Assembly: GCA_018992685.1 (NCBI GenBank)
Contig: JACVGT010000008.1
Coordinates: 62,001-126,000 of the forward strand
DNA length: 64,000 nt
Origin: Theionarchaea archaeon
GTDB taxonomy: Archaea; Methanobacteriota_B; Thermococci; Methanofastidiosales; SZ-28-30
Direction of reading: 5' to 3'
How positions within the stretch are numbered: position 1 is the first letter of the stretch; each line of letters begins with the position of its first letter. Both the position numbers and the translations under genes were made by a program. Below, one piece after another: positions 1-64,000 of the stretch. Under the pieces are notes generated by a model. That model saw only the letters and a program-made list of their open reading frames with translations. It was not told where the DNA came from and searched no databases.

Positions 1-325
1 CCTGGTACCCGGAACCCGTACCCACCTCCAGGACGGTCTCATCCCCTTTAAGCTGCAGAGAAGAGGTCATGAGAGCCACAATATAGGGCTGAGATATGGT
101 CTGTCCATATCCGATAGGAAGTGGATAGTCGGCATACGCCTGACTTCGGAGATCTTCCGGCACAAACTGGTGACGGGGCACTGTTATCATGGCGCTGATC
201 GTCCTGGAATCAGTGATTCCCCGAGAGAGGATCTGTCTCTCCACCATGTCATGTCTCTGCTCCGTATACCCATCTGCGGCCATCAATACTAAGAAAGTAA
301 GTACGATCCCGAGAACGACTTTCAT
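1..325 (-). CDS. Protein-L-isoaspartate O-methyltransferase with N-terminal signal/anchor segment (partial, runs off window)
   Basis: The reading frame on the minus strand starts at an ATG at 323-325 and runs off the left edge. The family repairs isoaspartyl residues by SAM-dependent methylation. Visible family motifs are [26 protein letters not shown] and the SAM-binding motif [11 protein letters not shown] just inside the window edge. The first 15 or so residues ([17 protein letters not shown]) form a hydrophobic signal or anchor before the conserved domain begins near residue 22. The usual archaeal enzyme is cytosolic and lacks this extension, so export or membrane attachment is inferred. 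About 104 residues are present, roughly half the family length. Confidence 0.85.
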
Positions 326-510
326 GTATAGATATAGGAAGAGACGTCTAAAAAGGATTTGGATAGTTGCCGGTGTGAGACCCTCTCCAGAACATGGATG
401 GTGAAGGACATCGTACCAGTCATATCTCAAGGAGTGGAGATGACCACCTGTGGATGAGAAGGTAAAGAGCTCATGAGGTGTTTTCTCCTTCTGTCATCAA
501 CTGAGCCCTC

Positions 511-1623
511 CTAGGATTGCTTGATGGCCTCAACCACAGCATCTCCTACCTGTGAGCATCGAGCTTCTCCTCCCAGGTCGTACGTGAGTGGTTTTCCCCT
601 TTGAAGAACAGAGCCCACAGCCTTCTCCACAGCCCCTGCAGCCTCTTTCGCCCTGTCATCAGACTTCTTCTCGCCCAAATAAGAGAGCATCATCTGAACT
701 GAAAGAATACTGGCTATAGGGTTTGCTTTGTCTTGACCCGCATACTTGGGAGCAGAGCCATGAACAGGCTCAAACATGGCATGGCTGTCACCAATATTGG
801 CAGAAGCAGCCATTCCCATTCCCCCCTGTAGTACTGATGCCAGATCTGTGGCAATGTCTCCCAGCATATTAGAAGTAACAGCGACATCATAAAATTCCGG
901 GTTCCGAATAATCCACTGAGTGAAAGCGTCGATGTATGAATAATCCCTCTCTACAGGGTATGTAGGAGCGATCTCATCATAGACCTGTCTGAAGAGCTGA
1001 CATCCATTCATGACATTGCTCTTGTCCACACAGGTCACCCGTCGCTTCCCATCTTTGGGCGCCCCTTTTCGGTTCATGCACAATTTAAATGCAAATCGGA
1101 TAACTCTTTCACAGCCCTTTCTGGTGATAATCCTGGAATCCACCGCCAGCTCTGTTATTCCTCCTCTCTTCAAGAATCCCCTGGTAGGAGTGTAGCAGCC
1201 CTCAGTGTTCTCTCTGACAATAACAAAGTCAACACTCTCTGGCTTCCAGACCTGCCTGAACTCGTTGCAGATTCTGTGCCTGACACCCGGATAGAGTTTC
1301 GTGGGCCTCACATTCGCATACAGATCCAGCCCGAACCGAAGACCAAAAACAACTCCAGCTCCCGCCAGGTTTCCATCAGGAAGGGTTGCACCAGGCCATC
1401 CGATGGCTCCCAGTACAACGGCATCAGCCTTTTTACAATCTTCAAAGGCCTCATCAGCGCATTCTTTCCCCGTCTCAAGATAGTATTGACCGCCACAAGA
1501 ATATGATTCACAGTGAAAAGAAATCCCATAATGATCAGAAACTGCTTCCAGAACCTTCCTTCCTTCACGGGTGACCTCACGGCCCACGCCATCTCCTGGC
1601 AAAAAAATGATGCGGTAACTCAT
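511..1623 (-). CDS. Isocitrate/isopropylmalate dehydrogenase family protein
   Basis: A 370-residue NAD(P)-dependent beta-decarboxylating dehydrogenase. Family motifs seen in order are the N-terminal LPGDGVGREV, the substrate-loop VRENTEG, the metal-site region YIDAFTQWII followed by VTSNMLGDIATDLA, and the cofactor loop EPVHGSAPKYAGQDKANP. The last is closer to isopropylmalate/tartrate dehydrogenases than to classical isocitrate dehydrogenase, so the substrate is not settled. Length is normal for the family. A TATA-like TTAAAAAGG lies about 20-30 nt before the ATG, pointing to a leaderless message. No other leucine or TCA genes lie beside it, so context does not help to choose the substrate. 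Confidence 0.85.
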   Translation of the reverse strand: MSYRIIFLPGDGVGREVTREGRKVLEAVSDHYGISFHCESYSCGGQYYLETGKECADEAFEDCKKADAVVLGAIGWPGATLPDGNLAGAGVVFGLRFGLDLYANVRPTKLYPGVRHRICNEFRQVWKPESVDFVIVRENTEGCYTPTRGFLKRGGITELAVDSRIITRKGCERVIRFAFKLCMNRKGAPKDGKRRVTCVDKSNVMNGCQLFRQVYDEIAPTYPVERDYSYIDAFTQWIIRNPEFYDVAVTSNMLGDIATDLASVLQGGMGMAASANIGDSHAMFEPVHGSAPKYAGQDKANPIASILSVQMMLSYLGEKKSDDRAKEAAGAVEKAVGSVLQRGKPLTYDLGGEARCSQVGDAVVEAIKQS

Positions 1624-1770
1624 GGTTAATATATGGGAGATGCCTTTTTAATGTATGCGGTCATGGCACCCTACCATCAGGATGTCTTTTCTCTTTTTCC
1701 CGCGGGCTGTGCTCTCCTCTGACAATCCATAACTCACTGTCCCTGCTGGCATTCCTGCTGACACACAGAG

Positions 1771-2355
1771 TTACTCAAAGAACCTGTTCAACCGATAGTC
1801 CACCTGCAGTATCTCCAATTCTCTCTCCAGCAGAGAGAGCTGTTTCTTGTCCAGAACAGCGGGATTCAGAGGGATGATCAACGTTGCCCTGCTAAGGATG
1901 ATCCGGTCATTCAATGATTGCAGAAATTTCAGAGTGCTCTCAAACGAGTTCTGGAGGGCTATGTACTCTATTCCATCAAGCAGAATCACTGCTTTCTCAT
2001 TCTGAGAGACAAATTCTTGAACGAAATATTCCAGCTTTTCCAGATCAGAGGGATCAATACTGCCTTCTGTCTTCTCACGGCTCAACCACAAAAAGATGTC
2101 TTTATCCATCTTGTATTTCTGACGGATTTTATCGGGGAACGTACGTGTAATTATCATTCCCTTGGAGGACTGCTTTTCTCTTATCTTCTCGTAGGCTTCG
2201 AATCCCTTTTTTGTATCCTTTGTTTTCAGAATATAGGAAGCACCAAGATCATCAGTAAATCGGAGCGGTTCTCTCCTCCTCATGTGTTTCGCTACCCAAA
2301 AGGCTGCGATTCCCGCTGCGATAGCTATAACTGCAAGACCTACATAGGTTTTCAA
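1771..2355 (-). CDS. DUF835-type membrane-anchored protein
   Basis: 194 residues with one N-terminal membrane helix (about residues 4-22) followed by basic residues and a soluble domain. The domain carries the DUF835 signature seen in many archaeal signalling proteins: a VILLDGIEYI strand, NSFESTLKFLQSLND, and a C-terminal IPLNPAVLDKKQLSLLERE stretch. The family resembles a degenerate RecA/KaiC-like fold and has no proven biochemical role. The start is a TTG at 2353-2355, preceded by an AGGTGA ribosome site and a TATA-like ATTTAAATAT further upstream; no in-frame ATG precedes the domain. The family call is from recalled motif pattern, not a profile search. Confidence 0.7.
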   Translation of the reverse strand: MKTYVGLAVIAIAAGIAAFWVAKHMRRREPLRFTDDLGASYILKTKDTKKGFEAYEKIREKQSSKGMIITRTFPDKIRQKYKMDKDIFLWLSREKTEGSIDPSDLEKLEYFVQEFVSQNEKAVILLDGIEYIALQNSFESTLKFLQSLNDRIILSRATLIIPLNPAVLDKKQLSLLERELEILQVDYRLNRFFE

Positions 2356-2585
2356 GTACCGTCACCTGTGATTCCCTATGATCCAGTGATATTTAAATGC
2401 TACCAATAGAGCTTTCTCTGTTGTGGTTTTCGCAGTGAGACGGGTGTTGACCGAGATTTCATTGTCACTATGCTTATCCTGCAGGAGAGAATCCAAGATA
2501 GAAGGGGTTTCCATCAGGTTTGACTGGGTGTAACCAAAACCTTTTTTATGAAGCGAAGTAAGTAAACCAAAAAGAGGTGAGAGCT

Positions 2586-3875
2586 ATGAAAAAGTTGTAC
2601 ATTCAGGGTCTGAAAAACAAAATCGGACAGACGGTGGAGTTGACCGCCTGGGTGCACCGGAAGAGGACTCATGGTAGTCTGCTGTTTCTGGTACTCAGAG
2701 ACTCCTCAGGAACAGTCCAGGCATCAATAAAGAAAGACCAGTGCGGGGAGGAACCCTTCAATAACGCCTGCGCCGTCACCCTTGAATCGATAGTTACCGT
2801 CAAGGGAGTGGTGGTGGAGGACAGGAGAGCTCCTGCTGGCATAGAGATTCGGGTGAGCAACTTCAATAGCTTGAGCCTCTCCGAGGAATTCCCCCTGCAA
2901 GAGGATACAGGGCTGGAAGTCCTCCTGGACCACAGACATCTGCACCTGAGGAGCATCAGACTGACCAACATCATGAAGGCGCGGCACTACCTTCTTCAAT
3001 ACCTGAGGGAATTTTTCATCAAAGACACGTTCTGGGAAGTCTATCCTCCCATTCTGACGGTTGCTGGGTGTGAAGGTGGTTCTACTTTGTTTAGTCTGGA
3101 TTACTATGGGGATACGGTGTACCTGTCCCAGTCCGCTCAGCTGTACCTTGAGGCGTTGATTCTTTCCCTCGAGAAGGTGTATGCCTTTACCCCCTCATTC
3201 AGGGCAGAGAAATCGAGGACTCCAAAGCACGTGACAGAATACTGGCACCTGGAACAGGAAGCCTCGTTCTATGACAATGAGGACAACATGACGTTTCAGG
3301 AGAACATGATCAGCTACGTGTGCCAGAGAATGGCTGACCAGCACGGAGACCTTGTCAGGGAACTGGGGAGAGACCCCGACTACTTGAAGAATGTGAAACC
3401 ACCCTTCTATCGTGTGACCTATGATGAAGCACTTGAGAGGCTGGCAGATGCCGGCATCGAGAAGGAGTGGGGAGATGACCTGGGAACTGAGGATGAATTC
3501 GCACTGACTGAGGAACTGGACAAGCCGCTGTTCGTGTGGAGATGGCCCAAGACTGCAAAGCCATTCTACATGAAGCTCGACCCCCAAAACGAGGAATACG
3601 TGCTGAACGATGATTTGCTGGCGCCAGAGGGTCACTCAGAGCTGATAGGAGGTTCTCAGAGAATACATGACTATGATGAACTGGTGCAGCGGATAGAAGA
3701 AGAGCATATGGACCCTGCGGCTTACCAGTGGTATATTGACCTGAGAAAATACGGGAGTGCTCCTCATTCGGGATTCGGGTTGGGGACAGAACGGCTGCTA
3801 AAGTGGATGCTCAACCTGGAACACATCAGAGATGTTATCCCCTTCCCCAGGACACCGCGGAGATACTACCCTTAA
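2586..3875 (+). CDS. asnS: Asparaginyl-tRNA synthetase, archaeal type
   Basis: 429 residues, class IIb aminoacyl-tRNA synthetase that charges tRNA-Asn. An N-terminal OB-fold anticodon-binding domain (about residues 1-105, including TAWVHRKRTHGSLLFLVLRD) is followed by the class II catalytic core with QSAQLYLEAL, the motif 2 region FTPSFRAEKSRTPKHVTEY, IGGSQR, and motif 3 GFGLGTERLLKWML. The end IPFPRTPRRYYP is typical of archaeal AsnRS/AspRS. HLEQE after motif 2 and GGSQR favour asparagine over aspartate. The ATG at 2586 is chosen because GAGGTGA sits 5 nt upstream; an in-frame GTG at 2577 lies inside that site. A T-run follows the stop codon. Confidence 0.9.
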   Translation: MKKLYIQGLKNKIGQTVELTAWVHRKRTHGSLLFLVLRDSSGTVQASIKKDQCGEEPFNNACAVTLESIVTVKGVVVEDRRAPAGIEIRVSNFNSLSLSEEFPLQEDTGLEVLLDHRHLHLRSIRLTNIMKARHYLLQYLREFFIKDTFWEVYPPILTVAGCEGGSTLFSLDYYGDTVYLSQSAQLYLEALILSLEKVYAFTPSFRAEKSRTPKHVTEYWHLEQEASFYDNEDNMTFQENMISYVCQRMADQHGDLVRELGRDPDYLKNVKPPFYRVTYDEALERLADAGIEKEWGDDLGTEDEFALTEELDKPLFVWRWPKTAKPFYMKLDPQNEEYVLNDDLLAPEGHSELIGGSQRIHDYDELVQRIEEEHMDPAAYQWYIDLRKYGSAPHSGFGLGTERLLKWMLNLEHIRDVIPFPRTPRRYYP

Positions 3876-3878
3876 TTT

Positions 3879-3890
3879 CCTTTTTTTCTT
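3879..3890 (+). terminator. T-run terminator after asnS
   Basis: A pyrimidine stretch with a seven-T run begins 4 nt after the asnS stop codon. Archaeal transcription ends at such T-runs without needing a hairpin, so this is a plausible end of the asnS message. Confidence 0.45.
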
Positions 3891-4040
3891 GAGGTGAAGT
3901 GACTCTTCCTGCTGCATCTTCTGAACCCAGTATTCCCGAGAAACCGGTTATAATCAGCATCAATTTGGAGTAGCGTGACCAGTCTCTCTGTATTCCTGAC
4001 CACAAGAGAGAGCTTTGGGATTTCCTGCCATTCATTGCCT

Positions 4041-4139
4041 TCCAGGCAATCCTCCTTCCGGCAATCCTCCTTCATCCTCCTTCAGTCTGGATCTGGTTTC
4101 GTATCACCCATGCTTTTTCCTCCTTCAGTCTGGATCTGG
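4041..4139. repeat. Short direct repeats in the asnS downstream spacer
   Basis: The 3876-4392 spacer shows no convincing gene. It contains a perfect 22-bp direct repeat (TCCTCCTTCAGTCTGGATCTGG-type unit) at 4075-4096 and 4118-4139, 43 bp apart, and a second, shorter repeat (GGCAATCCTCCTT) at 4045-4057 and 4060-4072. The pattern looks like local slippage or decayed tandem repeats. It lacks the unit regularity of a CRISPR array. Confidence 0.6.
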
Positions 4140-4392
4140 CCTGGTATCCCCAAAAGGGCGCAACAGAAATCCAGACACCATGGACCTGGGTCCAACCATG
4201 TCCTCATCCAAAAGTAGTATCCCTCTGCCACCATCACTTCTTCTCAATGAAGTTTTTCTGATCATTGTTTTTTCCTCCTAAGCTCACGTTCTTCCAAATG
4301 GAAGATACATCATATGAATATCCTTAGAGGGACTATTTATATCTTTCAGTCTGAGTATAACTGGGAGGAATGTACGATGAAGAATTACTCTT

Positions 4393-4542
4393 TCAGACTT
4401 TTTCTTCCAGCAGCCAGCGCGCAAACCGCAGAAGATCCTTCTCAATTACATCAACTTGCAGTTCGTTCTTCTGCAGCCAGTGGGGCATCCGTTCCTTCTG
4501 CATTGTGTCAATGGCGCCCATGATTTCTCCCATGGTTCGCAT
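4393..4542 (-). CDS. Small conserved-looking protein, 49 aa
   Basis: An ATG at 4540-4542 opens a 49-codon frame ending in TGA. The product is charged and amphipathic, starting MRTMGEIMGAIDTMQ and ending RFARWLLEEKV, with no cysteines or membrane segment. The evidence that it is real is its signal: a TATA element (GGCTTTTAAACC on this strand) sits 21-31 nt before the ATG, and GGTGA overlaps the region just before it. A second in-frame ATG at 4531-4533 is also possible. It is transcribed away from the gene at 4594 from the same TATA-like element. I recognise no family. Confidence 0.55.
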   Translation of the reverse strand: MRTMGEIMGAIDTMQKERMPHWLQKNELQVDVIEKDLLRFARWLLEEKV

Positions 4543-4561
4543 ATCACCGTTGTTCGGGTAA

Positions 4562-4574
4562 AGGTTTAAAAGCC
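4562..4574. promoter_or_regulatory. Near-palindromic TATA element serving two divergent genes
   Basis: AAGGTTTAAAAGCCTT is almost its own reverse complement. It lies about 20-30 nt from both the minus-strand ATG at 4542 and the plus-strand ATG at 4594, the spacing expected for leaderless archaeal transcripts in both directions. No second TATA-like sequence is visible between the two genes. Confidence 0.6.
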
Positions 4575-4593
4575 TTTCTAATTACCCACATGT

Positions 4594-5394
4594 ATGCTCT
4601 CACAGATCATTTTAACCCCCTGGGAAGCCAGGCGGCTGATTGCCAAGGCTGTGGTCCAGCTTCCCCCCGTAAAGCACGCATTACGCCAAGGTATCGTCTG
4701 CATTGCCAGAGGAACCACCACCTCATACATTGTGGAAGAGCTTTCAGGCCCAATCAAGAAGGAGGAGTATTGTATTGGGTGTATTGGCCCTGAAAGACTG
4801 TGTCTGGTTCCAGAAAAGAACAGACTACCAGAAATCGCATACATACATGGAACTCCTCAAGAAATTGCCTCAAAAGATATTGTCAAAGACATGGGATCAG
4901 GAGATGTCTTCATCAAAGGGGCAAATGCTGTTGACCCCGACTTTGAAGCGGGTATCCTGCTGGGAAGTGCTGTGGGCGGAACCATAGGAAGTGCTATTGG
5001 AGCACTATATGCCAAAGGAATTCATTTTGTCATCCCTGTAGGGCTGGAGAAACTGGTTCCTTTCTCAGTGCGGAAAGCCAAAACGTTCACTGGATTCACG
5101 CGAGTAGACTCCTCCATGGGGATGGCCGTGGGATTGTTCCCTGTGGTGGGCACTGTTGTGACAGAAATCCAGGCACTGGAGCAGATGGGTGTGACAGCGG
5201 TACCCATTGCAGCAGGTGGATGCAATGGAGCTGAAGGTGCTTCCATTCTGGCCATCCAGGGAGAAGAAGAACGCATGAAAAAGGTCCTGAAAATCATAGA
5301 CAGCATAAAGGGTGAGCCCCCACTGAGAATGCCCACTGAAGACTGTCAGACCTGTGAACATTCCACCTGCCCCTGGAGAGGACGAGCCAGGTGA
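4594..5394 (+). CDS. Conserved protein of unknown function (glycine-rich, cysteine C-terminus)
   Basis: 266 residues, soluble. I have the impression of homologues in other archaea and anaerobic bacteria but know no assigned function. Notable segments are ILTPWEARRLIAKAV at the N-terminus, ARGTTTSYIVEEL, GSGDVFIKGANAVDPD, the glycine-rich LGSAVGGTIGSAIGALYAKG, IPVGLEKLVP and AAGGCNGAEGA. The C-terminus holds C-x2-C-x4-C (DCQTCEHSTCPW), possibly a metal site. The ATG at 4594 is about 22 nt after a TATA box. The next gene, an acyl-CoA synthetase subunit, begins 4 nt after the stop codon, so the two are one operon and may share a CoA-linked pathway; that link is inferred. Confidence 0.75.
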   Translation: MLSQIILTPWEARRLIAKAVVQLPPVKHALRQGIVCIARGTTTSYIVEELSGPIKKEEYCIGCIGPERLCLVPEKNRLPEIAYIHGTPQEIASKDIVKDMGSGDVFIKGANAVDPDFEAGILLGSAVGGTIGSAIGALYAKGIHFVIPVGLEKLVPFSVRKAKTFTGFTRVDSSMGMAVGLFPVVGTVVTEIQALEQMGVTAVPIAAGGCNGAEGASILAIQGEEERMKKVLKIIDSIKGEPPLRMPTEDCQTCEHSTCPWRGRAR

Positions 5395-5398
5395 TGAG

Positions 5399-6766
5399 AT
5401 GTCTCTCCAGAAGTTCTTCAGTCCCAAAAGTGTTGCAGTGGTGGGTGCTTCCAGAACCTTCGGGAAGGCAGGAAATGTCATCCTTCTAAACTTGCTTAAT
5501 CTCGGATATGAAGGGAGAATATACCCGGTAAACCCCAGGGCAGACACTATTTTTGAGTTGAAATGTTATCCCACTGTATCTTCCATTCCTGAGGTCGTGG
5601 ATGTGGCAGTCATTGCCACACCATCCATTTTTGTGCCTGAAATCATGAGAGACATTCAAGCCAAGGGAGTGACCAACGTCGTCATTATTTCTTCAGGATT
5701 TTCCGAAGGGAGTGAGGAAGGAAAAAGCCTCCACCAGGAGGTTTTAGCCATAGCTCAGAAGGCACACATTCGCATCATAGGCCCCAACACCACGGGCATC
5801 ACGTCAAGTGAGAGCAAATTCTGTACATCTTTTGTGCCCATCGAGGAGGTACCTCCCGGCAAGGTGGCTTTTGTTGCCCAGACAGGACTGTTCCTGGGGG
5901 TTCTGCTGGAGACCATACTATCAGAAGAACATTTCGGCATTTCCAAGGTGGTGGGCCTGGGGAATAAAATGGATGTGGAGGATTCTGAAGTCCTGGAGTA
6001 CCTGGCCCAGGACGGGGAGACTGAAATCATGTGCTTCTACATTGAAGGACTGAAAAAGGCGCGGAAATTCTATGAAGTCGCCAAGAAAGTCACCCCGAAG
6101 AAGCCTGTCCTGGTGGTGAAGTCAGGGGTCACAGGAGAAGGATCGAAAGCAGCCGTTTCTCATACTGCTTCTCTATCAGGGAATGACCAGTTGTTCTCTG
6201 CCATGTGTCAGCAAGCTGGCATCATTCGGGCTTCTGACCTGGAAGAACTGGTGGAAGCTGCCAAAGCATTTGCATTCCAGCCCTTACCAAAGGGGAAGAG
6301 AACAGCGCTTGTCCACTATACCGGGGCGGGGTGTGTGATGGGAGCAGACAGTATTGTAAGGGAAGGGTTGGAAATGGCCAGTCTTTCAGAAGAGACTCTC
6401 GCTCCTCTCCGTAAGATAACACCTGAATGGCACACCCTCCGGAACCCAGTAGATTTATGGCCATCCATAGAGTCAGCTGGAGCAGACAAAGCGTTTTCCA
6501 CCGTTGTCAAGTCACTCATTGAGGATGACGGTGTGGATGCTGTGGTACTTGCTGTGGGCTGCATGAGGGGATTTCCCCTTGAATGGCCCGAGATGCGGGA
6601 GTTTTATGGAAAAAAACCTGTGCTCATTGCAGTGGAAGGGGACAGGGAACTGGGATTTTCCGCACTTGAAAAGCTGGAAGCACAGAAATTTCCCTGTTTC
6701 AAGAGTGTTCAGAGGGCAATTCGTGCTCTGGGCCACATGGTAGCGTACAGGTCACATTTAAAGTAG
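5399..6766 (+). CDS. ADP-forming acyl-CoA synthetase, alpha subunit
   Basis: 455 residues, the usual length of the separate alpha subunit (CoA-binding plus ligase domains) of NDP-forming acyl-CoA synthetases, which make ATP from acyl-CoA in archaeal fermentation. The CoA-binding Rossmann domain starts FFSPKSVAVVGAS and continues through IYPVNP. GPNTTGIT marks the next domain, and AVSHTASLSGND contains the conserved phospho-histidine. No ATP-grasp beta domain is fused and none is encoded elsewhere in the window, so the partner must lie outside it. The ATG at 5399 follows GGTGATGAG; an upstream ATG at 5354 would overlap the preceding gene. Confidence 0.85.
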   Translation: MSLQKFFSPKSVAVVGASRTFGKAGNVILLNLLNLGYEGRIYPVNPRADTIFELKCYPTVSSIPEVVDVAVIATPSIFVPEIMRDIQAKGVTNVVIISSGFSEGSEEGKSLHQEVLAIAQKAHIRIIGPNTTGITSSESKFCTSFVPIEEVPPGKVAFVAQTGLFLGVLLETILSEEHFGISKVVGLGNKMDVEDSEVLEYLAQDGETEIMCFYIEGLKKARKFYEVAKKVTPKKPVLVVKSGVTGEGSKAAVSHTASLSGNDQLFSAMCQQAGIIRASDLEELVEAAKAFAFQPLPKGKRTALVHYTGAGCVMGADSIVREGLEMASLSEETLAPLRKITPEWHTLRNPVDLWPSIESAGADKAFSTVVKSLIEDDGVDAVVLAVGCMRGFPLEWPEMREFYGKKPVLIAVEGDRELGFSALEKLEAQKFPCFKSVQRAIRALGHMVAYRSHLK

Positions 6767-6817
6767 ACCCACCAGGTATGTCCAAGAAGACACGGTGCAG
6801 AATATACCTGGACAGCT

Positions 6818-8152
6818 TTATGGCGTGACTGGCTGTTCTGGCCACGGCTGTCCCCGTGTAGCGCACATCCAGGGATCGGGCATGCACACAGTCCCATAGT
6901 GCTGAAGCACTCTCGCTTTGCAGCCGCCTCTGCATTCCTGGACATGAGAACAGGTTCCGCAAGTCATGCTTTCTGTTGTACACTGCCTGAAAGGCTCGAA
7001 AATTGGACTGTTCATCCAAAGGTACTCCATTGATTCTTCTCTGAGGCTGCCTGCTGTATGCTCAGGACTGCTCAACACAGGACACAGCACCACATCCCCA
7101 CTCGCAGTCACCGTCACCATGGACGTCCCCACCCCGCAGAAAGAGTAGGGTGATTCCGTATTCTGCATTTCTGACGCGAATGTGAGCTCTAAACGTTGAG
7201 GAGTTTTCTCCTCAAAGGTCCGACACTGTTGTGATACCTCTTCACCCATTTCCAGAGGCGGAATGAGATGTTCGTGCTCTGTGCCTCTCCCTGCCCCCAT
7301 GAATCGATCGAAAATCATCTCGCGGACACCTAGATCCACCAGCATCTGGATGACGTTGGATAACTCTCCCACATTTTCTGTGTACACCACGGTATTGGAG
7401 CGGACCGGTATCCCATGGTTGACCAGCCGAGTGATACCTTCTACGGTCTTGTCAAAGGTATCCTTCCCCCTGATCTTCTGGTGGAGTTCTCTCGTACCGT
7501 CAAGACTTACCATGACTTTCTCAGGGTTCAAAGCCTCCAACTGGCACACCGTGTCCTCGGTCAGGAGGATACCATTGGTGAACAGGTTCACCCCAACAGT
7601 ATTATCCACGATATATTCCAGAAGATCGAAGATGTCGCTCCGCAGGAGGGGTTCTCCCCCGGTGACAGCAATGCTCACCACACCCAGAGAAGCCAGTGAG
7701 TCTATTGCAGACATCCAGTCTGCTGTATCCAATTCTTCCCCATGTGATGTACCTGCTTTCTTGTAGCAGTGAATACAGGTCAGGTTACACTTATTGGTTA
7801 CCTCAAGATATGCAATATCAATGGGCCACTCCATCTCACTGCTCTTCATGATGACGGGCACATGCACTGGCTGACTGGAACCGTCCAGAAAATGGAGGTC
7901 ACGCAGGAAATCAATGGACTTTGAAGCCTTGTTCCTCACTCCTCTCTCAGGTTCGCTGTACAGCCCGCACAGTTCCTGTACAAGATCATCAGCTGTCCTT
8001 GTGCCGTCGCATAATACCAGTAACTCCTTTAAATCCTCATTTGCTTTCCCCTGAATTCTCCTCTTCAAATCCTTTACTAGATATTTCCCCCCTTTTTGCT
8101 TCTTGATGACAAGAGAGCCCGAACTCACCAAATACTCTTTTTCATCAGTCAT
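6818..8152 (-). CDS. Radical SAM/SPASM peptide maturase with N-terminal PqqD-like recognition domain
   Basis: 444 residues. Residues about 8-90 look like a PqqD-type RiPP recognition element (IQGKANEDLKELLVLCDGTR, DDLVQELCGLY). A radical SAM core follows with C122-x3-C126-x2-C129 (CNLTCIHC), TGGEPLLR and VSLDGTRELHQKIRG. The C-terminus is a SPASM-type auxiliary cluster region with CGVGTSMVTVTASGDVVLCP, CGTCSHVQECRGGC and a final C-x5-C. Such enzymes install C-C, C-S, C-O or oxidative changes in ribosomal peptides. The start ATG at 8150-8152 overlaps the upstream radical SAM gene by 8 bp and follows GGGAGG by 6 nt. It is the third gene of the precursor-enzyme operon. Confidence 0.88.
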   Translation of the reverse strand: MTDEKEYLVSSGSLVIKKQKGGKYLVKDLKRRIQGKANEDLKELLVLCDGTRTADDLVQELCGLYSEPERGVRNKASKSIDFLRDLHFLDGSSQPVHVPVIMKSSEMEWPIDIAYLEVTNKCNLTCIHCYKKAGTSHGEELDTADWMSAIDSLASLGVVSIAVTGGEPLLRSDIFDLLEYIVDNTVGVNLFTNGILLTEDTVCQLEALNPEKVMVSLDGTRELHQKIRGKDTFDKTVEGITRLVNHGIPVRSNTVVYTENVGELSNVIQMLVDLGVREMIFDRFMGAGRGTEHEHLIPPLEMGEEVSQQCRTFEEKTPQRLELTFASEMQNTESPYSFCGVGTSMVTVTASGDVVLCPVLSSPEHTAGSLREESMEYLWMNSPIFEPFRQCTTESMTCGTCSHVQECRGGCKARVLQHYGTVCMPDPWMCATRGQPWPEQPVTP

Positions 8153-9197
8153 ATCCATCCTCCCAGCTTGCTGCAGCCAGCATTTGAGACCACGGGATAG
8201 CCTCATACGGATATGATACCACCTGTTCATCAAAGACCTTCCTGCAGAGGGCAAGAAACCCACGGTGCTGAGGACTGCCGAAATATTCCTGGACCACATC
8301 CATCAACGACTTCTCCCTGATGTTCCCCATGTACAGACGGGGGTTGAGACAGCTGTCAACAGGCACCACATTCCCGTCAGGCAGGATGATGAGCTCCCGG
8401 GGATCATTTTCAGCATGTCTGTGGCATTCTGAGCCAAAGCATGCATATGCATTACAGGGGTGTTCAGTCAGGACCTTCTTGCTGTGGATTCCCATGTATA
8501 CGCTGGTACTGGCCAGGTACTGCCCGTACAGCCTCGTGGTGAATTCAGCCAGTTCATCAATTTCCTTTTCAGACAGACAGGAAGATGCAATTTCCCGGGC
8601 TCTTCCTCCCACGAAGAGGGGCTCCAGTTTCAGACTCTCTGCTCCCAGGTCAGAGGCTGTCTCGGCAATCCATTCTATATATGGAAAGCTCTTCTTCGTT
8701 ACCGTAAACTGGAGGGCAAAAGGGACATCTTTCTTCCTGAGAGCTTCAATACCCCTCATAGCACTTTGAAATGCACCCTTCATCCCCCTGAAGGTATCAT
8801 GGTACTCCTGAGGACCATCGACGCTGATGAGAACACACCTCACCAGGTCCCGCACTTTTTCTGCCAACTCCTCTGTGATGAGCGTCCCATTGGAAACGAA
8901 ATCGGGTGAGAACCCTTCCTCAACTGCTACTTCCAGGATACGGGTAAGGTCTGGATGCAGGGTAGGTTCTCCTCCTGAAAATGCTATTCGGGTGGTGTTC
9001 AGCTTCTTCATGTCCCTGACTATGGACAAGACCTCTTCTGCAGTGAACTGGTGCACGGGGACGTTCTGAGCATTGATGAAGCAGTGCTGACACGAGAGGT
9101 TACACCAGTCAGTGATATGAAAGAGAAACGTCACTTCCTCTTCAAAAAACCTCAGGGCATGCTGGTGCACACCCTGAGAATCAATCGGGGTTGTCAT
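8145..9197 (-). CDS. Radical SAM enzyme, probable peptide maturase
   Basis: 350 residues. The radical SAM motif C32-x3-C36-x2-C39 (CNLSCQHC) lies near the N-terminus, followed by FSGGEPTLHPDL and ISVDGPQEYHDTFRG. A C-terminal cysteine-bearing segment (NAYACFGSECHRH, ILPDGNVVPVDSCLNP, YMGNI) resembles a SPASM/twitch domain but lacks the final clustered cysteines of a full SPASM. The ATG at 9195-9197 is chosen over a TTG 6 nt earlier because AGGTGG lies 7 nt before it. It starts 12 nt after the 30-aa precursor stop codon, so its ribosome site overlaps that stop codon. Its gene end overlaps the next enzyme. Confidence 0.87.
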   Translation of the reverse strand: MTTPIDSQGVHQHALRFFEEEVTFLFHITDWCNLSCQHCFINAQNVPVHQFTAEEVLSIVRDMKKLNTTRIAFSGGEPTLHPDLTRILEVAVEEGFSPDFVSNGTLITEELAEKVRDLVRCVLISVDGPQEYHDTFRGMKGAFQSAMRGIEALRKKDVPFALQFTVTKKSFPYIEWIAETASDLGAESLKLEPLFVGGRAREIASSCLSEKEIDELAEFTTRLYGQYLASTSVYMGIHSKKVLTEHPCNAYACFGSECHRHAENDPRELIILPDGNVVPVDSCLNPRLYMGNIREKSLMDVVQEYFGSPQHRGFLALCRKVFDEQVVSYPYEAIPWSQMLAAASWEDGYD

Positions 9198-9209
9198 GTA
9201 CAATCCACC

Positions 9210-9302
9210 TTAGTATGCAGGCAGCGAAGGCTGCGGCACGATCTTGGTCGCAACAGACTGTATCTTCAGTGCCATGAATTCAGGCATAAATACGTCTTTC
9301 AT
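9210..9302 (-). CDS. Putative RiPP precursor peptide 1 (30 aa)
   Basis: A 30-codon frame from an ATG at 9300-9302 to TAA. GGTGA lies 4 nt before the ATG and a TATA box (CATTTATAAG on this strand) lies about 31-41 nt before it. The product has no cysteine: MKDVFMPEFM at the start (leader-like) and IVPQPSLPAY at the end (proline-rich, C-terminal Tyr). It is immediately followed by two radical SAM genes. It aligns without gaps, from the first Phe on, with precursor 2 at 9514-9603, sharing F-x-P-E-F, Gln, Lys and P-x-P-S. Position, size, strong translation signals and a related second copy make a modified peptide the best reading; the product is unknown. Confidence 0.8.
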   Translation of the reverse strand: MKDVFMPEFMALKIQSVATKIVPQPSLPAY

Positions 9303-9332
9303 GGTCTCACCTCGGTGAGGTATATTCTGAGA

Positions 9333-9343
9333 ACTTATAAATG
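9333..9343 (-). promoter_or_regulatory. TATA box of the precursor 1/radical SAM operon
   Basis: On the minus strand the sequence reads CATTTATAAGT, about 31-41 nt before the precursor ATG, leaving room for a short leader with the GGTGA ribosome site. Precursor 2 has the same CATTTATAA core. Confidence 0.65.
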
Positions 9344-9465
9344 TTTTGTAGATTGAACATATGTCAGAGATATGAGTAAAAAAAACACCTTCTCCACATG
9401 TCATACGGTCCAGAATAAAAACTCATGAGCAGGGAACAAAGATCGACATACATGCCCAACCCTCA

Positions 9466-9480
9466 GAAAAAAAAGAAAGA
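9466..9480 (-). terminator. T-run terminator after precursor 2
   Basis: On the minus strand TCTTTCTTTTTTTTCTG begins about 34 nt after the stop codon of the 29-aa peptide. It would end that peptide message before the next promoter, making precursor 2 a single-gene unit. Confidence 0.5.
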
Positions 9481-9513
9481 AATGGACTGCTACCCTGATC
9501 ACTGGAGAAGAAC

Positions 9514-9603
9514 TCACGGCACAATAATCGAAGGAATAGGCCATTGCTTGATAATGATAGCCTGTTCGTTGTCTACCAAGAACTCGGGTTGGAACTTCTT
9601 CAT
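9514..9603 (-). CDS. Putative RiPP precursor peptide 2 (29 aa)
   Basis: A 29-codon frame from an ATG at 9601-9603 to TGA. A very strong ribosome site (GGAGGGAGGTGAG) precedes it, and a TATA box (CATTTATAAAG) lies 34-44 nt before the ATG. The peptide starts MKKFQPEFLV and ends KQWPIPSIIVP. It has no cysteine, one Trp in the core, and a hydrophobic, proline-rich end. Compared with precursor 1, F, P, E, F, Q, K, P, P and S fall at the same spacing, which is unlikely by chance in peptides this short. It is on the same strand, about 210 nt upstream of precursor 1, and appears to be transcribed separately. Confidence 0.75.
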   Translation of the reverse strand: MKKFQPEFLVDNEQAIIIKQWPIPSIIVP

Positions 9604-9636
9604 TGAATCTCACCTCCCTCCTCTTTCTCACCCTGT

Positions 9637-9648
9637 CTTTATAAATGT
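9637..9648 (-). promoter_or_regulatory. TATA box of precursor 2
   Basis: Minus strand ACATTTATAAAG, 34-44 nt before the precursor 2 ATG, with the GGAGGGAGGTGAG ribosome site in between. The core matches the precursor 1 promoter. Confidence 0.65.
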
Positions 9649-9810
9649 TTCTGCTTCTAATATACTTTTCATATTCTTGCGTAAAAAAGGTATCATTCTG
9701 GACAGGTGTAAATAATAGACTGGAGAATGGGTCAAACACGGTACTTACTGTCAATAAAAAGAGAGGGCAGAATACAAAAGGTTTATAAACCTCGTGGCGA
9801 ACATGTCTCC

Positions 9811-9996
9811 ATGCCAAAGAGAAAACGTGCAGAAGGTGGTGCACTCCCTCCTACTGGTGCAGGACTGATTCGTTACTTTGACGAGGACACCAGAGGATTC
9901 AAACTGAAGCCTCTCCACATTATCATTGCAGCTGCGGCTGTCGTTGTCCTCGAGATTGTTCTGAGACTTGTGGGTGTGGACATTCTGGGGTTCTAG
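9811..9996 (+). CDS. secG: Preprotein translocase subunit Sec61-beta (SecG)
   Basis: 61 residues, the small archaeal Sec61-beta subunit of the SecYEG channel. The basic start (MPKRKRAEGG), LPPTGAGLIRYFDEDTRGFKL and a single C-terminal membrane helix (about residues 34-56) are diagnostic. The ATG at 9811 follows a TATA box (GGTTTATAAACC, 9779-9790) by about 22 nt. An upstream in-frame start at 9727 would lie before the promoter and is rejected. Its stop codon TAG lies in a CTAG tetramer that also provides the stop of the convergent gcvPB gene. Confidence 0.9.
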   Translation: MPKRKRAEGGALPPTGAGLIRYFDEDTRGFKLKPLHIIIAAAAVVVLEIVLRLVGVDILGF

Positions 9997-11426
9997 ATCT
10001 GATTCCAGGCAAGGACTGGACTTCGTGCAGCTTTTACCTCATCCAGTCTTCCCACCGCCGTGTTGTGTGGAGCTTCTCTCACCATGTGTGGAGTGGTATA
10101 GCATTCATTCTTGATTTGTATCATAACTTCGATGAATCTGTCAAGCTCCTCTTTTGATTCTGATTCTGTGGGTTCAATCATCAATGCTTCGTGGACAATC
10201 AGAGGGAAATAAATGGTCGGTGCGTGAATTCCATAGTCCAGGAGCCGCCTTGCTATGTCCAGCGCCCTGCAGTCAGTCTCTCTCTTGATCTTCTCGCAGG
10301 ACAGGACTATTTCATGCTTTCTCAGGGGCTGATACGGCATTTCGTAATGGTCCCTGAGGTTCTGGGCCAGGTAATTGGCATTTAACACGGCCACCTGGGA
10401 GGCTGTCCTGATATCTGAACCCATGATAACAGCATAGATATAGGCCTTGACTGCTACCTGGAAGTTCCCATAGAATCCATGGACTTTCCCGATGGTCATG
10501 GGGAGATCATTATCAAAATAGTAGTTCTCTCCGTTGTAGTCTACCAAGGGCACAGGAAGATAGTCCTTGAGCTTTTCACATACTCCCACCGGGCCTGATC
10601 CAGGTCCTCCCCCTCCGTGAGGAGTTGAAAATGTTTTGTGCAGGTTAAAATGGACAATGTCAAATCCCATGTCTCCAGGACGACAGATGCCCGCAATCGC
10701 ATTGAGGTTTGCACCATCGTAGTATAGGAGCCCGCCTGCATCATGGACAGTGTCGGCAATCTGTATGATGTCCTTCTCAAAGATACCAAGAGTATTGGGG
10801 TTGGTGAGCATGAGCCCTGCAGTTCTTTCTGTGACCGCACTCTTGAGAGCTTCGAGGTCCACCGTACCCTGGTCATTGGAGGGAATTTCCACCACATCAA
10901 AGCCTGCCATATGGGCTGAGGCAGGGTTTGTCCCATGAGCAGAATCGGGAACCACCATTTCTGTCCGTCCTTTCTGGCACGCTTTTATGATGAGAGCACC
11001 CGTCAGCTCTCCTCCTGCTCCTGCTGCGGGCTGAAGGGTAACGGCAGCCGTTCCCGAAATGAGTTTGAGATACTCCTGCAGGTTGTACAGAACTTCAAGG
11101 CAGCCCTGGATGGTGGACTCATCCTGCAGAGGATGGAATCCTGAAAAGAGTGTGGACAATTCTTCTGTTATCTTGGGATTGTACTTCATGGTACAGGACC
11201 CCAGAGGGTAGGTACCTGTGTCCACCCCAAAATTCATTTCAGATAGCCTGGTATAGTGGCGCACAACATCCACTTCAGATAGTTCGGGAAGTGGCAGTTC
11301 CTCTCGTCGAAGAGACTGAGGTATGGAAACTGGCTCTCCAAGGGGCTCAGGGAGTGAGTACCCTGTCCTCCCGGCAACTGACTTTTCTTTCAGCAAGGGT
11401 TCACAAAACGTCGCCTGCCTATACAT
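9993..11426 (-). CDS. gcvPB: Glycine dehydrogenase (decarboxylating) subunit 2
   Basis: 477 residues, the C-terminal half of the P-protein of the glycine cleavage system in the two-subunit form. It binds PLP through the lysine in FNLHKTFSTPHGGGGPGSGP. Other motifs are LGSCTMKYNPKI, LQPAAGAGGELTG and DSAHGTNPASAHMAGF. It overlaps the end of subunit 1 by 8 bp, so the two are translationally coupled. The T, H and L proteins are not in the window. GGAGGG precedes the ATG. Confidence 0.93.
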   Translation of the reverse strand: MYRQATFCEPLLKEKSVAGRTGYSLPEPLGEPVSIPQSLRREELPLPELSEVDVVRHYTRLSEMNFGVDTGTYPLGSCTMKYNPKITEELSTLFSGFHPLQDESTIQGCLEVLYNLQEYLKLISGTAAVTLQPAAGAGGELTGALIIKACQKGRTEMVVPDSAHGTNPASAHMAGFDVVEIPSNDQGTVDLEALKSAVTERTAGLMLTNPNTLGIFEKDIIQIADTVHDAGGLLYYDGANLNAIAGICRPGDMGFDIVHFNLHKTFSTPHGGGGPGSGPVGVCEKLKDYLPVPLVDYNGENYYFDNDLPMTIGKVHGFYGNFQVAVKAYIYAVIMGSDIRTASQVAVLNANYLAQNLRDHYEMPYQPLRKHEIVLSCEKIKRETDCRALDIARRLLDYGIHAPTIYFPLIVHEALMIEPTESESKEELDRFIEVMIQIKNECYTTPHMVREAPHNTAVGRLDEVKAARSPVLAWNQI

Positions 11427-12714
11427 GGAATCCCTCCAGACCAGTTACCAGGGCATCAATATCAAGGGCTGTATGCATCTCTGTAACACAGTAGATCGCA
11501 GTAGTCTTGTCGGTCATGAAGCCTCCCTGGATGTTATGTCGCAGGAGGTGCTCATGCACTTTTGCATACTGGGGGTGGCGGACGGTGAATTCCTTGAAGT
11601 GGGGAGCGTCAAAGATCGGTGACTCGAACCCGGGAATCTCATTAATCTTCTGCATGGTGTAGCCGGCATTTCTCATACAGAGTTCAGCCACCTCTCTGAG
11701 GCCTTGTTTCCCCATGGTGGCCAGGTACATGGCGGCTGCCACTGCGCACAGAGCCTGGTTGGTACATATGTTGGAAGTAGCTTTTTCTCTCCTGATGTGC
11801 TGTTCCCGGGTCTGTAGCGTCATAACAAACCCTCTCTCACCTGATTCTGATTCTGTCATGCCAATGACCCGTCCCGGCATCTTCCGCAGCAATGCTTTCC
11901 TGCAGGCAAAAATCCCCAGCAACGGTCCTCCAAAGTTCTGGGGGAGTCCCAGCCCCTGTCCATCTCCAATAATGACATCGGCTGAGTGTTCCGGGCTGAT
12001 ACAGCCGAGACTGATGGGATCAACCCCTACGGTGAACAGAGCTGATGCATCGTGTGCTATTTCACCCACTGAACTCAAATTCTCATGCAGGAACCCATAA
12101 AAAGAGGGTTGCTCCACATAGACACCTCCCGCATGGGCTACCTTTTTCTTGAGGTCTTCCAGGTCAATATGTCCCCTCGTATCATGAGAAACCTTTACTA
12201 CTTCCAAATCGGGGGCCAATGTGGTTAAAACCTTCTCTCTGAATGGTGATAGTAAATCAGATACCACAAATTTCTTTGAACCAGTACTCCTTTCACAGAG
12301 CAAGGCTGCTTCAGCCAGGGCTGTGGCCCAATCATAGTTAGATGAATTGCACACATCCATGCCAGTGAGGTCACAGATCAGGCTCTGGTATTCAAAGAGG
12401 GCCTGCAGCATCCCCTGGGATATTTCTGGCTGGTATGGTGTATACGCAGTGTAAAACTCACTTCTGGAAAGCAATTCCTTGATATGAGAAGGTATATAAT
12501 GATTGTAGCAGCCTGACCCCAGGAATGAGAGCATGGTCTTATTCTTCTTAACTGTGGCTTCAATTCTCCGTGAGACCTCCAGATCAGACAGAGGAGGATG
12601 AAGTGGGATCTCTCTCTTGAGATGATGGGGAATATCCTTGAAGAGATCCTCCATGGTCATGTTCATCTGTTTGAGCATCAGTTCCTGTTCAGATACATTT
12701 GGGATATATCGCAT
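11419..12714 (-). CDS. gcvPA: Glycine dehydrogenase (decarboxylating) subunit 1
   Basis: 431 residues, the N-terminal half of the P-protein. It begins MRYIPNVSEQELMLKQM, the standard family start, and shows FLGSGCYNHYIPSHI, TAYTPYQPEISQGMLQ and the glycine-rich GDGQGLGLPQNFGGP. The ATG at 12714 is chosen because GGTGA lies 4 nt upstream and a TATA box (CCTTTATAATC on this strand, near 12743-12753) lies above it. The frame remains open 46 codons further upstream, but that part runs back through the TATA box. It forms the catalytic P-protein heterodimer with the next gene. Confidence 0.92.
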   Translation of the reverse strand: MRYIPNVSEQELMLKQMNMTMEDLFKDIPHHLKREIPLHPPLSDLEVSRRIEATVKKNKTMLSFLGSGCYNHYIPSHIKELLSRSEFYTAYTPYQPEISQGMLQALFEYQSLICDLTGMDVCNSSNYDWATALAEAALLCERSTGSKKFVVSDLLSPFREKVLTTLAPDLEVVKVSHDTRGHIDLEDLKKKVAHAGGVYVEQPSFYGFLHENLSSVGEIAHDASALFTVGVDPISLGCISPEHSADVIIGDGQGLGLPQNFGGPLLGIFACRKALLRKMPGRVIGMTESESGERGFVMTLQTREQHIRREKATSNICTNQALCAVAAAMYLATMGKQGLREVAELCMRNAGYTMQKINEIPGFESPIFDAPHFKEFTVRHPQYAKVHEHLLRHNIQGGFMTDKTTAIYCVTEMHTALDIDALVTGLEGFHV

Positions 12715-12963
12715 GGAGTCACCGGTGACCAGTGTTGAAGTGAGATTATAAAGGTTTTCATTTGAAAAGCTGAAAAGGTGAAGGTTTTCAGTTGGAATGT
12801 GACTTGGTTTAGAAGGTGATTCTCCTCTATCTTTTTCAGAATATACTCCCATGGCACCTATACCTTCCAGATTTCAACCCTTTTGATGTATTGCCTCTCA
12901 TCAGAGCACCTCCTGAAGCCAATCGAATAAAACCTTTATATGCATGGACACACTGTACCATAT

Positions 12964-13374
12964 ATGGCACGTAGTGATAAAGGAAGCGAAAAGGAAGAAA
13001 AAGACCAGGAGAAATCTGAGAAAGGAGAAGGAAAATTTCAAAAAGACCCGTTGGGAGGAGTCTTCTTCGGACTGATACTGCTTACTGTTGGTGTTGTCTA
13101 CATTCTACGATCGCAACTTCCCCACCCTGAATTGTGGTGGGCCTGGGTCCTCCTGGGTATCGGCATTGTATCCCTGCTGGACGCCGGTGTCCGGTATTCA
13201 CGACCGGAATGGAGGAGACCTGTTTTCGGCAAAGTGATGCTTGGTGTCATACTGATCACCATTGGAGGAAGTATTGTCTACGATCTGGAATTCTCGTGGG
13301 CCCTTTTCCTGATTGCGATTGGAGCTGTCATGTTGATATATTACCTTGGAAAAGCTACAAGGAAAACCCCATGA
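12964..13374 (+). CDS. Membrane protein with LiaI/LiaF-like transmembrane repeats
   Basis: 136 residues. A highly charged, Lys/Glu-rich N-terminus (residues 1-32) is followed by four hydrophobic helices in two hairpins (LGGVFFGLILLTVGVVYIL; WWAWVLLGIGIVSLLDAG; GKVMLGVILITIGGSIVY; ALFLIAIGAVMLIYYLG). The arrangement resembles small PspC/LiaF-associated membrane domains, but I cannot assign a function. The ATG at 12964 is about 24 nt after the TATA box CCTTTATATG, giving a leaderless message. Its 3' end overlaps the convergent GH3-like gene by 20 bp. Confidence 0.75.
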   Translation: MARSDKGSEKEEKDQEKSEKGEGKFQKDPLGGVFFGLILLTVGVVYILRSQLPHPELWWAWVLLGIGIVSLLDAGVRYSRPEWRRPVFGKVMLGVILITIGGSIVYDLEFSWALFLIAIGAVMLIYYLGKATRKTP

Positions 13375-14473
13375 ACCGGTCCCACCAGTACTTCACTACA
13401 TTGAAGTTCTTTTCCCTGGCAATGCAGGCGATTCCCCCATCACCAAAGCTCTTCACAACATCCCCGATATAATATCGGGGAAATAAACTGGAAGATACGA
13501 TAAGCCTTCCCCTTTCCCCTTTTTTCATTTCGTATAACATTTTTATTCTTTTTCCTGTTTGGACTTCAAAAAAGTAATAATCATAATTGGGAAAGCAGTA
13601 CGGCCTCTCATCCAGCTGCTGGGCATAGAACCCTTCTGTTGCCCCATAGATATCGCGGAGAGCCTTATATCTGTACATTCCGCGCAGGGCAGGGTTATAC
13701 CTGGCGTGTACGTTAGGGAGGCTGCTGGATATTAAGAGGAGGTCCTTCCACTTGTCTTTGGGGTATACTCCGAACTTCTTCTTGGTCACCTTCCCGAAGA
13801 GTAACATCAGTTGGGCAATCCCTATCATGGCAGTGACGTTAAGTGATTCTGCCTTTTCACAGATGTAGTTAAGTCGCTCCCTGCTCTCTGCTTCAACCCG
13901 TTGAGTCCCGAACTGGTTGATCTCTTCCACCGGGTACACCAGGTTCAGCCCCATCTTCTGAGATATATGTTTGGAGTATACACCTGAGGAGTATCCATAG
14001 ACCTGTTCAGTATCCCCAAATGACTCCGTGCCTGCAACTGACGGATAGATGAACAACAGGATGTGGCCCTCAAATAATGAGATATCTCCTGTCTTGTACA
14101 CATAATTCATGAGACACCGGGGGCCCAGGACAAACCGCTCCTCAATTTCTGTCTCTGTATAGGGAATGATCTTGGAGGGTCCTGTGGTGCCCCTGGTGAT
14201 GCCCCAATCGATGGGTTTATCTGTGAGTAAAGCCTGCCAGGAGCCCTTTTTCACCTTCTGGAGCCAGGGAGCAAACTGAGAGAACGTGGCCACAGGGAAC
14301 GTCTTCTGGTATTCCTCTATGGTGTTGATATCCTGTGCCCCAAATGTCTTCCCATATTCTGTTTTCCGGTACTTCCCGATAAGAGTTTGGAACACCCTGT
14401 CCTGGGCTTCCTCTGGATGTTCAAGTGCTGAATACCACGGGCTCACAAAGAACTCCAGGAAGTTGCTGCTCAT
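13355..14473 (-). CDS. GH3-family acyl-adenylating enzyme, short archaeal form
   Basis: 372 residues. GH3 proteins are ANL-superfamily enzymes that adenylate a carboxylate and join it to an amino acid (known from plant hormones). Here the phosphate-binding loop reads RGTTGPSK, and YGATEG and RYYIGDVV match the later nucleotide motifs. It is much shorter than plant members (about 600 residues) and ends just after the third motif, so much of the usual C-terminal region is missing. The ATG at 14473 lies about 18-28 nt after a TATA-like TTATTTATG. Substrate unknown; no linked biosynthetic genes are nearby. Confidence 0.75.
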   Translation of the reverse strand: MSSNFLEFFVSPWYSALEHPEEAQDRVFQTLIGKYRKTEYGKTFGAQDINTIEEYQKTFPVATFSQFAPWLQKVKKGSWQALLTDKPIDWGITRGTTGPSKIIPYTETEIEERFVLGPRCLMNYVYKTGDISLFEGHILLFIYPSVAGTESFGDTEQVYGYSSGVYSKHISQKMGLNLVYPVEEINQFGTQRVEAESRERLNYICEKAESLNVTAMIGIAQLMLLFGKVTKKKFGVYPKDKWKDLLLISSSLPNVHARYNPALRGMYRYKALRDIYGATEGFYAQQLDERPYCFPNYDYYFFEVQTGKRIKMLYEMKKGERGRLIVSSSLFPRYYIGDVVKSFGDGGIACIAREKNFNVVKYWWDRFMGFSL

Positions 14474-14535
14474 GACATGGTCAGCCCACCAGCATAAATA
14501 AGGTTATGGGGCTGAAGGGCCACCAGCCCGTCATC

Positions 14536-17055
14536 CTACTTGATTTTCCTGATGAGAGAGCTTCCATCTGGCAGTTCCTCAGCCAGAAATGCCTCTGGCA
14601 GAGCTTCTTTAATCTCATCAAGGTGGGTGATTACCACAATCTGGGCAAAGTGGTTTCGAAGCTCAGCAATGGCCGCAAGCAGCATCCTTCGTCTCTCAAC
14701 ATCAAAGCTGCCAAAACATTCATCCAGGAATAAGCTCTGGATGCGGGCAAAACTCCTCAGGGAGGATAAGGACACCAGAACCTGTGAAATGCCAATTCGC
14801 AAGCACAAGTTAATCAAATCCTTTTCCCCACCGGAAAACCGAGATATGGGGTAGTACTCCCCATCATAGTACACGGTAACTGAGTAGTCCTTCCCCAGGT
14901 CAATATAGGGGTATTTCCCCTCAGTAATCTCTCTCAGCAGAGAGGAAGCTTCGTTCCTGATTCTTGGCCTCAGCCGGGACTGTATCTGCACCGGTATCTG
15001 TCTGAATGACTCCTGCAATACGCCGTAGGTCACAATCATTGACTCAAGGTCTTTCTGGTTTTTCTTCAGATCCTTCACTTCCTCTTTCACGCGGTGCAGT
15101 CTCTGTATCTCTTTTTCCCTTTCCTGGTATACAGTCTTCTTTTCTGTATACTGTCTGGATACGTCCAGCTCTTTCTCCACAAAGCGATCCTTCCTGTCCT
15201 TTGCTGCCTTGAACTTATCTGGAATGGCCACCATCCTTTCAATGCTGGTCTTTATCTCTTTTGCCTCACGCATCTTTCTATCCAGGAGAGCCTCTGCTTC
15301 TGCCATGATCCGTGATATGTCATCTTTTCTGGAAATTCGTTCTGTCAGTTTGATGATCTCCCGCTCCACTGCAGACATGTCTTCCACGTTCTTCTTAGTT
15401 GTCTCATAGGTGACAGGGTCAAAGTGAAGGCGGTCTATCTCCTCTCTCAGGTTCTGGATCTGGATCTTTCCTTTTTCCAGATCGAACAACTTCTTCCTGG
15501 TTTCTTCAGTTTCCTCCTGGACGTCCTTTTTCCTTCTCTTGATCGTCTCAAGGTTGACTTCAGCCTTCATGTACTGCTGCTCATCTTTTCTCAATGCTGC
15601 AAGGTTATCTTCCTTCTTCTTCAACTCCTGTATCCTGGACTCCAGTTCCCTTCTCATTTCAAGAAGGTGTCTCTCCCGTGTGAGACACTTCTCCAGAATC
15701 TTTTCATGAGCCAGAATCTCAGAACGGCAGCGGGTGATCAGCTGCTCCATATGGGCCTTTTCCAGGGGTCTCTTGCACTTGGGGCAGGGTGCGCCCACTC
15801 CCAGTGATTCCACATCTTCAAGTTCAAGGGTAAGATCAGCAATCTTTGCCTGGTATGTTTTTTTCTCTGCTAGGAGCTCAGCCTCCTTGTCCTTCATCTT
15901 GTCCAGTTTGCCTGCTTCCTCTTCTCTTTTCTGGGGGATATCACTCAACGCACTCATTTTCTCCCTTAGAGACTCAAGTGCTACCCTTATACCTTTCAAT
16001 TCTTCTTCCTGGGCTTCCAGGTTCAGAATCTCAGCGGTGCAGCCAGCCAGTCGATCTTCAAGGTGCTTCTGGGTTACTGTGATTTCAGTCTCCAGGTTCT
16101 CCTTCTCCTTCACTTTCCTATCATAGCCTGATTTGAGACGATCCAACCTTGAAAAGGACTCCTTCACCTTCAAGAACTCGTCATACTGCGGCTGCAATTC
16201 CTTTTTCCTCACATCTGCTTTTTCAATCTCTCCAAGGTCTTTCTTCCTTTCCTCGAGAGTCTGTCTGGCATTGGCACTATCTGTTTCCAGGATTTTCAGT
16301 CGGTACTGCTGTTCCTGGTAGTGTTGATACTCTTTCTCCAGCGATGAGTATTCCTGCTTCGCAGATTCAGACTCCTGTCGTGTCCCATCGTACTCCTGTT
16401 TCAGGTGCTCCACTGTCTTCTTCAGCTGTGCTAGGGCCTCCTCCAGTCCCGGCAGTTCACCCATGTCTTTTTCTTTCTCTTTCACAACCCGTGTAATAGC
16501 CTGCAGTTCATTCTCCTTCTCCTTTTTCCTGTTCTTGGCTACGTCTTCAAATTTCTCATAAACTTTCAGGTTGAATAACCGATTAATCAACTTCTTGCGT
16601 TCAGAAGCAATTTTCGAGGTGATCAAATCCAGTTCTTTCTGCCTGATGAATGAGGAGGAGACAAACCCCTTCACATTCAGCCCGATATCCTGCTCAACCC
16701 GGGCCACCACTTCCGTGGACTTTCTCGCCTGCAATTTCCCATCAATCCACAGTCGGGACTTGATCCCACGCTTTGCATTGAGGTACCGGGTTACCTTGTA
16801 CACATGAGAACCCAGCAAAAACTCCACTTCCACTCCCATTTCTTCCTCTCCATCCCTGATGAGATCCTTCTGCTTGACGCCTTCCTTCCCTTCCATGCTC
16901 TGCGCCACTCCGTACAGCCCCCAGGTCACGGCCTCAAGGAGAGAGGATTTGCCTGCCCCGTTATTCCCAAATATGCCAATTAAAGAATTGTCTAGATCTA
17001 TTTTGGCCTTCTTGTACTTCTTGAAGTTTACCAGGTGTACAGACTTCAAAATCAT
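14536..17055 (-). CDS. rad50: DNA double-strand break repair ATPase Rad50
   Basis: 839 residues, an SMC-like ATPase that works with Mre11 in end processing. Walker A (GNNGAGKSS) is at residues 30-38. Long coiled coils flank the zinc-hook CPKC near residue 423. The C-terminal lobe has the ABC signature FSGGEKDL near residue 740 and Walker B LFLDECFGSFD near 777. The start codon overlaps the mre11 stop region by 4 bp, so the complex is made from one transcript. Length is normal for archaeal Rad50. Confidence 0.95.
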   Translation of the reverse strand: MILKSVHLVNFKKYKKAKIDLDNSLIGIFGNNGAGKSSLLEAVTWGLYGVAQSMEGKEGVKQKDLIRDGEEEMGVEVEFLLGSHVYKVTRYLNAKRGIKSRLWIDGKLQARKSTEVVARVEQDIGLNVKGFVSSSFIRQKELDLITSKIASERKKLINRLFNLKVYEKFEDVAKNRKKEKENELQAITRVVKEKEKDMGELPGLEEALAQLKKTVEHLKQEYDGTRQESESAKQEYSSLEKEYQHYQEQQYRLKILETDSANARQTLEERKKDLGEIEKADVRKKELQPQYDEFLKVKESFSRLDRLKSGYDRKVKEKENLETEITVTQKHLEDRLAGCTAEILNLEAQEEELKGIRVALESLREKMSALSDIPQKREEEAGKLDKMKDKEAELLAEKKTYQAKIADLTLELEDVESLGVGAPCPKCKRPLEKAHMEQLITRCRSEILAHEKILEKCLTRERHLLEMRRELESRIQELKKKEDNLAALRKDEQQYMKAEVNLETIKRRKKDVQEETEETRKKLFDLEKGKIQIQNLREEIDRLHFDPVTYETTKKNVEDMSAVEREIIKLTERISRKDDISRIMAEAEALLDRKMREAKEIKTSIERMVAIPDKFKAAKDRKDRFVEKELDVSRQYTEKKTVYQEREKEIQRLHRVKEEVKDLKKNQKDLESMIVTYGVLQESFRQIPVQIQSRLRPRIRNEASSLLREITEGKYPYIDLGKDYSVTVYYDGEYYPISRFSGGEKDLINLCLRIGISQVLVSLSSLRSFARIQSLFLDECFGSFDVERRRMLLAAIAELRNHFAQIVVITHLDEIKEALPEAFLAEELPDGSSLIRKIK

Positions 17056-18110
17056 CCCAAAATCTCCTTAATAATGGTAAGTCCTTCTGACAGGGCTTCT
17101 TCCTTTTGTGCTGCCTCCAGATACCGTTTCAACTCTTCCTGGGGTGTATACATTACGTCTTCATCTTTGATCTCTTCAACCTCTTCAGCTAGGGTGGAGT
17201 CCTTCAGGGAAAAATGCAATGCGTCCTGTGCCTTTTCTCTGATAAGAGTAAAATTGGTGTCCTTCCTGGTCACAGGATCAAGTTCTCCTTTTAGTATCAA
17301 TCGAACGATTTTGTCCTGAATGTTCGTCAGCAACGACTGAGATTCTTCTGTAATTTCAAATCCCGTTTTCCCTGTGCAGGTGTACTCAAAGTCTATCATA
17401 TCTCTGCTGGGGATGGCAACAAAATCATAGTCATCATCATATACTACAAATCCCTTTTTCTCATCTTTTTCATTAAAATCGTATCGCTCAAGAGAACCTG
17501 AATACACCATGTTGGAGAGGGCCTGATGTCTGTGGACGTGCCCGAGAGCACAGTATGCATAGGGGGGCACCAACCCTGCCTTGACTGTATCATCCACGTA
17601 CTCCATGAATCGCTCAGAACCCCAGACTGCCCCCTCTACTACTGCATGAAGCATCAGCACGTTTATTCGCCCCTCCCGGGGAGGTGGAATGTACTGGACT
17701 GGATCTCGGGTAAAGGGGACACCCGCTATGGTGTAGGGCCCCACATCCTTCTGGAAGGGTTCCAGCCTGATATGGATGAAAGGAATATCCAGATACAGAG
17801 AGAGCGGGTTCCTGACGCCCTTTGAACGAGGTGTCTCATGGTTTCCTGGAATCAAGAAGGTGGTAATCGTGTGAGCTGACAGCCGCTTCAGCTGATCCTG
17901 AGCAAACTTGCGAATGAAATTGGTGGGATTTACCCTGTCAAAAAGATCGCCAGAAAACACAAAGGCGTCGGGTCGAATTTCCAGAACGTGTGTGACCACC
18001 TGCTCGAAGGCACTGCAAAAGTCCATCATCCTCACATTGAGGCCCGTTTCTGTGTCAATCCTCTGGTACCTGGTGACTCCCAGATGAGCGTCAGCAGCAT
18101 GCACAATCAT
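17052..18110 (-). CDS. mre11: DNA repair nuclease Mre11
   Basis: 352 residues, the metal-dependent exo/endonuclease partner of Rad50. Phosphodiesterase motifs appear in order: DAHLG (residues 6-10), SGDLFDR, PGNHETP, and GHVHRHQ. The TATA box CCTTTATAACG (18131-18141 on this strand) lies about 22 nt before the ATG, so the mre11-rad50 message is probably leaderless. The C-terminal part is short and charged, as in other archaeal Mre11 proteins. No HerA or NurA genes are present in the window. Confidence 0.95.
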   Translation of the reverse strand: MIVHAADAHLGVTRYQRIDTETGLNVRMMDFCSAFEQVVTHVLEIRPDAFVFSGDLFDRVNPTNFIRKFAQDQLKRLSAHTITTFLIPGNHETPRSKGVRNPLSLYLDIPFIHIRLEPFQKDVGPYTIAGVPFTRDPVQYIPPPREGRINVLMLHAVVEGAVWGSERFMEYVDDTVKAGLVPPYAYCALGHVHRHQALSNMVYSGSLERYDFNEKDEKKGFVVYDDDYDFVAIPSRDMIDFEYTCTGKTGFEITEESQSLLTNIQDKIVRLILKGELDPVTRKDTNFTLIREKAQDALHFSLKDSTLAEEVEEIKDEDVMYTPQEELKRYLEAAQKEEALSEGLTIIKEILG

Positions 18111-18226
18111 GAATTGGTTGTTCTTTGAAACGTTATAAAGGTTCCGACAAATGCATGATTCCCTTCAAAGTGGGATACCTAACCCGAGAAGGAGCGCATG
18201 ATCGGTTTGGATATATGATCTCTCAT

Positions 18227-18279
18227 TTCTGAATTATCCACCGTAAATCGAATGCCCATTGAGTTGAACTTCGGTGGAT
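18227..18279. repeat. Copy A of a 27-bp dispersed repeat with short inverted arm
   Basis: Positions 18227-18253 are identical, in reverse complement, to 47895-47921. Part of the repeat (ATCCACCG, 18236-18243) is also matched by an inverted CGGTGGAT at 18272-18279, giving an 8-bp stem. The element sits in the spacer between topA and mre11, where no gene is visible. Confidence 0.7.
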
Positions 18280-18336
18280 GTACAGCACGTCGTGGCAGAA
18301 AATGCAGGGGTTTCCAGCAGCAGAGTATCCTCAGCG

Positions 18337-20553
18337 TCAGGTAGTATGCTTTGGATCAATACACTGCTTTTCCTTCTTCTTTCCCAGAATAATCAAGGGA
18401 GCACCACACTCACACTTCTCGTTCAGAAAGGTGACATTCCCTCTCTGGGGCAGAGGATATGATCGTGTGCACGCAGGATATCCTGAACATCCCACAAACC
18501 GCTTTCCTGTCTTCTTGGAGTAGATCAGTTTCAAGTCCTTGCCACATGCTGGACAGATACCCACAATTTCCTGATTATTTGCATGACTTTCACAACTCGG
18601 GTTGAGACAGTACGTTCTCCCGCTGATTTTCACCAAGGGCGCCCCACACTCACACACTTCCTCAGTTGGAGCTACCTTCCCCTTCTGAGGCAGGGGATAC
18701 GAATGAGTGCAGTTGGGGTATCCCGAACACCCCACAAACCGCTTCCTGGTCTTCTTTGAGCGGATAATCCTCAGTTTCTCTCCACACAGAGGGCACGTCC
18801 CCACGACATTCTCTCGATCCAGGGTCTCCTTCAATCCCTCATAGATAATCTTTCCAATTTCTGCTTCTTTTTCTTTGAATTTTTCAAAGATTCCCGTCAA
18901 CTCCTTCTGCGCCTCTGTGATGACAGCGTCTTTCTCCTTCTTTCCCTCATAGATTTCATCCATCTCTTTTTCAAAGTGCCTGGTCAGCCGTACCGAGACG
19001 ATCTGGGGACAATCCTTGGTCAGAGCCTCCACCGTCTTCTCCCCGAGAGGTGTAACTTCTATCTGCTTCTCCGTGATGTACCCCCGTTCATACAGGATAT
19101 CAATGATCTGAGCTCGGGTAGCCTTGGTGCCTATCCCCAGCTTCTCCATCATTTTCACTGCTGAAGCAGGGTTGTATCTGGGGGGAGGTTTTGTCTCCTT
19201 GCTCAATACCTGGGGTGTCACCTCAACCTCTTCACCCTTCTCCAGGTGAGGAAGCGGTTCTTCCACAATCTTGGCATAGTCTCTGTAGTACCGCAGCCAC
19301 CCATCCTTCACCGTGATATTTCCCTGAGTAAGGAACGGGTGCTCCCCTACCGTAATCTCCACTTTTGTTGACTGGTAGACAGAAGGGTCAGCAAACCCTG
19401 CAAAGAATCGCTTCACAATCAGATCGTACACCTTGTGCATGGGAGCAGTCAGTTTCTTGGGCTGGTCTCCCGTGGGGTGAATGGCAGGATGTGCAGGGTC
19501 ATCCTTCCGTCCCTGCGCTGAAACCAATGCAGTCTGCATGATCTCTGAGGCGAAGGTGGCATACTGAGGACTCCCCGACAATCCTTTCAATATCCGCTTG
19601 AAATCCAGTTTGGCAGGGAGCTTCTGAGATGCTGTCCGGGGGTAAGAGATTGCTCCCATTTCATAGAGCCCCTGGGCCAGCTTCTGAGTGGTCTGGGGTG
19701 TATATCTGAAATTCTTCCAGCATTCAGACTGCAGCAATCCTAAATCCATGGGAATGGGTGGATTCCTGGTTTTCTTCTTCTGATCCAGATCAGTGACAAC
19801 TCCCGTGGCGCCTAAACACTCCTGGTAGATTCTCTGAGCCTCTTCCTCTGTCGTGAGCCTCTGGGGGTACTTTGCCTGTACCGGTATCCCGTCCTTCTGG
19901 AATTCGATGATCACTTCCCAGTAGGGTTCCGAGATAAAACCAGCAATTTCCCGCTCCCTTTTTTCCAGGAACACCAGGGTTGGAGTCTGCACTCTCCCTG
20001 CTGACAACAGCTTGAACTGTCCCACTGCAGTCTTTAGAGAACTGGACAGAGCCTTGGATACATTCATGCCCCATATCCAGTCCAGTTCGTGGCGGGCCAG
20101 TCCAGCGTCTATCATGGCAAATCCAGGGGGCTCAAGGCTGTCAAATGCACTGGCCAGCTCAGTGGTGGTGAGCGTGGAATACCGCATTCTCCTGGACTGA
20201 GAAATATCTGCCTTACAGGCAAATCGAAGAGCATTATACCCGATAACAGATCCTTCCACATCATAATCACACGCATTAACAAATTCATCTGCGTCCTTTG
20301 CCAGAAACTGAAGGTTCTTCACATAGCTCTTGGCATAGGCCACGTCAGTGGGGACCCATTCAACATCGAAAACTGGATAGTCTCTAAAAGGAACGGCACT
20401 TTTCAAATGGTACAAATGGCCAACTGCAGGTGCTACCACAATATCTCCCACCACGTAGTACGGAGCATTGTTCTTCTTCTTTTTCTCTGGTTTTCCCAGG
20501 GCGCTGGCAATTTTCAAGGCAACCTTGGGTTTCTCTGCCACTATCAGGATCAT
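18337..20553 (-). CDS. topA: DNA topoisomerase I (type IA)
   Basis: 738 residues. It relaxes negative supercoils by single-strand passage. The Toprim domain begins ILIVAEKPKVA and holds the acidic motif CDYDVEGSVIGYN. The active-site tyrosine is in ISYPRTAS. The C-terminus has two C4-type topoisomerase zinc fingers (CPLCGEKL...GCSGYPNC and CPACGKDL...GCSGYPAC) and further CxC...C pairs. No helicase domain is fused, so this is not reverse gyrase. GGAGGTG directly touches the ATG at 20553; the alternative TTG at 20562 would place the start about 20 nt after the TATA box CCTTTATAAG, so the exact start is uncertain by a few residues. Confidence 0.93.
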   Translation of the reverse strand: MILIVAEKPKVALKIASALGKPEKKKKNNAPYYVVGDIVVAPAVGHLYHLKSAVPFRDYPVFDVEWVPTDVAYAKSYVKNLQFLAKDADEFVNACDYDVEGSVIGYNALRFACKADISQSRRMRYSTLTTTELASAFDSLEPPGFAMIDAGLARHELDWIWGMNVSKALSSSLKTAVGQFKLLSAGRVQTPTLVFLEKREREIAGFISEPYWEVIIEFQKDGIPVQAKYPQRLTTEEEAQRIYQECLGATGVVTDLDQKKKTRNPPIPMDLGLLQSECWKNFRYTPQTTQKLAQGLYEMGAISYPRTASQKLPAKLDFKRILKGLSGSPQYATFASEIMQTALVSAQGRKDDPAHPAIHPTGDQPKKLTAPMHKVYDLIVKRFFAGFADPSVYQSTKVEITVGEHPFLTQGNITVKDGWLRYYRDYAKIVEEPLPHLEKGEEVEVTPQVLSKETKPPPRYNPASAVKMMEKLGIGTKATRAQIIDILYERGYITEKQIEVTPLGEKTVEALTKDCPQIVSVRLTRHFEKEMDEIYEGKKEKDAVITEAQKELTGIFEKFKEKEAEIGKIIYEGLKETLDRENVVGTCPLCGEKLRIIRSKKTRKRFVGCSGYPNCTHSYPLPQKGKVAPTEEVCECGAPLVKISGRTYCLNPSCESHANNQEIVGICPACGKDLKLIYSKKTGKRFVGCSGYPACTRSYPLPQRGNVTFLNEKCECGAPLIILGKKKEKQCIDPKHTT

Positions 20554-20658
20554 CACCTCCAAAGGAATAGGCCCTACTTATAAAGGTTTGGAACGGTAGG
20601 AAGAACCCTGCAGGATACGGGAAAGATAACTCTTTTAAGGAATGCTGAAAAAAAAAGA

Positions 20659-21036
20659 ATGGTGACTGCTATGGACATGATCAGAAAGGTATTCTGTGGA
20701 GAAGATGTCTCATGTGTAGAAGAATGGGCCAAGTCCAGGCACCTCTCACAGGAACTTATTTCCCACATCTATCAGACTCTCGTGGAGCCCAGGAACGCCC
20801 ATCAACACATTGAAGCCCTGTACACGCTGTTTGAAAAAGAGGAAGATGAGGACACCAAGAATAAGATTCGCATGGCACTGATCCGCGTACAATTATTCTC
20901 TCAGTACCATATGTTTGAGAAATCTGAATTTCGTGATGCTGGAGATATTGCAACCTCTCTGGAGAGAATGTTATTTGGATACAATCTGCTGGAGGGGAAG
21001 AAACCCAAGAAAGAAGAAGAGTCTTCAGAGATGTAG
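20659..21036 (+). CDS. Hypothetical helical protein, 125 aa
   Basis: Not recognised. A soluble, mainly helical, acidic protein with EEWAKSRHLSQELISHIYQTL and ALYTLFEKEEDEDTKNKIR, and a Lys/Glu-rich tail. A TATA-like CTCTTTTAAGG lies about 20-30 nt before the ATG at 20659; in-frame ATG codons at 20671 and 20677 are also possible. It is divergent from topA and followed by a separate promoter for the phosphoglycerate mutase. Confidence 0.65.
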   Translation: MVTAMDMIRKVFCGEDVSCVEEWAKSRHLSQELISHIYQTLVEPRNAHQHIEALYTLFEKEEDEDTKNKIRMALIRVQLFSQYHMFEKSEFRDAGDIATSLERMLFGYNLLEGKKPKKEEESSEM

Positions 21037-21156
21037 GAGGCTGCTGGTGGATTGCACGGGAAGGAGCTGCCCTCTGTAACCCAGTGATTAATGCTGTTTC
21101 AACCACGGAATTCCACAAACAACCTTTATAAAGGAGTGGGTCCTAGCTAACAGGCT

Positions 21157-22653
21157 ATGATTCTGCTCATGATCCTGGACGGCTGGGGAATCTCAGAAAA
21201 GGTGGAAGGCAATGCCATACGACAGGCCAGAACGCCAGCGTATTGTGCCCTTCTTTCGAGGTATCCTCACACAGAGCTGGGGGCATCAGGAGAAGATGTC
21301 GGTCTCCCGGAAGGTCAAATGGGAAATTCTGAAGTGGGTCACATGAACCTGGGAGCAGGAAGAATTGTCTACCAGGATTATACCAGGATCAACAGATCCA
21401 TCAGGGACGGAAGTTTCTTCAAAAAAGAACCTCTGATAAGAGCTGTCAAGAGGACGAAGGACAGAAAGTCCACACTCCATCTGATGGGGCTCGTGTCGGA
21501 TGGTGGAGTCCACAGCTCCATGGACCACCTGGTTGCTTTGTTGAAGCTGGCAGCCAGCCACAAGGTGAATACCGTGGTTCATCCCTTTCTGGATGGGAGA
21601 GATGTCCTGCCCAAGAGTGCCCTCACGTATATCCAGCAGTTGAAAGAGAACATGGACGAACTGCATACAGGCAGTATCGGCACTGTCATGGGCAGGTACT
21701 ACGCCATGGACCGCGACAACAGATGGAGGAGAACCCAGAGAGCATATGAAGCTTTGACGGGGGTTACGGGGCTGAGGTGTGGCACTGCAGAAGACGCGAT
21801 TAAGGAGTCCTATACCAAGGGAGAGACTGACGAGTTTGTACAGCCCACCATCATAGGAGAAACCATCAATGACGGAGATTCCCTTATCTTCTTCAATTTC
21901 CGTCCTGACAGGGCCCGTCAGCTGACCAGGGCATTTGTGGATGATCCTTTCCCTCATTTTGAGAGAAAGAAACTGGACGTATTGTTCGTGTGCATGACAG
22001 AATATGAAGATGATATTTCTGCCCCTGTCGTATTTCGTCCCCTCTCCCTCAAGAATACCCTGGGGGAGGTATTGAGCACTCATCATTTGAGGCAGCTGCG
22101 CATTGCAGAAACGGAAAAGTATTATCACGTCACGTATTTCTTTAATGGAGGAAGAGAAGAGCCATTTGACGGAGAAGACCGTGTCTTGATTCCCTCACCA
22201 AAGGTAGCTACCTATGACATGCAGCCCGAAATGTCAGCCCACCGTGTGACAGCAAGAGTTGTCGGAGAAATTGAGTCTGGAAAATACGATGTTATTATCC
22301 TGAATTTCGCCAACCCGGATATGGTGGCCCATACGGGGGATCTTGCTGCAGGGATTGCCGCCATCGAGACGGTGGATACCTGCATGGGACAGATTGTTGA
22401 CGCGTGTAAGGTGAACTCCACAGGCAACGTCGTGATAGTAACAGGCGACCACGGGAATGCAGAGCAGATGGTTGAGGAAACCTCAATGGAACCCTTTACT
22501 GCTCACACACCAAATTCTGTTCCCTTTATCATCACACAGCAGTGTCACGTGCGTTCAGGAATTCTTGCAGATGTAGCACCCACCATTCTTGACCTTCTGG
22601 GCATTGAGAAGCCGCGAGAAATGGATGGGGAAACATTAATAAAGACGTCTTAG
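21157..22653 (+). CDS. gpmI: 2,3-bisphosphoglycerate-independent phosphoglycerate mutase
   Basis: 498 residues, the long bacterial-type iPGM that interconverts 3- and 2-phosphoglycerate with two Mn ions. The first metal motif ILDGWGIS is at the N-terminus, the phospho-serine is in GQMGNSEVGHMNLGAGR, HPFLDGRDV follows, and the C-terminal metal residues are in NFANPDMVAHTGD and VTGDHGNAEQM. This is not the short archaeal ApgM form. The TATA box CCTTTATAAAGG (21122-21133) lies about 24 nt before the ATG, so the message is leaderless. Confidence 0.93.
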   Translation: MILLMILDGWGISEKVEGNAIRQARTPAYCALLSRYPHTELGASGEDVGLPEGQMGNSEVGHMNLGAGRIVYQDYTRINRSIRDGSFFKKEPLIRAVKRTKDRKSTLHLMGLVSDGGVHSSMDHLVALLKLAASHKVNTVVHPFLDGRDVLPKSALTYIQQLKENMDELHTGSIGTVMGRYYAMDRDNRWRRTQRAYEALTGVTGLRCGTAEDAIKESYTKGETDEFVQPTIIGETINDGDSLIFFNFRPDRARQLTRAFVDDPFPHFERKKLDVLFVCMTEYEDDISAPVVFRPLSLKNTLGEVLSTHHLRQLRIAETEKYYHVTYFFNGGREEPFDGEDRVLIPSPKVATYDMQPEMSAHRVTARVVGEIESGKYDVIILNFANPDMVAHTGDLAAGIAAIETVDTCMGQIVDACKVNSTGNVVIVTGDHGNAEQMVEETSMEPFTAHTPNSVPFIITQQCHVRSGILADVAPTILDLLGIEKPREMDGETLIKTS

Positions 22654-22664
22654 AAGATGAGTGC

Positions 22665-23684
22665 ATGGCCAAGACGAAGAAAAGGAAACCGTTGGAAAAG
22701 AAGCCAGCCACCAACATGTTCCTGGGAGGCGGGCTGAATTTCCTGATTCTGGGAGGGTTTATTGCTATCACGTACTACACCCTGTACACTCTGATTATGG
22801 TGGAAGCATCCCCGAAAGACGTGTCGTACACACTCATTCTGCAGGTCCTCAAGGCAGTTGGCATTCTCCTGCTTCTCTTCGGTGTGGTTGTTCTGTCATA
22901 CGCCTTTTTGAAAGAAAGGGGGGAACTGAAAGAGTATGGAGGTGCCCTTCTGGTGTCTGGAGGGGTCGTGTCCATTCCGGCTGTGGTAGTCTCTTCGTAC
23001 TATTTCGTGACTGCGCTGGAAGGACAGACCATGACCCCGCAGTCATTTCTGAGCTTGAACCTGCCCACTCTTTTGACTGATTTCAGTAAAGTGTATGTAT
23101 TTGTGGCCATCCTGTTCCTGGGTATCTTTTTCTGGGAACGCAGGAGGCAGAGATCCTGGGCTGCAGTATGCTGTACAGCTGGGGCTGCGATCTGGAGTGC
23201 TGCGCTTGTGGTAGCCTTTTATAATACCTATGACATGTACAAGACGTTCATGGAGATGTACAGTACCAGCAGGGACCTGATTATTTCTCAGTTTGTGGTT
23301 CCAGATCTCCTGAACAATGCATCCCGGCTGCTGACAGTGGTGGGACTGTTGCTGCTTGGAGCAAGCTATCTCCAAAGACATAACCTGCAGAGATGGGCAG
23401 GCAGGTTCTGGACTTTTGGAGGAGCAGTAGGAGTTTTTCATTGGTTCCTGCGACTGAGCCTGGACTCCAAGATGATACGAAACGAGATGACAGGAGTACG
23501 GCAGTCCATCATGGAGCTGACCCCGTACACCACCACGTTCAAGGACATGTCTCTGAACATTGAGACGATGAAGGAGTTCTATGCGAAGGTGATGATTCCT
23601 ACCTATCTGGAGGAATTCATGCTGATCGCTGTGTTTGCAGCTATTACAGCTATCGGAGTCTACCTGTGGACCAGGAGACGCTGA
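22665..23684 (+). CDS. Polytopic membrane protein of unknown function
   Basis: 339 residues with a basic N-terminus (MAKTKKRKPLEKK) and about seven or eight predicted membrane helices, for example LNFLILGGFIAITYYTLYTL and VGILLLLFGVVVLSYAFL. No catalytic motif is evident. It begins 11 nt after the gpmI stop codon; an ATTAATAAAG sequence inside the end of gpmI could be its own TATA box, so it may be co-transcribed or independently started. I recognise no family. Confidence 0.7.
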   Translation: MAKTKKRKPLEKKPATNMFLGGGLNFLILGGFIAITYYTLYTLIMVEASPKDVSYTLILQVLKAVGILLLLFGVVVLSYAFLKERGELKEYGGALLVSGGVVSIPAVVVSSYYFVTALEGQTMTPQSFLSLNLPTLLTDFSKVYVFVAILFLGIFFWERRRQRSWAAVCCTAGAAIWSAALVVAFYNTYDMYKTFMEMYSTSRDLIISQFVVPDLLNNASRLLTVVGLLLLGASYLQRHNLQRWAGRFWTFGGAVGVFHWFLRLSLDSKMIRNEMTGVRQSIMELTPYTTTFKDMSLNIETMKEFYAKVMIPTYLEEFMLIAVFAAITAIGVYLWTRRR

Positions 23685-23765
23685 GATTCCTGTGGTGAGT
23701 TCTTAGGCGGACTCCTGACACGGTACGTAAGGTCAGATAGAAATCCCGGCAGCTGGGAGAAGTAA

Positions 23766-24878
23766 CTACTGTTGGGGAACTTTCAGGAATTCCACTGCCA
23801 GAAACAGTCCTGCACCCCCCAGGACTGTCAGAGCACCCACAGGATATATCATCCCTAAAGGAACGAACCCAAATGCGAAGGATCCCACTGTTATCCCCAG
23901 ATCGAAGGAAGCAGTAAACCAGGCTAGACCGCGTGCCCTGGCTTCATCGTGAACTCTTTCCACCAGCAGTGCAGTCAGCGAGGGATAGACACTGCTGAAC
24001 CCCACTCCATACAGGACCCCTGACACCACCAACATCCAGAGACTTCTGGACTCTGACAACAGACCCAACGCCACAGAAAGCACTATCATCCCTGGCAGGA
24101 TGACCTTACGGTGGCCAACCCTGTCAGAAACTTTTCCCAGGGGCAGCCGTACTGCCACAGAGGCCAGAGCATATCCTGTATAGTAAAGGCCGAAATCTGG
24201 TATTTCTCCCGCAAAAAAGGGAAGAAATGCCACAATAGCTCCAAATGTAATGGTACACAGCATGATGGTCGCAGAAGGAAGATACGTACCTTCCAACGAT
24301 CCACTCTGGACTTCTCTTGGGTGATCCAATGTCTCTTTCACAGTCAGGCACAGCCCAAAAGAAATCCCCGAAAGTCCAACAGTGAGAAGGAACATCTCAC
24401 GAAAGGAGGAGTGATCCAGAACCCACGTGCCTGCTGCCGGAGCTCCTGACAAAGCAATCATGGCTGCCATTCCAAAGGCTCCAAAAGCTTCTCCCCTGCG
24501 GCCTGTGGGGGACATGTCAGCTATCATGGCTATTGAAGCTGTTGTGAAGGCAGCAATTCCTGTACCGTGTAAGATTCTCACCAGAATCAACCCAGTCACA
24601 CTTGACGCTGGTCCGTACAGGGCTGATGATAGCAGGAACAGGAAGGCACCCACCTGCAGCATGAGTTTTCTCCCTTTCCTGTCAGTAATTTTCCCAAAAT
24701 AGGGACGAAACAGGACTGCAGACAGGGTGAGAATACCGATGATGATTCCTGCTTCTTTCTGGGTTCCTCCGATATGCTGCACATACAGGGGGAGCGTGGG
24801 AAGCAGCACGTAAAAACTCGAGAAACAGAGCGATATGGAGACTAACAGGGCCAGAAAGCTCCTGGTGTAGAGAGACAT
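23766..24878 (-). CDS. Major facilitator superfamily transporter
   Basis: 370 residues, about 12 membrane helices. The MFS loop motif appears as GKITDRKGRKLML between helices 2 and 3 and is repeated in the second half as GKVSDRVGHRK. The start ATG at 24878 follows GGAGAGGCA; the frame remains open 30 codons upstream, but that stretch contains the TATA-like TTTAATA. Substrate cannot be told from sequence; drug or metabolite efflux is typical for the subgroup. Confidence 0.85.
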   Translation of the reverse strand: MSLYTRSFLALLVSISLCFSSFYVLLPTLPLYVQHIGGTQKEAGIIIGILTLSAVLFRPYFGKITDRKGRKLMLQVGAFLFLLSSALYGPASSVTGLILVRILHGTGIAAFTTASIAMIADMSPTGRRGEAFGAFGMAAMIALSGAPAAGTWVLDHSSFREMFLLTVGLSGISFGLCLTVKETLDHPREVQSGSLEGTYLPSATIMLCTITFGAIVAFLPFFAGEIPDFGLYYTGYALASVAVRLPLGKVSDRVGHRKVILPGMIVLSVALGLLSESRSLWMLVVSGVLYGVGFSSVYPSLTALLVERVHDEARARGLAWFTASFDLGITVGSFAFGFVPLGMIYPVGALTVLGGAGLFLAVEFLKVPQQ

Positions 24879-24973
24879 TGCCTCTCCTTCGAAACGGGGT
24901 ATTAAACTGTTTCGGTTGGAAATGACACCTATCTCAAGAGGACAAGACCTCCTCTCCACATCACACACGAGGG

Positions 24974-25981
24974 TCAGTATATCTGGGGCTCCTCTGAAGC
25001 AATGACAAACATGTTATCACCCTCTTCCAGGATATAATCATATCCAGGATTAACCCGTATGTCAATTGTCGAGTTCCCATCCCCATTCAGTGTTTTCCTT
25101 TCAACAGCTGTCAGGATGACGCCTTCTTCTTCTATGAGCCTCTTCAAGGCCTGTGGAAACGGTTCACCCACGAATCTCTTGGGTACTCGAATCTTGTAGA
25201 ACTCATGTCCATAGTTATGCGTGACAAGCTCAGAAAACAGACGGGACAACCCATGTTTCAACGAAGAGTGTACCATCAGGTTCTGGCTGAGACGGCCCAG
25301 GCACACAATCTCATCGACACCTGCATGCTTGAGGTGCTTCTCGTTTTCGGCGTTCTGGAGTTCCACGCAGGTATATACGTTCCGATTCAGTGATTCCACA
25401 GCCAGGGCAGTCAGAATCACCTTTGCATCTGGATCGTCCGATTTTTTGTCCAGAGAGATTATTGCTGTGTTGGCAGTCATGATGCCTGCTCTCTTGAGAT
25501 CTGTATCTCGGGTGGGATCTCCTTTCACGAATTGAACATCTTCTCTTTCCAAAGGATTCTTGTCCAGGTTTGCCAGGACGACAATCTTACGTCTCGTTTT
25601 TATATCCTCACTGGTGAGCTCTTCCAAAACCTTGGGAGTGCCGGCCGTCCAGCCACATACAAGGATATGATCTTTGACCTTTACCTGTTTCATGATCTTA
25701 CCTCCAGACATCCTTCTCTCCACCAGATGGGCAGCGAACCCAGCAAAAAAGAATCCCAGAAGTACAAAGCCTTCCACAACCAGCAATGTTCCAACGACCC
25801 GCCCCACAGCCGTCTCGGGAATGATTTCAAATCCGCTGGATAAGAAGATAATTATCCACCAGAAGGCTTCCGCCGGAGAATCGAGAACCTCATTGCTTCC
25901 TCTTTCAGAGAAATACAGGACAATACTTTCCACTAGAAAAAGAAATACGAATCCAGCCGCATACTTGTACCGTTCCTTCAT
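24974..25981 (-). CDS. K+-channel-like membrane protein with TrkA-N (RCK) domain and degenerate filter
   Basis: 335 residues. Two N-terminal helices surround a pore-loop-like segment (EAFWWIIIFLSSGFEIIPET, residues 38-57), followed by a TrkA-N/RCK nucleotide-binding domain (DHILVCGWTAGTPKVLEEL) and a TrkA-C-like domain. The overall order is that of an archaeal two-helix K+ channel such as MthK. However, the TVGYGD selectivity filter is absent; the aligned stretch reads SSGFEII. It may conduct other ions or act only as a sensor. The ATG at 25981 follows GGAGGATGGGCAA; TATA is TCTTATAAAG on this strand. Confidence 0.8.
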   Translation of the reverse strand: MKERYKYAAGFVFLFLVESIVLYFSERGSNEVLDSPAEAFWWIIIFLSSGFEIIPETAVGRVVGTLLVVEGFVLLGFFFAGFAAHLVERRMSGGKIMKQVKVKDHILVCGWTAGTPKVLEELTSEDIKTRRKIVVLANLDKNPLEREDVQFVKGDPTRDTDLKRAGIMTANTAIISLDKKSDDPDAKVILTALAVESLNRNVYTCVELQNAENEKHLKHAGVDEIVCLGRLSQNLMVHSSLKHGLSRLFSELVTHNYGHEFYKIRVPKRFVGEPFPQALKRLIEEEGVILTAVERKTLNGDGNSTIDIRVNPGYDYILEEGDNMFVIASEEPQIY

Positions 25982-26110
25982 TTGCCCATCCTCCTTCTGT
26001 ATCCTCGTCAATGTATGCGTCAGTCTTTATAAGACTTTCCATTTTACCAGGAGGGTGCCCTGAAAGAGAGCAGAAAGATAACCTTTTAAACCATTGTGGA
26101 AACCAGTACC

Positions 26111-26296
26111 ATGAGTGTTTCAGTGACCCCCGAACGCTGTTCTGGGTGTGGATTCTGCTCCATTGCGTGTCCTCAGGGAGTGTTTGAGATGAAAGAGGGA
26201 AGATCCCATGTCGTCCGTGAGGAAGAATGTCTGGAGTGCCACTTATGTGAAGTGAGCTGTGAGAATGAAGCAATCACGGTGAAGGATTCAGGGTGA
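26111..26296 (+). CDS. 2[4Fe-4S] ferredoxin
   Basis: 61 residues with two cluster motifs: C-x2-C-x2-C-x3-C-P (CSGCGFCSIACP) and C-x2-C-x2-C-x3-C (CLECHLCEVSC). It is a low-potential electron carrier or small electron-transfer subunit. The second motif ends with a Glu in place of the usual proline. The ATG at 26111 lies about 19 nt after a TATA-like CCTTTTAAACC; a GTG at 26096 is in frame but too close to that box. It stands alone between convergent and divergent neighbours. Confidence 0.88.
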   Translation: MSVSVTPERCSGCGFCSIACPQGVFEMKEGRSHVVREEECLECHLCEVSCENEAITVKDSG

Positions 26297-26311
26297 GAGA
26301 GCCGGTGCAGG

Positions 26312-27004
26312 CTACAGCGTGAGCTGCTCATTATCATGCGAGAAAATGTGGACACCTTCAATTTGTTTCAGCCGGTCCAGGGAATTGAGAGCGTCTACTG
26401 GATTGAACAGGATGCCAACGATATTTCTCTTTTCCAGGTTTTCTCTGAGAGGTGCAGTATCTCCACAGTAAATATAGTCACATGCCCCGTGTACCACCAC
26501 TGACTGATGTCCCGGGGTATGTCCGGGAGTCACGATAATGTCTACATCTTCTGAAAAAGTGTAATCCCCCTTGAGTGTGATGAAGTCCAGTCCCTCCAGG
26601 AACTCTTCGATGTAAGCTCCTCTTTGGAACCTGTGGGGGTTATGTGCATACTGCAATTCCTGTTCCTGGACATAGGTCTTTGCGTTTGAGAACAGTCGAT
26701 TGTTCCCTGCATGATCCATGTGCAAATGTGTGTTAATCACAGCGGTAACCTCTTCAGGAGCAATACCTCGTTGCGCCAGGCTGGACGTGAGCGTCTGTTC
26801 TCTTTCAATTGTGTAGAACTTCTGGTAGGATTCAGGGAGGTCTCCCATACCGCTGTCCACCAGGACAACCTCATCTTCCGTCTTGATCAGTAATGGCTTC
26901 AGTGCTGCCTTGTACAGGTTCCCGTAGTATGACGCTTTCCCGTAAACGAGAAACCCCATATCCAGGAAAAAGAAGCCATCTGACAGCAGAGCGACTTCAA
27001 CCAT
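26312..27004 (-). CDS. Metallo-beta-lactamase fold hydrolase (lactonase-like)
   Basis: 230 residues. The MBL metal motif THLHMDHAG, the later TPGHTPGH, GDTAP and a terminal HD (IFSHDNEQ) are all present, as in quorum-lactonase-like hydrolases. Substrate unknown. The ATG at 27004 follows GGTGATTCC and starts 4 nt after the stop codon of the cobalamin adenosyltransferase, so the pair is one operon. Confidence 0.85.
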   Translation of the reverse strand: MVEVALLSDGFFFLDMGFLVYGKASYYGNLYKAALKPLLIKTEDEVVLVDSGMGDLPESYQKFYTIEREQTLTSSLAQRGIAPEEVTAVINTHLHMDHAGNNRLFSNAKTYVQEQELQYAHNPHRFQRGAYIEEFLEGLDFITLKGDYTFSEDVDIIVTPGHTPGHQSVVVHGACDYIYCGDTAPLRENLEKRNIVGILFNPVDALNSLDRLKQIEGVHIFSHDNEQLTL

Positions 27005-27008
27005 GGAA

Positions 27009-27530
27009 TCACCATTCAATGCCCTTCCGGGCTTTCAGACCTTTCATGTATGGGTGCTTGATATCAAGAACTTCAGTCACATAATCGGCAATCTTCACAA
27101 TATCAGGGGGGCAACTTCTTCCGGTGAGAACCAATTCCACAGGTTCAAGTTTCTCCTTAATCAACGTGATGACACGGTCACGAGAAACGAGCCTGAAATC
27201 CATGGCGACATTGATTTCATCCAGGATAACCATGTCATACTGCCCCGCGGAGATGACGGCTTCAGCATGTTCAAGTCCTTCCTGTGCCAGTCTGATATCC
27301 TCGGGATCTGGGTTCTCCTTAGATACGAAATCTGGTCTCCCCACCTGCTTGATTTCGAAATTAGGTATCAATTTTGCTGTTTCGAGTTCCCCGTAGTTTA
27401 TCCTGCCCTTCATGAACTGGATCATATACACCTTCAATCCATGGCCTGCAGCCCTCATGGCCAGTCCCAGGGCTGCTGTGGTTTTTCCTTTCCCATTTCC
27501 AGTGTAGACATGGACCAATCCCTTTTCCAT
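27009..27530 (-). CDS. cobA: Cob(I)alamin adenosyltransferase, CobA/BtuR type
   Basis: 173 residues, ATP:corrinoid adenosyltransferase that makes adenosylcobalamin. The P-loop YTGNGKGKTTAALGLAMRAAG is at the N-terminus, followed by QFMKGRINYGE, VILDEINVAMDF and ELVLTGRSCPPDIVKIADYVTE. The chosen ATG at 27530 fits the family start; 33 upstream in-frame codons run through a TATA-like CCTTTTATTC and are rejected. It is divergent from srp19. Confidence 0.9.
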   Translation of the reverse strand: MEKGLVHVYTGNGKGKTTAALGLAMRAAGHGLKVYMIQFMKGRINYGELETAKLIPNFEIKQVGRPDFVSKENPDPEDIRLAQEGLEHAEAVISAGQYDMVILDEINVAMDFRLVSRDRVITLIKEKLEPVELVLTGRSCPPDIVKIADYVTEVLDIKHPYMKGLKARKGIEW

Positions 27531-27657
27531 GAGCTTCCTCTTCCATACTGAATAAAAGGTTTTCCGTGGTGACGAAGCAGGATCAGAGGAGACTCTCATC
27601 AACCATAGAAGTCCTCCCGAGGTGAACACTTATAAATTCCTGAGGAAAGACAGCATC

Positions 27658-27948
27658 ATGAGAAAACAAGTTGTATGGCTGGCAAACATTGACTCGTCCC
27701 GGAGCCGGTCAGAGGGGAGAAAAATCTCTACAGGACTGGCGGTGAAGGATCCGACCCTCTCTGAGATGCAGAAGGCAGCAGAACATCTCAATATGAAGCC
27801 CGACGTAGAGGAGACCCAGTATCCCAAAGACCAGGGACAGGAGGCGCGAACCCCAGGAAGAATCCTCCTGGAAAAACAGCATGCAAAGCACAAGACCCTC
27901 AAATTACTCTGTGATGAAATTCGTCGAATCCGCCAGGCCAAGGAGTAG
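27658..27948 (+). CDS. srp19: Signal recognition particle protein SRP19
   Basis: 96 residues, the RNA-binding protein that organises archaeal 7S RNA for SRP54. The family start VVWLANIDSSRSRSEGRK is clear, followed by AVKDPTLSEMQKAAEHL and a basic C-terminal half with GRILLEKQHAKHK. The ATG at 27658 lies about 20-30 nt downstream of the TATA box ACTTATAAATT (27628-27638), so the message is leaderless. It ends 8 nt before the stop of the convergent surface-protein gene. Confidence 0.92.
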   Translation: MRKQVVWLANIDSSRSRSEGRKISTGLAVKDPTLSEMQKAAEHLNMKPDVEETQYPKDQGQEARTPGRILLEKQHAKHKTLKLLCDEIRRIRQAKE

Positions 27949-27956
27949 TGGCACAA

Positions 27957-29444
27957 TCAGTGCGCGAGCCGAGATGGTGGTGGCTCTGGATATGGGGGCT
28001 GTGACCGTCTCCACATGAACAACACGACGATAATGAAGGAAGTGGCTATGACGATGGCTGCCAGAATAGCACGATTTCTCTCCGACGACTTTCGTTCATC
28101 ACTCTGTTCCTTTTGATATTCCTGGATACCTGCCAGAAGATCGTCGCATGCGTCTACTTTTTCAGGTATCTCAAGCGTTTCGAACAGTGATCGGGCCTCT
28201 CTCGTCTTCTCTATGGCCTGCGCGAATTTTCTCTGGTCCACCAGGGTCTGTGCTTCCTCCAGGAGAAGGTTGGCCTGTCTCACCATGGCCAGGGTATCCC
28301 CACATTCGGCGAGCAGTCCCAGACATTCCTCAGTTTTCCCCGTGTTCTCAATGGCCTCGAAGACACTCACTGCTTCCTCAAGCAGCATTGCTGCTGTCTC
28401 GCAATCAGAAGATTCGAGATAGATCTTTGCCTCCTGTAAGAGAAGATCTGCTTCCAGGCCCCGGTTTGCCTTGACGATGAGGACAGAAATCGCCCGTGCC
28501 TTGCCGTACTCCTCAACCAGCATGGCAATGTCACGGGTTCCTTCCAGAACCTGCAAAGCGTCCTGATAGCTCCCTTCCTGAATGAGGGCTTCTGCCTGGC
28601 TGATGCGCTCTGATATCATGGTCTTCTTGGTTTTTTGAGACAGCCACCCCACTGCGTTGAGGGCCAGCCGCTTGTTGTCCAGGTAGTCAAGAGGATTCCT
28701 GGTCCAGGGGGCACCCGCAGCAGATAACCCTCTAAATAAACTCGTATCTCCAATTGCCACTACTCTTCCCTCACCTGACTCACAGTACGCCAGGAGGACG
28801 AGATCTTTCCCTTTTTTTTCCAGACTAGGTTCATACGAGCCTCCCCCATACCCGTACAGTTCAGAAAGTCTATCTCCATAGGTCTGCTCTCCGCCCCATG
28901 CAAGAGGACGGGCTCTCCGAGACACCTCGAGAGAACACCCGGATACCAGAAAAATCCTCCTGACATTACTGGTCACAGGATGCGCAGCAAAATTCTGGAT
29001 AATGGGGATTTCTGGATATGCTTTGTCAAGACTGAGGTTACTTTCCGGATCAATCACCACATCTCTCTGGAATTCTATTCCATACACGGAGGTGAGCGTA
29101 TTGAGGTCTTCTACATTCTCTGACGTCATGACTCCACTTTCTCCCATGACGAAAAGTCCCCCTCCATTCTCCACAAAGAGCCGGATAGCATTGAATTCTT
29201 CTTCTGTAAGAGAAACTGTCGGAACAGCTAATATCAAAATATCATATGGATCAAGATACAGAATACTCTGAGTAAATTCAACATCATAATAGTTAATTTC
29301 AAGTTCTCTGGCCAGCTCTCCGAGAATAAGACTGATATCCAGAGAACTGTGTCCGATATCAATGAGGATTTTTCCCTGGATTTCCTCTTGCTGGACCTGG
29401 GCTGCAAAGACAGCTAGAACAATAATAAAGATGTGCACCTTCAT
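27957..29444 (-). CDS. Secreted, membrane-anchored protein with DUF4350-like and helical repeat domains
   Basis: 495 residues. A signal peptide (MKVHIFIIVLAVFAAQ) is followed by a glutamine-amidotransferase-like/DUF4350-like alpha-beta domain (residues about 24-260: YDILILAVPTVSLTEEEF, FVENGGGLFVMGESG, GEGRVVAIGDTSLF). A region of tandem helical repeats follows (LLEEAVSVFEAIENTGKTEE and similar TPR-like units). The end has one membrane helix (AILAAIVIATSFIIVVLFM) and a proline-rich tail. It is probably surface exposed. The ATG at 29444 follows GAGGGTTAAC. The function is unknown. Confidence 0.75.
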   Translation of the reverse strand: MKVHIFIIVLAVFAAQVQQEEIQGKILIDIGHSSLDISLILGELARELEINYYDVEFTQSILYLDPYDILILAVPTVSLTEEEFNAIRLFVENGGGLFVMGESGVMTSENVEDLNTLTSVYGIEFQRDVVIDPESNLSLDKAYPEIPIIQNFAAHPVTSNVRRIFLVSGCSLEVSRRARPLAWGGEQTYGDRLSELYGYGGGSYEPSLEKKGKDLVLLAYCESGEGRVVAIGDTSLFRGLSAAGAPWTRNPLDYLDNKRLALNAVGWLSQKTKKTMISERISQAEALIQEGSYQDALQVLEGTRDIAMLVEEYGKARAISVLIVKANRGLEADLLLQEAKIYLESSDCETAAMLLEEAVSVFEAIENTGKTEECLGLLAECGDTLAMVRQANLLLEEAQTLVDQRKFAQAIEKTREARSLFETLEIPEKVDACDDLLAGIQEYQKEQSDERKSSERNRAILAAIVIATSFIIVVLFMWRRSQPPYPEPPPSRLAH

Positions 29445-29468
29445 GTTAACCCTCACGCCTGTAGGCAC

Positions 29469-29771
29469 CTGAAATTATTTAAAGGTTTCCGTGAGGAAGA
29501 GAAGAACTTGGAAGATAATTCTTCTCAAAATCCCTTTCGATTCGAAGCCAGTATTCATGTTTTCCTGTAATGACATGGATTGACTGGCTCTTTTTCCAAT
29601 TGGTCGAGCATCTTATTGAAGCTGGAGTATTTGTCCAGGGCGGGGTCGTCGACAGCAATCCAATATGAAAGAGCGTGGATGACTCAGGAGTTTGATATTC
29701 TTCCTGTCACATGGCACCAAAGCCGAGATTCAAAACGGTATATTTAAATAGATTCAATCAATCGAAAAACA
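29469..29771. other. Divergent spacer with possible decayed coding fragment
   Basis: No intact gene. On the minus strand, adjacent frames read protein-like text with a shift between them: SYWIAVDDPALDKYSS and KMLDQLEKEPVN in one frame (about 29555-29683), then HVITGKHEYWLRIERDFEK in another (toward 29470). This could be a gene remnant broken by a frameshift, or chance. The TATA box TATATTTAAATA (near 29738-29750) serves the gene starting at 29772. Composition turns A+T-rich from here. Confidence 0.3.
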
Positions 29772-32312
29772 ATGAGATCTGGTGGAGCGCAATGGATTCC
29801 TATGTGGGGTGAACACAAATTCCTCCTGAAGAAATACACATTTCTGGGAATCGTTCCGACCTCACTGGGAATTTTCACCTATTGGAAATGCAGATATCTT
29901 TCTCCTTATCAGACAGACATCTCTGCTTTCTTATCCCTTCTCTTACCCTTTTTTGTCATTTTCTTTTTCTCTTACGGTGTCAAAAGAAAACTTGGTTACT
30001 TAGATCATGACTATCTATATCTCGTCAGCGCCGCACCGTTTTTGCTGGCCATCATTGATCTCCTATGGACAGGACAGCAGGGAGAGAGAAGCTCTGTTCT
30101 CTTGTATATTTTCTCCAGGTTTGCGCCTGCAATGCATGTTGAGAGTATCAGGTATCTTCTGAGCGCGATTTCTCAGAGCCTGGCCGCATTATTCGGAATT
30201 GTGTTTTCTCTGACTTTTGTGTGTGCACAACTGTACATTCAGCTGTACGAACCCACCTACACTGGGCACATGTTCAGGAGGCCATCCACCATTTTGCTTG
30301 TAGCAGTTTATGTTTTTTTCATTCTGTACAATCTACTTCTCTTGAAGAAGATATCTACTGATACTGGATATAGCAATTTCCAATTGTATTCTCCTCAATT
30401 TGAGAGATATATTGTCATAAGCTTTTTCGGAACACTCTTATGCTCCACCTTGTTGATTCCCTACCTCATATCAATCAATGCAGAGTTGAATCCTAGAATC
30501 GTGACAAAAACTATACTCAGCGAAGCAAAAGATGGGAGTGACAATGTCAAGAAGAAAGCAGTCGAAAGAATAACACTGAACATGAAATATTGGTATCTGA
30601 AGAGAAAAAATCTGTTTGCTTCTGCCAAAGTGAGTCTAGATTGCTTCTTAATTGACATAAGGGAAAAAGTAAGAAAGGAAACTCTTGAAGAGATAAAGAC
30701 TAGGATAGAATCTTTTGACGACATAATAGATGAAGATCCCGAGCTTGTATCTTTGCTGGTAGAGGAGTATTCAGAATTCATAAGAGGATCAACAGAGAGA
30801 AATGACAAAGCTAAGATTCTGAGAGGCCTTGATTTCTGCAAATGTTATATGTTAAAACTCAGATCAGAGAAATTCACAAAACCCAGCATAAGCAACTGGA
30901 AACTCATTGCGGGCAGCCTCGATCAGCTTCTTCATATAGGATCTGCTGATCTTCCACCTGAGCAAGCAAGGGCTATGGGACCTTCAAATCCATTTACTGT
31001 AGAAGATGCCCAACTAAAAACAGAAACGAGTAATGAGAATCTCTTTGATGTTTGCCTGGTTACAACTCTGGAAAGACTTGGAATCCTTTATTGGAAACTC
31101 AAGGAATTCGGAAATGCAGAACAATGCTACTTGGAAGCTGTCCGTGTATACAGTAACTTGAGGAGAGGGAATCTTGGCATAGCGAGAATGTGGGGCCATC
31201 TTGGAAATCTCTATAGCAGTCAGATTAATACCGATATTGCAGAAGAATCCTGTTCTAGGATTGAGAAATTCGAAGAATACTATCTTAAAGCTGAGGAGTA
31301 TTATATCAGAGCCGAAAGAATCTGCAACAAATTCGTTAAATATAGTCCTGAAGTAAAACTACTTCTTGCGGGGATACGCTATGATCTGGGAAACCTGTAC
31401 TGCAAATGGAAGAAGCTCAAGGAGGGAGAGAACTGCTTGGTAGGAGCCTTGGATATCTATAGATCAGTCGAAGAAGATCCTAGCATTAGATCTGACAAAT
31501 TCATTACATTGTATAAACTAGGAAACCTTTACTGGAACAACAAAGAGTATGAAAAAGCAGTAGAATGCCATAAAGAAGCTTTGGAAACCATCACGGCAGA
31601 GGGCGATTTGGACACAGAACTCGATCTATTCGAGATCCACAGTAATCTCGCACTTTATTACGAAGAGTCATCACATCATTCTGAAGCGATAGATCACTAT
31701 GTCAAGGCTCTTGAAATCTCTAAGAGACTAGTCAAGAGAGATCGCAAGACTTATGAACCATATCTAGCCACAACACTCAATGACCTTGGAAAAGCATACC
31801 GTAGATCTGAGAAGTTCAAAGAGGCGAGAGAATGCTATGGAAGGGCTTTCGGAATTCGAAAGAAACTGGCCAAGAAGAGGCCTGAATTTGAATCAGATGC
31901 TGCCACAACACTTATATCTCTGGGAGGTCTTCACAGCGACCTGAGAGAATACAGGAAAGCAGAGAAATGTTTCAAAGGAGCATTGAAGATCTACAAGAAC
32001 CTACTCACTGAGGACAGCAGGTTTAAAATAGATGTAGCCCTGGCATTCTACAATTTGGGTCTCGTCTACAGGGATGAAAGGAACAACATTGAAGCAGAAG
32101 AGTACTTTGTTCACGCACTGAATGTGCTAGCAGAACTTGATCAAAAAGTTCATAGAATTAGCTCAATTACTACGAAAACACTTATTGAGCTTGGAAAACT
32201 CTCTCTATATTCTGGAAATCTAGAGAAAGCCAAAAAATATTCTGATAGAGCTTCGAAATCTTATCACACATCAGACAACGAAGTGAAGTCTCCTTCCGAA
32301 GACTGTTCTTGA
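29772..32312 (+). CDS. Membrane protein with C-terminal tetratricopeptide repeats
   Basis: 846 residues. The N-terminal third holds about six hydrophobic helices (for example AFLSLLLPFFVIFFFSYGV, TILLVAVYVFFILYNLLLL). A charged helical linker follows, and from about residue 430 on there are at least eight TPR-like units with the pattern LG-LY--------A---Y--AL (LGILYWKLKEFGNAEQCYLE, LGNLYWNNKEYEKAVECHKE, LGKAYRRSEKFKEARECYG, LGLVYRDERNNIEAEEYF). It is likely a membrane scaffold or sensor with a cytoplasmic repeat domain. Codon use is A+T-rich, unlike the flanking genes, and suggests later acquisition. Confidence 0.75.
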   Translation: MRSGGAQWIPMWGEHKFLLKKYTFLGIVPTSLGIFTYWKCRYLSPYQTDISAFLSLLLPFFVIFFFSYGVKRKLGYLDHDYLYLVSAAPFLLAIIDLLWTGQQGERSSVLLYIFSRFAPAMHVESIRYLLSAISQSLAALFGIVFSLTFVCAQLYIQLYEPTYTGHMFRRPSTILLVAVYVFFILYNLLLLKKISTDTGYSNFQLYSPQFERYIVISFFGTLLCSTLLIPYLISINAELNPRIVTKTILSEAKDGSDNVKKKAVERITLNMKYWYLKRKNLFASAKVSLDCFLIDIREKVRKETLEEIKTRIESFDDIIDEDPELVSLLVEEYSEFIRGSTERNDKAKILRGLDFCKCYMLKLRSEKFTKPSISNWKLIAGSLDQLLHIGSADLPPEQARAMGPSNPFTVEDAQLKTETSNENLFDVCLVTTLERLGILYWKLKEFGNAEQCYLEAVRVYSNLRRGNLGIARMWGHLGNLYSSQINTDIAEESCSRIEKFEEYYLKAEEYYIRAERICNKFVKYSPEVKLLLAGIRYDLGNLYCKWKKLKEGENCLVGALDIYRSVEEDPSIRSDKFITLYKLGNLYWNNKEYEKAVECHKEALETITAEGDLDTELDLFEIHSNLALYYEESSHHSEAIDHYVKALEISKRLVKRDRKTYEPYLATTLNDLGKAYRRSEKFKEARECYGRAFGIRKKLAKKRPEFESDAATTLISLGGLHSDLREYRKAEKCFKGALKIYKNLLTEDSRFKIDVALAFYNLGLVYRDERNNIEAEEYFVHALNVLAELDQKVHRISSITTKTLIELGKLSLYSGNLEKAKKYSDRASKSYHTSDNEVKSPSEDCS

Positions 32313-32516
32313 TTCAAAGATGTTATTCTTCTTTTCATCCTTATATAACTTTCTCACTGTATTGATGACAATAGATTATTAAAAAGAGGGAAAGGTATAA
32401 TTAAATTCCAAAAAAAAGATTCTAATAAAGAAAAAAGAAAAGAATAGAGAGATGCCATTTCTATCCCAAAATAGGTCAGCGCTCCACAGATCCGTCATCT
32501 CGAGAGAAAAAACAGG

Positions 32517-32858
32517 TCATAGATAATGCCACTTGCGCCTCTTCTGCTGGGGGATAAAATACTCCAACTGACGCACTCTTCGAGAGTCACCTACATTGAT
32601 GAGTCTTGAATTACGCTCAACGAATCCATTCTCATACAAGTCCAACAAATAACCGCTAACCGTACTCTCAGCTCTGCCGATCCGTTCAGCGATCTCCCCA
32701 ACAGAGTATGGTTCATTTTCCTCTTCTAGCATCTTGAGAATCTGTCTCCGAACTCCAGAGGGAGTACCTACGCCTGCCTTTTTCATCTCCTCAATACGCT
32801 GAGAGAGCTTTTCAATCGATTCCCTTAGCTCTCTAATCTGCTCCTCTACGCTCGTCAT
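32517..32858 (-). CDS. Winged-helix transcriptional regulator with N-terminal coiled coil
   Basis: 113 residues. Residues about 3-32 form a coiled coil (EEQIRELRESIEKLSQRIEE), a likely dimer interface. A winged-helix domain follows (RRQILKMLEEENEPYSVGEI, AERIGRAESTVSGYLLDLYE, GFVERNSRLINV). The ATG at 32858 follows GAAAGGCGTTGAGTCT; a TTG at 32876 is also in frame. Its promoter has TATA (TTATATATAACC on this strand) and a perfect 14-bp palindrome GAATACTAGTATTC over the expected transcript start, which suggests autorepression. The same ATACTAGTAT core precedes the operon at 33668. Confidence 0.8.
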   Translation of the reverse strand: MTSVEEQIRELRESIEKLSQRIEEMKKAGVGTPSGVRRQILKMLEEENEPYSVGEIAERIGRAESTVSGYLLDLYENGFVERNSRLINVGDSRRVRQLEYFIPQQKRRKWHYL

Positions 32859-32891
32859 AGACTCAACGCCTTTCAATTGTTTTCAATCTTC

Positions 32892-32905
32892 GAATACTAG
32901 TATTC
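32892..32905. promoter_or_regulatory. Palindromic operator at the winged-helix regulator promoter
   Basis: GAATACTAGTATTC is a perfect 14-bp palindrome lying between the TATA box (about 32923-32934) and the regulator start codon. It shares ATACTAGTAT with the operator at 33590-33605. Confidence 0.65.
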
Positions 32906-32947
32906 TTAATAATATCACTCTAGGTTATATATAAGCTTTTCTATCCT

Positions 32948-32965
32948 AATAATCTTAGTATTATT
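32948..32965. promoter_or_regulatory. Imperfect A+T palindrome, possible second operator
   Basis: AATAATCTTAGTATTATT lies just upstream of the regulator TATA box. Its reverse complement matches AATAATTAAGATTATT at 37415-37430, in front of the small DNA-binding-like gene, apart from a 2-bp gap. Confidence 0.4.
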
Positions 32966-33589
32966 AAGTGTGCATTCTTAAAGAGATCATGGGTAGTATA
33001 AAAGCTTTTCGGTCATACTGCTGCATTGTACACAAATCCTACAAATCCTTAATTTGAATCATACGAAGAATTTTGGCATTATGCTATAATTTCCACCATT
33101 TCAGAACACGGATGGTGAATTCCCAACCTCATATTATTTAGTTCCTGCACCGCACGTACGGTCACATCTTGAAGAAGAAATCTGATTTTTGCTTCCTTAA
33201 TAACGCATTACTTATTATGGCTCTATATGCTCACAATTGTTATCTCGGTTAACATAAGAAATCTTCTTGAATGCTCAGCTTTTCCTGTGTTTGTACTTTG
33301 CTTTTCATTCTTCTGTATTCAGTCTACTCACTCACACACCATAATCTGTGAGACGTCTTCCGGTACGCATAGAGGCATCTTTCCTGTCTTCGGTATTAGT
33401 TCCGACACCTTTTTTTCTTCTTGTGCAGTTACATTCATTTCCTACATTATGTGCTGCGTTCACCAAAGCTCTCCTAATCTTTGTTCCATTCGGTTTTTGT
33501 CGTTATCTCAAATATAGGAATTCTATTCTATCTCACGCTGCTTCATTTTCCACGGGAATGAATCTCCTGTGTCGATGGTGCCATTCTTA
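32966..33589. other. A+T-rich spacer without supported gene
   Basis: About 620 bases with no reading frame I can support. A 96-codon plus-strand frame at 33227-33517 has no ribosome site or TATA box and low-complexity, Ser/Phe/Cys-rich text. An untranslated RNA cannot be excluded. Confidence 0.5.
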
Positions 33590-33605
33590 AAAATACTAGT
33601 ATTTT
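33590..33605. promoter_or_regulatory. Palindromic operator before the sensor/metallopeptidase operon
   Basis: AAAATACTAGTATTTT is a perfect 16-bp palindrome. A TATA box (GATTTATAAGGC, 33617-33628) begins 11 bp after it, and the first gene starts at 33668 behind a GGGAGGAGATG ribosome site. The position just upstream of TATA suits an activator or a repressor that blocks TBP/TFB. Confidence 0.7.
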
Positions 33606-33667
33606 GCCTAACAATAGATTTATAAGGCAGTAAGAAGAAAAAAATGTTATAGGGAGGAGATGTCCTG

Positions 33668-34810
33668 ATGGATAATATGGAAATTGAGGTCTCAGATCGG
33701 ATAAACACATTCCTTCTACTTTCCTTCAAGAAAAGAAAGCTAAGTCTCGAGATTCATCTAGAAAAAACGAAAACAGGCATTTTTGAAGGAATCAAAGAGT
33801 GGAGAAAAACCTATAGGGAAGAACTTGAGATTCTGCAGAGACTGAATCCAGAAGATAGAGAAGAAAAGATGATCATAGAAGAACTGTGCAGCCGGAAACT
33901 CTTTTTCCAATTCGAAGACGCGGAAAGAGAAGAGAATTCATACAATGATTTTTCACACATTCTCCTCGGAAGACACGATTTTGTTTACCTGCTGGAAAGT
34001 CCGAACCTTGTTGAAACGAGCTCGATTCTTCACAATATCAACAAGAAGCTGGAAGAACAAGGTTTGATCGAGGAAAGCGAAAACATTTCAGGCATTCCTA
34101 TGGACTTCACTTTCGACTGTGAAGGAAAATGCAGGTATTTCATTGGCGAGAATAATGCCTGGTTCAGGGGAGAAGGACATTCCTTTCGGAGGATTAAGAT
34201 GTATAAAAGCTTTATTTATGCCATATTCTGCATCGAATTCAAGAAGGGGGCGAAGGAAGAAGGTCAGTTTGTCAATCTGCCTGAATTCCTTTTGAAGTTG
34301 GAAATCCTTCGTGATGAACTAAGGAGACACGCTATCGGAATGTTCCTAGGATTTGGCCTTCACGATCTTATCCTAATATTGGGAAGTGAGAAAATCTCCG
34401 ACATTGTTTCAATTGTGCTGAGATTCAGGGAAATCTATCTTCTTAACAGGGAATCAAGCACCATTAGAGACACATCCACAATTTTCTGTTTGCCTGAGGA
34501 AGAACCTAAGAATTCGGAGTCAAGTGAAGACATCGAATATTCTACTCTGGTCAGTATTGTAACGGGTAGTGACAATCTCACATATCAGGAGATAAGAAGC
34601 AATGACGTGATTAGGAGTTGTGTCCAGAATGGAGAAATCAGATTTTTCGAGAGACAAGGATACTATGATCTCATAATGTCATTCAGACCAAAATCCCACT
34701 ACTCAGCGAGGCATGTGACCGAAGAGTTATTCAAAATCGACAGTGTCCTCAAGACCTCTACGATAGTGAAGATGGAAAAGGAAGAGGGTAGAAAACACCC
34801 ACAAGACTGA
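33668..34810 (+). CDS. Unknown protein with three Lrp/RAM-like repeats
   Basis: 380 residues, soluble. I recognise no named family. Three segments share a pattern like the ligand-binding (RAM) domain of Lrp/AsnC regulators: GRHDFVYLLESPNLVETSSI, GLHDLILILGSEKISDIVSI and GYYDLIMSFRPKSHYSARHV; the last continues into KIDSVLKTSTIV, the usual end of such a domain. No helix-turn-helix is obvious, so it may sense a ligand without binding DNA. The N-terminus is helical and charged. It is the first gene of an operon with the metallopeptidase gene 21 bp downstream and has a palindromic operator at its promoter. Confidence 0.65.
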   Translation: MDNMEIEVSDRINTFLLLSFKKRKLSLEIHLEKTKTGIFEGIKEWRKTYREELEILQRLNPEDREEKMIIEELCSRKLFFQFEDAEREENSYNDFSHILLGRHDFVYLLESPNLVETSSILHNINKKLEEQGLIEESENISGIPMDFTFDCEGKCRYFIGENNAWFRGEGHSFRRIKMYKSFIYAIFCIEFKKGAKEEGQFVNLPEFLLKLEILRDELRRHAIGMFLGFGLHDLILILGSEKISDIVSIVLRFREIYLLNRESSTIRDTSTIFCLPEEEPKNSESSEDIEYSTLVSIVTGSDNLTYQEIRSNDVIRSCVQNGEIRFFERQGYYDLIMSFRPKSHYSARHVTEELFKIDSVLKTSTIVKMEKEEGRKHPQD

Positions 34811-34831
34811 AAGGAAAAGAGGCGACTTGCA

Positions 34832-37183
34832 ATGAGAGATAAGAACGAACTGGGAAGAAAAATCTTCGAGAAAAGAAGGCGCCTAGTAAAAGACCTGGCC
34901 AAGGCTCATCTGAGATCGATTCATGCCTTCAGAAGAAATTGGAATTCCAAGTACGAGAATTTTCTTCTTCCAAAGGCAGAAACCGTTTTTGATTATCTGA
35001 CAAGAGAGACTGAAGGAACTAAGTCAATGCAATATTCTGGTGCTGACGAATGGTTCAAGATTCACGAGGATGAGGAAAGGTTGGAAAGGACAGTCCAGGC
35101 AATCCTCACCATTCTCAATTGGATATACTGGCAGAGACTTGAAGGCCATGAAGTAACCGATGTTTCAGCAGCAAGAGAATGTTCTTTTGAAGACATTGGA
35201 GGGATTCAACAGCTTTTCATCGCTTCTGACGCTCTGATCGGAGATTACAAGTCGAGTTTTTCCTTTAAGATTCCCTATGACATCTTCAGTGTTTTCGGCC
35301 TCCATCATTCTATGCAGGCCACCTTTCCTTTTTTCGTTTCTGCCCCGCGATATGCAAAGTACGGGTTTTTTCCATGCTGGGTTCTCTTTTCGCATGAAGT
35401 AGCCCACATCGCAGTAGGATGGATACAAAAGAACTATGGCAGATGGTTGACGATTGAAAGAGATCTGGTGACGTTGTCTGAGAATAATACCATAAGGAAT
35501 TCTGGAGAGCTCGAAGAATTTCTTGGCGAAGTCAGTAAGTTAAAAAAACAGAAAAGAAAAATACGAAAAGAGATCAACGAAACGGAAGAAGCAAAGGTAG
35601 ACCAGATTACGGAGCTAGAAGAGAAACTTGAAGAAATGGAAAGCCTTGTGAGGGAAATGAAGAAGAAATCAACATTTTTTGGCGAACAATATAAAGAATA
35701 TCTCGATAGTAAGATAGAAGATAGAGGAAAGCTAATCTTTGAAGAAATCAAATCCTGGTCAGACAAGATCTTCAATGAGATGAGATCATTCTTGATATCT
35801 AACTCGATTGAACTCAAACGCTTTGAAGAATTGCTGGGCAGATTGAAAACAATAGATGGATGCGGAGAAATTGAGGAGTTTGATCGCTGGTCAGACTTCG
35901 TTTCATCATGTGGAGAAATACTCCGTGAATTGGATGATATTGTTGAAGAAAATGATCTCAAGGAACAGATTGAAGCCACTAGCCTGAACTCCAGAATAGA
36001 CGATCTGGATGCTTATTTGCTGAACTATGTTGAAGTCTATAAACCTATAATGGAATTTGCTAGAAACTTCATTGATTCAGATGATGCGTCTTTGAATAAT
36101 AAAATCGAAGATTTTTTCGGGAAATGGAAAAATATCTGTCTAAGAGCCGATGAACTAACTGAATTGATGACAAGACTTACAAGTGGACATACAGGCCGGA
36201 GAATCTCATATGGACGCTTCCAGAATTTTTCCGAACAGCTAATTTGTGATATTATTGCAACTCTCCTTTCAGGTGAGTACTACATATACTCATTTTGTTT
36301 CTTTAATTTCTTTCCAACCCTCCTTACGTCCAAGAAAGGAATCGTTGGACAAATTGCCCGGACACCCATGGTCCTTAGACTTTTTGTTTGCCTAGAGACT
36401 CTTGGACACACAGTGCCCGAATTGAGGGAACCATTAGATTCACTCTCGGAAAAATATCTGTATTCAAGGAGAAGAGATGAAACAGTTGCCAAAGAGGGCA
36501 ATGAAAACTGTAACCCAACTGAATTTGGTGTAGTTGAAATTCTTGAACAATTGTCCATAGAATGTAGGAAAAGAGACAGGAGAACTGAACCAGAAGTCCA
36601 TCAGAATCAGAAGAACATGATCGAAGAGCTCTTGAAGGAAGTCTTAGATGAAGAAAAGCTGGTTGGAGAATTTTTCACTAGAAATAAGAGGAAAATGGAC
36701 ACAAAGAGTGAGATGGGTGACCTACTAGACCGTTTCAACTACATGGACAGTCTCTTGCAGGAGGATCTCAGAGTGCTTCTGAGACGAGGGTCGCCAGCGC
36801 TAGAGAAACTTGAAGGTCGGGGGATCGAAAAGAACTCCCTTCATGAATTGATAGATCTAATTAGAGATAATCTAATTAATGCTGAAGGGTGTTTCTACAA
36901 TCCAAAGAAGGATTTTGAAGAAATCAGGAAGATGGAAAGTCTTTCAGACAGACTCAGGAAAGGGATCATAATTCTAGATTCTGAACAGAAATCGAGGTAC
37001 ATTATCTCTGCATTTTGCTATCTTTATTTCAAGGAAAGATTGGTTGGAGGAACGCCGAAGCACGACTTCATCAAGGCCTTCAATTCCACCGTGCTCTCAA
37101 TCGCGTGGTCAAAACAAGCATTGGAACGATTTTCGCACGAAAAGAGTTCAGCGCCTGGCAGCAATCCAGGGGAAGTTCATTGA
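34832..37183 (+). CDS. Predicted zinc metallopeptidase with coiled-coil insertion
   Basis: 783 residues. An HExxH zinc motif (WVLFSHEVAHIAV, H188/E189/H192) lies in a hydrophobic helix. About 280 residues later, FSEQLICDIIATLLSGEYY (near residues 467-485) looks like the E-x-x-x-D helix that gives the third zinc ligand in gluzincins. The segment between them is a long charged coiled coil (KKQKRKIRKEINETEEAKVD and onward). The rest is helical without recognised domains. No signal peptide. It is A+T-rich and co-transcribed with the gene at 33668; its last 36 bp overlap the convergent small gene. Peptidase activity is inferred from motif only. Confidence 0.65.
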   Translation: MRDKNELGRKIFEKRRRLVKDLAKAHLRSIHAFRRNWNSKYENFLLPKAETVFDYLTRETEGTKSMQYSGADEWFKIHEDEERLERTVQAILTILNWIYWQRLEGHEVTDVSAARECSFEDIGGIQQLFIASDALIGDYKSSFSFKIPYDIFSVFGLHHSMQATFPFFVSAPRYAKYGFFPCWVLFSHEVAHIAVGWIQKNYGRWLTIERDLVTLSENNTIRNSGELEEFLGEVSKLKKQKRKIRKEINETEEAKVDQITELEEKLEEMESLVREMKKKSTFFGEQYKEYLDSKIEDRGKLIFEEIKSWSDKIFNEMRSFLISNSIELKRFEELLGRLKTIDGCGEIEEFDRWSDFVSSCGEILRELDDIVEENDLKEQIEATSLNSRIDDLDAYLLNYVEVYKPIMEFARNFIDSDDASLNNKIEDFFGKWKNICLRADELTELMTRLTSGHTGRRISYGRFQNFSEQLICDIIATLLSGEYYIYSFCFFNFFPTLLTSKKGIVGQIARTPMVLRLFVCLETLGHTVPELREPLDSLSEKYLYSRRRDETVAKEGNENCNPTEFGVVEILEQLSIECRKRDRRTEPEVHQNQKNMIEELLKEVLDEEKLVGEFFTRNKRKMDTKSEMGDLLDRFNYMDSLLQEDLRVLLRRGSPALEKLEGRGIEKNSLHELIDLIRDNLINAEGCFYNPKKDFEEIRKMESLSDRLRKGIIILDSEQKSRYIISAFCYLYFKERLVGGTPKHDFIKAFNSTVLSIAWSKQALERFSHEKSSAPGSNPGEVH

Positions 37184-37411
37184 CATGTATTCCCATCCCT
37201 TCTTCTCCACCACAAGAACCTCACCACTCTTGTAGAATCGTATGTATCCTTTTCTTCTCAAATACTGGAGTGAGCCTCTGTACTCGGGGACTCTTGACAC
37301 TGCAGTGAGAGGTGCGTATTTTTCATGATGTGCCTTGATCCATTTGGCAAGTCTAGGCAATACCATTTCCAAAGCGTAGGATTCACTTTTCTCCAGTTTT
37401 ATTAACTTCAT
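37148..37411 (-). CDS. Small winged-helix-like protein
   Basis: 87 residues, basic. The second half (RGSLQYLRRKGYIRFYKSGE, LVVEKKGWEYM) resembles the recognition helix and wing of a winged-helix DNA-binding domain; the first half is helical. The start is an ATG at 37411, right after a GTG. TATA-like GCTTAAATATC and the A+T palindrome at 37415-37430 lie in front. It may regulate the island, but that is only inference from position and fold impression. Confidence 0.55.
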   Translation of the reverse strand: MKLIKLEKSESYALEMVLPRLAKWIKAHHEKYAPLTAVSRVPEYRGSLQYLRRKGYIRFYKSGEVLVVEKKGWEYMSMNFPWIAARR

Positions 37412-37930
37412 CACAATAATTAAGATTATTAAGATATTTAAGCTTTTTCGTTTTACTAGTTTGTAAATAAGATACGGACAACTGCAATCTCCTTTCCTGT
37501 GTTAAAATCATCAAAGGAAGCAGAATTTCTATCGCTCAGATGATACATTCTCCATGCTAGAGAAGGCTGTCTTCCCAACGGTACGTCTCACCTGCAAGGT
37601 TAAAGAATACGCACAAACTTGTAGATCATGATATCTGTATATCAGGTGGTGGAAAAGTGCATCTGAGGTGTTTTCCTAATAGATGCTTCTTAGCATACCA
37701 GATAGGTCCTTGGTAATAATAAATGAAACAAACTTGAAGAATGATATCCTTTTGCTTCATCTCTTTTTTCTCATACAGAGACAATCATCCCAGAATATCT
37801 CTCATCGATGGATTCTTACGACAGCATCCTAGGTTGGATTGCCCTTTTCTTAACGGAACGGGTTATCTCATTATGTGGATCACAGAGGCTCTTTAAGAAG
37901 GTTTTTAAATGTTCGTCCTTTACTACGCTC
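37412..37930. other. A+T-rich spacer at the right edge of the island
   Basis: No supported gene. It holds the promoter region of the minus-strand gene (37415-37440), an ACTAGT hexamer at 37455-37460 that is the core of the island operators, and the TATA box GTTTTTAAATG (about 37899-37909) of the lipoprotein gene. Composition returns toward that of the rest of the window after this spacer. Confidence 0.5.
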
Positions 37931-38293
37931 ATGAAAAGAGTAATCCTGCTTCTGTTAGTACTCTCGGTTGGATGTGTTGGGCAGAAAAAGAGCTACAACA
38001 TGGACGAGAGTCGCGACATTGCGCGAGAATTCGTGCTCACCAGTCCCACCTACAAGTTCGACGGAAACGGACTCGAACTTGTCGATACGGTGACTCTGGA
38101 GTGTGACTCCTGCTGGCAGTTCACCTTCACGTTCACATCAAGTCATGGTGGATATGGCGATAGAACAGGGGAGATAATAACTCAGGTCATCACCCCGCAC
38201 GTGGCCGCAGTGACAGTCGAGAATGGGAAGGTGACAAGAGCTGTGCTTGATGAGAGTTGGGACATGATCTCCCAGACACTGCTGGGAGAATGA
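37931..38293 (+). CDS. Small putative lipoprotein
   Basis: 120 residues. The N-terminus is a signal peptide with a lipobox-like end (MKRVILLLLVLSVGCVG), so a lipid-anchored or exported protein is likely. The mature part includes SRDIAREFVLTSPTYKFDG, C-x2-C-W-x-F-x-F, SHGGYGDRTGE and a VTVENGKVTRAVLDESWD tail, reminiscent of small secreted domains of unknown role. The ATG at 37931 is about 22-32 nt after a TATA box, so the longer reading frame from 37808 is rejected. Confidence 0.65.
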   Translation: MKRVILLLLVLSVGCVGQKKSYNMDESRDIAREFVLTSPTYKFDGNGLELVDTVTLECDSCWQFTFTFTSSHGGYGDRTGEIITQVITPHVAAVTVENGKVTRAVLDESWDMISQTLLGE

Positions 38294-38349
38294 TGATGCC
38301 TCACTGACGAATCACCTAGATTTTTAAGGGGCTCTTTACATACTGTCCC

Positions 38350-38745
38350 ATGCAGTGGAAACGCATCGCAGCTATCGTTGCCCTCACGACAGACGAGTTG
38401 ATGTTCACCTTCTTGTTTTTTGTAGTGCTGCCCTTATTCAACGTGAGACTGCCGCTTTCAGTCTATGGTGGTGTCATTGGTTTCCTGATTGGCAAGGATC
38501 TCATCGTCGTGAGACTCATTTGGAACGTTGTTGTAAAACCCCCTGAAACGGGGAGTGAAGCACTGCTGCGAAAAGTTGGGGTCGCTGTCACTGATATTGA
38601 TGCCCATTCTTCAGGTACAGTTCAGATTGAGAATGAACTGTGGAACGCAGAGTCAGTTCATCCTGTCAGGAAAGGGGATAGGGTGAAAATCCTCTCTCTA
38701 GAGGGTCTCTCTCTCCAGGTAGAACCAGTGGCTGATCAAGAATAG
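38350..38745 (+). CDS. NfeD-like membrane protein
   Basis: 131 residues. Two membrane helices (residues about 7-30 and 36-60) are followed by an OB-fold NfeD domain (KVGVAVTDIDAHSSGTVQIE, VRKGDRVKILSLEGLSLQVE). NfeD proteins usually pair with stomatin-like proteins or membrane proteases in membrane quality control; no stomatin is nearby. A TATA-like TTTTTAAGG lies about 22-30 nt before the ATG. Confidence 0.8.
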   Translation: MQWKRIAAIVALTTDELMFTFLFFVVLPLFNVRLPLSVYGGVIGFLIGKDLIVVRLIWNVVVKPPETGSEALLRKVGVAVTDIDAHSSGTVQIENELWNAESVHPVRKGDRVKILSLEGLSLQVEPVADQE

Positions 38746-38811
38746 CACCAAGGTTCATCCACTGACACGTGACCTGGAAAAGGATTTTAAGAACAGGTTC
38801 CAGGGTAGAGC

Positions 38812-39561
38812 ATGGCCAGCTTCATGTTGGATTTGGATGGAGTTTTACGAAGAGGAACCCATGTTATTGCAGGAGCTCCAGAACTCCTTGAGGTACTGAA
38901 TGACTATGTGGTGGTCACCAACAATTCCACGAGGACGTCTCAAATGTACGCAGAAGAACTCCAGGCCTTGGGACTGCGCATACCTCCTGAGAAAATTCTC
39001 ACATCTGCTAGAGCAACAGCATTATTCCTGAAGGAGAACAGAGACTACCAGACAGCGTGGGTGGTGGGAGAAAAGGGGTTACTGCATGAAATCCAGGGCA
39101 TTGGGTACACTGTTACTCCCGGTTGCCAGTGTGTCGTTGTGGGCTGGGACAGAACTCTCACCTATCAGAAGCTGGAGACCGCCTGTCTGGCCATCAGAAG
39201 GGGTGCAGAATTCATTGGAACCAACCCAGACCTGACCTACCCATCAGAAAAGGGTATCATCCCCGGTTGTGGGTCAATTCTGGCTTTCCTTCAGGCCTGC
39301 ACTGATAGAACTCCTTTGGTGATTGGAAAACCTAACACTCTCATTATGGAATTGGCGCTGAAAATGTTGAAAGACAAGGATGCCTACGTCATTGGGGACA
39401 GGTTGGACACTGATGTACAGGCAGGTATCAATGCAAACCTGAAAACTATTCTGGTATTAACAGGAGTGGAAACTGAAGAAAGTGTTAGTTCCTCCAAAAT
39501 CAAGCCAGATCTCATATTTGAAACTCTTGATGATGTGAAAAGGTTCGTCTGTCAGTTCTGA
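38812..39561 (+). CDS. HAD-superfamily phosphatase, NagD-like (class IIA)
   Basis: 249 residues. HAD motif I is DLDGVLRRG, motif II VVTNNSTRTS, motif III lysine in IGKPN, and motif IV VIGDRLDTDVQAG. The cap arrangement (GAEFIGTNPDLTYPSEKGIIPG) is that of NagD/phosphoglycolate phosphatases of class IIA. The natural substrate is unknown. The TATA box GGATTTTAAG lies about 20-28 nt before the ATG. Confidence 0.88.
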   Translation: MASFMLDLDGVLRRGTHVIAGAPELLEVLNDYVVVTNNSTRTSQMYAEELQALGLRIPPEKILTSARATALFLKENRDYQTAWVVGEKGLLHEIQGIGYTVTPGCQCVVVGWDRTLTYQKLETACLAIRRGAEFIGTNPDLTYPSEKGIIPGCGSILAFLQACTDRTPLVIGKPNTLIMELALKMLKDKDAYVIGDRLDTDVQAGINANLKTILVLTGVETEESVSSSKIKPDLIFETLDDVKRFVCQF

Positions 39562-39749
39562 AAAGTCTGCCAATCCTCGACCTGGTCTATCCTCACATTC
39601 TCTTCCTTCCTTTCTTCTCCTTTCTTCACAAAGCATTTCGTTGACAGTTCACATACCAGGACGTTTCCAGAGCTTTTCTCAAGACACTCCTCAAACGAAA
39701 CCTTGATGTGAGAATACGTGTGAATTGAAACGTCACTGCACCAGAACAC
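39552..39749 (-). CDS. Possible small protein downstream of the presenilin-like gene
   Basis: A frame of up to 65 residues from a GTG at 39747-39749, overlapping the end of the presenilin-like gene. Its text looks coding (VSIHTYSHIKVSFEECLEK, GNVLVCELSTKCFVKKGEE), with three cysteines and a charged end, but there is no ribosome site and the start is guesswork. It overlaps the end of the HAD gene by 10 bp on the other strand. I recognise no family. Confidence 0.3.
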   Translation of the reverse strand: MFWCSDVSIHTYSHIKVSFEECLEKSSGNVLVCELSTKCFVKKGEERKEENVRIDQVEDWQTFQN

Positions 39750-40554
39750 CCATGCATTCAGGGTGTTGCACAAGATAGCCGATAAAGAGTCCAAGAATGC
39801 CCAGCGATGCATATGGTCCTGCATGCGCTTCGTCGTGCCTAGCAGCCAGCAACAATCCCGCAAGCCCGAAGGCTGAAGCGAACACCGCTCCCACTTCCAA
39901 GGAATGGGTGAAGGCTGATACAGCCAGCATACAGGGAAAAGCGATATCAGCACACCCAACGAGAGAGGGTCCATCTTTGGTGGTTGCTCTGAATATAAGG
40001 ATGCTCTTCTCTTGAGACATGCCTTTTGCTATTTTCTCCATGTAATCACTCTGCCGTGATGATAGTATTGACGACAGCATGTCCAACAGAATGAGGAATG
40101 CAAAGAGTGCAACTACGTGGATAACTTCAAAGTACGACCCCAGGACAGCAGCAGAACCTACAGCAAATATTCCGGTGCTCACGAGGTGAAACTGACTGAC
40201 CCTATATTGGAGGATTACTGCCACACTGGAGAGTACTACAATTACGTACCAGGTCTGACCCAGGAGGAGCAGGATAAGTGCGACTCCTGCCCACAAGAGT
40301 CCATATTCCCCAAATGAATGGAACATGCGGCTCAGCCCAAACCGTATCAAGAGCAATAACATGATGATTACCACCACAATGAGGCACCCGACAACGACAA
40401 GCATGTTTACCTGCCCAATTCCACCTAGTGCTTCGTCTACTGTGCCAAGAAGATCAAATCTCCTTCCCAGTATTATAGCAGTTACCTACACCAGCAAATA
40501 GAGTAAGACAAGAAATACCCTGAAGTCCATGTGCCACTTTTCTTTGGTCTTCAT
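39733..40554 (-). pseudogene. Presenilin/signal-peptide-peptidase-like aspartyl membrane protease interrupted by in-frame TAG
   Basis: The ATG at 40552-40554 has a strong ribosome site (GGAGTGATAGT) and sits 4 nt after the upstream stop codon. Codon 23 (40486-40488) is TAG, in the middle of the first membrane helix (FRVFLVLLYLLV before it, VTAIILGRRFDLL after it). The frame then stays open for 250 codons to 39733. The remainder has about eight helices with two aspartates in presenilin-like settings, LILLDMLSS and LVGCADIAFP; the usual GxGD is GCAD here. A shorter protein could start at an ATG at 40404 (223 aa, weak GGCAGG site). Nonsense mutation, readthrough or sequencing error are all possible. 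Confidence 0.65.
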
Positions 40555-40558
40555 ACTA

Positions 40559-41320
40559 TCACTCCTTCCCCTTCAAAGAAAGAGCCAGGTTCGCCCAGGC
40601 ATCATCTCGTTTCTCCTTGTCATCAATGCGTGAAGCAATCAGGTTAGCCAGAAATGACTGACTTGTGGATACCAACTTTGCATGAAACTCGGTGAGGCTC
40701 TTGCTCGTCTCAGCAAACATACCTAAGTATACACGGGCCACATAATTGGTCAAAATACTACCGATGGAACCCAGTACTCCAATGAGTGCTTTTTCTACCC
40801 ATGTTGCCGATTCTGACCAGTACATCAGAAGGTACAGGGCTGCACCAATTATCCCCACCCCAAGAAAAACACACAGTACTCCCACAGCGAATATCCAGTA
40901 ATTCTGGCTCAGATTCAGATCATAATACCTTCTCAACTGAATTTGGTTAATTCTCAGCAATTTTTCAGCCCTGTTTTCTTCAGGTGTGGGAATCAAATCG
41001 AGAAGGTCAATCTCAAAAGCGAGGTCCTGTATCTCCTCCTGTATGGATTTCAGTTTTGTCCTTCCTACAGAGACCGCTGAGATAAGCGCTACCGTGCCAA
41101 AAGTGAGCAAGACCACGTAATCCGCTGGAGAAAAAGGTGGTCGTATGTCAAAGAAGACATCAGTAATAAAACAGGCAAATCCCAACGATATGAAAATAAG
41201 GCCAACGACGAGAACCAGACAGTAAACGCGCTGGATAGTCCTTAATCGGTTCGACCGCTCTTTCTTTTCCTTGGTGAAGGTTTCTTCCAGATCTTCATTC
41301 TTACTTCTTCCAGTATCCAT
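40559..41320 (-). CDS. Four-helix membrane protein with central coiled region
   Basis: 253 residues. A charged N-terminus is followed by two helices (VYCLVLVVGLIFISLGFACF, YVVLLTFGTVALISAVSVG), a soluble helical linker, then INQIQLRRYYDLNLSQNYWI leading into another helix pair. That last part recalls the two-helix membrane domain found next to TRADD-N-like modules in bacterial conflict proteins; I hold this loosely. GGGAGG precedes the ATG. It is translated just before the presenilin-like gene (4-nt gap) and is likely its operon partner. Confidence 0.65.
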   Translation of the reverse strand: MDTGRSKNEDLEETFTKEKKERSNRLRTIQRVYCLVLVVGLIFISLGFACFITDVFFDIRPPFSPADYVVLLTFGTVALISAVSVGRTKLKSIQEEIQDLAFEIDLLDLIPTPEENRAEKLLRINQIQLRRYYDLNLSQNYWIFAVGVLCVFLGVGIIGAALYLLMYWSESATWVEKALIGVLGSIGSILTNYVARVYLGMFAETSKSLTEFHAKLVSTSQSFLANLIASRIDDKEKRDDAWANLALSLKGKE

Positions 41321-41757
41321 GTCATGCCTCCCTTACGAGTTTGATCCACTCATTGTGTCAGGCGCTGAGCACCTGACCAAGATGAATCTGATCCCTATTC
41401 TTTCTGTCATTCATATGTCTTGGGTCTGTGTTGATTAATGCAAACCGAATCGTAGATATCTGGGTTCCGGGTATCTCTCTTGGTATTATCGGGTGAATAG
41501 CCCAAAATAAGACCTTGAGTCTCCTATCAGTCTCATTCTGCTTTTCATTTCACTTTGAGATGTGACAAGAGTAGTCAGCACTCTAATGAAGGAATGGCAG
41601 CTCGAATATCTGAAGAACTGGATTGATTGCCTCCCTGTCTAGCTGATCAGCAGCCCAGCACTCCACGGATTCGGAGTAGGGTGATAGACACGATCGATCA
41701 TTCGAAGAGATCGGACTTCTCTTGTCTTCATGTCGAAGCTCGATGTTCTTATGGCAG
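41321..41757. other. Spacer without supported gene
   Basis: About 440 bases between two minus-strand genes. It contains a short hairpin (GTCAGG and CCTGAC arms at 41359-41379) near the start of the gene at 41320. I see no convincing gene or clear TATA box. Confidence 0.45.
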
Positions 41758-42456
41758 CTAAACCAGAAGTACAGCCAAAATTCCAGTGAGGAAAATCCCA
41801 TCAAATGTGCCAGCACCACCAATTGAGGCAGTGGGCGCGCCCAGACTCTTTATCTTGTTCAAATTCAGAAGATCAGCCCCGATCAAGACTCCCAGAACGC
41901 CAGAAGTATAAGCAATAACAGTCCGGATTCCCCCTGGGAAAACGAGAGACAGTCCAACAGCAACCAGAGCAGAAGTCAGTGGAGCCACAAAGAGCGGCAT
42001 GCCAATCCCCATGCCTGGTATGGGTTGAGCAAACCTGTGACAGACTACAACACAGATTGCAGTCCCCACAGCCACTGAAGGAATGGTGCGGGGAAACTGG
42101 AGCAGCAAGTACACAGATATTACCACTGGTAAGACAGCTCCTCCAACATTTGCCGCAATAGTAGTCGTAACAGTCCTGTGCTCCAAAACGGGGCGGGGAA
42201 AAAACCAGCCAAACCCTTTCAAGGGTTCATATCTCAGGACTTCACCTTCGGTCTTCACGTCCTTGATGGGGATATTGATAAAACTCCCAAGCAGGGAACC
42301 AAATAGCAGGAAGAAAGCCAGAGACGGGGGTAGGCCCAGTTTCGCAAAACTGACATCAATGAGGTTAATAATCAGCAACATCACCAGCAGAGGTATCAGC
42401 ATAAACAGGAGAAATAACAAGGGACTACCTGCGGGTGACTGCACAAATCTATCCAT
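41758..42456 (-). CDS. DUF1614-type membrane protein
   Basis: 232 residues, about seven membrane helices. The C-terminal GGAGTFDGIFLTGILAVLL, the conserved IGADLLNLNKI and FGSLLGSFINIP are hallmarks I associate with DUF1614, an uncharacterised family. The ATG at 42456 is preferred over 42474 because the TATA box (CTTTTATAAGG on this strand, about 42476-42486) directly touches the earlier ATG but lies about 20-30 nt before the later one. Confidence 0.75.
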   Translation of the reverse strand: MDRFVQSPAGSPLLFLLFMLIPLLVMLLIINLIDVSFAKLGLPPSLAFFLLFGSLLGSFINIPIKDVKTEGEVLRYEPLKGFGWFFPRPVLEHRTVTTTIAANVGGAVLPVVISVYLLLQFPRTIPSVAVGTAICVVVCHRFAQPIPGMGIGMPLFVAPLTSALVAVGLSLVFPGGIRTVIAYTSGVLGVLIGADLLNLNKIKSLGAPTASIGGAGTFDGIFLTGILAVLLV

Positions 42457-42620
42457 GGGCGAAAGAAATCTCATCCCTTATAAAAGTTGTGGGGAAAGGG
42501 AAGGGAGGATGAGGGAAGAAAAGGGTGTCCCACTTCATATAGCCCTCAACCGGGGAGTGGAGGATAGAATCCATGGGAAAGGGCCGATACGCTTTTATCT
42601 TCATGCACCGAGTAGATTGC

Positions 42621-43649
42621 ATGAAAATCGTTGATCTGAGAAGTGATACCATCACACTACCTACTGCAGAAATGATGGAAGCTATTCAGAAAGCAGAACT
42701 CGGAGATGATGTTTTCGGAGAAGATCCCACCATCAACAAGCTCGAGAAAATGGCAGCCTCAAAGATAGGGAAGGAGAAAGCATTATTTGTAACCAGCGGG
42801 ACCCAGGGAAATGTGGTGTCTTGCCTGACCCATACCCAGCGTGGAGATGAGGTAATCATGGAGGCCCAATCTCATGTCTTCCTCTATGAAGTTGGAGCCA
42901 TGGCTGCCCTGGGAGGGTTGATGGCCCATCCTGTTCCAGGGCACAATGGCGTCTTGAGCCCAGATGATGTTGAAAAAGCTATCAGAGGGGATAATATCCA
43001 CTTTCCAAAGACTCAATTACTTTGTGTAGAAAATACCCACAATAATGCAGGAGGGATTGCAGTCACACCTCAGGAAATTAAGGCACTGGCAGACGTGGTA
43101 AAACCACACAATATCAGGATGCATCTGGATGGAGCCAGAGTGTTCAATGCAGCTCTTGCCCTGAATACTGATGTCAAGAATCTGACGAAAGAGGTTGATT
43201 CTGTGATGTTCTGTCTTTCAAAAGGGCTATCAGCACCTGTGGGTTCCCTGGTGTGCGGCACCCAGGATTTCGTTGAAAAAGCGCGAAAAGTGCGTAAAAT
43301 GCTTGGAGGAGGCATGAGACAGGCTGGAATTCTGGCAGCGTGCGGCGTTGTGGCACTGGAAACCATGGTGGATCGATTGAGAGATGACCATGTCAATGCC
43401 CGGACCCTGGCAGAGGGACTGGCAGACATGAAAGGGATTTCTATTGATATGGAGAAGGTTCAGACCAATATCATTGTGGTTGATGTATCAGGATTGGGTG
43501 GGTCTCAAAAGGTTGTCAGTGAACTGGAGAAGAAAGGGGTCAGGTGCCTGCCCCGGGATGAGACACACATCAGGATGGTCACGCACCGCATGATCAGTGC
43601 AGAGGATATTGAAGTGGCACTGGAACGGATCCGGGAAGTTGTCCCGTGA
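42621..43649 (+). CDS. ltaE: Low-specificity L-threonine aldolase
   Basis: 342 residues, a fold-type I PLP enzyme that cleaves threonine to glycine and acetaldehyde. The family start MKIVDLRSDTITLPT is intact, with LGDDVFGEDPT, LFVTSGTQGN, HLDGARVFNAA and the PLP lysine in CLSKGLSAPVGS. The ATG at 42621 lies about 22 nt after TATA (CGCTTTTATC). Its stop codon overlaps the start of the broken ridA gene (GTGA), so they were one operon. The product glycine could feed the glycine cleavage system encoded in this window. Confidence 0.9.
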   Translation: MKIVDLRSDTITLPTAEMMEAIQKAELGDDVFGEDPTINKLEKMAASKIGKEKALFVTSGTQGNVVSCLTHTQRGDEVIMEAQSHVFLYEVGAMAALGGLMAHPVPGHNGVLSPDDVEKAIRGDNIHFPKTQLLCVENTHNNAGGIAVTPQEIKALADVVKPHNIRMHLDGARVFNAALALNTDVKNLTKEVDSVMFCLSKGLSAPVGSLVCGTQDFVEKARKVRKMLGGGMRQAGILAACGVVALETMVDRLRDDHVNARTLAEGLADMKGISIDMEKVQTNIIVVDVSGLGGSQKVVSELEKKGVRCLPRDETHIRMVTHRMISAEDIEVALERIREVVP

Positions 43650-44014
43650 AGATCCTTCACACAGGAGAAGCCCCGCCCCTCTGGGGCCTTACTCACAGGC
43701 TGCAAAATCACAGGGAATGGTCTTTGTATCCGGGCAGGTACGAAGTAATCCGGAAACGGGAAAAAAGGTTGAAGATGGAATAGAAAAGGAACCTGAACAG
43801 GTATTGAAGAACGTGGAAGCCATTCTCAGGGGAGCAGGACGTCCTTGAGAATGTGGGTAGCATGACAGTACATCTAAGAGAGATTAACGACTTTTAGGCC
43901 ATGAATGAGGGTTACAGCCAGTTCTTTTCTCAGCATAGCCCAGCCAGGGCCTGTGTGGAAGCTACCGCAGTAGAGGACGTACGTGTGGAAATTGACCGCA
44001 TAGCGGGTGATTAG
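43646..44014 (+). pseudogene. ridA: RidA (YjgF/enamine deaminase) remnant, two frameshifts and one TAG
   Basis: Read across frames, the stretch gives a full RidA: KILHTGEAP from a GTG at 43646, then after a shift near 43672 APLGPYSQAAKSQGMVFVSG and EPEQVLKNVEAILRGAG, then after a second shift near 43835 VLENVGSMTVHLREINDF, a TAG at 43895-43897, AMNEGYSQFF and SPARACVEATAVEDVRVEI, ending in TAG at 44012. The first and last parts are in the same frame, so the two shifts compensate. RidA removes reactive enamines made by PLP enzymes. The three lesions point to a dead gene, unless the assembly is wrong. Confidence 0.8.
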
Positions 44015-44083
44015 AACATACAGAACGCTGGAACTCAGTCACACGGTCAGCAAGGACACGCTCAAGGCAAGTTCCCGGTTATA

Positions 44084-44806
44084 CTACAAGACGTCCAGCG
44101 GGGAAATATCGGCATCTTCGCCCTCAAGCAGGGCCTTCATCTCATTATAGTCATCCATGCTGATTTCTCCTTTGGCCAGCCGACTTTTCAACACCTCAAG
44201 GTCTGGAGTCCTCGCTTCGGGTTCTCCTTTAGATCTCAGAGATTCACTGGAGAGTTTTTCAGGCCGGGATGACTCTGTGGGAGCGGATTTCCTCATCCCT
44301 CTCAGCAATCCAAAGGAGACAGCCAGTGATACTCCCGCGATGGGCGAGAAGAGTGCCACGAGCCACACTTTTGATGCAACGTGTATCTCATACTCATCAG
44401 ATAGATTCCCCCACCCCGGCTGGGCCAGAAATGGAGGCTGGGAGATGATGTCCTGGATGTATCTCATAGCAAAAAAACCGCATACCGCCAGCAATATTAC
44501 CGCAACTACCAGTATAAGTATTTTCTTGAGTTTTGATGTCTCACTTTTTTTCAAAAGACCCATTCCAGTCCATAAACTGGTTACAAGGAGCATGCCAGCT
44601 ACCAACAGCGCCACTGAGACCAGAAGCAATCTGGGATAGACGTACGATTCCACTTCAAGCCCAAATTCACTGTTCAGTCTCAGAAAATACCAGACTACAG
44701 CATACTTTATGATGGCGATTTCCTGCACCACTTTTACACCACAGATGCCAGCTACCACCAGTGATACTGTCATAAAGATTTTATCTGTTCTGATACTACT
44801 TTTCAT
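44084..44806 (-). CDS. Membrane protein with C-terminal SHOCT domain
   Basis: 240 residues with four membrane helices (for example FMTVSLVVAGICGVKVVQ, LLLVSVALLVAGMLLV, ILILVVAVILLAVCGFFA) and a cytoplasmic tail. The tail holds a short SHOCT-type helix pair (LEVLKSRLAKGEISMDDYNE), a module often put at protein ends to mediate oligomerisation. The ATG at 44806 follows GAGGGAT; TATA is CATTTATATGG on this strand. Function unknown. Confidence 0.75.
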   Translation of the reverse strand: MKSSIRTDKIFMTVSLVVAGICGVKVVQEIAIIKYAVVWYFLRLNSEFGLEVESYVYPRLLLVSVALLVAGMLLVTSLWTGMGLLKKSETSKLKKILILVVAVILLAVCGFFAMRYIQDIISQPPFLAQPGWGNLSDEYEIHVASKVWLVALFSPIAGVSLAVSFGLLRGMRKSAPTESSRPEKLSSESLRSKGEPEARTPDLEVLKSRLAKGEISMDDYNEMKALLEGEDADISPLDVL

Positions 44807-45057
44807 ATCCCTCACGCAATAGGAAACCATATAAATGTTTCTAAAGATAAAGCCGGAACCAGGAGGTCGCTCAACATCCAGTCCTGCTTCTACGTCTGAT
44901 GACCTTCTACCACATGACCACCGGTCTCATACCTTTCGGCAACCTTGATGACAGGTGTGACCTTCTGGTTATCCCCAGGTTCTGGCTCTTTTATCCAAAA
45001 ATCATCTGCCCCTGGTGGGACAAAACCTATTTAAGCTGTAGTCACCCATACATTCTC

Positions 45058-46227
45058 ATGTTTGAGATGGAAAATCCCCCTGATTACTCACGATTCCACC
45101 TGAAGGCAAATCCTTTCACAATCCTCTCCAGTGAGGGCATACAAAACATTGAAGAAATCCATGTTTCTCAAAGTGCAGATTCACGGATTGCAGAAGCGAT
45201 TGCCAATGTGGAAAAGGGGGCCTCCATTGCTATTGTGCTGGTGGGAGATCTAGGAACGGGAAAGACACAGCGACTCAGGGGCATCAGCCACCTCATTGAA
45301 GATCAGGGGGGAATGGCAGTCTACCTGAAGGTGGACAGTTCAGACATTATTCGCACCACGGTGGACATCTTCGACTTCTTCTTACCTGAAGGGCAACCCG
45401 GATTCTTGAGCAGGCTCAGGAGAGGAAAGGACATCTATGTTCTGAACAAGGACAACTACGATTCATCTGAACTGGGTACCTCTCTCAGGGAAAACATGAG
45501 TATGTACGGGCTGTCTGCCCTGCTTCTGGATGAAATGGAAAACATCATGATTGCCACAGAAAAAGAATTGATCCTGTTCTTTGAAATGCTGCGACAGTTC
45601 ATCTCTGCCATGCCTCCAGGTTGCCTGTTCATGGTAGCCTGTACTCCTGAGGGATTCAATAGAATGCAGGAGCTGTTCCCTGCCTTTGTGGTGAGGTTCC
45701 ACTACCAGTTGCGTTCTGAAGGACTTTCAGAAGAAGAAGCGGTAGAACTGGCCAGGAAACGACTGGAAAAGGAACGAGAACCAGGAAGGGAGGCTCTGAA
45801 TCCCGTCTACCCCTTTGATGAGAGTGCCATATTACTGGCAAATGACATGGCCAAGGGAAACCCCAGGATCGTTCTGAGGATTCTCCAGATCGTTCTGACT
45901 TCTGCTGCCTGTGATGAACTGGTTGACTTGATTGACGACCGTTACCTGAGTTCTGTTATCAGAACACCCACGTCAGTGGATGAATACATATCCAGAGTAC
46001 CCAAGGACCTGAGAGACGTCATGAGCTTGATAGCAAAACACTACAGTGGAGGTCCTGTTTCCTACATACAGCTGGCCAAAGACACCAAGGCACCCCCAAC
46101 ACAGGTCTATCTGAAGCTTGAAGAACTGGTATCCATGGGGCTCTTGGAGGAGCGAAAAGGGAAATATGAAGTGGTAGAGAGAGTCAGGATACTCCTCCAG
46201 GAAGAGCCTCAAGAAAAGAAGAGCTAA
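45058..46227 (+). CDS. AAA-type ATPase with winged-helix C-terminus (ORC/Cdc6-like architecture)
   Basis: 389 residues. Walker A is GDLGTGKTQ (residues 63-71) and Walker B LLLDEMENI (near residue 158). KGNPRIVLRILQIVL resembles sensor 2, and the C-terminal 80 residues (LAKDTKAPPTQVYLKLEELV, MGLLEERKGKYEVV) form a winged helix. The layout resembles Cdc6/ORC and STAND-like archaeal ATPases, but the N-terminus (RFHLKANPFTILSSEGI) is unlike standard Orc1, so I leave the role open. The ATG at 45058 lies about 24-33 nt after TATA (CCTATTTAAG). It overlaps the convergent surface-protein gene by 4 bp. Confidence 0.75.
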   Translation: MFEMENPPDYSRFHLKANPFTILSSEGIQNIEEIHVSQSADSRIAEAIANVEKGASIAIVLVGDLGTGKTQRLRGISHLIEDQGGMAVYLKVDSSDIIRTTVDIFDFFLPEGQPGFLSRLRRGKDIYVLNKDNYDSSELGTSLRENMSMYGLSALLLDEMENIMIATEKELILFFEMLRQFISAMPPGCLFMVACTPEGFNRMQELFPAFVVRFHYQLRSEGLSEEEAVELARKRLEKEREPGREALNPVYPFDESAILLANDMAKGNPRIVLRILQIVLTSAACDELVDLIDDRYLSSVIRTPTSVDEYISRVPKDLRDVMSLIAKHYSGGPVSYIQLAKDTKAPPTQVYLKLEELVSMGLLEERKGKYEVVERVRILLQEEPQEKKS

Positions 46228-47366
46228 TGCCTCCTCAGGAGAACGACCACCGCAAGTGCAGCAACAGCAACGCCCAGGATAATAACTCCCCAGGGAAAGG
46301 ATTTTGCCACTATGGTTACTGTTCTCTGCTGTTTTTCCAGAAAGAAGGTCATAGACCTGGTTTCATCCTGGACGATGACGACTTCCTGGGTTTCTGAGGA
46401 ATACCCTGCACTGGAAGCCTCCACTGAATATGTACCAGGATAGAGCGAAACCTCAGTCTCCCCTTCGACAGAAAGGGACATACTCCCTTCCTGCCCCGTT
46501 ATGTCAACCCTGGCAACAAGTGGGACACCTGAATCTGAATTGACGTGCACCTGGAGACTCCCTTCTGCCCTCATCAGGGTAACCTGTTCAGAGACCATTC
46601 CCCCTCGCTCTGAGGGTGCTACCGATATCTCCTTCTCAATAGTGATATAGCTTTCTTTTTCCACTGTCAGCAGGTACTCTCCCTTGACAACCTGGTGGAA
46701 TACCACAGTCCCTGTGGAATCAGTCTCGCCCTCAACCAGGCTATCGCCTGCCTCCAGGATCACATGCACCTTCTCCATGGGCCTTCCCCTTTCATCCCTC
46801 ACTGAAACCTCTACATCAGTAATGACTCCCGCAGTCCGTACCACCAGAACCTGTTCCGTGTCAGACCACAAGAAGAATTTCTGATCCTCATAGTCGGAAA
46901 CAATGCAGTAAACAGAACGATCCACTGAAACCTCAAAGGAGAACCTCCCCTCTGCATCAGTCAGTACAGGCCCCAGAAATTCATGCGTTTGTGAATCGTA
47001 CACGCGGAGAGCAATAAACAGGGCAGGGGTATCTGATGTGTCAAAGTACACAATCCCTGAGATTGTGGACATGACTGCAGAATACAGGACATACCGCAAC
47101 GACAGATCTCCAGTCACAGCCACAGCATCAATTACTGGCAGATATCCGTCTTTTCGGATTTCCAGCATGCACGCACCTGACGGTGTATTTGAAGGATCAG
47201 GTATCTCTTTGAAGGTAGCCATCCCCTGTGCGTCAGTAGCAGCATACCGCGCGCAGAAATAGATGTCAGCACCCTCTAGAGGGTTCTGCTGGGAATCCAC
47301 CACCGTGAATACCACCGTGCTCCGTGAAGCCAGAATGAGCAGGAAAACAATAACCCATCTCATCAT
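46224..47366 (-). CDS. Secreted protein with carboxypeptidase-regulatory-like/PEGA repeats and C-terminal anchor
   Basis: 380 residues. Signal peptide (MMRWVIVFLLILASRS), then about four beta-sandwich repeats with the typical pattern G-x-A-x-T-D-x-x-G-x-x-x-F (ATDAQGMATFKEI, LTDAEGRFSFEVS, GETDSTGTVVFHQV) and a PEGA-like end (VSLYPGTYSVEASSAGY). A C-terminal membrane helix with RRH caps the protein (VIILGVAVAALAVVVLL). It is a surface-anchored protein of unknown ligand. TATA (TGTATTTAAGC) lies above the ATG. Confidence 0.8.
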   Translation of the reverse strand: MMRWVIVFLLILASRSTVVFTVVDSQQNPLEGADIYFCARYAATDAQGMATFKEIPDPSNTPSGACMLEIRKDGYLPVIDAVAVTGDLSLRYVLYSAVMSTISGIVYFDTSDTPALFIALRVYDSQTHEFLGPVLTDAEGRFSFEVSVDRSVYCIVSDYEDQKFFLWSDTEQVLVVRTAGVITDVEVSVRDERGRPMEKVHVILEAGDSLVEGETDSTGTVVFHQVVKGEYLLTVEKESYITIEKEISVAPSERGGMVSEQVTLMRAEGSLQVHVNSDSGVPLVARVDITGQEGSMSLSVEGETEVSLYPGTYSVEASSAGYSSETQEVVIVQDETRSMTFFLEKQQRTVTIVAKSFPWGVIILGVAVAALAVVVLLRRH

Positions 47367-47598
47367 TATAGTTAGGAATTTCTGCTTAAATACATTTTTG
47401 GTTCAGAACTCTCGTAAACTTCACCGGTCACTCCACGATAATCGTCAGATCACACCTTCTTCCTTTGAAAAGCTCCCAGAAATCCTGATCCTGTTCCCGT
47501 AATATGCAGCAAATGCAGCACATTATGCTTTTTATCCTTTTAAAAATCTTTCGATGTTAGAGGAAACATTTATATAGGTATTTCACCAGGTGAGGGTG

Positions 47599-47760
47599 AT
47601 GAATGAAGTAGAGGAGATAAAAGCGCTGCTGTATATGGACAAAACTCCCCAGGAGATCATCACCCTGGGTTACCCGAAAGATCTGGTGCTGCAGATATTT
47701 GAGCGCGAGTTCGTTAACAGACTTGAGGAATCTGGTCTGGATTTGTGGGAACCCAATTGA
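47599..47760 (+). CDS. Small protein, 53 aa, helix-turn-helix-like
   Basis: An ATG at 47599 directly follows AGGTGAGGGTG, with a TATA box (CATTTATATAGG, about 47565-47577) further up. The product is acidic and helical: MNEVEEIKALLYMDKTPQEI followed by TLGYPKDLVLQIFEREFV. The TPQEI-x5-GY-x-KDLV stretch resembles the turn of a small helix-turn-helix. No known family. Signals are good, so I take it as a real gene. Confidence 0.6.
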   Translation: MNEVEEIKALLYMDKTPQEIITLGYPKDLVLQIFEREFVNRLEESGLDLWEPN

Positions 47761-47894
47761 TGGAGCGATATGACGTATTCCCGCTGTGACTCTGTTCCAT
47801 GGGCATTTTCTCGGATTTTCATTATATTTTTGAGATTTTTGAGTTCTGATATTATACATTTCTCCAGGAAAATCCCGTTATCGCGTTATCAGGA

Positions 47895-47996
47895 ATTCGA
47901 TTTACGGTGGATAATTCAGAATTGGAGTTCTAACCCTACGGGTGTTGGTCTCTGAATCTTCATCACTATGCACACACTTCATTTAATTATCCACCG
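47895..47996. repeat. Copy B of the 27-bp dispersed repeat, with 12-bp inverted arms
   Basis: 47895-47921 is the reverse complement of 18227-18253 over 27 bp. Inside it, CGGTGGATAATT (47905-47916) is matched by a perfect inverted copy AATTATCCACCG at 47985-47996, 68 bp away. The enclosed segment has no gene. The structure could be the ends of a small non-autonomous mobile element or a structured regulatory element. Confidence 0.65.
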
Positions 47997-48059
47997 AGTT
48001 TTGAACACATGAATACCAGAATGTATAAAAGCGTAGTGAGCAATAGGTGGGAGATCGTC

Positions 48060-49412
48060 ATGGGTAAGAAGTTTCCCAAGATTGTAAAGGTTGCCAAGAA
48101 ACAGCTCCCCTGGATAGAGCATCTGATTACTGAAGACACGGCCCGGGACCTGCTGCCTGAGTCTGGTGGACTGCTGGACACCATGTATGTGAAATCCAGG
48201 TCAGAGAGTCTCTGCATCCAGTGTAAGGGGGGGAAGATGCTGTGTGGCAAGACTATGTGCCCTCTGGTGGTGCGGATTAAATCGTATGTGAGCACCGGTT
48301 CAGGACTGGGAATGAACATTGATGGGGCTTCACCTCCCAGCATATTCGTGGGAAGAATGGGATATCCCCATGTGTTTGTAGGGCCCATGGTTCCTCCCAT
48401 TCACGAGGACACGTCACTGTTTGATATGCCTGAACAGTGGATGCCTCTGGACATTCAGCAGATAGTGGGCTTGAGAATGCAGCTCATCAGAGGGAAGCAG
48501 AGAGTGAAGGTAGACAGTCTTAGAGGAAAGATCATTGATTCCATCCAAGAGCTGGCACTGTCCCAGGCACCTGCTGAGGTGGAGATGCAGTTATTGAAGA
48601 AACCCAGGGCGGGGATACTGCTGGATGATGAGGTGCAGCCCATGGGACCGTCTGCTCCTTTAAGGGATGTCTGGGTGGGACCAGGAAGCAGCAACAAGAA
48701 GATGGAAAAGGCGTTTTATGACACTGACCTGAAGGCTGCGAATGCTGTATCCATGCTGTATAAGGAGGGTACTCCCCTGTCCAGGGTACAGAGGGGATTG
48801 AGTGCAGGGTTATTCGGCGTCGAGGACAACAGGAAACTCGTTCCCACCAGGTGGAGTATTACCGCCGTGGACAGTATGCTTTCAAAGGAATTGATGGAAA
48901 AGGTGAAGCAGTTGCCTGCCATCAACGAGTATCTGTTGTATGAGGAGGTCCATCTGGATAACAGGTTCCTGGTGATGATGTTGCCTGATGCCTGGAGTTA
49001 CGAGTTGATAGAAGCGTGGTACCCGGGGACTATCTGGAACCCGAATTCACAGAACATACTGATGTTTGGAGATGCAGAACCCTTTAAAGGAAGGACAACC
49101 TATGCCAAAATTGGTGGGTGTTACTATGCAGCTCGGCTGGCAGTCAATGAGCTGTTGTTGAAAGAGGGAAGGCAGGCCAGGGTTATTATCTTTCGGGAAG
49201 CTCACCCGGGTTACATCATGCCTGTGGGAGTGTGGAATGTGAGAGAAAGTGTACGTACTGCCTTGAAAAGGCCTCCCACGAGATATGATACTCTTGATGA
49301 GTTGCTGCACGTTGTCAGGCAGAAGCTGGCCATTCCTTTGAATATCTGGAAAGAGAATTCCAGGATGCTCAAGGATTCACTGCAACAGAGGAAGATCACT
49401 GATTACTTCTGA
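48060..49412 (+). CDS. nre: Archaeal Nre family DNA repair protein
   Basis: 450 residues. Nre proteins act in archaeal DNA repair and bind the PCNA clamp. A cysteine motif near the N-terminus (LCIQCKGGKMLCGKTMCP) matches the family zinc site, and the last residues QQRKITDYF are a PIP-box for PCNA. Other segments include SPPSIFVGRMGYPHVFVGP and LSAGLFGVEDNRKLVPTRWS, which I associate with the family. The ATG at 48060 lies about 30-40 nt after TATA (TGTATAAAAGC) and 7 nt after GGTGGGAG. Confidence 0.88.
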   Translation: MGKKFPKIVKVAKKQLPWIEHLITEDTARDLLPESGGLLDTMYVKSRSESLCIQCKGGKMLCGKTMCPLVVRIKSYVSTGSGLGMNIDGASPPSIFVGRMGYPHVFVGPMVPPIHEDTSLFDMPEQWMPLDIQQIVGLRMQLIRGKQRVKVDSLRGKIIDSIQELALSQAPAEVEMQLLKKPRAGILLDDEVQPMGPSAPLRDVWVGPGSSNKKMEKAFYDTDLKAANAVSMLYKEGTPLSRVQRGLSAGLFGVEDNRKLVPTRWSITAVDSMLSKELMEKVKQLPAINEYLLYEEVHLDNRFLVMMLPDAWSYELIEAWYPGTIWNPNSQNILMFGDAEPFKGRTTYAKIGGCYYAARLAVNELLLKEGRQARVIIFREAHPGYIMPVGVWNVRESVRTALKRPPTRYDTLDELLHVVRQKLAIPLNIWKENSRMLKDSLQQRKITDYF

Positions 49413-49453
49413 TTAGAAGAAAAAACTAGTTTGCTGCTCACAATTTCTTCCTG

Positions 49454-49567
49454 CTAATCTGATGGGTACTGACTCACGATTCCATCCAGCATTTCTTCAG
49501 GTATGGAGTACCACGCCTCTTCGTGAAACTCTCGATATTGAACTGGTTTATCATCCATTGAGTACAT
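49454..49567 (-). CDS. Possible small protein, 37 aa
   Basis: A frame from an ATG at 49565-49567 (or 49558) to TAG with protein-like text (MDDKPVQYREFHEEAWYSIP, EEMLDGIVSQYPSD). It lies directly downstream of the DUF937 gene on the same strand. No ribosome site is seen, so support is weak. Confidence 0.3.
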   Translation of the reverse strand: MYSMDDKPVQYREFHEEAWYSIPEEMLDGIVSQYPSD

Positions 49568-49620
49568 GCTGGATGACGTTCTAGGCAAGGACAGCACGGG
49601 AACATTTCTCAATGCCGAAC

Positions 49621-50295
49621 CTACAACCTCCTGCCACACTCCGGGCAGAATTTCATGCCCTTCTCAACAGAACTACCACATTGTGGGCATCGTGGCTGCA
49701 TAATCTGGCCCAGCAGACTCCCCAGCACACCAGTATCCTTCCTAGAACGTGAGTCTGATCCCATCAATCTCTGGAACAGCATTCCTGCCACATCATCCAG
49801 AATTTGATCATCCCCATCCTGATCAATGAGGGCAGCAATTCCTTTCTGCCCCACCCCACCGGTATCTCGTTTTTGTGACAGAGCTCCCAGAATCAAGGGC
49901 GCCAGCATGACAATGATCTTCATTGCTGTGCCTTTGTCAATGTTGAATCTGCTTGACATGGCATCGGCTGCCTGCACGCCTGAATCTCCAAGGAGCCCTC
50001 CCAGTCGCGGATCAGGCTTTCTTATTCCAGCTTTGGCCTGAAACTCCTGGCCTACATGATCCAGAACACTAGCACGTCCATATTTATTAAGGATATGGTT
50101 GACCCTGTCAGCCCGAGCTTGTTCATCACTACCGCCGTGTTGTTCCATCTGCCGTTTCAACCCCCCCAGAATCATGGGCGCTACCACGGGAATCATTTCA
50201 AGCGCAGTCTCCTGCTTGATGCCCAGTGTTGAGGAAAGCTGTTTGCTCACATCTCCTCCATACTGTTTCAGGAATTCCTCAAGAAAATCTGCCAT
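49621..50295 (-). CDS. DUF937-repeat protein with C-terminal zinc ribbon
   Basis: 224 residues. Two DUF937-like units (LSSTLGIKQETALEMIPVVA with PMILGGLKRQM; MSSRFNIDKGTAMKIIVMLA with PLILGALSQK) are followed by a glycine-rich stretch and a C-terminal zinc ribbon (CPQCGSSVEKGMKFCPECG). The family is linked to bacterial YidB, of unknown function. AAAGGAGGAATACA precedes the ATG. It is the last of three genes reading from the DUF1508 gene. Confidence 0.8.
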   Translation of the reverse strand: MADFLEEFLKQYGGDVSKQLSSTLGIKQETALEMIPVVAPMILGGLKRQMEQHGGSDEQARADRVNHILNKYGRASVLDHVGQEFQAKAGIRKPDPRLGGLLGDSGVQAADAMSSRFNIDKGTAMKIIVMLAPLILGALSQKRDTGGVGQKGIAALIDQDGDDQILDDVAGMLFQRLMGSDSRSRKDTGVLGSLLGQIMQPRCPQCGSSVEKGMKFCPECGRRL

Positions 50296-50321
50296 TGTAT
50301 TCCTCCTTTCTTATCCTGGAA

Positions 50322-50564
50322 CTAGAATGCACCCTTTCCGGGTTTCACTTTCCCTTCGCTGCTGGACGATCTGTGTTGCTGAGACTCTCTCTTTCTCATC
50401 TGTTCTTCCAGGCTTTTCACAGTACTCTTCAGTTCATTTATTTCCCTTCGTAGTTCATCTATTTCCGTTTTCAGCTCTTTCTTCAGCTCTTTGCCCACTT
50501 TCTTCATCCATTCTGCCTCAATATCCTTTGCTTCTGCTCGCATTTCTCTTCTTTCTTCTCTCAT
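50322..50564 (-). CDS. Coiled-coil protein, 80 aa
   Basis: A very charged protein, almost entirely coiled coil (EWMKKVGKELKKELKTEIDE, LKSTVKSLEEQMRKRES), with a Ser/Gly/Lys-rich tail. GAGGAGGAGATCAC gives a strong ribosome site. It lies between the DUF1508 and DUF937 genes with short gaps, so it belongs to that operon; a structural or bridging role is only a guess. Confidence 0.7.
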   Translation of the reverse strand: MREERREMRAEAKDIEAEWMKKVGKELKKELKTEIDELRREINELKSTVKSLEEQMRKRESQQHRSSSSEGKVKPGKGAF

Positions 50565-50614
50565 GTGATCTCCTCCTCACAGTTCACGGTTTTTCAATCG
50601 GTGGCTCTCACAAC

Positions 50615-50797
50615 CTACATGACTTCTTCCACTCGAGCTTTGGGTGCATTCTCCTTTATGCTCTCGATGCCATTCAGACACGCTGCTTTTGATGTATACC
50701 CTTCGCTCGTGGCTATGGTCTTTCCGTTCGGTGCAACCAGTCTAAACCTGAATTCACCTTTTGAGTCCTTAAAGATCTCAAATTTTGGTCCTGCCAT
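50615..50797 (-). CDS. DUF1508 (YegP-like) protein
   Basis: 60 residues. The family core is clear: KFEIFKDSKGEFRFRLVAPN, GKTIATSEGYTSKAACLNGI and IKENAPKA. YegP-type proteins are small beta-rich proteins of unknown role, common in bacteria and some archaea. The ATG at 50797 follows GGTGATATA. TATA-like GTATATATTG lies just upstream. First gene of a three-gene operon. Confidence 0.85.
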   Translation of the reverse strand: MAGPKFEIFKDSKGEFRFRLVAPNGKTIATSEGYTSKAACLNGIESIKENAPKARVEEVM

Positions 50798-51113
50798 TAT
50801 ATCACCCTTTTTCATATGTCTCAAAACAATATATACTTTTCCTACGTACTAGACTGACTCAGAACGTCCAATACCTGCCCTCATCGTCGGCTCAATCTGA
50901 AAAGCTCTTTGCATTTCTTTTCGTAGACTTCTTCAGCCTCGACCTCGCTGCTAGACCAAGATTCCCTCTGATACCTGCTGGTCTCTCTCTTGCACAGCAG
51001 AACCACAAATCTTAAGAGCCTGTTTTCATAGGACGCTCCATGTATGACGGGAGACAGATACCAGAAAGTGCAGCTCATTCATTCGACAATTCACTTTCCC
51101 AAAAGGTGACATC

Positions 51114-51737
51114 ATGAATCACGTACTCGCCATTCTGAACCCTCTCACAGCAGGGGAAGCATTCAGAAGACTAGCTCCTGAGGAATCATGGAAGAAACCC
51201 CTTATCATTGTACTCGTAGCAGGATTACTTTCTGCAGCAGGCATAGCCCTGGTGTATGACAAAACAGAAAGTCTCAGATCAGCATACCTGGTGAAGGAAA
51301 TGGATGTGACCATACGGGACGAAGTGTGGTCAGTCATGACGGTGACCAAATTCGCAACATCTCTGCTGCTGGTAGTTCTGGGATGGGGAACGAAATCCGT
51401 TGCCTTTTACAGCATGGGAAGACTGTTCAAGGGGACCCCTGGGTCTATCTCCTCCACTGTACGACTCATGGGGTACACGTATCTCCCCCTCATTATCAAA
51501 GGGCTCGTGGATGTGTACAGGGGGGTAACATATGAATTGCCTTCGTATGAGGAATATGTGAGCAGCCTGAGGACTCCTGATGTGTTGGAAACCTTCTCTG
51601 ATCCCTTCAGTGTTTTTCTCCTGTGGGCAATCGTGCTCATGATTCTTGCTGTAAGACAACAATACAACCTTGGCAACGTGAAAGCGATTCTGGCAGTTCT
51701 TATCCCCTACGGAATCTACTGGATCATAATGCTGTAG
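51114..51737 (+). CDS. Yip1-family membrane protein
   Basis: 207 residues. The N-terminus (LNPLTAGEAFRRLAPEESWK) is the usual Yip1-domain lead-in, followed by about five membrane helices and the conserved GTPGSISSTVRLMGYTYLPL. Archaeal Yip1-like proteins have no known function. The start follows AGGTGACATC. Neighbours are unrelated. Confidence 0.75.
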   Translation: MNHVLAILNPLTAGEAFRRLAPEESWKKPLIIVLVAGLLSAAGIALVYDKTESLRSAYLVKEMDVTIRDEVWSVMTVTKFATSLLLVVLGWGTKSVAFYSMGRLFKGTPGSISSTVRLMGYTYLPLIIKGLVDVYRGVTYELPSYEEYVSSLRTPDVLETFSDPFSVFLLWAIVLMILAVRQQYNLGNVKAILAVLIPYGIYWIIML

Positions 51738-51795
51738 GTCCCGTGGGATCAGGATCACGCGCGCATATGTGAACGATAATCAAAGGCTCTACAGC

Positions 51796-52212
51796 TCAAG
51801 CGTGGGCAAGAGAACCCACAATATAGAGTATTGCCAGACAAGCCACCAGGAGAATCACGATCTTCTCCTGCAGGGGGAAGTATTCGTACGAGCGGGGAGT
51901 CTCCATATTATACATATCATAGTGGCCAGCCAGAGCAAAGGGATAGCCCATGAATAGAATTACCGCAAGCCCAAAAGAATGCTCTGCAAGGACCAATCCT
52001 CCCACGGTGAGAACCGGAAAGACAAAAACCCCGCCTGCCAGAGTGACCATTGAAGTCAAGTTTAACAGGTCTGCTGGAGGCAACCATGTTACGTAATCAC
52101 GTTCTCCTACGTCCACTTCGCGGGAAATCCGCCAGGTAAAAGAGGCAATCTGAAATCCCATGAGTATTCCAGCAACACCCCAGATGTCCATCAAGTTCAG
52201 GTCCAACACCAT
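51796..52212 (-). CDS. Membrane protein, 138 aa, downstream of tRNA-Pro
   Basis: Four predicted membrane helices (GVAGILMGFQIASFTWRI, MVTLAGGVFVFPVLTVGGL, FGLAVILFMGYPFALAGHY, EKIVILLVACLAILYIVGS). Not recognised. The start is an ATG at 52212, touching GAGGTG; a TTG 6 nt later is possible. It begins 17 nt after the mature tRNA-Pro 3' end on the same strand with no TATA box between, so the two are probably one transcript. Confidence 0.65.
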   Translation of the reverse strand: MVLDLNLMDIWGVAGILMGFQIASFTWRISREVDVGERDYVTWLPPADLLNLTSMVTLAGGVFVFPVLTVGGLVLAEHSFGLAVILFMGYPFALAGHYDMYNMETPRSYEYFPLQEKIVILLVACLAILYIVGSLAHA

Positions 52213-52228
52213 CACCTCACTACGAGAG

Positions 52229-52303
52229 TGGGGCCGCCGAGATTTGAACTCGGGTGTCAGGCTCCCGAAGCCTGGAGGATGGACCAAGCTACCCTACGGC
52301 CCC
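52229..52303 (-). tRNA. tRNA-Pro (anticodon CGG)
   Basis: 75 nt folding into a cloverleaf on the minus strand. The 7-bp acceptor stem is GGGGCCG/CGGCCCC. The anticodon arm is CAGGC-TTCGGGA-GCCTG, so the anticodon is CGG and reads proline codon CCG. The T arm contains GTTCAAATC. The discriminator base is A and CCA is not encoded. A TATA box (CCTTTATATTT on this strand, 52329-52339) lies about 26-36 nt upstream. No intron is seen. Confidence 0.92.
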
Positions 52304-52392
52304 ATATCCATTCATTTCATGACAGAACAAATATAAAGGTATGCATAACCACCATAGGGAATATCTACCGTGAAGAATCCTTCCATATGACA

Positions 52393-53673
52393 TCAAAAGT
52401 CAGCAAGGGTCTTCTGTCTTGAATCTTTCTTGTCAGGTTCCTGGATTCTCTCTTCTTTCTCTGATTTCTCCATTCTTCTGCTGGTAGCAGTCTCCAGGAC
52501 CTTTAGAATCTTCTCCCCCTTTCTGAATACATACAATATTTCATCTTCATCCAGCTCAAAGAAGCGGCACAGTCCTGCTGCTTTTTCAGTCTGCTTCTCC
52601 AGCGCCTGCATCATGATAACATATTCTCCAGCCTCTGAAGAGGAGCAGTGGCATTTCTCACTGATTTTCTTGCGGATCTCGTCCCTCATGGCTCGGTCCT
52701 TTTTTGATCTGGCCAGAGCCGTAAAGTAGGACGGACTTCTGAATCTCTGGAAATGATACCGTGACAGGCGGGCCACAGAGACCCCTGAGGTCATTAAATC
52801 TGATGCATATCCCCAGAGTTTATAGTACTGATTCCTGAATGCCCGCCCCAGAAACATGTCTGCCCTAGACAAGTAGTAGTACGCCCTGGCTGCGTCCTGG
52901 GGTTCGTACACCAGGGGCATGTTCTCTGCCACCCAGAGGAGAACTTCCCGGGGTTCCTTATCCATCCCAAAGAATTCCTTTCTCACATCAGCTGACTGCA
53001 ACCTGAACACACTGGACAGAGCCTGGAATATGGAAGTCTGGGTATCTCTGGGGTTATAATACTTCTCGCTGGTTAGAGATTCCAGATCATTGAGGGCAGC
53101 CCTCAAATCTCCGTTCACATTGCTGGAAATCTCCTGCAGCCTCTCATCAGAAACATCAAGACCTTCTTCAAGTGCAACCCTTCTCAACACTTTCAAAATG
53201 GACGCGGGGAGTAATGTTCTGAACTCGATCATCTTGGATTTGTTTCTGATCCCCGGGGGGATTTCCCAGTATTCATTGGCTATCAATATAATGGGGTTCC
53301 GGGTCTTGTCAATGATGCGGGACAGAGCCTGGTTCCCCCCCTTGTCTTCTCTGCCGTAGATGTTATCTGCTTCATCCAGCAGAATGATCTTCTTTCTGCC
53401 GTCCAGTGTACAGGTGGTGGCTGCATTCCCCACGATCCTGTCTATGACATCCTTGTTCCTCTGGTCTGAAGCATTGAGCTCAATCAAATCGGCACGGAAC
53501 TCTCTTGCCATGGAAATAACTGCAGACGTTTTCCCCACACCTGCCCTGCCGTACAGGACAGCGACTTTTTTCTGTTCAGGCCATGTGTTGAACCATGAGA
53601 TCAGTTCTTTCAAGGCACTGGGCTGGCCTGCAATCTCTGCAAATTTCTGAGGACGGTACTTCTCAGTATACAT
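52393..53673 (-). CDS. rfcL: Replication factor C large subunit
   Basis: 426 residues, the clamp-loader large subunit that, with RfcS, loads PCNA. It starts MYTEKYRPQKFAEIAGQP, with Walker A GRAGVGKTS, Walker B LLDEADNIYGRED and sensor 1 IILIANEYWE. The C-terminus is charged and ends RQKTLADF, a PIP-box for PCNA. TATA CCTTTTATTC lies about 24-33 nt before the ATG. The small subunit is not in the window. Confidence 0.94.
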   Translation of the reverse strand: MYTEKYRPQKFAEIAGQPSALKELISWFNTWPEQKKVAVLYGRAGVGKTSAVISMAREFRADLIELNASDQRNKDVIDRIVGNAATTCTLDGRKKIILLDEADNIYGREDKGGNQALSRIIDKTRNPIILIANEYWEIPPGIRNKSKMIEFRTLLPASILKVLRRVALEEGLDVSDERLQEISSNVNGDLRAALNDLESLTSEKYYNPRDTQTSIFQALSSVFRLQSADVRKEFFGMDKEPREVLLWVAENMPLVYEPQDAARAYYYLSRADMFLGRAFRNQYYKLWGYASDLMTSGVSVARLSRYHFQRFRSPSYFTALARSKKDRAMRDEIRKKISEKCHCSSSEAGEYVIMMQALEKQTEKAAGLCRFFELDEDEILYVFRKGEKILKVLETATSRRMEKSEKEERIQEPDKKDSRQKTLADF

Positions 53674-53741
53674 TTGTACAGGATACGTTCAACAGAATAA
53701 AAAGGTTCGGTTGAGAGGTTGAGGTGACACCACAGCAACGA

Positions 53742-55040
53742 TTATGATATGGCGTTCCTTTCAGGGGGGAACGTCTCATACTCTCTGGTATCCACCACCT
53801 CTTTTAGGTTCTGGACAACCCGCCAGATCTCATGATACGTGGTATACAGGGGGATGGGGGCCACGCGGATAACATCAGGAGGGCGAAAATCAGGAATAAC
53901 GCCCCTGACCTTTAAGGCTTCGCAGATCCTCATGGCTTCCTCATGTTCTAAAGCGACGTGACCTCCCCTCCTGGCGGGCTCACGAGGTGTGCCGATTCTC
54001 ACCGTTGAGGGACCATCAGCCAGAATCTCATCCACCAGATACATGAGATAGGATGTCATCATGAGAGACTTTCTGCGGATGTTCTCGATCCCCGCTTGAA
54101 GGATGATGTCGAGAGCACCCTCCAGAGGAGCTGAAGACAGAATAGATGGTGATGAGATCTGCCACCCTCCTGCAGACTGTGCGTGTTCGAACTCCAGGTT
54201 CATGTCAAATTGCTTTTCCTTCACATATCCGAACCAGCCTGCAAGAGCAGGTTCCTTCTGAAGATGAGCTTTATTCACATACAGAAAAGCTGTGCTTCCC
54301 GGTCCTCCATTCATGTACTTGTAACTGCACCAGAAGGCGAAGTCCACGCCCCACTCGTCAAAATAGTGGGGAACTACACCCACTGAGTGAGAACAGTCAA
54401 ATCCAATGGGAATCCCCCTCTTGTGGGCCTCCTCTGTGAGGTACTTGATATCCAGGAGCTGTCCACTGCGGTACAGAACACTGGGAAGACACACCAGGGC
54501 CACGTCATCTGTCATCATTCCCACAATCGTCTGTTCATCAAGATACCGCCCATCGTCACTGGGGGCCAGAACCAGGTCACGTTCAGGATCGTGCCCTTTT
54601 AGCCGTATCTGGCTTCGTAGTGCGTAGATATCAGTGGGAAAATTGAGTTCGTCTGCCAGAATCGTGGTTCTCCCGTGGTGGGGCTGGTAAAATGTACTCA
54701 CCAGTGCATGCAGGTTGATTGTAGTAGTCCCGGTGGCCACCACTTCCTCTGGGAGAGCTCCCACCAACCCACGTGCCTTGGCACCCAGGGACTCAGCATA
54801 GTAGAACCAGGGAGGATTACCCTCCAGCCACCCTCCAATTCCCAGGGTCTTCCACTCATCCAGGACTCTCTGAACACCTTGTCGAGCATTTCTGGACTGA
54901 AGCCCCAGGGAATTGCCATCCATGTAGATCTTTGACTCCGGGATGAAGAAGTGATCTCGAAATGACAGGGGGTCATCTCTGTCCAGAGTTCTTGCAAACT
55001 CTTCGTCTGTCCTGAACTGGTATTCGATTTCTTCTCTCAC
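53742..55040 (-). CDS. kynU: Kynureninase
   Basis: 432 residues, fold-type I PLP enzyme that cleaves kynurenine to anthranilate and alanine. Family segments are YMDGNSLGLQ at the start, VATGTTTINLHALVSTFY, FDCSHSVGVVPHYFDEWGVD, the PLP lysine in CSYKYMNGGPGS, and WFGYVKEKQFDM. A GTG start at 55040 lies about 27 nt after a TATA-like CCTTATTAACC, which suggests a leaderless GTG message. No other kynurenine-pathway genes are in the window. Confidence 0.9.
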   Translation of the reverse strand: MREEIEYQFRTDEEFARTLDRDDPLSFRDHFFIPESKIYMDGNSLGLQSRNARQGVQRVLDEWKTLGIGGWLEGNPPWFYYAESLGAKARGLVGALPEEVVATGTTTINLHALVSTFYQPHHGRTTILADELNFPTDIYALRSQIRLKGHDPERDLVLAPSDDGRYLDEQTIVGMMTDDVALVCLPSVLYRSGQLLDIKYLTEEAHKRGIPIGFDCSHSVGVVPHYFDEWGVDFAFWCSYKYMNGGPGSTAFLYVNKAHLQKEPALAGWFGYVKEKQFDMNLEFEHAQSAGGWQISSPSILSSAPLEGALDIILQAGIENIRRKSLMMTSYLMYLVDEILADGPSTVRIGTPREPARRGGHVALEHEEAMRICEALKVRGVIPDFRPPDVIRVAPIPLYTTYHEIWRVVQNLKEVVDTREYETFPPERNAIS

Positions 55041-55145
55041 CTCGTGTGATTTGACGGTTGGTTAATAAGGTTGTTGGTCCGGGTCTGGGTCGGGAGGTTC
55101 ACATGTGGACTGGACAGGTACAACAACCAGCATCCCCATTCAGAG

Positions 55146-56357
55146 CTAGACCCTGGAGGCTGATCTCCCCACAACGTCCCGAATCCCTTCAGAAATCAGG
55201 AAAGAGCCCAGTACCATGTATGCGATGGCCAGCCCTGGAGGTAGAATCGTCCACCAGGTCATGGTCCTCTTGGTAGCCACAAAGGTGAAGGAAAGCATCT
55301 GACCCCAGGTCAAGACGTGAACATTCCCCAGCCCCAAGAAATTGACAGTAGCTTCAAGTGAAAGGGCAAAAGCCACCCCAATCGTCATATAGAGAAAGGT
55401 CAAGTGTTGCACGTTGGGCAGTATGTGCCTGAAGATAATCCGGGCAGGACCTGCTCCACTGACCTGGGCTGCTTCGATGAAGGTTCTGGTCTTCAAACTC
55501 TTTACCTCAGCCCGGATAGCCCTGGCTGCTGTTGGCCACAAGCAGATGGACACTCCCAAAATCAAGGCGAGGTTGATTTCTGTGGGTCCCCAGGAGTGGA
55601 CAATCAAAGCCACAAACGGGATGCTGGGAAATAGGAGAAGGGTTACACTGACCCGCTGCAAAATGGTATCGACAATTCCTCCGTAGTACCCTGCAATCAA
55701 TCCCACCAGAGTGCCCAGAAGACCAATAGCCCCGGCTGATGGGAATGAGATCAGCACAGCGTTCCGGAACCCCCATATGATCTGACTGAATACATCTCTC
55801 CCCAGCACATCAGTCCCCAGGGGAAATTCCCAGGTGGGGGAATGGTTGACAAATGCGGGATCCTCCACAAGGTAGCGGATTGGGTCATGCAGAACGAGGT
55901 ATGGAGATAGGACAGCTATTACCACTGCTGCAATGAGCATTATGACCCCTATCATTCCTTTCTTAGTGTGCAGAAATCGCCTGAGCAAGCCCACCCGATC
56001 ATACTCAATCCTCACAGGCCTCCCATCGATGATGGTAAACCTGGGTGCCAGCTCCCGGTAAACAGGAGGGCTGGCAGCCCTGGAGTGCGCGTCAAAAAAG
56101 GGAACCTCCATATCCAAGTCGTTAGCAGACCAGAAGGGTTTCCGTATGGTGCGGGGCAGCACGCGGTTCACCTTGTACGTGTGAGGCATTCCCCGTACCA
56201 TGCGAAAGAGGGTTGTTTCTCCCTTGCAGGAGGGGCAATCCTTGTTGTGGTACAAGTACGTCCTGATACAGTCAGTATGAAACACTGCACTGCAGTACCC
56301 ACAGTGCCTCGAATCTCCTTCGTCAACAATTTCCGTGCCACACAACCTGCATCTCAT
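55146..56357 (-). CDS. Dipeptide/oligopeptide ABC transporter permease (DppC-like) with N-terminal C4HC3 zinc finger
   Basis: 403 residues. Residues 3-44 form a zinc-finger pattern C3-x2-C6, C19-x2-C22, H27-x2-C30, C41-x2-C44, the C4HC3 order of PHD/RINGv fingers. A linker of about 75 residues leads to a normal DppC permease: FPLGTDVLGRDVFSQIIWG, five further helices and the EAA loop (EAAQVSGAGPARIIFRHILP). The ATG overlaps the upstream permease stop codon (TAATG). No ATPase or binding protein is adjacent in the window. A finger fused to a permease is unusual; it may bind a partner protein. Confidence 0.85.
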   Translation of the reverse strand: MRCRLCGTEIVDEGDSRHCGYCSAVFHTDCIRTYLYHNKDCPSCKGETTLFRMVRGMPHTYKVNRVLPRTIRKPFWSANDLDMEVPFFDAHSRAASPPVYRELAPRFTIIDGRPVRIEYDRVGLLRRFLHTKKGMIGVIMLIAAVVIAVLSPYLVLHDPIRYLVEDPAFVNHSPTWEFPLGTDVLGRDVFSQIIWGFRNAVLISFPSAGAIGLLGTLVGLIAGYYGGIVDTILQRVSVTLLLFPSIPFVALIVHSWGPTEINLALILGVSICLWPTAARAIRAEVKSLKTRTFIEAAQVSGAGPARIIFRHILPNVQHLTFLYMTIGVAFALSLEATVNFLGLGNVHVLTWGQMLSFTFVATKRTMTWWTILPPGLAIAYMVLGSFLISEGIRDVVGRSASRV

Positions 56358-57352
56358 TAACTCACCCTGGGATCTAGATAGGCACACACCACATCTGCCA
56401 CAAGGAGCAATGACAGCAAGGTGAGAGTCAGGAGAAAGATGGAACAGGACACAACAGGACTGTCAAGATACTTCAATGCTTCAAAGAGAGCCAGTCCGAT
56501 ACCGGGCCATGAAAACACGTATTCAATGATAATCCCACCACTGACGATCAGCGCCAGGTTTACTGCAGCGTCATTCAGCAGGGGAAGCAGAGCACACCGG
56601 GCAATGTGCTTTGAGTATACATCGTTCTCACTCAGCCCCTTGGCCCGGGCTGTGGTCACGAAGGGTTCATCAGCCAGGGTAGCCATCTGTTCTCTGATGA
56701 GGAGCAGAGGTCTGGCCAGTCCCACCATCACCAGGATTGCCAGAGGCAGGACCATGGAGGGAAGCAGTGTTCCCATGTTCCCGATGAAGTCCATGTCACC
56801 CAGGCTGCGTACGTGACCGTCCATGAAAGAGACGGCTATACTCACAGGAGGCAGGACCTCGTATCTGAACACAAGCCACGTTTTGAAGATGATGGCAAGC
56901 ACAAAGACAGGAAGCGCATACAGTGCAATGGAGATTCCAGCAATCACGTTCTCTACGGATTTGTTCTTCCGGGCCAGCACCCTGATGCCAACGACGGTAC
57001 CCAGTACGTACGTGAGAATCGTGCTTGTCCCAAAGAGAAGGAGTGTATACGGAAGCAGCGGAAGAAGGAGATCCACAGCCGTGTACTCCTGGTCTTCATA
57101 CAACGTGTAGTTGAACGTGAACACGTTCTTCATGTAGAGGATGTACCTCTCATACAGTGGTCTTGTCAGGCCCCATGCCTCGCGTATCTGGTCCTGCACT
57201 TCCTTGGAGGCAAGGCCATACCGCCTTAGGACAGGGTCGCCGCCAGGTACTGAATTCATCAGAATGAATACAATGGTCATAATGAGGAATATGGTAATCA
57301 GGCTCCCTGCTGCTTTCTTTCCGGCAAAAACCAGAAGTCTTGACCAGCTCAT
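56357..57352 (-). CDS. Dipeptide/oligopeptide ABC transporter permease (DppB-like)
   Basis: 331 residues with six membrane helices. It starts with the usual helix (GSLITIFLIMTIVFILMNSVPGG) and has the EAA motif (ARAKGLSENDVYSKHIARCA) that docks the ATPase. The end AYLDPRV is typical of DppB. TATA CTTTATATAGG lies upstream. It pairs with the following DppC-like gene to form the channel of a peptide-type importer. Confidence 0.9.
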   Translation of the reverse strand: MSWSRLLVFAGKKAAGSLITIFLIMTIVFILMNSVPGGDPVLRRYGLASKEVQDQIREAWGLTRPLYERYILYMKNVFTFNYTLYEDQEYTAVDLLLPLLPYTLLLFGTSTILTYVLGTVVGIRVLARKNKSVENVIAGISIALYALPVFVLAIIFKTWLVFRYEVLPPVSIAVSFMDGHVRSLGDMDFIGNMGTLLPSMVLPLAILVMVGLARPLLLIREQMATLADEPFVTTARAKGLSENDVYSKHIARCALLPLLNDAAVNLALIVSGGIIIEYVFSWPGIGLALFEALKYLDSPVVSCSIFLLTLTLLSLLLVADVVCAYLDPRVS

Positions 57353-57621
57353 TCAGGTATATTGCCCACAGTTCCTATATAAAGCTTGTTATGACAGCTG
57401 ATAATAGCTACTTAGCCGTTATAGTACGAAGAGACCACATATGTGATACTGTAAGATACAGAGGGATATTAAATGTTGTGTCCTCTGCAGGAGGCACCTG
57501 CTCATCTGCCTGTCGGTGGGAATGCATTCTTCTCCTCTCTGCGGTAGAATGTGTAGAAGACATGAAGCTTCACCGCAATTACCCCACAAAGTGTTAAAAC
57601 CTCTGGGCTCAGGGAATACCT

Positions 57622-59682
57622 ATGGAGCAGTACAACCTGCAGGGACTGTCATGCGCAGACTGTGCATACGACCTGGAAAAAGAACTTTCTCAGATGGATT
57701 CAGTGAACGCAGTCCATATCAACGTCGCCACAGGCATATTGTCCATAGACTGCCAAGATTTTGATGAGGTCACACGAAAAATCAGGGAAATAGCTCCTGA
57801 GGTCACCATCACCAGATCACAGGAGGGATCAGATCTCCGCAGGAATCGTACTCTCATCCTGATGTCTCTTGTTCTTTTTGTGTGCGGCCTGCTCTTCAGA
57901 GAAAGGCTCCATCAGACTCCCTATTCGTGGGCTGAATACGCTGTATTTCTGACTGCCTACGTCCTGGTGGGAAGGACTGTACTCAGGAACGCTGTCCTGA
58001 ATTCAGTGAAGGGCCGCGTATTTGACGAGAACTTCTTGATGACCGTTGCCACGGTGGGAGCGATCCTGATCCATCAACTCCCTGAAGCTGCAGGGGTCAT
58101 GCTCTTCTTCTCGGTAGGAGAGCATTTCGAGGATCTTTCTGTCAATAGATCCCGGAAATCTGTCAGAGCACTTCTGAGCCTTCGTCCTGATTCTGCTACC
58201 CTCAAGAATGGTGATACGACACAGCAGGTTGATCCCCGTGAGGTTCATGTTGGAGATATGATTATGGTGGCTCCTGGCGAGAGAGTCCCCCTGGACGGTG
58301 TCATACTTGAAGGACACTCCACGATGGATACCTCCGCATTGACAGGAGAGAGTATTCCCCGGGAGGTCAAGGGAGGAGACACTGTGCTGGCAGGAATGAT
58401 AAACAAGACGGGTGCCATCACGGTACGAGTCCTGAAGCCCTTTGGAGAATCATCCATGTCCCGTATCCTGGACCTGGTGGAACACGCTGCAGCTCGCAAG
58501 GCAGAACCTGAGAAGTTCATTACACGGTTTGCCAGAGTGTACACTCCTGCCGTGGTGGGTGCAGCACTGTGTGTGGCAGTGGTCCCTCCCGTAGTACTGG
58601 GCGTTTCGTTTCACGACTGGACCTACAGGGCTCTGGTTCTCCTGGTTATTTCCTGTCCCTGTGCCCTGGTCATCTCTATACCGCTGGGCTATTTCGGAGG
58701 CATTGGAAAGGCTTCCCGGGACGGCATACTCATAAAGGGAGCAAATTTCCTTGATGCTCTTACCGAAGTACAGGTGGTCGTTTTTGACAAGACAGGCACT
58801 CTGACCGAGGGGACTTTCACTGTTTCCCAGGTGGTCCCCGCTAACGGATTCACTGAGGAAGAAGTCCTGAGACATGCGGCATTGACAGAACAGTATTCTT
58901 CCCACCCCATTGCCCGGTCAATTGTGGAGGGGTACCCGTACGACACAGGAGAGACGGTAACAGCCTACCAGGAAGTTCCTGCCCGCGGTGTCAAGGCTGT
59001 GGTGAGTGGGAATACCGTATTTGTGGGTAATGACAGACAGCTCCATGAGGAGATGATATCCCACGATACCTGTCATGTGGAGGGGACAGTGGCGCACGTC
59101 ACAGTAAATGGGGTATATGCAGGGTATATACTCATCAGTGACGAAATACGAGAAGATGCGCACGAGACGGTCGAAACCCTCAGGAAGATGGGTATCACAA
59201 CTATCATGCTCACGGGGGACAGCAATGATGCAGCTGAATGTGTTGCACAAACCCTGGGAATCCTGAAGTTCTATAGTGAACTCTTACCTGAAGAAAAAGT
59301 TGAGAAACTAGAAGAGATGAAGAAGAGTCTTCCACACGGGAAAAAGAACATTGCCTTTGTTGGAGACGGCATAAATGATGCTCCAGTGATTGCCCGGGCT
59401 GATATCGGCATTGCCATGGGAGCTCTTGGAAGTGACGCAGCAGTGGAGACTGCAGACATGGTGATCATGACCGATTCTCTCCACAAGGTGGCAGAAGCAA
59501 TCTCCATTGCCAGAAAGACCAGCGGAATCGTGTGGCAGAATATTGTACTGGTCCTGGGAGTCAAGGGCGTGTTTATTCTCATGGGTATACTGGGTATAGC
59601 CACCATGTGGGAAGCAGTATTTGCCGATGTCGGAGTGGCCCTCATGGCTGTGTTCAATGCTGCCCGGGTCCTCAGGATATGA
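57622..59682 (+). CDS. Heavy-metal P-type ATPase (Zn/Cd/Pb type)
   Basis: 686 residues, P1B-type efflux pump. An N-terminal metal-binding domain has GLSCADCAYDLEK. The actuator TGES is present (SALTGESIPREV), the membrane metal site is SCPCALVIS, the phosphorylation site DKTGTLTEG, the HP motif SSHPIARSI, and the hinge GDGINDAPVIARADIG. CPC with one N-terminal C-x2-C domain suits Zn/Cd export (ZntA-like), but copper cannot be excluded. TATA GTGTTAAAACC lies about 22-32 nt before the ATG. Confidence 0.92.
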   Translation: MEQYNLQGLSCADCAYDLEKELSQMDSVNAVHINVATGILSIDCQDFDEVTRKIREIAPEVTITRSQEGSDLRRNRTLILMSLVLFVCGLLFRERLHQTPYSWAEYAVFLTAYVLVGRTVLRNAVLNSVKGRVFDENFLMTVATVGAILIHQLPEAAGVMLFFSVGEHFEDLSVNRSRKSVRALLSLRPDSATLKNGDTTQQVDPREVHVGDMIMVAPGERVPLDGVILEGHSTMDTSALTGESIPREVKGGDTVLAGMINKTGAITVRVLKPFGESSMSRILDLVEHAAARKAEPEKFITRFARVYTPAVVGAALCVAVVPPVVLGVSFHDWTYRALVLLVISCPCALVISIPLGYFGGIGKASRDGILIKGANFLDALTEVQVVVFDKTGTLTEGTFTVSQVVPANGFTEEEVLRHAALTEQYSSHPIARSIVEGYPYDTGETVTAYQEVPARGVKAVVSGNTVFVGNDRQLHEEMISHDTCHVEGTVAHVTVNGVYAGYILISDEIREDAHETVETLRKMGITTIMLTGDSNDAAECVAQTLGILKFYSELLPEEKVEKLEEMKKSLPHGKKNIAFVGDGINDAPVIARADIGIAMGALGSDAAVETADMVIMTDSLHKVAEAISIARKTSGIVWQNIVLVLGVKGVFILMGILGIATMWEAVFADVGVALMAVFNAARVLRI

Positions 59683-59776
59683 CCCCTGTAAGATGAGAGC
59701 ACATATGCCGGCATCCAGCCCCTCTGATGAACCATCTCAACCCCTTGTACAGGCAATAATAGCCATTCTATCATAT

Positions 59777-59792
59777 TGTAAACTACTTTACA
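59777..59792. promoter_or_regulatory. Operator copy 1, upstream of TATA
   Basis: TGTAAACTACTTTACA has perfect 6-bp arms (TGTAAA/TTTACA). It differs from copy 2 at only two bases. The TATA box CTTTATAAAG (59801-59810) lies between the two copies. Confidence 0.65.
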
Positions 59793-59810
59793 ATGCAAAG
59801 CTTTATAAAG

Positions 59811-59826
59811 TGTAGACTACATTACA
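59811..59826. promoter_or_regulatory. Operator copy 2, downstream of TATA
   Basis: TGTAGACTACATTACA directly follows the TATA box, over the expected transcription start for the gene at 59844. With copy 1 it brackets TATA, so a bound regulator would block TBP or polymerase. The likely binder is the winged-helix protein encoded at 60469. Confidence 0.65.
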
Positions 59827-59843
59827 CAGTAAGGTGACAGAAC

Positions 59844-60482
59844 ATGACACCAGAAATGAACCTCAAGGAAATGGAGAGAAAGGCATGGACTGCCTATTTT
59901 GATGACGGCATCCTGGACATTACTGTAGGACTCTTTGTACTTGCCTTCGGAATCGGCATGACGACACAGTATGCTACAGTAGCAGCTTTTGCCTGGATGG
60001 CTGTTTTCTTCTTTGGAGCTGCTAAGAAATCCATAACGTTGCCACGGGTTGGCCTGGTGAAATTCAGCCCGGAAAGAGAAGAGAGAATGAAGAAGGAGAT
60101 ATCATTCTTTGTCATTTTCTTCTCTATGACTGCCCTCATAGGGCTGGCATTCTTCCTGACACTCACCACTGACCTCCCACAAACCATCAGGACGCTTGTG
60201 GGAGAAATGGCACTGGTGGGCTATGAACTGATCATTGCTGTGGGAATCCTCCTGGTTGGATACTGGAAGCAGATAAAACGGTTCTACCTGTATGGGGGGT
60301 TCTTCCTGATCGTCATAGTGGCGGGATTACTCATAGATCTTCCCGAGGCCAATCCGTTGACCATCATGATGTACGAGTTCACTGGAACAGGAGTATTGAT
60401 CCTTCTCGGGGGATTCGTTGTCCTTGCCCGCTTCTTCAGGAGATATCCACGACAAGAGGGCGGAGGATATGTCAGCAGATGA
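59844..60482 (+). CDS. Six-helix membrane protein of unknown function
   Basis: 212 residues. A short amphipathic start (MNLKEMERKAWTAYFDDGIL) is followed by six predicted helices (ITVGLFVLAFGIGMTTQY through GVLILLGGFVVLARFF). The function is unknown. GGTGA precedes the ATG. It overlaps the downstream regulator gene by 14 bp, so the regulator probably controls it through the two operators. Transporter or stress-sensor roles are possible. Confidence 0.75.
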   Translation: MTPEMNLKEMERKAWTAYFDDGILDITVGLFVLAFGIGMTTQYATVAAFAWMAVFFFGAAKKSITLPRVGLVKFSPEREERMKKEISFFVIFFSMTALIGLAFFLTLTTDLPQTIRTLVGEMALVGYELIIAVGILLVGYWKQIKRFYLYGGFFLIVIVAGLLIDLPEANPLTIMMYEFTGTGVLILLGGFVVLARFFRRYPRQEGGGYVSR

Positions 60483-60801
60483 CGGAGATGACCTGCGGCA
60501 CATCTCGGGAATCGACAAACTCATCCATGAACCCGCCAGGCTCGCCATCATGGCACAGCTCTACATTGTCCAGAGTGCAGACTTCCTTTTCCTTCTTCCC
60601 CAGACGAGACTGACCACGGGAAACCTATCGAGGCACATCAGCAAACTGGAAGAGGCAGGATATGTCAGAGTGGAGAAGGAATTCGTCAACAGGAAGCCCC
60701 ATACCATCGTGCAACTGACAGAAGCAGGTAGAGCAGTCTTCAGGGAGTACATAGAAACCATGAAGCACATCATGAACGGACTGTCTGAAGGCAAGTCATA
60801 G
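60469..60801 (+). CDS. Winged-helix transcriptional regulator
   Basis: 110 residues. The family pattern is clear: IDKLIHEPARLAIMAQLYIV, then LTTGNLSRHISKLEEAGYV (recognition helix), VEKEFVNRKPHTIVQLTEAG (wing) and RAVFREYIETM. It resembles small winged-helix repressors of the HTH_34 type. The ATG at 60469 follows GGAGGAT. It is co-transcribed with the membrane protein and is the obvious candidate to bind the paired 16-bp operators (autoregulation inferred). Confidence 0.88.
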   Translation: MSADDGDDLRHISGIDKLIHEPARLAIMAQLYIVQSADFLFLLPQTRLTTGNLSRHISKLEEAGYVRVEKEFVNRKPHTIVQLTEAGRAVFREYIETMKHIMNGLSEGKS

Positions 60802-60803
60802 GC

Positions 60804-60820
60804 TCTTTTTCTTTTCTTCT
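60804..60820 (+). terminator. T-rich terminator after the regulator gene
   Basis: CTTTTTCTTTTCTTCTC begins 2 nt after the stop codon of the winged-helix gene; it is a likely end of the two-gene message. Confidence 0.45.
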
Positions 60821-60905
60821 CTGATATGGAGACGCACCATGCTATCGACAGGACAGAAAGGTAGCTCTGTGGCCTAGGATAGTCCTCTTCCACCCATAGG
60901 GTGTT

Positions 60906-62027
60906 TCATTGCGGCCTTGTTTCTTCAATTTGTGTTGAGACCAGCAGGCTCATGACTGCAAAGATTGAGGCAGCCATGAAAGCATTTTTCGGGCCTATGG
61001 CGTCTGCCAGATTCCCCCCCACAAGTCCTCCCATAAAATTGCCGAGTCCAATAGATGAATTCAGAATCCCTACCCCTCTTCCTCGTTCTTTCTCTGAAGT
61101 TAGATCTGATACAGCAGAGGTAGAAGCAATAATGAAGAGGGCGTAGAATGGAAGAATCCACAGGATGATCTTCACCACCACATTCTCAACCAGACCAATG
61201 CCCATCCACATGACAATGTACAGAAGTGGTGTGGCCAGCAACAGGGGGCGACGCCCAACCCTGTCACAAGCCCGCCCGGCTGCATCTGCCACCAGCAGAA
61301 AGGTCAGGCTGGTCAGTGAACTGACATACCCGATAATCTCTCTGGATACCCCAATGTTGCTCAGGTGCACATTAAAAATGGAGGAGGGAATGGTTCCTCC
61401 TGTCATCAGAATCACAGCATATAAACACAAGATGAGTATCTTCCTGTGTTCTCCGAACACCAAGATCTGTCTGAACCCTTTTGTATCCTTTTCCCTTGGT
61501 AAATCCTTGACGAAAAAGAAGATACCACAGAACAGTAATGATAGAATACCAATACTTCCAAAGAATACATCAAATCCCAAGTTGGCAGCGTGGCCAGAGA
61601 GAACACCTCCAATAGTCCATCCGATACCGGTAGCCACATTGTATTGCCCTAAAGCTCTCCCCTTTGAAGAGGGAAAATACTCTGTAATCATGGCAGGTAT
61701 CAATATGTATGAGGAATAGAAAAAGGTCTGTACACATCTTAGAACCAGCAATCCGGAAATTCCCACGTAGGGAAACACAAAATACATGGCAGAGGCCACC
61801 ACGTTCGAGGTAATAATGATTGATTTTCTAGTTCCCAGCCGGTCTGATACGGTACCCCACCCAAAGTTCATGGCTACCATGATCACAGCAGGCAGGGAGA
61901 AGATGTATCCTGCATAGGCAAACTTCCCGCTGATCTCATACGCATATATGGGAAGGAGGGGGAATAACATTCCCTGGGTTATGCTGAGCACCAGAGATGA
62001 GATGAGGACTTTGAAATAATTATCCAT
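60906..62027 (-). CDS. Major facilitator superfamily transporter
   Basis: 373 residues, about 12 helices. The loop 2-3 motif reads GTVSDRLGTRKSII and the mid-protein copy GRACDRVGRRPLLLA. Helix 5 has GWTIGGVLSGHAANLG. Substrate unknown. TATA CTTTTAAGGCG lies about 20-28 nt before the ATG, so the message is probably leaderless. It is convergent with the regulator gene. Confidence 0.85.
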   Translation of the reverse strand: MDNYFKVLISSLVLSITQGMLFPLLPIYAYEISGKFAYAGYIFSLPAVIMVAMNFGWGTVSDRLGTRKSIIITSNVVASAMYFVFPYVGISGLLVLRCVQTFFYSSYILIPAMITEYFPSSKGRALGQYNVATGIGWTIGGVLSGHAANLGFDVFFGSIGILSLLFCGIFFFVKDLPREKDTKGFRQILVFGEHRKILILCLYAVILMTGGTIPSSIFNVHLSNIGVSREIIGYVSSLTSLTFLLVADAAGRACDRVGRRPLLLATPLLYIVMWMGIGLVENVVVKIILWILPFYALFIIASTSAVSDLTSEKERGRGVGILNSSIGLGNFMGGLVGGNLADAIGPKNAFMAASIFAVMSLLVSTQIEETRPQ

Positions 62028-62114
62028 GAAACTATGTTCTAAATCGCCTTAAAAGAGTATCTCAACTGCACGGTGTCACAAGCGGGAAGATATCCATGCA
62101 GCAACCCCAGCAGA

Positions 62115-62912
62115 CTAGAGGACCTCCCGGGGGTCAATCCTGTGGGGCATTTCAAACTGAATCCCTTCATCTGTCTTGTAGTAAAGAAGTCCTGTTCTGA
62201 TGGTCGTGTGGGGAATGACCTTGAAGTTGAAGGTCGTCCTTTCCATCTTGATGAACCGCATCCTGGTAACCAGCTCTGTTCCCCGTTCCAGTTCCACGAA
62301 TCGGATGACACCGTCTGCCAGATCAGAAATGGTAGCCACCGTCCTGGCGTCATGCACGCCGTCCACCAGCAGCAGGAAGTACACACCTCCATAGATCTGT
62401 ACGCAGTAGTGCATGTTCTCCAGAAACTTGAGAATCTGGGCTACTTCATTTGTCCTCAAGAGATACGACAGGTTGTCCAGCACTCCTCGTACTTCTCCGT
62501 TCATCACCTTCATCTTGTCTTTGACGAATATTTCCAGCCTCTTTAAGGTATCTATCCTCCAAAAAGGGTCATTCTCAAAGTCAATCTTACCTGCAGGAAC
62601 CAGGTTATGCTCTACGGCGAATTCCTTGAGACGAGCACTGTAATCATCGACAAAGGTGAGCCGTCCGGATGAGTAGTAATCCTCCACTCGACCGTCGATC
62701 CGTTTCATGGCCTGGAGAATTTCCTTTGCCGTCCTCTTCAGTGTGAAGTACACACCATTCGAGCCATTTGACAGGCCATAGCACATGAACTGCTGGGCAA
62801 ACTCCTCGAACCCACAGCCAGGGAATCCTTGAATCACAATAAGTGAACCATCAGGGAATCCTCCCCCCAGAAGATTGTCTAGAATGCGAATGCCAGCCGG
62901 AAGGAGCTTCAT
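62115..62912 (-). CDS. KaiC/RAD55-like RecA-superfamily protein with degenerate P-loop
   Basis: 265 residues. The family start (MKLLPAGIRILDNLLGGGFP) is normal, but the P-loop reads GFPGCGFEEF: Phe35 replaces the essential lysine and Glu the Thr/Ser. Later parts (VYFTLKRTAKEILQAMKRI, VLDNLSYLLRTNEV, FLLLVDGVHDAR) follow the KaiC-like plan. It probably does not hydrolyse ATP and may be a structural or regulatory protein. The ATG at 62912 is about 24 nt after TATA (GCTTATAAGG on this strand); an ATG at 62921 is too close to it. Confidence 0.75.
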   Translation of the reverse strand: MKLLPAGIRILDNLLGGGFPDGSLIVIQGFPGCGFEEFAQQFMCYGLSNGSNGVYFTLKRTAKEILQAMKRIDGRVEDYYSSGRLTFVDDYSARLKEFAVEHNLVPAGKIDFENDPFWRIDTLKRLEIFVKDKMKVMNGEVRGVLDNLSYLLRTNEVAQILKFLENMHYCVQIYGGVYFLLLVDGVHDARTVATISDLADGVIRFVELERGTELVTRMRFIKMERTTFNFKVIPHTTIRTGLLYYKTDEGIQFEMPHRIDPREVL

Positions 62913-63081
62913 ACTGCCCATAGAGGGCTGCAACCTTATAAGCTTTGCTCTGCTGATTTCGTCTTTGTACAACAGGGGAAAGAGACTGGATGTCCTGCTG
63001 GATTAGAAAGAGTTATAAGCATGGCATTCATGATGTAGTATTCCTGAACCATGGTGGCAGAACCGAGAGCAGGTGGATACC

Positions 63082-64000
63082 ATGCAACATAATAACAGTA
63101 CTCCAGAATCCCCAAAAGGGATGAGCCATGTGCGATACCTCATGGTGGCCTGGATTCTCTTCTTCATACTAGTAGCTCTTATGACGATCATGTTCGTAGG
63201 TCTCATTGGAGGTCCGTCAATGGTGAGGAGCCTTCTTCTGGTATCTGTCATTTTTGTGATCGTCATACCTGTGGCCTGGCTGGCTGAAAGGCTCCTGGTA
63301 CAGAAAGTGGATCAGACTGGAGACCACATCATAATCGGGAGGGATGCCATTCCCTGGTCCAAGGTCGACCGGATTGCTTTGAAGAAAAGTGAAATGGAAA
63401 ATACCTATCTTGTCCTCTATTTCAGGGATGGGACATTGCCGAAAAGCTTTGATACAATGTTCTTTGATGGCCAGAAATATTCCATAGACCTGCTGAAAGA
63501 AAAAGCCGGAGAAAAGGGCCTTGGGTTTACGATTGAGGAAGGTATTGCCATTGAAGAAGTCATTCCTTCACGGGTACCCTTCCCCAAATCGACCCCGCTC
63601 CTGCACGAGATGAAAGTGCAACATGAACGACAGAAGAAGATTCGGGACGAGAACCTCACGAGGGAGGGGGAGAAGAAAGAGGGGGAACCGCTCATACAGA
63701 TACCCTCCTGGATGAAACACCCCTGGATAAAACCTCTGATAATGGCAGGGCTAGCAGGTTCTTTCTTCGTGGGATTCTCTCTCATGTTCGGCTTTCGGTT
63801 TTCAGCCGCTCTTTTCATGGTGGTCCTGGTGCACGAACTGGGGCATCTCATAGCAATGAAACTGTTTCACTTGAAAACGCAGGGGATATTCTTCATACCT
63901 TTTCTAGGGGCAGGTACTGCATCTAAGGAACCGTTCCCCTCACCGGAAGTTGAAGCTGTGGTGGCATTGGCAGGACCAGTACTGGGACTTTCTTGGAATA
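63082..64000 (+). CDS. Site-2 protease family (M50) membrane metalloprotease, 3' end missing
   Basis: The frame from the ATG at 63082 runs off the right edge after 306 codons. AGGTGGATACC precedes the ATG. Two N-terminal helices (AWILFFILVALMTIMFVGLI and a second) are followed by a PH-like beta domain (IIIGRDAIPWSKVDRIALKK, YLVLYFRDGTLP), a charged linker, then membrane segments with the zinc motif VLVHELGHLIAMK and, near the edge, ALAGPVLGL. These are the M50 catalytic features of intramembrane zinc proteases. The N-terminal PH-like domain is an accessory part; substrate unknown. The later NPDG-like motif lies outside the window. Confidence 0.88.
   Translation, partial: MQHNNSTPESPKGMSHVRYLMVAWILFFILVALMTIMFVGLIGGPSMVRSLLLVSVIFVIVIPVAWLAERLLVQKVDQTGDHIIIGRDAIPWSKVDRIALKKSEMENTYLVLYFRDGTLPKSFDTMFFDGQKYSIDLLKEKAGEKGLGFTIEEGIAIEEVIPSRVPFPKSTPLLHEMKVQHERQKKIRDENLTREGEKKEGEPLIQIPSWMKHPWIKPLIMAGLAGSFFVGFSLMFGFRFSAALFMVVLVHELGHLIAMKLFHLKTQGIFFIPFLGAGTASKEPFPSPEVEAVVALAGPVLGLSWN

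Follow-up and report, generated by a model that had tools for sequence, protein, structure and literature searches.

To our knowledge, few archaeal products of the kind known as RiPPs (peptide-derived small molecules) have been described, and what is known of those made by radical SAM enzymes is mostly bacterial. A RiPP precursor usually has a conserved leader, a variable linker and a conserved core. In PQQ biosynthesis, a tiny Cys-free precursor, PqqA, is processed by PqqD and the SPASM radical SAM enzyme PqqE, while the sactipeptide maturase SkfB and the streptide maturase SuiB carry the recognition element (RRE), the radical SAM core and the SPASM domain in one architecture. Mycofactocin is made from a precursor of about 30 aa by the SPASM radical SAM maturase MftC, with PqqD-type recognition. 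The invariant C-terminal motif of the mycofactocin precursor is Cys-Gly-Val-Tyr, and Haft's arguments that mycofactocin is a cofactor include the lack of genes for export or immunity, together with the invariance of the cores (PMC3023750). Thuricin CD, a thioether-bridged sactibiotic, combines two related precursors (Trn-alpha and Trn-beta) with two radical SAM maturases (TrnC and TrnD) (PMC12093266).

The locus described here lies in a window of 64,000 nucleotides (the whole stretch of DNA that was analysed) from the 3.0 Mb genome of a Theionarchaea archaeon. On the minus strand of this chromosome, two short peptide genes and two radical SAM genes follow each other in the order P1, P2, RSAM-A, RSAM-B, and judging from the sequence this cassette in all likelihood makes a RiPP with P1 and P2 as precursors. 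Its features are the following.

9637..9645, minus strand: putative TATA-type promoter element of P1, TTTATAAAG, aligned with the second species
9610..9617, minus strand: SD of P1, GGAGGTGA, also kept in the orthologous locus (L010)
9514..9603, minus strand: P1, precursor-like peptide of 29 aa, MKKFQPEFLVDNEQAIIIKQWPIPSIIVP; orthologue at L010 3379-3468, codon-position bias 5, 2, 14
9465..9484 (approximately), minus strand: T-rich run after P1, T-rich in both species, probable archaeal terminator
9334..9341, minus strand: putative TATA-type element of P2, TTTATAAG, as promoter of a P2-RSAM-A-RSAM-B operon
9306..9313, minus strand: SD of P2, GAGGTGAG, conserved
9210..9302, minus strand: P2, precursor-like peptide of 30 aa, MKDVFMPEFMALKIQSVATKIVPQPSLPAY; orthologue at L010 3677-3769, leader and C-terminus invariant
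8145..9197, minus strand: RSAM-A, 350 aa, radical SAM enzyme by its motif (CNLSCQHC) and family models, whose C-terminal cluster domain is reduced and non-canonical; orthologue 84% identical
6818..8152, minus strand: RSAM-B, 444 aa, with a PqqD-like RRE (about residues 1-90), a radical SAM core (CNLTCIHC) and a full seven-Cys SPASM motif; orthologue 75-79% identical

RSAM-A starts at ATG 9197 behind the SD GGTGG, 12 nt after P2, and RSAM-B overlaps it by 8 nt. The start of RSAM-B is most likely ATG 8152 rather than 8299, the start of the longest ORF, because the orthologue begins at the equivalent Met (MPSEKEFL / MTDEKEYL). The T-run downstream of P1 suggests that this peptide is probably transcribed separately. 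An earlier note on this DNA had proposed the same positions, sizes, gene order and 12-nt spacing, all of which proved correct, together with strong ribosome sites and TATA boxes; each peptide gene has a strong SD and a TATA element of its own.

The comparison was made with one close relative, Theionarchaea SZ_28-30 (JACVGW010000073.1), which is about 85% identical and in which all four genes recur in unchanged order, running from the gcvP genes through P1, P2, RSAM-A and RSAM-B to a convergent ligase. Its RSAM-B is broken by what looks like an assembly gap, since the pieces before and after a run of N cover overlapping parts of the query. The pairs, window first, are MKKFQPEFLVDNEQAIIIKQWPIPSIIVP / MKSFQPEFLVDSEQAVIVKKWPIPSIIVP for P1 and MKDVFMPEFMALKIQSVATKIVPQPSLPAY / MKDVFMPEFMALNMQSTTAMIKPLPSLPAY for P2, and the ORFs, SDs and stops of both peptides are kept in the second species, so that the one orthologous locus retains the short ORFs whose presence the earlier note had asked to be checked. 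P1 and P2 are real genes under coding selection, a result obtained from a single comparison of two genomes, since the locus is present in two genomes only. Between the two species P1 differs by 21 bases (5, 2 and 14 by codon position), with 13 synonymous and 5 replacement codons, and the bias is gone in the other two frames. P2 differs by 16 bases, and its codon-position bias (5, 4 and 7) is by itself weak; all eight of its replacements fall within residues 13-24, and residues 1-12 and 25-30 (PSLPAY) show synonymous changes only. DNA identity is 77% for P1, 83% for P2 and 67-71% in the surrounding non-coding sequence.

The two peptides are also related to each other, as had been claimed (shuffle p = 0.0002). 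They share the motif FxPEF...Q...PxPS, with M1, K2, F5, P7, E8, F9, Q15, P23, P25 and S26 invariant, and when the window's 1847 ORF reads of 20-60 aa are compared with P2, P1 ranks first after P2 itself. P1 ends in Pro (PIPSIIVP) and P2 in Tyr (PSLPAY); the core of each is identical in both species and neither peptide contains a Cys. The shared leader motif and the joint conservation suggest that both are substrates of the two enzymes. Within a RiPP pathway it is unlikely, though still worth weighing, that P2 is the sole substrate and that P1 has a regulatory role or is a duplicate that has diverged or serves as a decoy. The enzyme operon contains P2 and not P1, and the differing C-terminal residues would fit such a division; however, coding selection is clearer in P1 than in P2, and P1 has kept both the FxPEF and the PxPS motifs.

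The flanking genes are housekeeping genes, with Sec61-beta and two glycine-cleavage P subunits upstream, and a convergent CoA-ligase-type protein followed by an aminoacyl-tRNA synthetase downstream. No transporter, protease or peptidase, or immunity gene was recognized among the neighbours scanned. This bears on the idea that the RiPP is bacteriocin-like or a two-component secreted peptide system of the thuricin CD kind, with which the cassette shares the two related precursors and the two radical SAM enzymes, and which the separate promoter of P1 would suit. Bacteriocin systems usually diversify, whereas the cores of P1 and P2 are the same in both species; the peptides also lack the Cys that a sactionine needs, and the absence of a transporter, protease and immunity gene from the flanks scanned counts against the idea as well. 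We regard such a system as quite improbable. Haft's reasoning for mycofactocin would also apply to the P1/P2 cassette. The missing transporter, protease and immunity genes, the identical cores and the fixed site among housekeeping genes point, more weakly than the rest of our reading, to an intracellular product that may resemble a cofactor or a signal rather than a bacteriocin.

RSAM-B matches the Pfam models Radical_SAM (2e-26), SPASM (7e-07) and PqqD (0.011), and its Cys motifs (CX3CX2C, CX12GX4C and CX2CX5CX3C, with further Cys) make up the full SPASM set. The PqqD match falls under the Pfam cut-off (19.9 bits in the genome scan, cut-off 23.4), and when the N-terminus is aligned with stand-alone PqqDs of the same lineage, hhalign gives P 1.2e-4 over 74 columns. 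The predicted model of RSAM-B matches the folds of SkfB (Z 26.9, rmsd 6.0, 296 residues aligned), SuiB (Z 24.7-25.9), anSME, MoaA and PqqE, matches that speak for the fold and not for the function. With few sequences to align, the AlphaFold models reached only low confidence (mean pLDDT 63 for RSAM-B, about 50 in its N-terminus, and 60 for the other). Support for a recognition domain in RSAM-B is weak but consistent and, given the sub-threshold PqqD match and these low-confidence models, comes mainly from sequence. The combination of PqqD-like domain, radical SAM core and SPASM cluster that the earlier note had read in this protein is what Pfam, the genome scan, hhalign and the fold matches to SkfB, SuiB and PqqE together indicate. 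The best NCBIfam models for RSAM-B are MftC (171 bits, cut-off 265), StsB (148, cut-off 625) and NirJ2 (144, cut-off 500), of which the two top-scoring ones, MftC and StsB, describe peptide maturases.

RSAM-A has the radical SAM core and motif and lacks a complete SPASM motif. Its best family models are AhbD (126 bits, cut-off 500) and NirJ1/NirJ2, matched in the core half only, with AhbD-type scores at about a quarter of the cut-offs. None of the curated family cut-offs was reached by either enzyme: the heme AhbD/NirJ cut-off of 500 was missed by both (RSAM-A 126 bits for AhbD, RSAM-B 144 bits for NirJ2), and so was the SynChlorMet ScmE/ScmF cut-off of 400 (RSAM-B 131 and 115 bits, RSAM-A 93 and 99 bits). 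A grouping with heme or tungsten-cofactor maturases, raised earlier as what would overturn the RiPP reading, was examined, and both enzymes lie far under the cut-offs of those families. It is very improbable that the enzymes act on a heme-type tetrapyrrole or on another protein and that the short ORFs serve the operon as regulatory leader peptides (uORFs): AhbD, NirJ1 and NirJ2 are the top models for RSAM-A, and a distant NirJ2/AhbD-like pair elsewhere stands without an evident precursor, but the scores are far too low, the C-terminal half of RSAM-A is unmatched, the adjoining RSAM-B has a peptide-recognition domain, P1, with a promoter-like element and a T-run to itself, is no enzyme leader, and P1 and P2 are mutually related with a constrained amino-acid sequence.

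The cassette itself is confined to this lineage in the genomes searched. A peptide profile run against the source genome and 396 archaeal genomes found four copies, one pair per Theionarchaea genome, and no others. It gave nothing further at a meaningful E-value when 115 genomes of the phylum were searched, and no match in viral contigs. Weak matches in Thermococcales (E 0.03-0.1) were dropped as partial and in other frames. Neither P1 nor P2 matched the MftA precursor family or any other NCBIfam model at E<=1, and the statement that the peptides belong to no recognized family holds across Pfam, NCBIfam and the 396 archaeal genomes. In genome contigs RSAM-A has one true orthologue, the remainder being distant bacterial radical SAM proteins. 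Outside Theionarchaea the search with RSAM-B in the 396 genomes returned only the distant radical SAM pair mentioned above (locus L122 of genome G177, another archaeon), which tends towards the heme enzymes NirJ2/AhbD and has no convincing precursor peptide gene in its upstream region. Very probably, as far as sequence comparison can tell, the cassette belongs to a known kind of system but combines precursors of a new family with a new pair of enzymes, and would yield a modified peptide of a family not previously described.

In the pathway we propose, P2 would be translated immediately before the enzymes, and P1, under its own promoter, would use the same maturases. The shared N-terminal FxPEF leader would be bound by the PqqD-like domain of RSAM-B, and both radical SAM enzymes would modify the fixed C-terminal cores. 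The resemblance to mycofactocin extends to precursor length, the invariant C-terminus, the Tyr at the end of P2, the MftC score of RSAM-B, PqqD-type recognition and the lack of a transporter or immunity gene. The cassette differs in that the PqqD domain is fused into RSAM-B, there is a second radical SAM enzyme and there are two precursors, which end in SIIVP and PSLPAY instead of the mycofactocin motif, and no Mft-type partner genes were seen in the flanks scanned. PQQ shares the small Cys-free precursor, the logic of PqqD with a SPASM enzyme and, in PqqE, a close fold match; unlike that system, however, RSAM-B scores only 135 bits for PqqE (cut-off 381), P2 has no Glu-x3-Tyr core, P1 has no Tyr, and PqqB and PqqC were not seen in the flanks scanned. 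SkfB and SuiB share the architecture of RSAM-B and are its top structural matches, but are 26% and about 15% identical to it and have different precursors.

Since P1 and P2 lack Cys, sactipeptide or other thioether chemistry of the thuricin CD type is excluded, and the modification must therefore be something else; it may be formation of a C-C or C-O bond, epimerisation or oxidative decarboxylation. The C-terminal Tyr of P2 and the MftC-like score of RSAM-B make MftC-like chemistry on that Tyr a guess and a reasonable first test for P2; P1 offers no Tyr for it. Lys-Trp chemistry of the streptide type could be imagined for P1, which has KxW, but not for P2, which has no Trp. Formylglycine formation, suggested by SxP in P2 and a distant sulfatase-maturase score of RSAM-A, was left as a guess, P1 having no SxP.

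Gene sets of this kind are numerous in the lineage, in which there are several other precursor-like families. The two Theionarchaea genomes have 23 and 36 SPASM domains, compared with 0-9 in 113 others of the phylum. Their PqqD domains number at least 14 per genome, compared with at most five in 394 other archaeal genomes; at a looser threshold the source genome has 22. In the stretches read around radical SAM genes, many of the radical SAM/SPASM enzymes of Theionarchaea adjoin conserved small ORFs, and the relatives of RSAM-B at loci L078, L023 and L079, in the two genomes, adjoin small conserved or repeated peptide ORFs. A multi-core peptide has tandem CALEVQPTF units, five in the source genome and four in SZ_28-30. 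Homology of P1 or P2 to two further Theionarchaea peptides (L029 and L025) was not significant (p 0.09 to 0.81); the first of these ends in SLPALPY, similar to the end of P2. A full-text search of open-licence papers found none that links Theionarchaea to RiPPs, and they are absent from the main text of a 2025 survey of archaeal RiPPs.

Taken at its fullest, our reading is a tentative one: it is possible, if somewhat less than probable, that two Cys-free mini-precursors give rise to a new archaeal cofactor or signal through the joint action of an RRE-SPASM enzyme and a further radical SAM enzyme, with new chemistry on C-termini rich in Pro, Ser and Tyr, and that the lineage is an unrecognized hotspot of diverse radical SAM RiPPs. 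The locus is a compact set of four genes with Cys-free cores. Given the dozens of similar enzymes and the several other precursor-like families in the same genomes, Theionarchaea would be a rich source of peptide chemistry that has apparently gone unreported, and perhaps also the source of a new redox cofactor.

The stretch at window positions 9334-9385 (TACTCATATCTCTGACAT..TGTTCAAT), which comprises the promoter of the 30-aa precursor-like peptide P2 and the DNA just upstream of that promoter, is conserved above the neighbouring non-coding DNA and is perhaps a regulator site. Beyond this cassette, stretches of DNA around radical SAM (rSAM) genes (L-numbers) in the window's own genome (G000), the related genome G001 and the distant archaeon G177 contained the following features:

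L035:5883-6110, (-), own genome: multi-core precursor candidate, a leader followed by five tandem CALEVQPTF units
L102:6550-6726, (-), G001: multi-core precursor candidate, a leader followed by four such units
L022:6155-6637, (-), and L087:3391-3863, (-): tandem peptide pair with an EIDQCMCCA core, adjoined by rSAM and PqqD genes and kept in both species
L023:4030-4128, L036:4744-4842, L079:3500-3604 and 6611-6709: peptide family MKFNV[RK]K.E..STT...PW.E.K.QCL, adjoining PqqD-fused rSAM enzymes
L029:3292-3378, (+), and L089:3941-4027, (-): 28-aa peptide MYAKPMLEEITVRITADKWLISLPALPY, adjoined by rSAM, PqqD and two more rSAM-motif proteins
L025:4715-4810, (-), and L084:3419-3514, (-): 31-aa peptide ending IGSVNPIVFPKGGIVWAP, rSAM directly downstream
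L122:5261-7571, G177: adjacent rSAM pair, the first with a PqqD-like N-terminal extension, the second AhbD-like

The CALEVQPTF-repeat peptide, whose gene is followed directly by two rSAM genes in both species, is probably a multi-core precursor. In the 28-aa peptide, 2 replacement codon changes stand against 11 synonymous ones; its C-terminus looks like that of P2, although the similarity is not significant. The ending of the 31-aa peptide is the same in both species, and the MKFNV[RK]K peptides occur as several paralogues.

Small Cys-containing peptide genes in repeated copies also adjoin rSAM genes at L097 and L081 of G001 (patterns MKCEKVE...CPPYPCGCINI and MEEID.LLSPEM...), and paired rSAM enzymes at L033, L092, L096, L099 and L108 are adjoined by a Cys/Gly-rich family whose members begin like MKA..LNKK.WTD. 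Two further G001 loci by rSAM genes, L078 and L088, hold five short near-identical peptides, MEPRVEDYLDATCVAST[GA]G....

For the G177 pair the top scores were to NirJ2/AhbD, yet fell below the cut-off, and no obvious precursor ORF was seen there.

Set against the rest of the archaeal genomes searched, G000 and G001 are exceptionally rich in SPASM proteins (23 in G000, 36 in G001) and PqqD proteins (at least 14 in each), and from this expansion the Theionarchaea appear to be a hotspot of radical-SAM RiPP systems.
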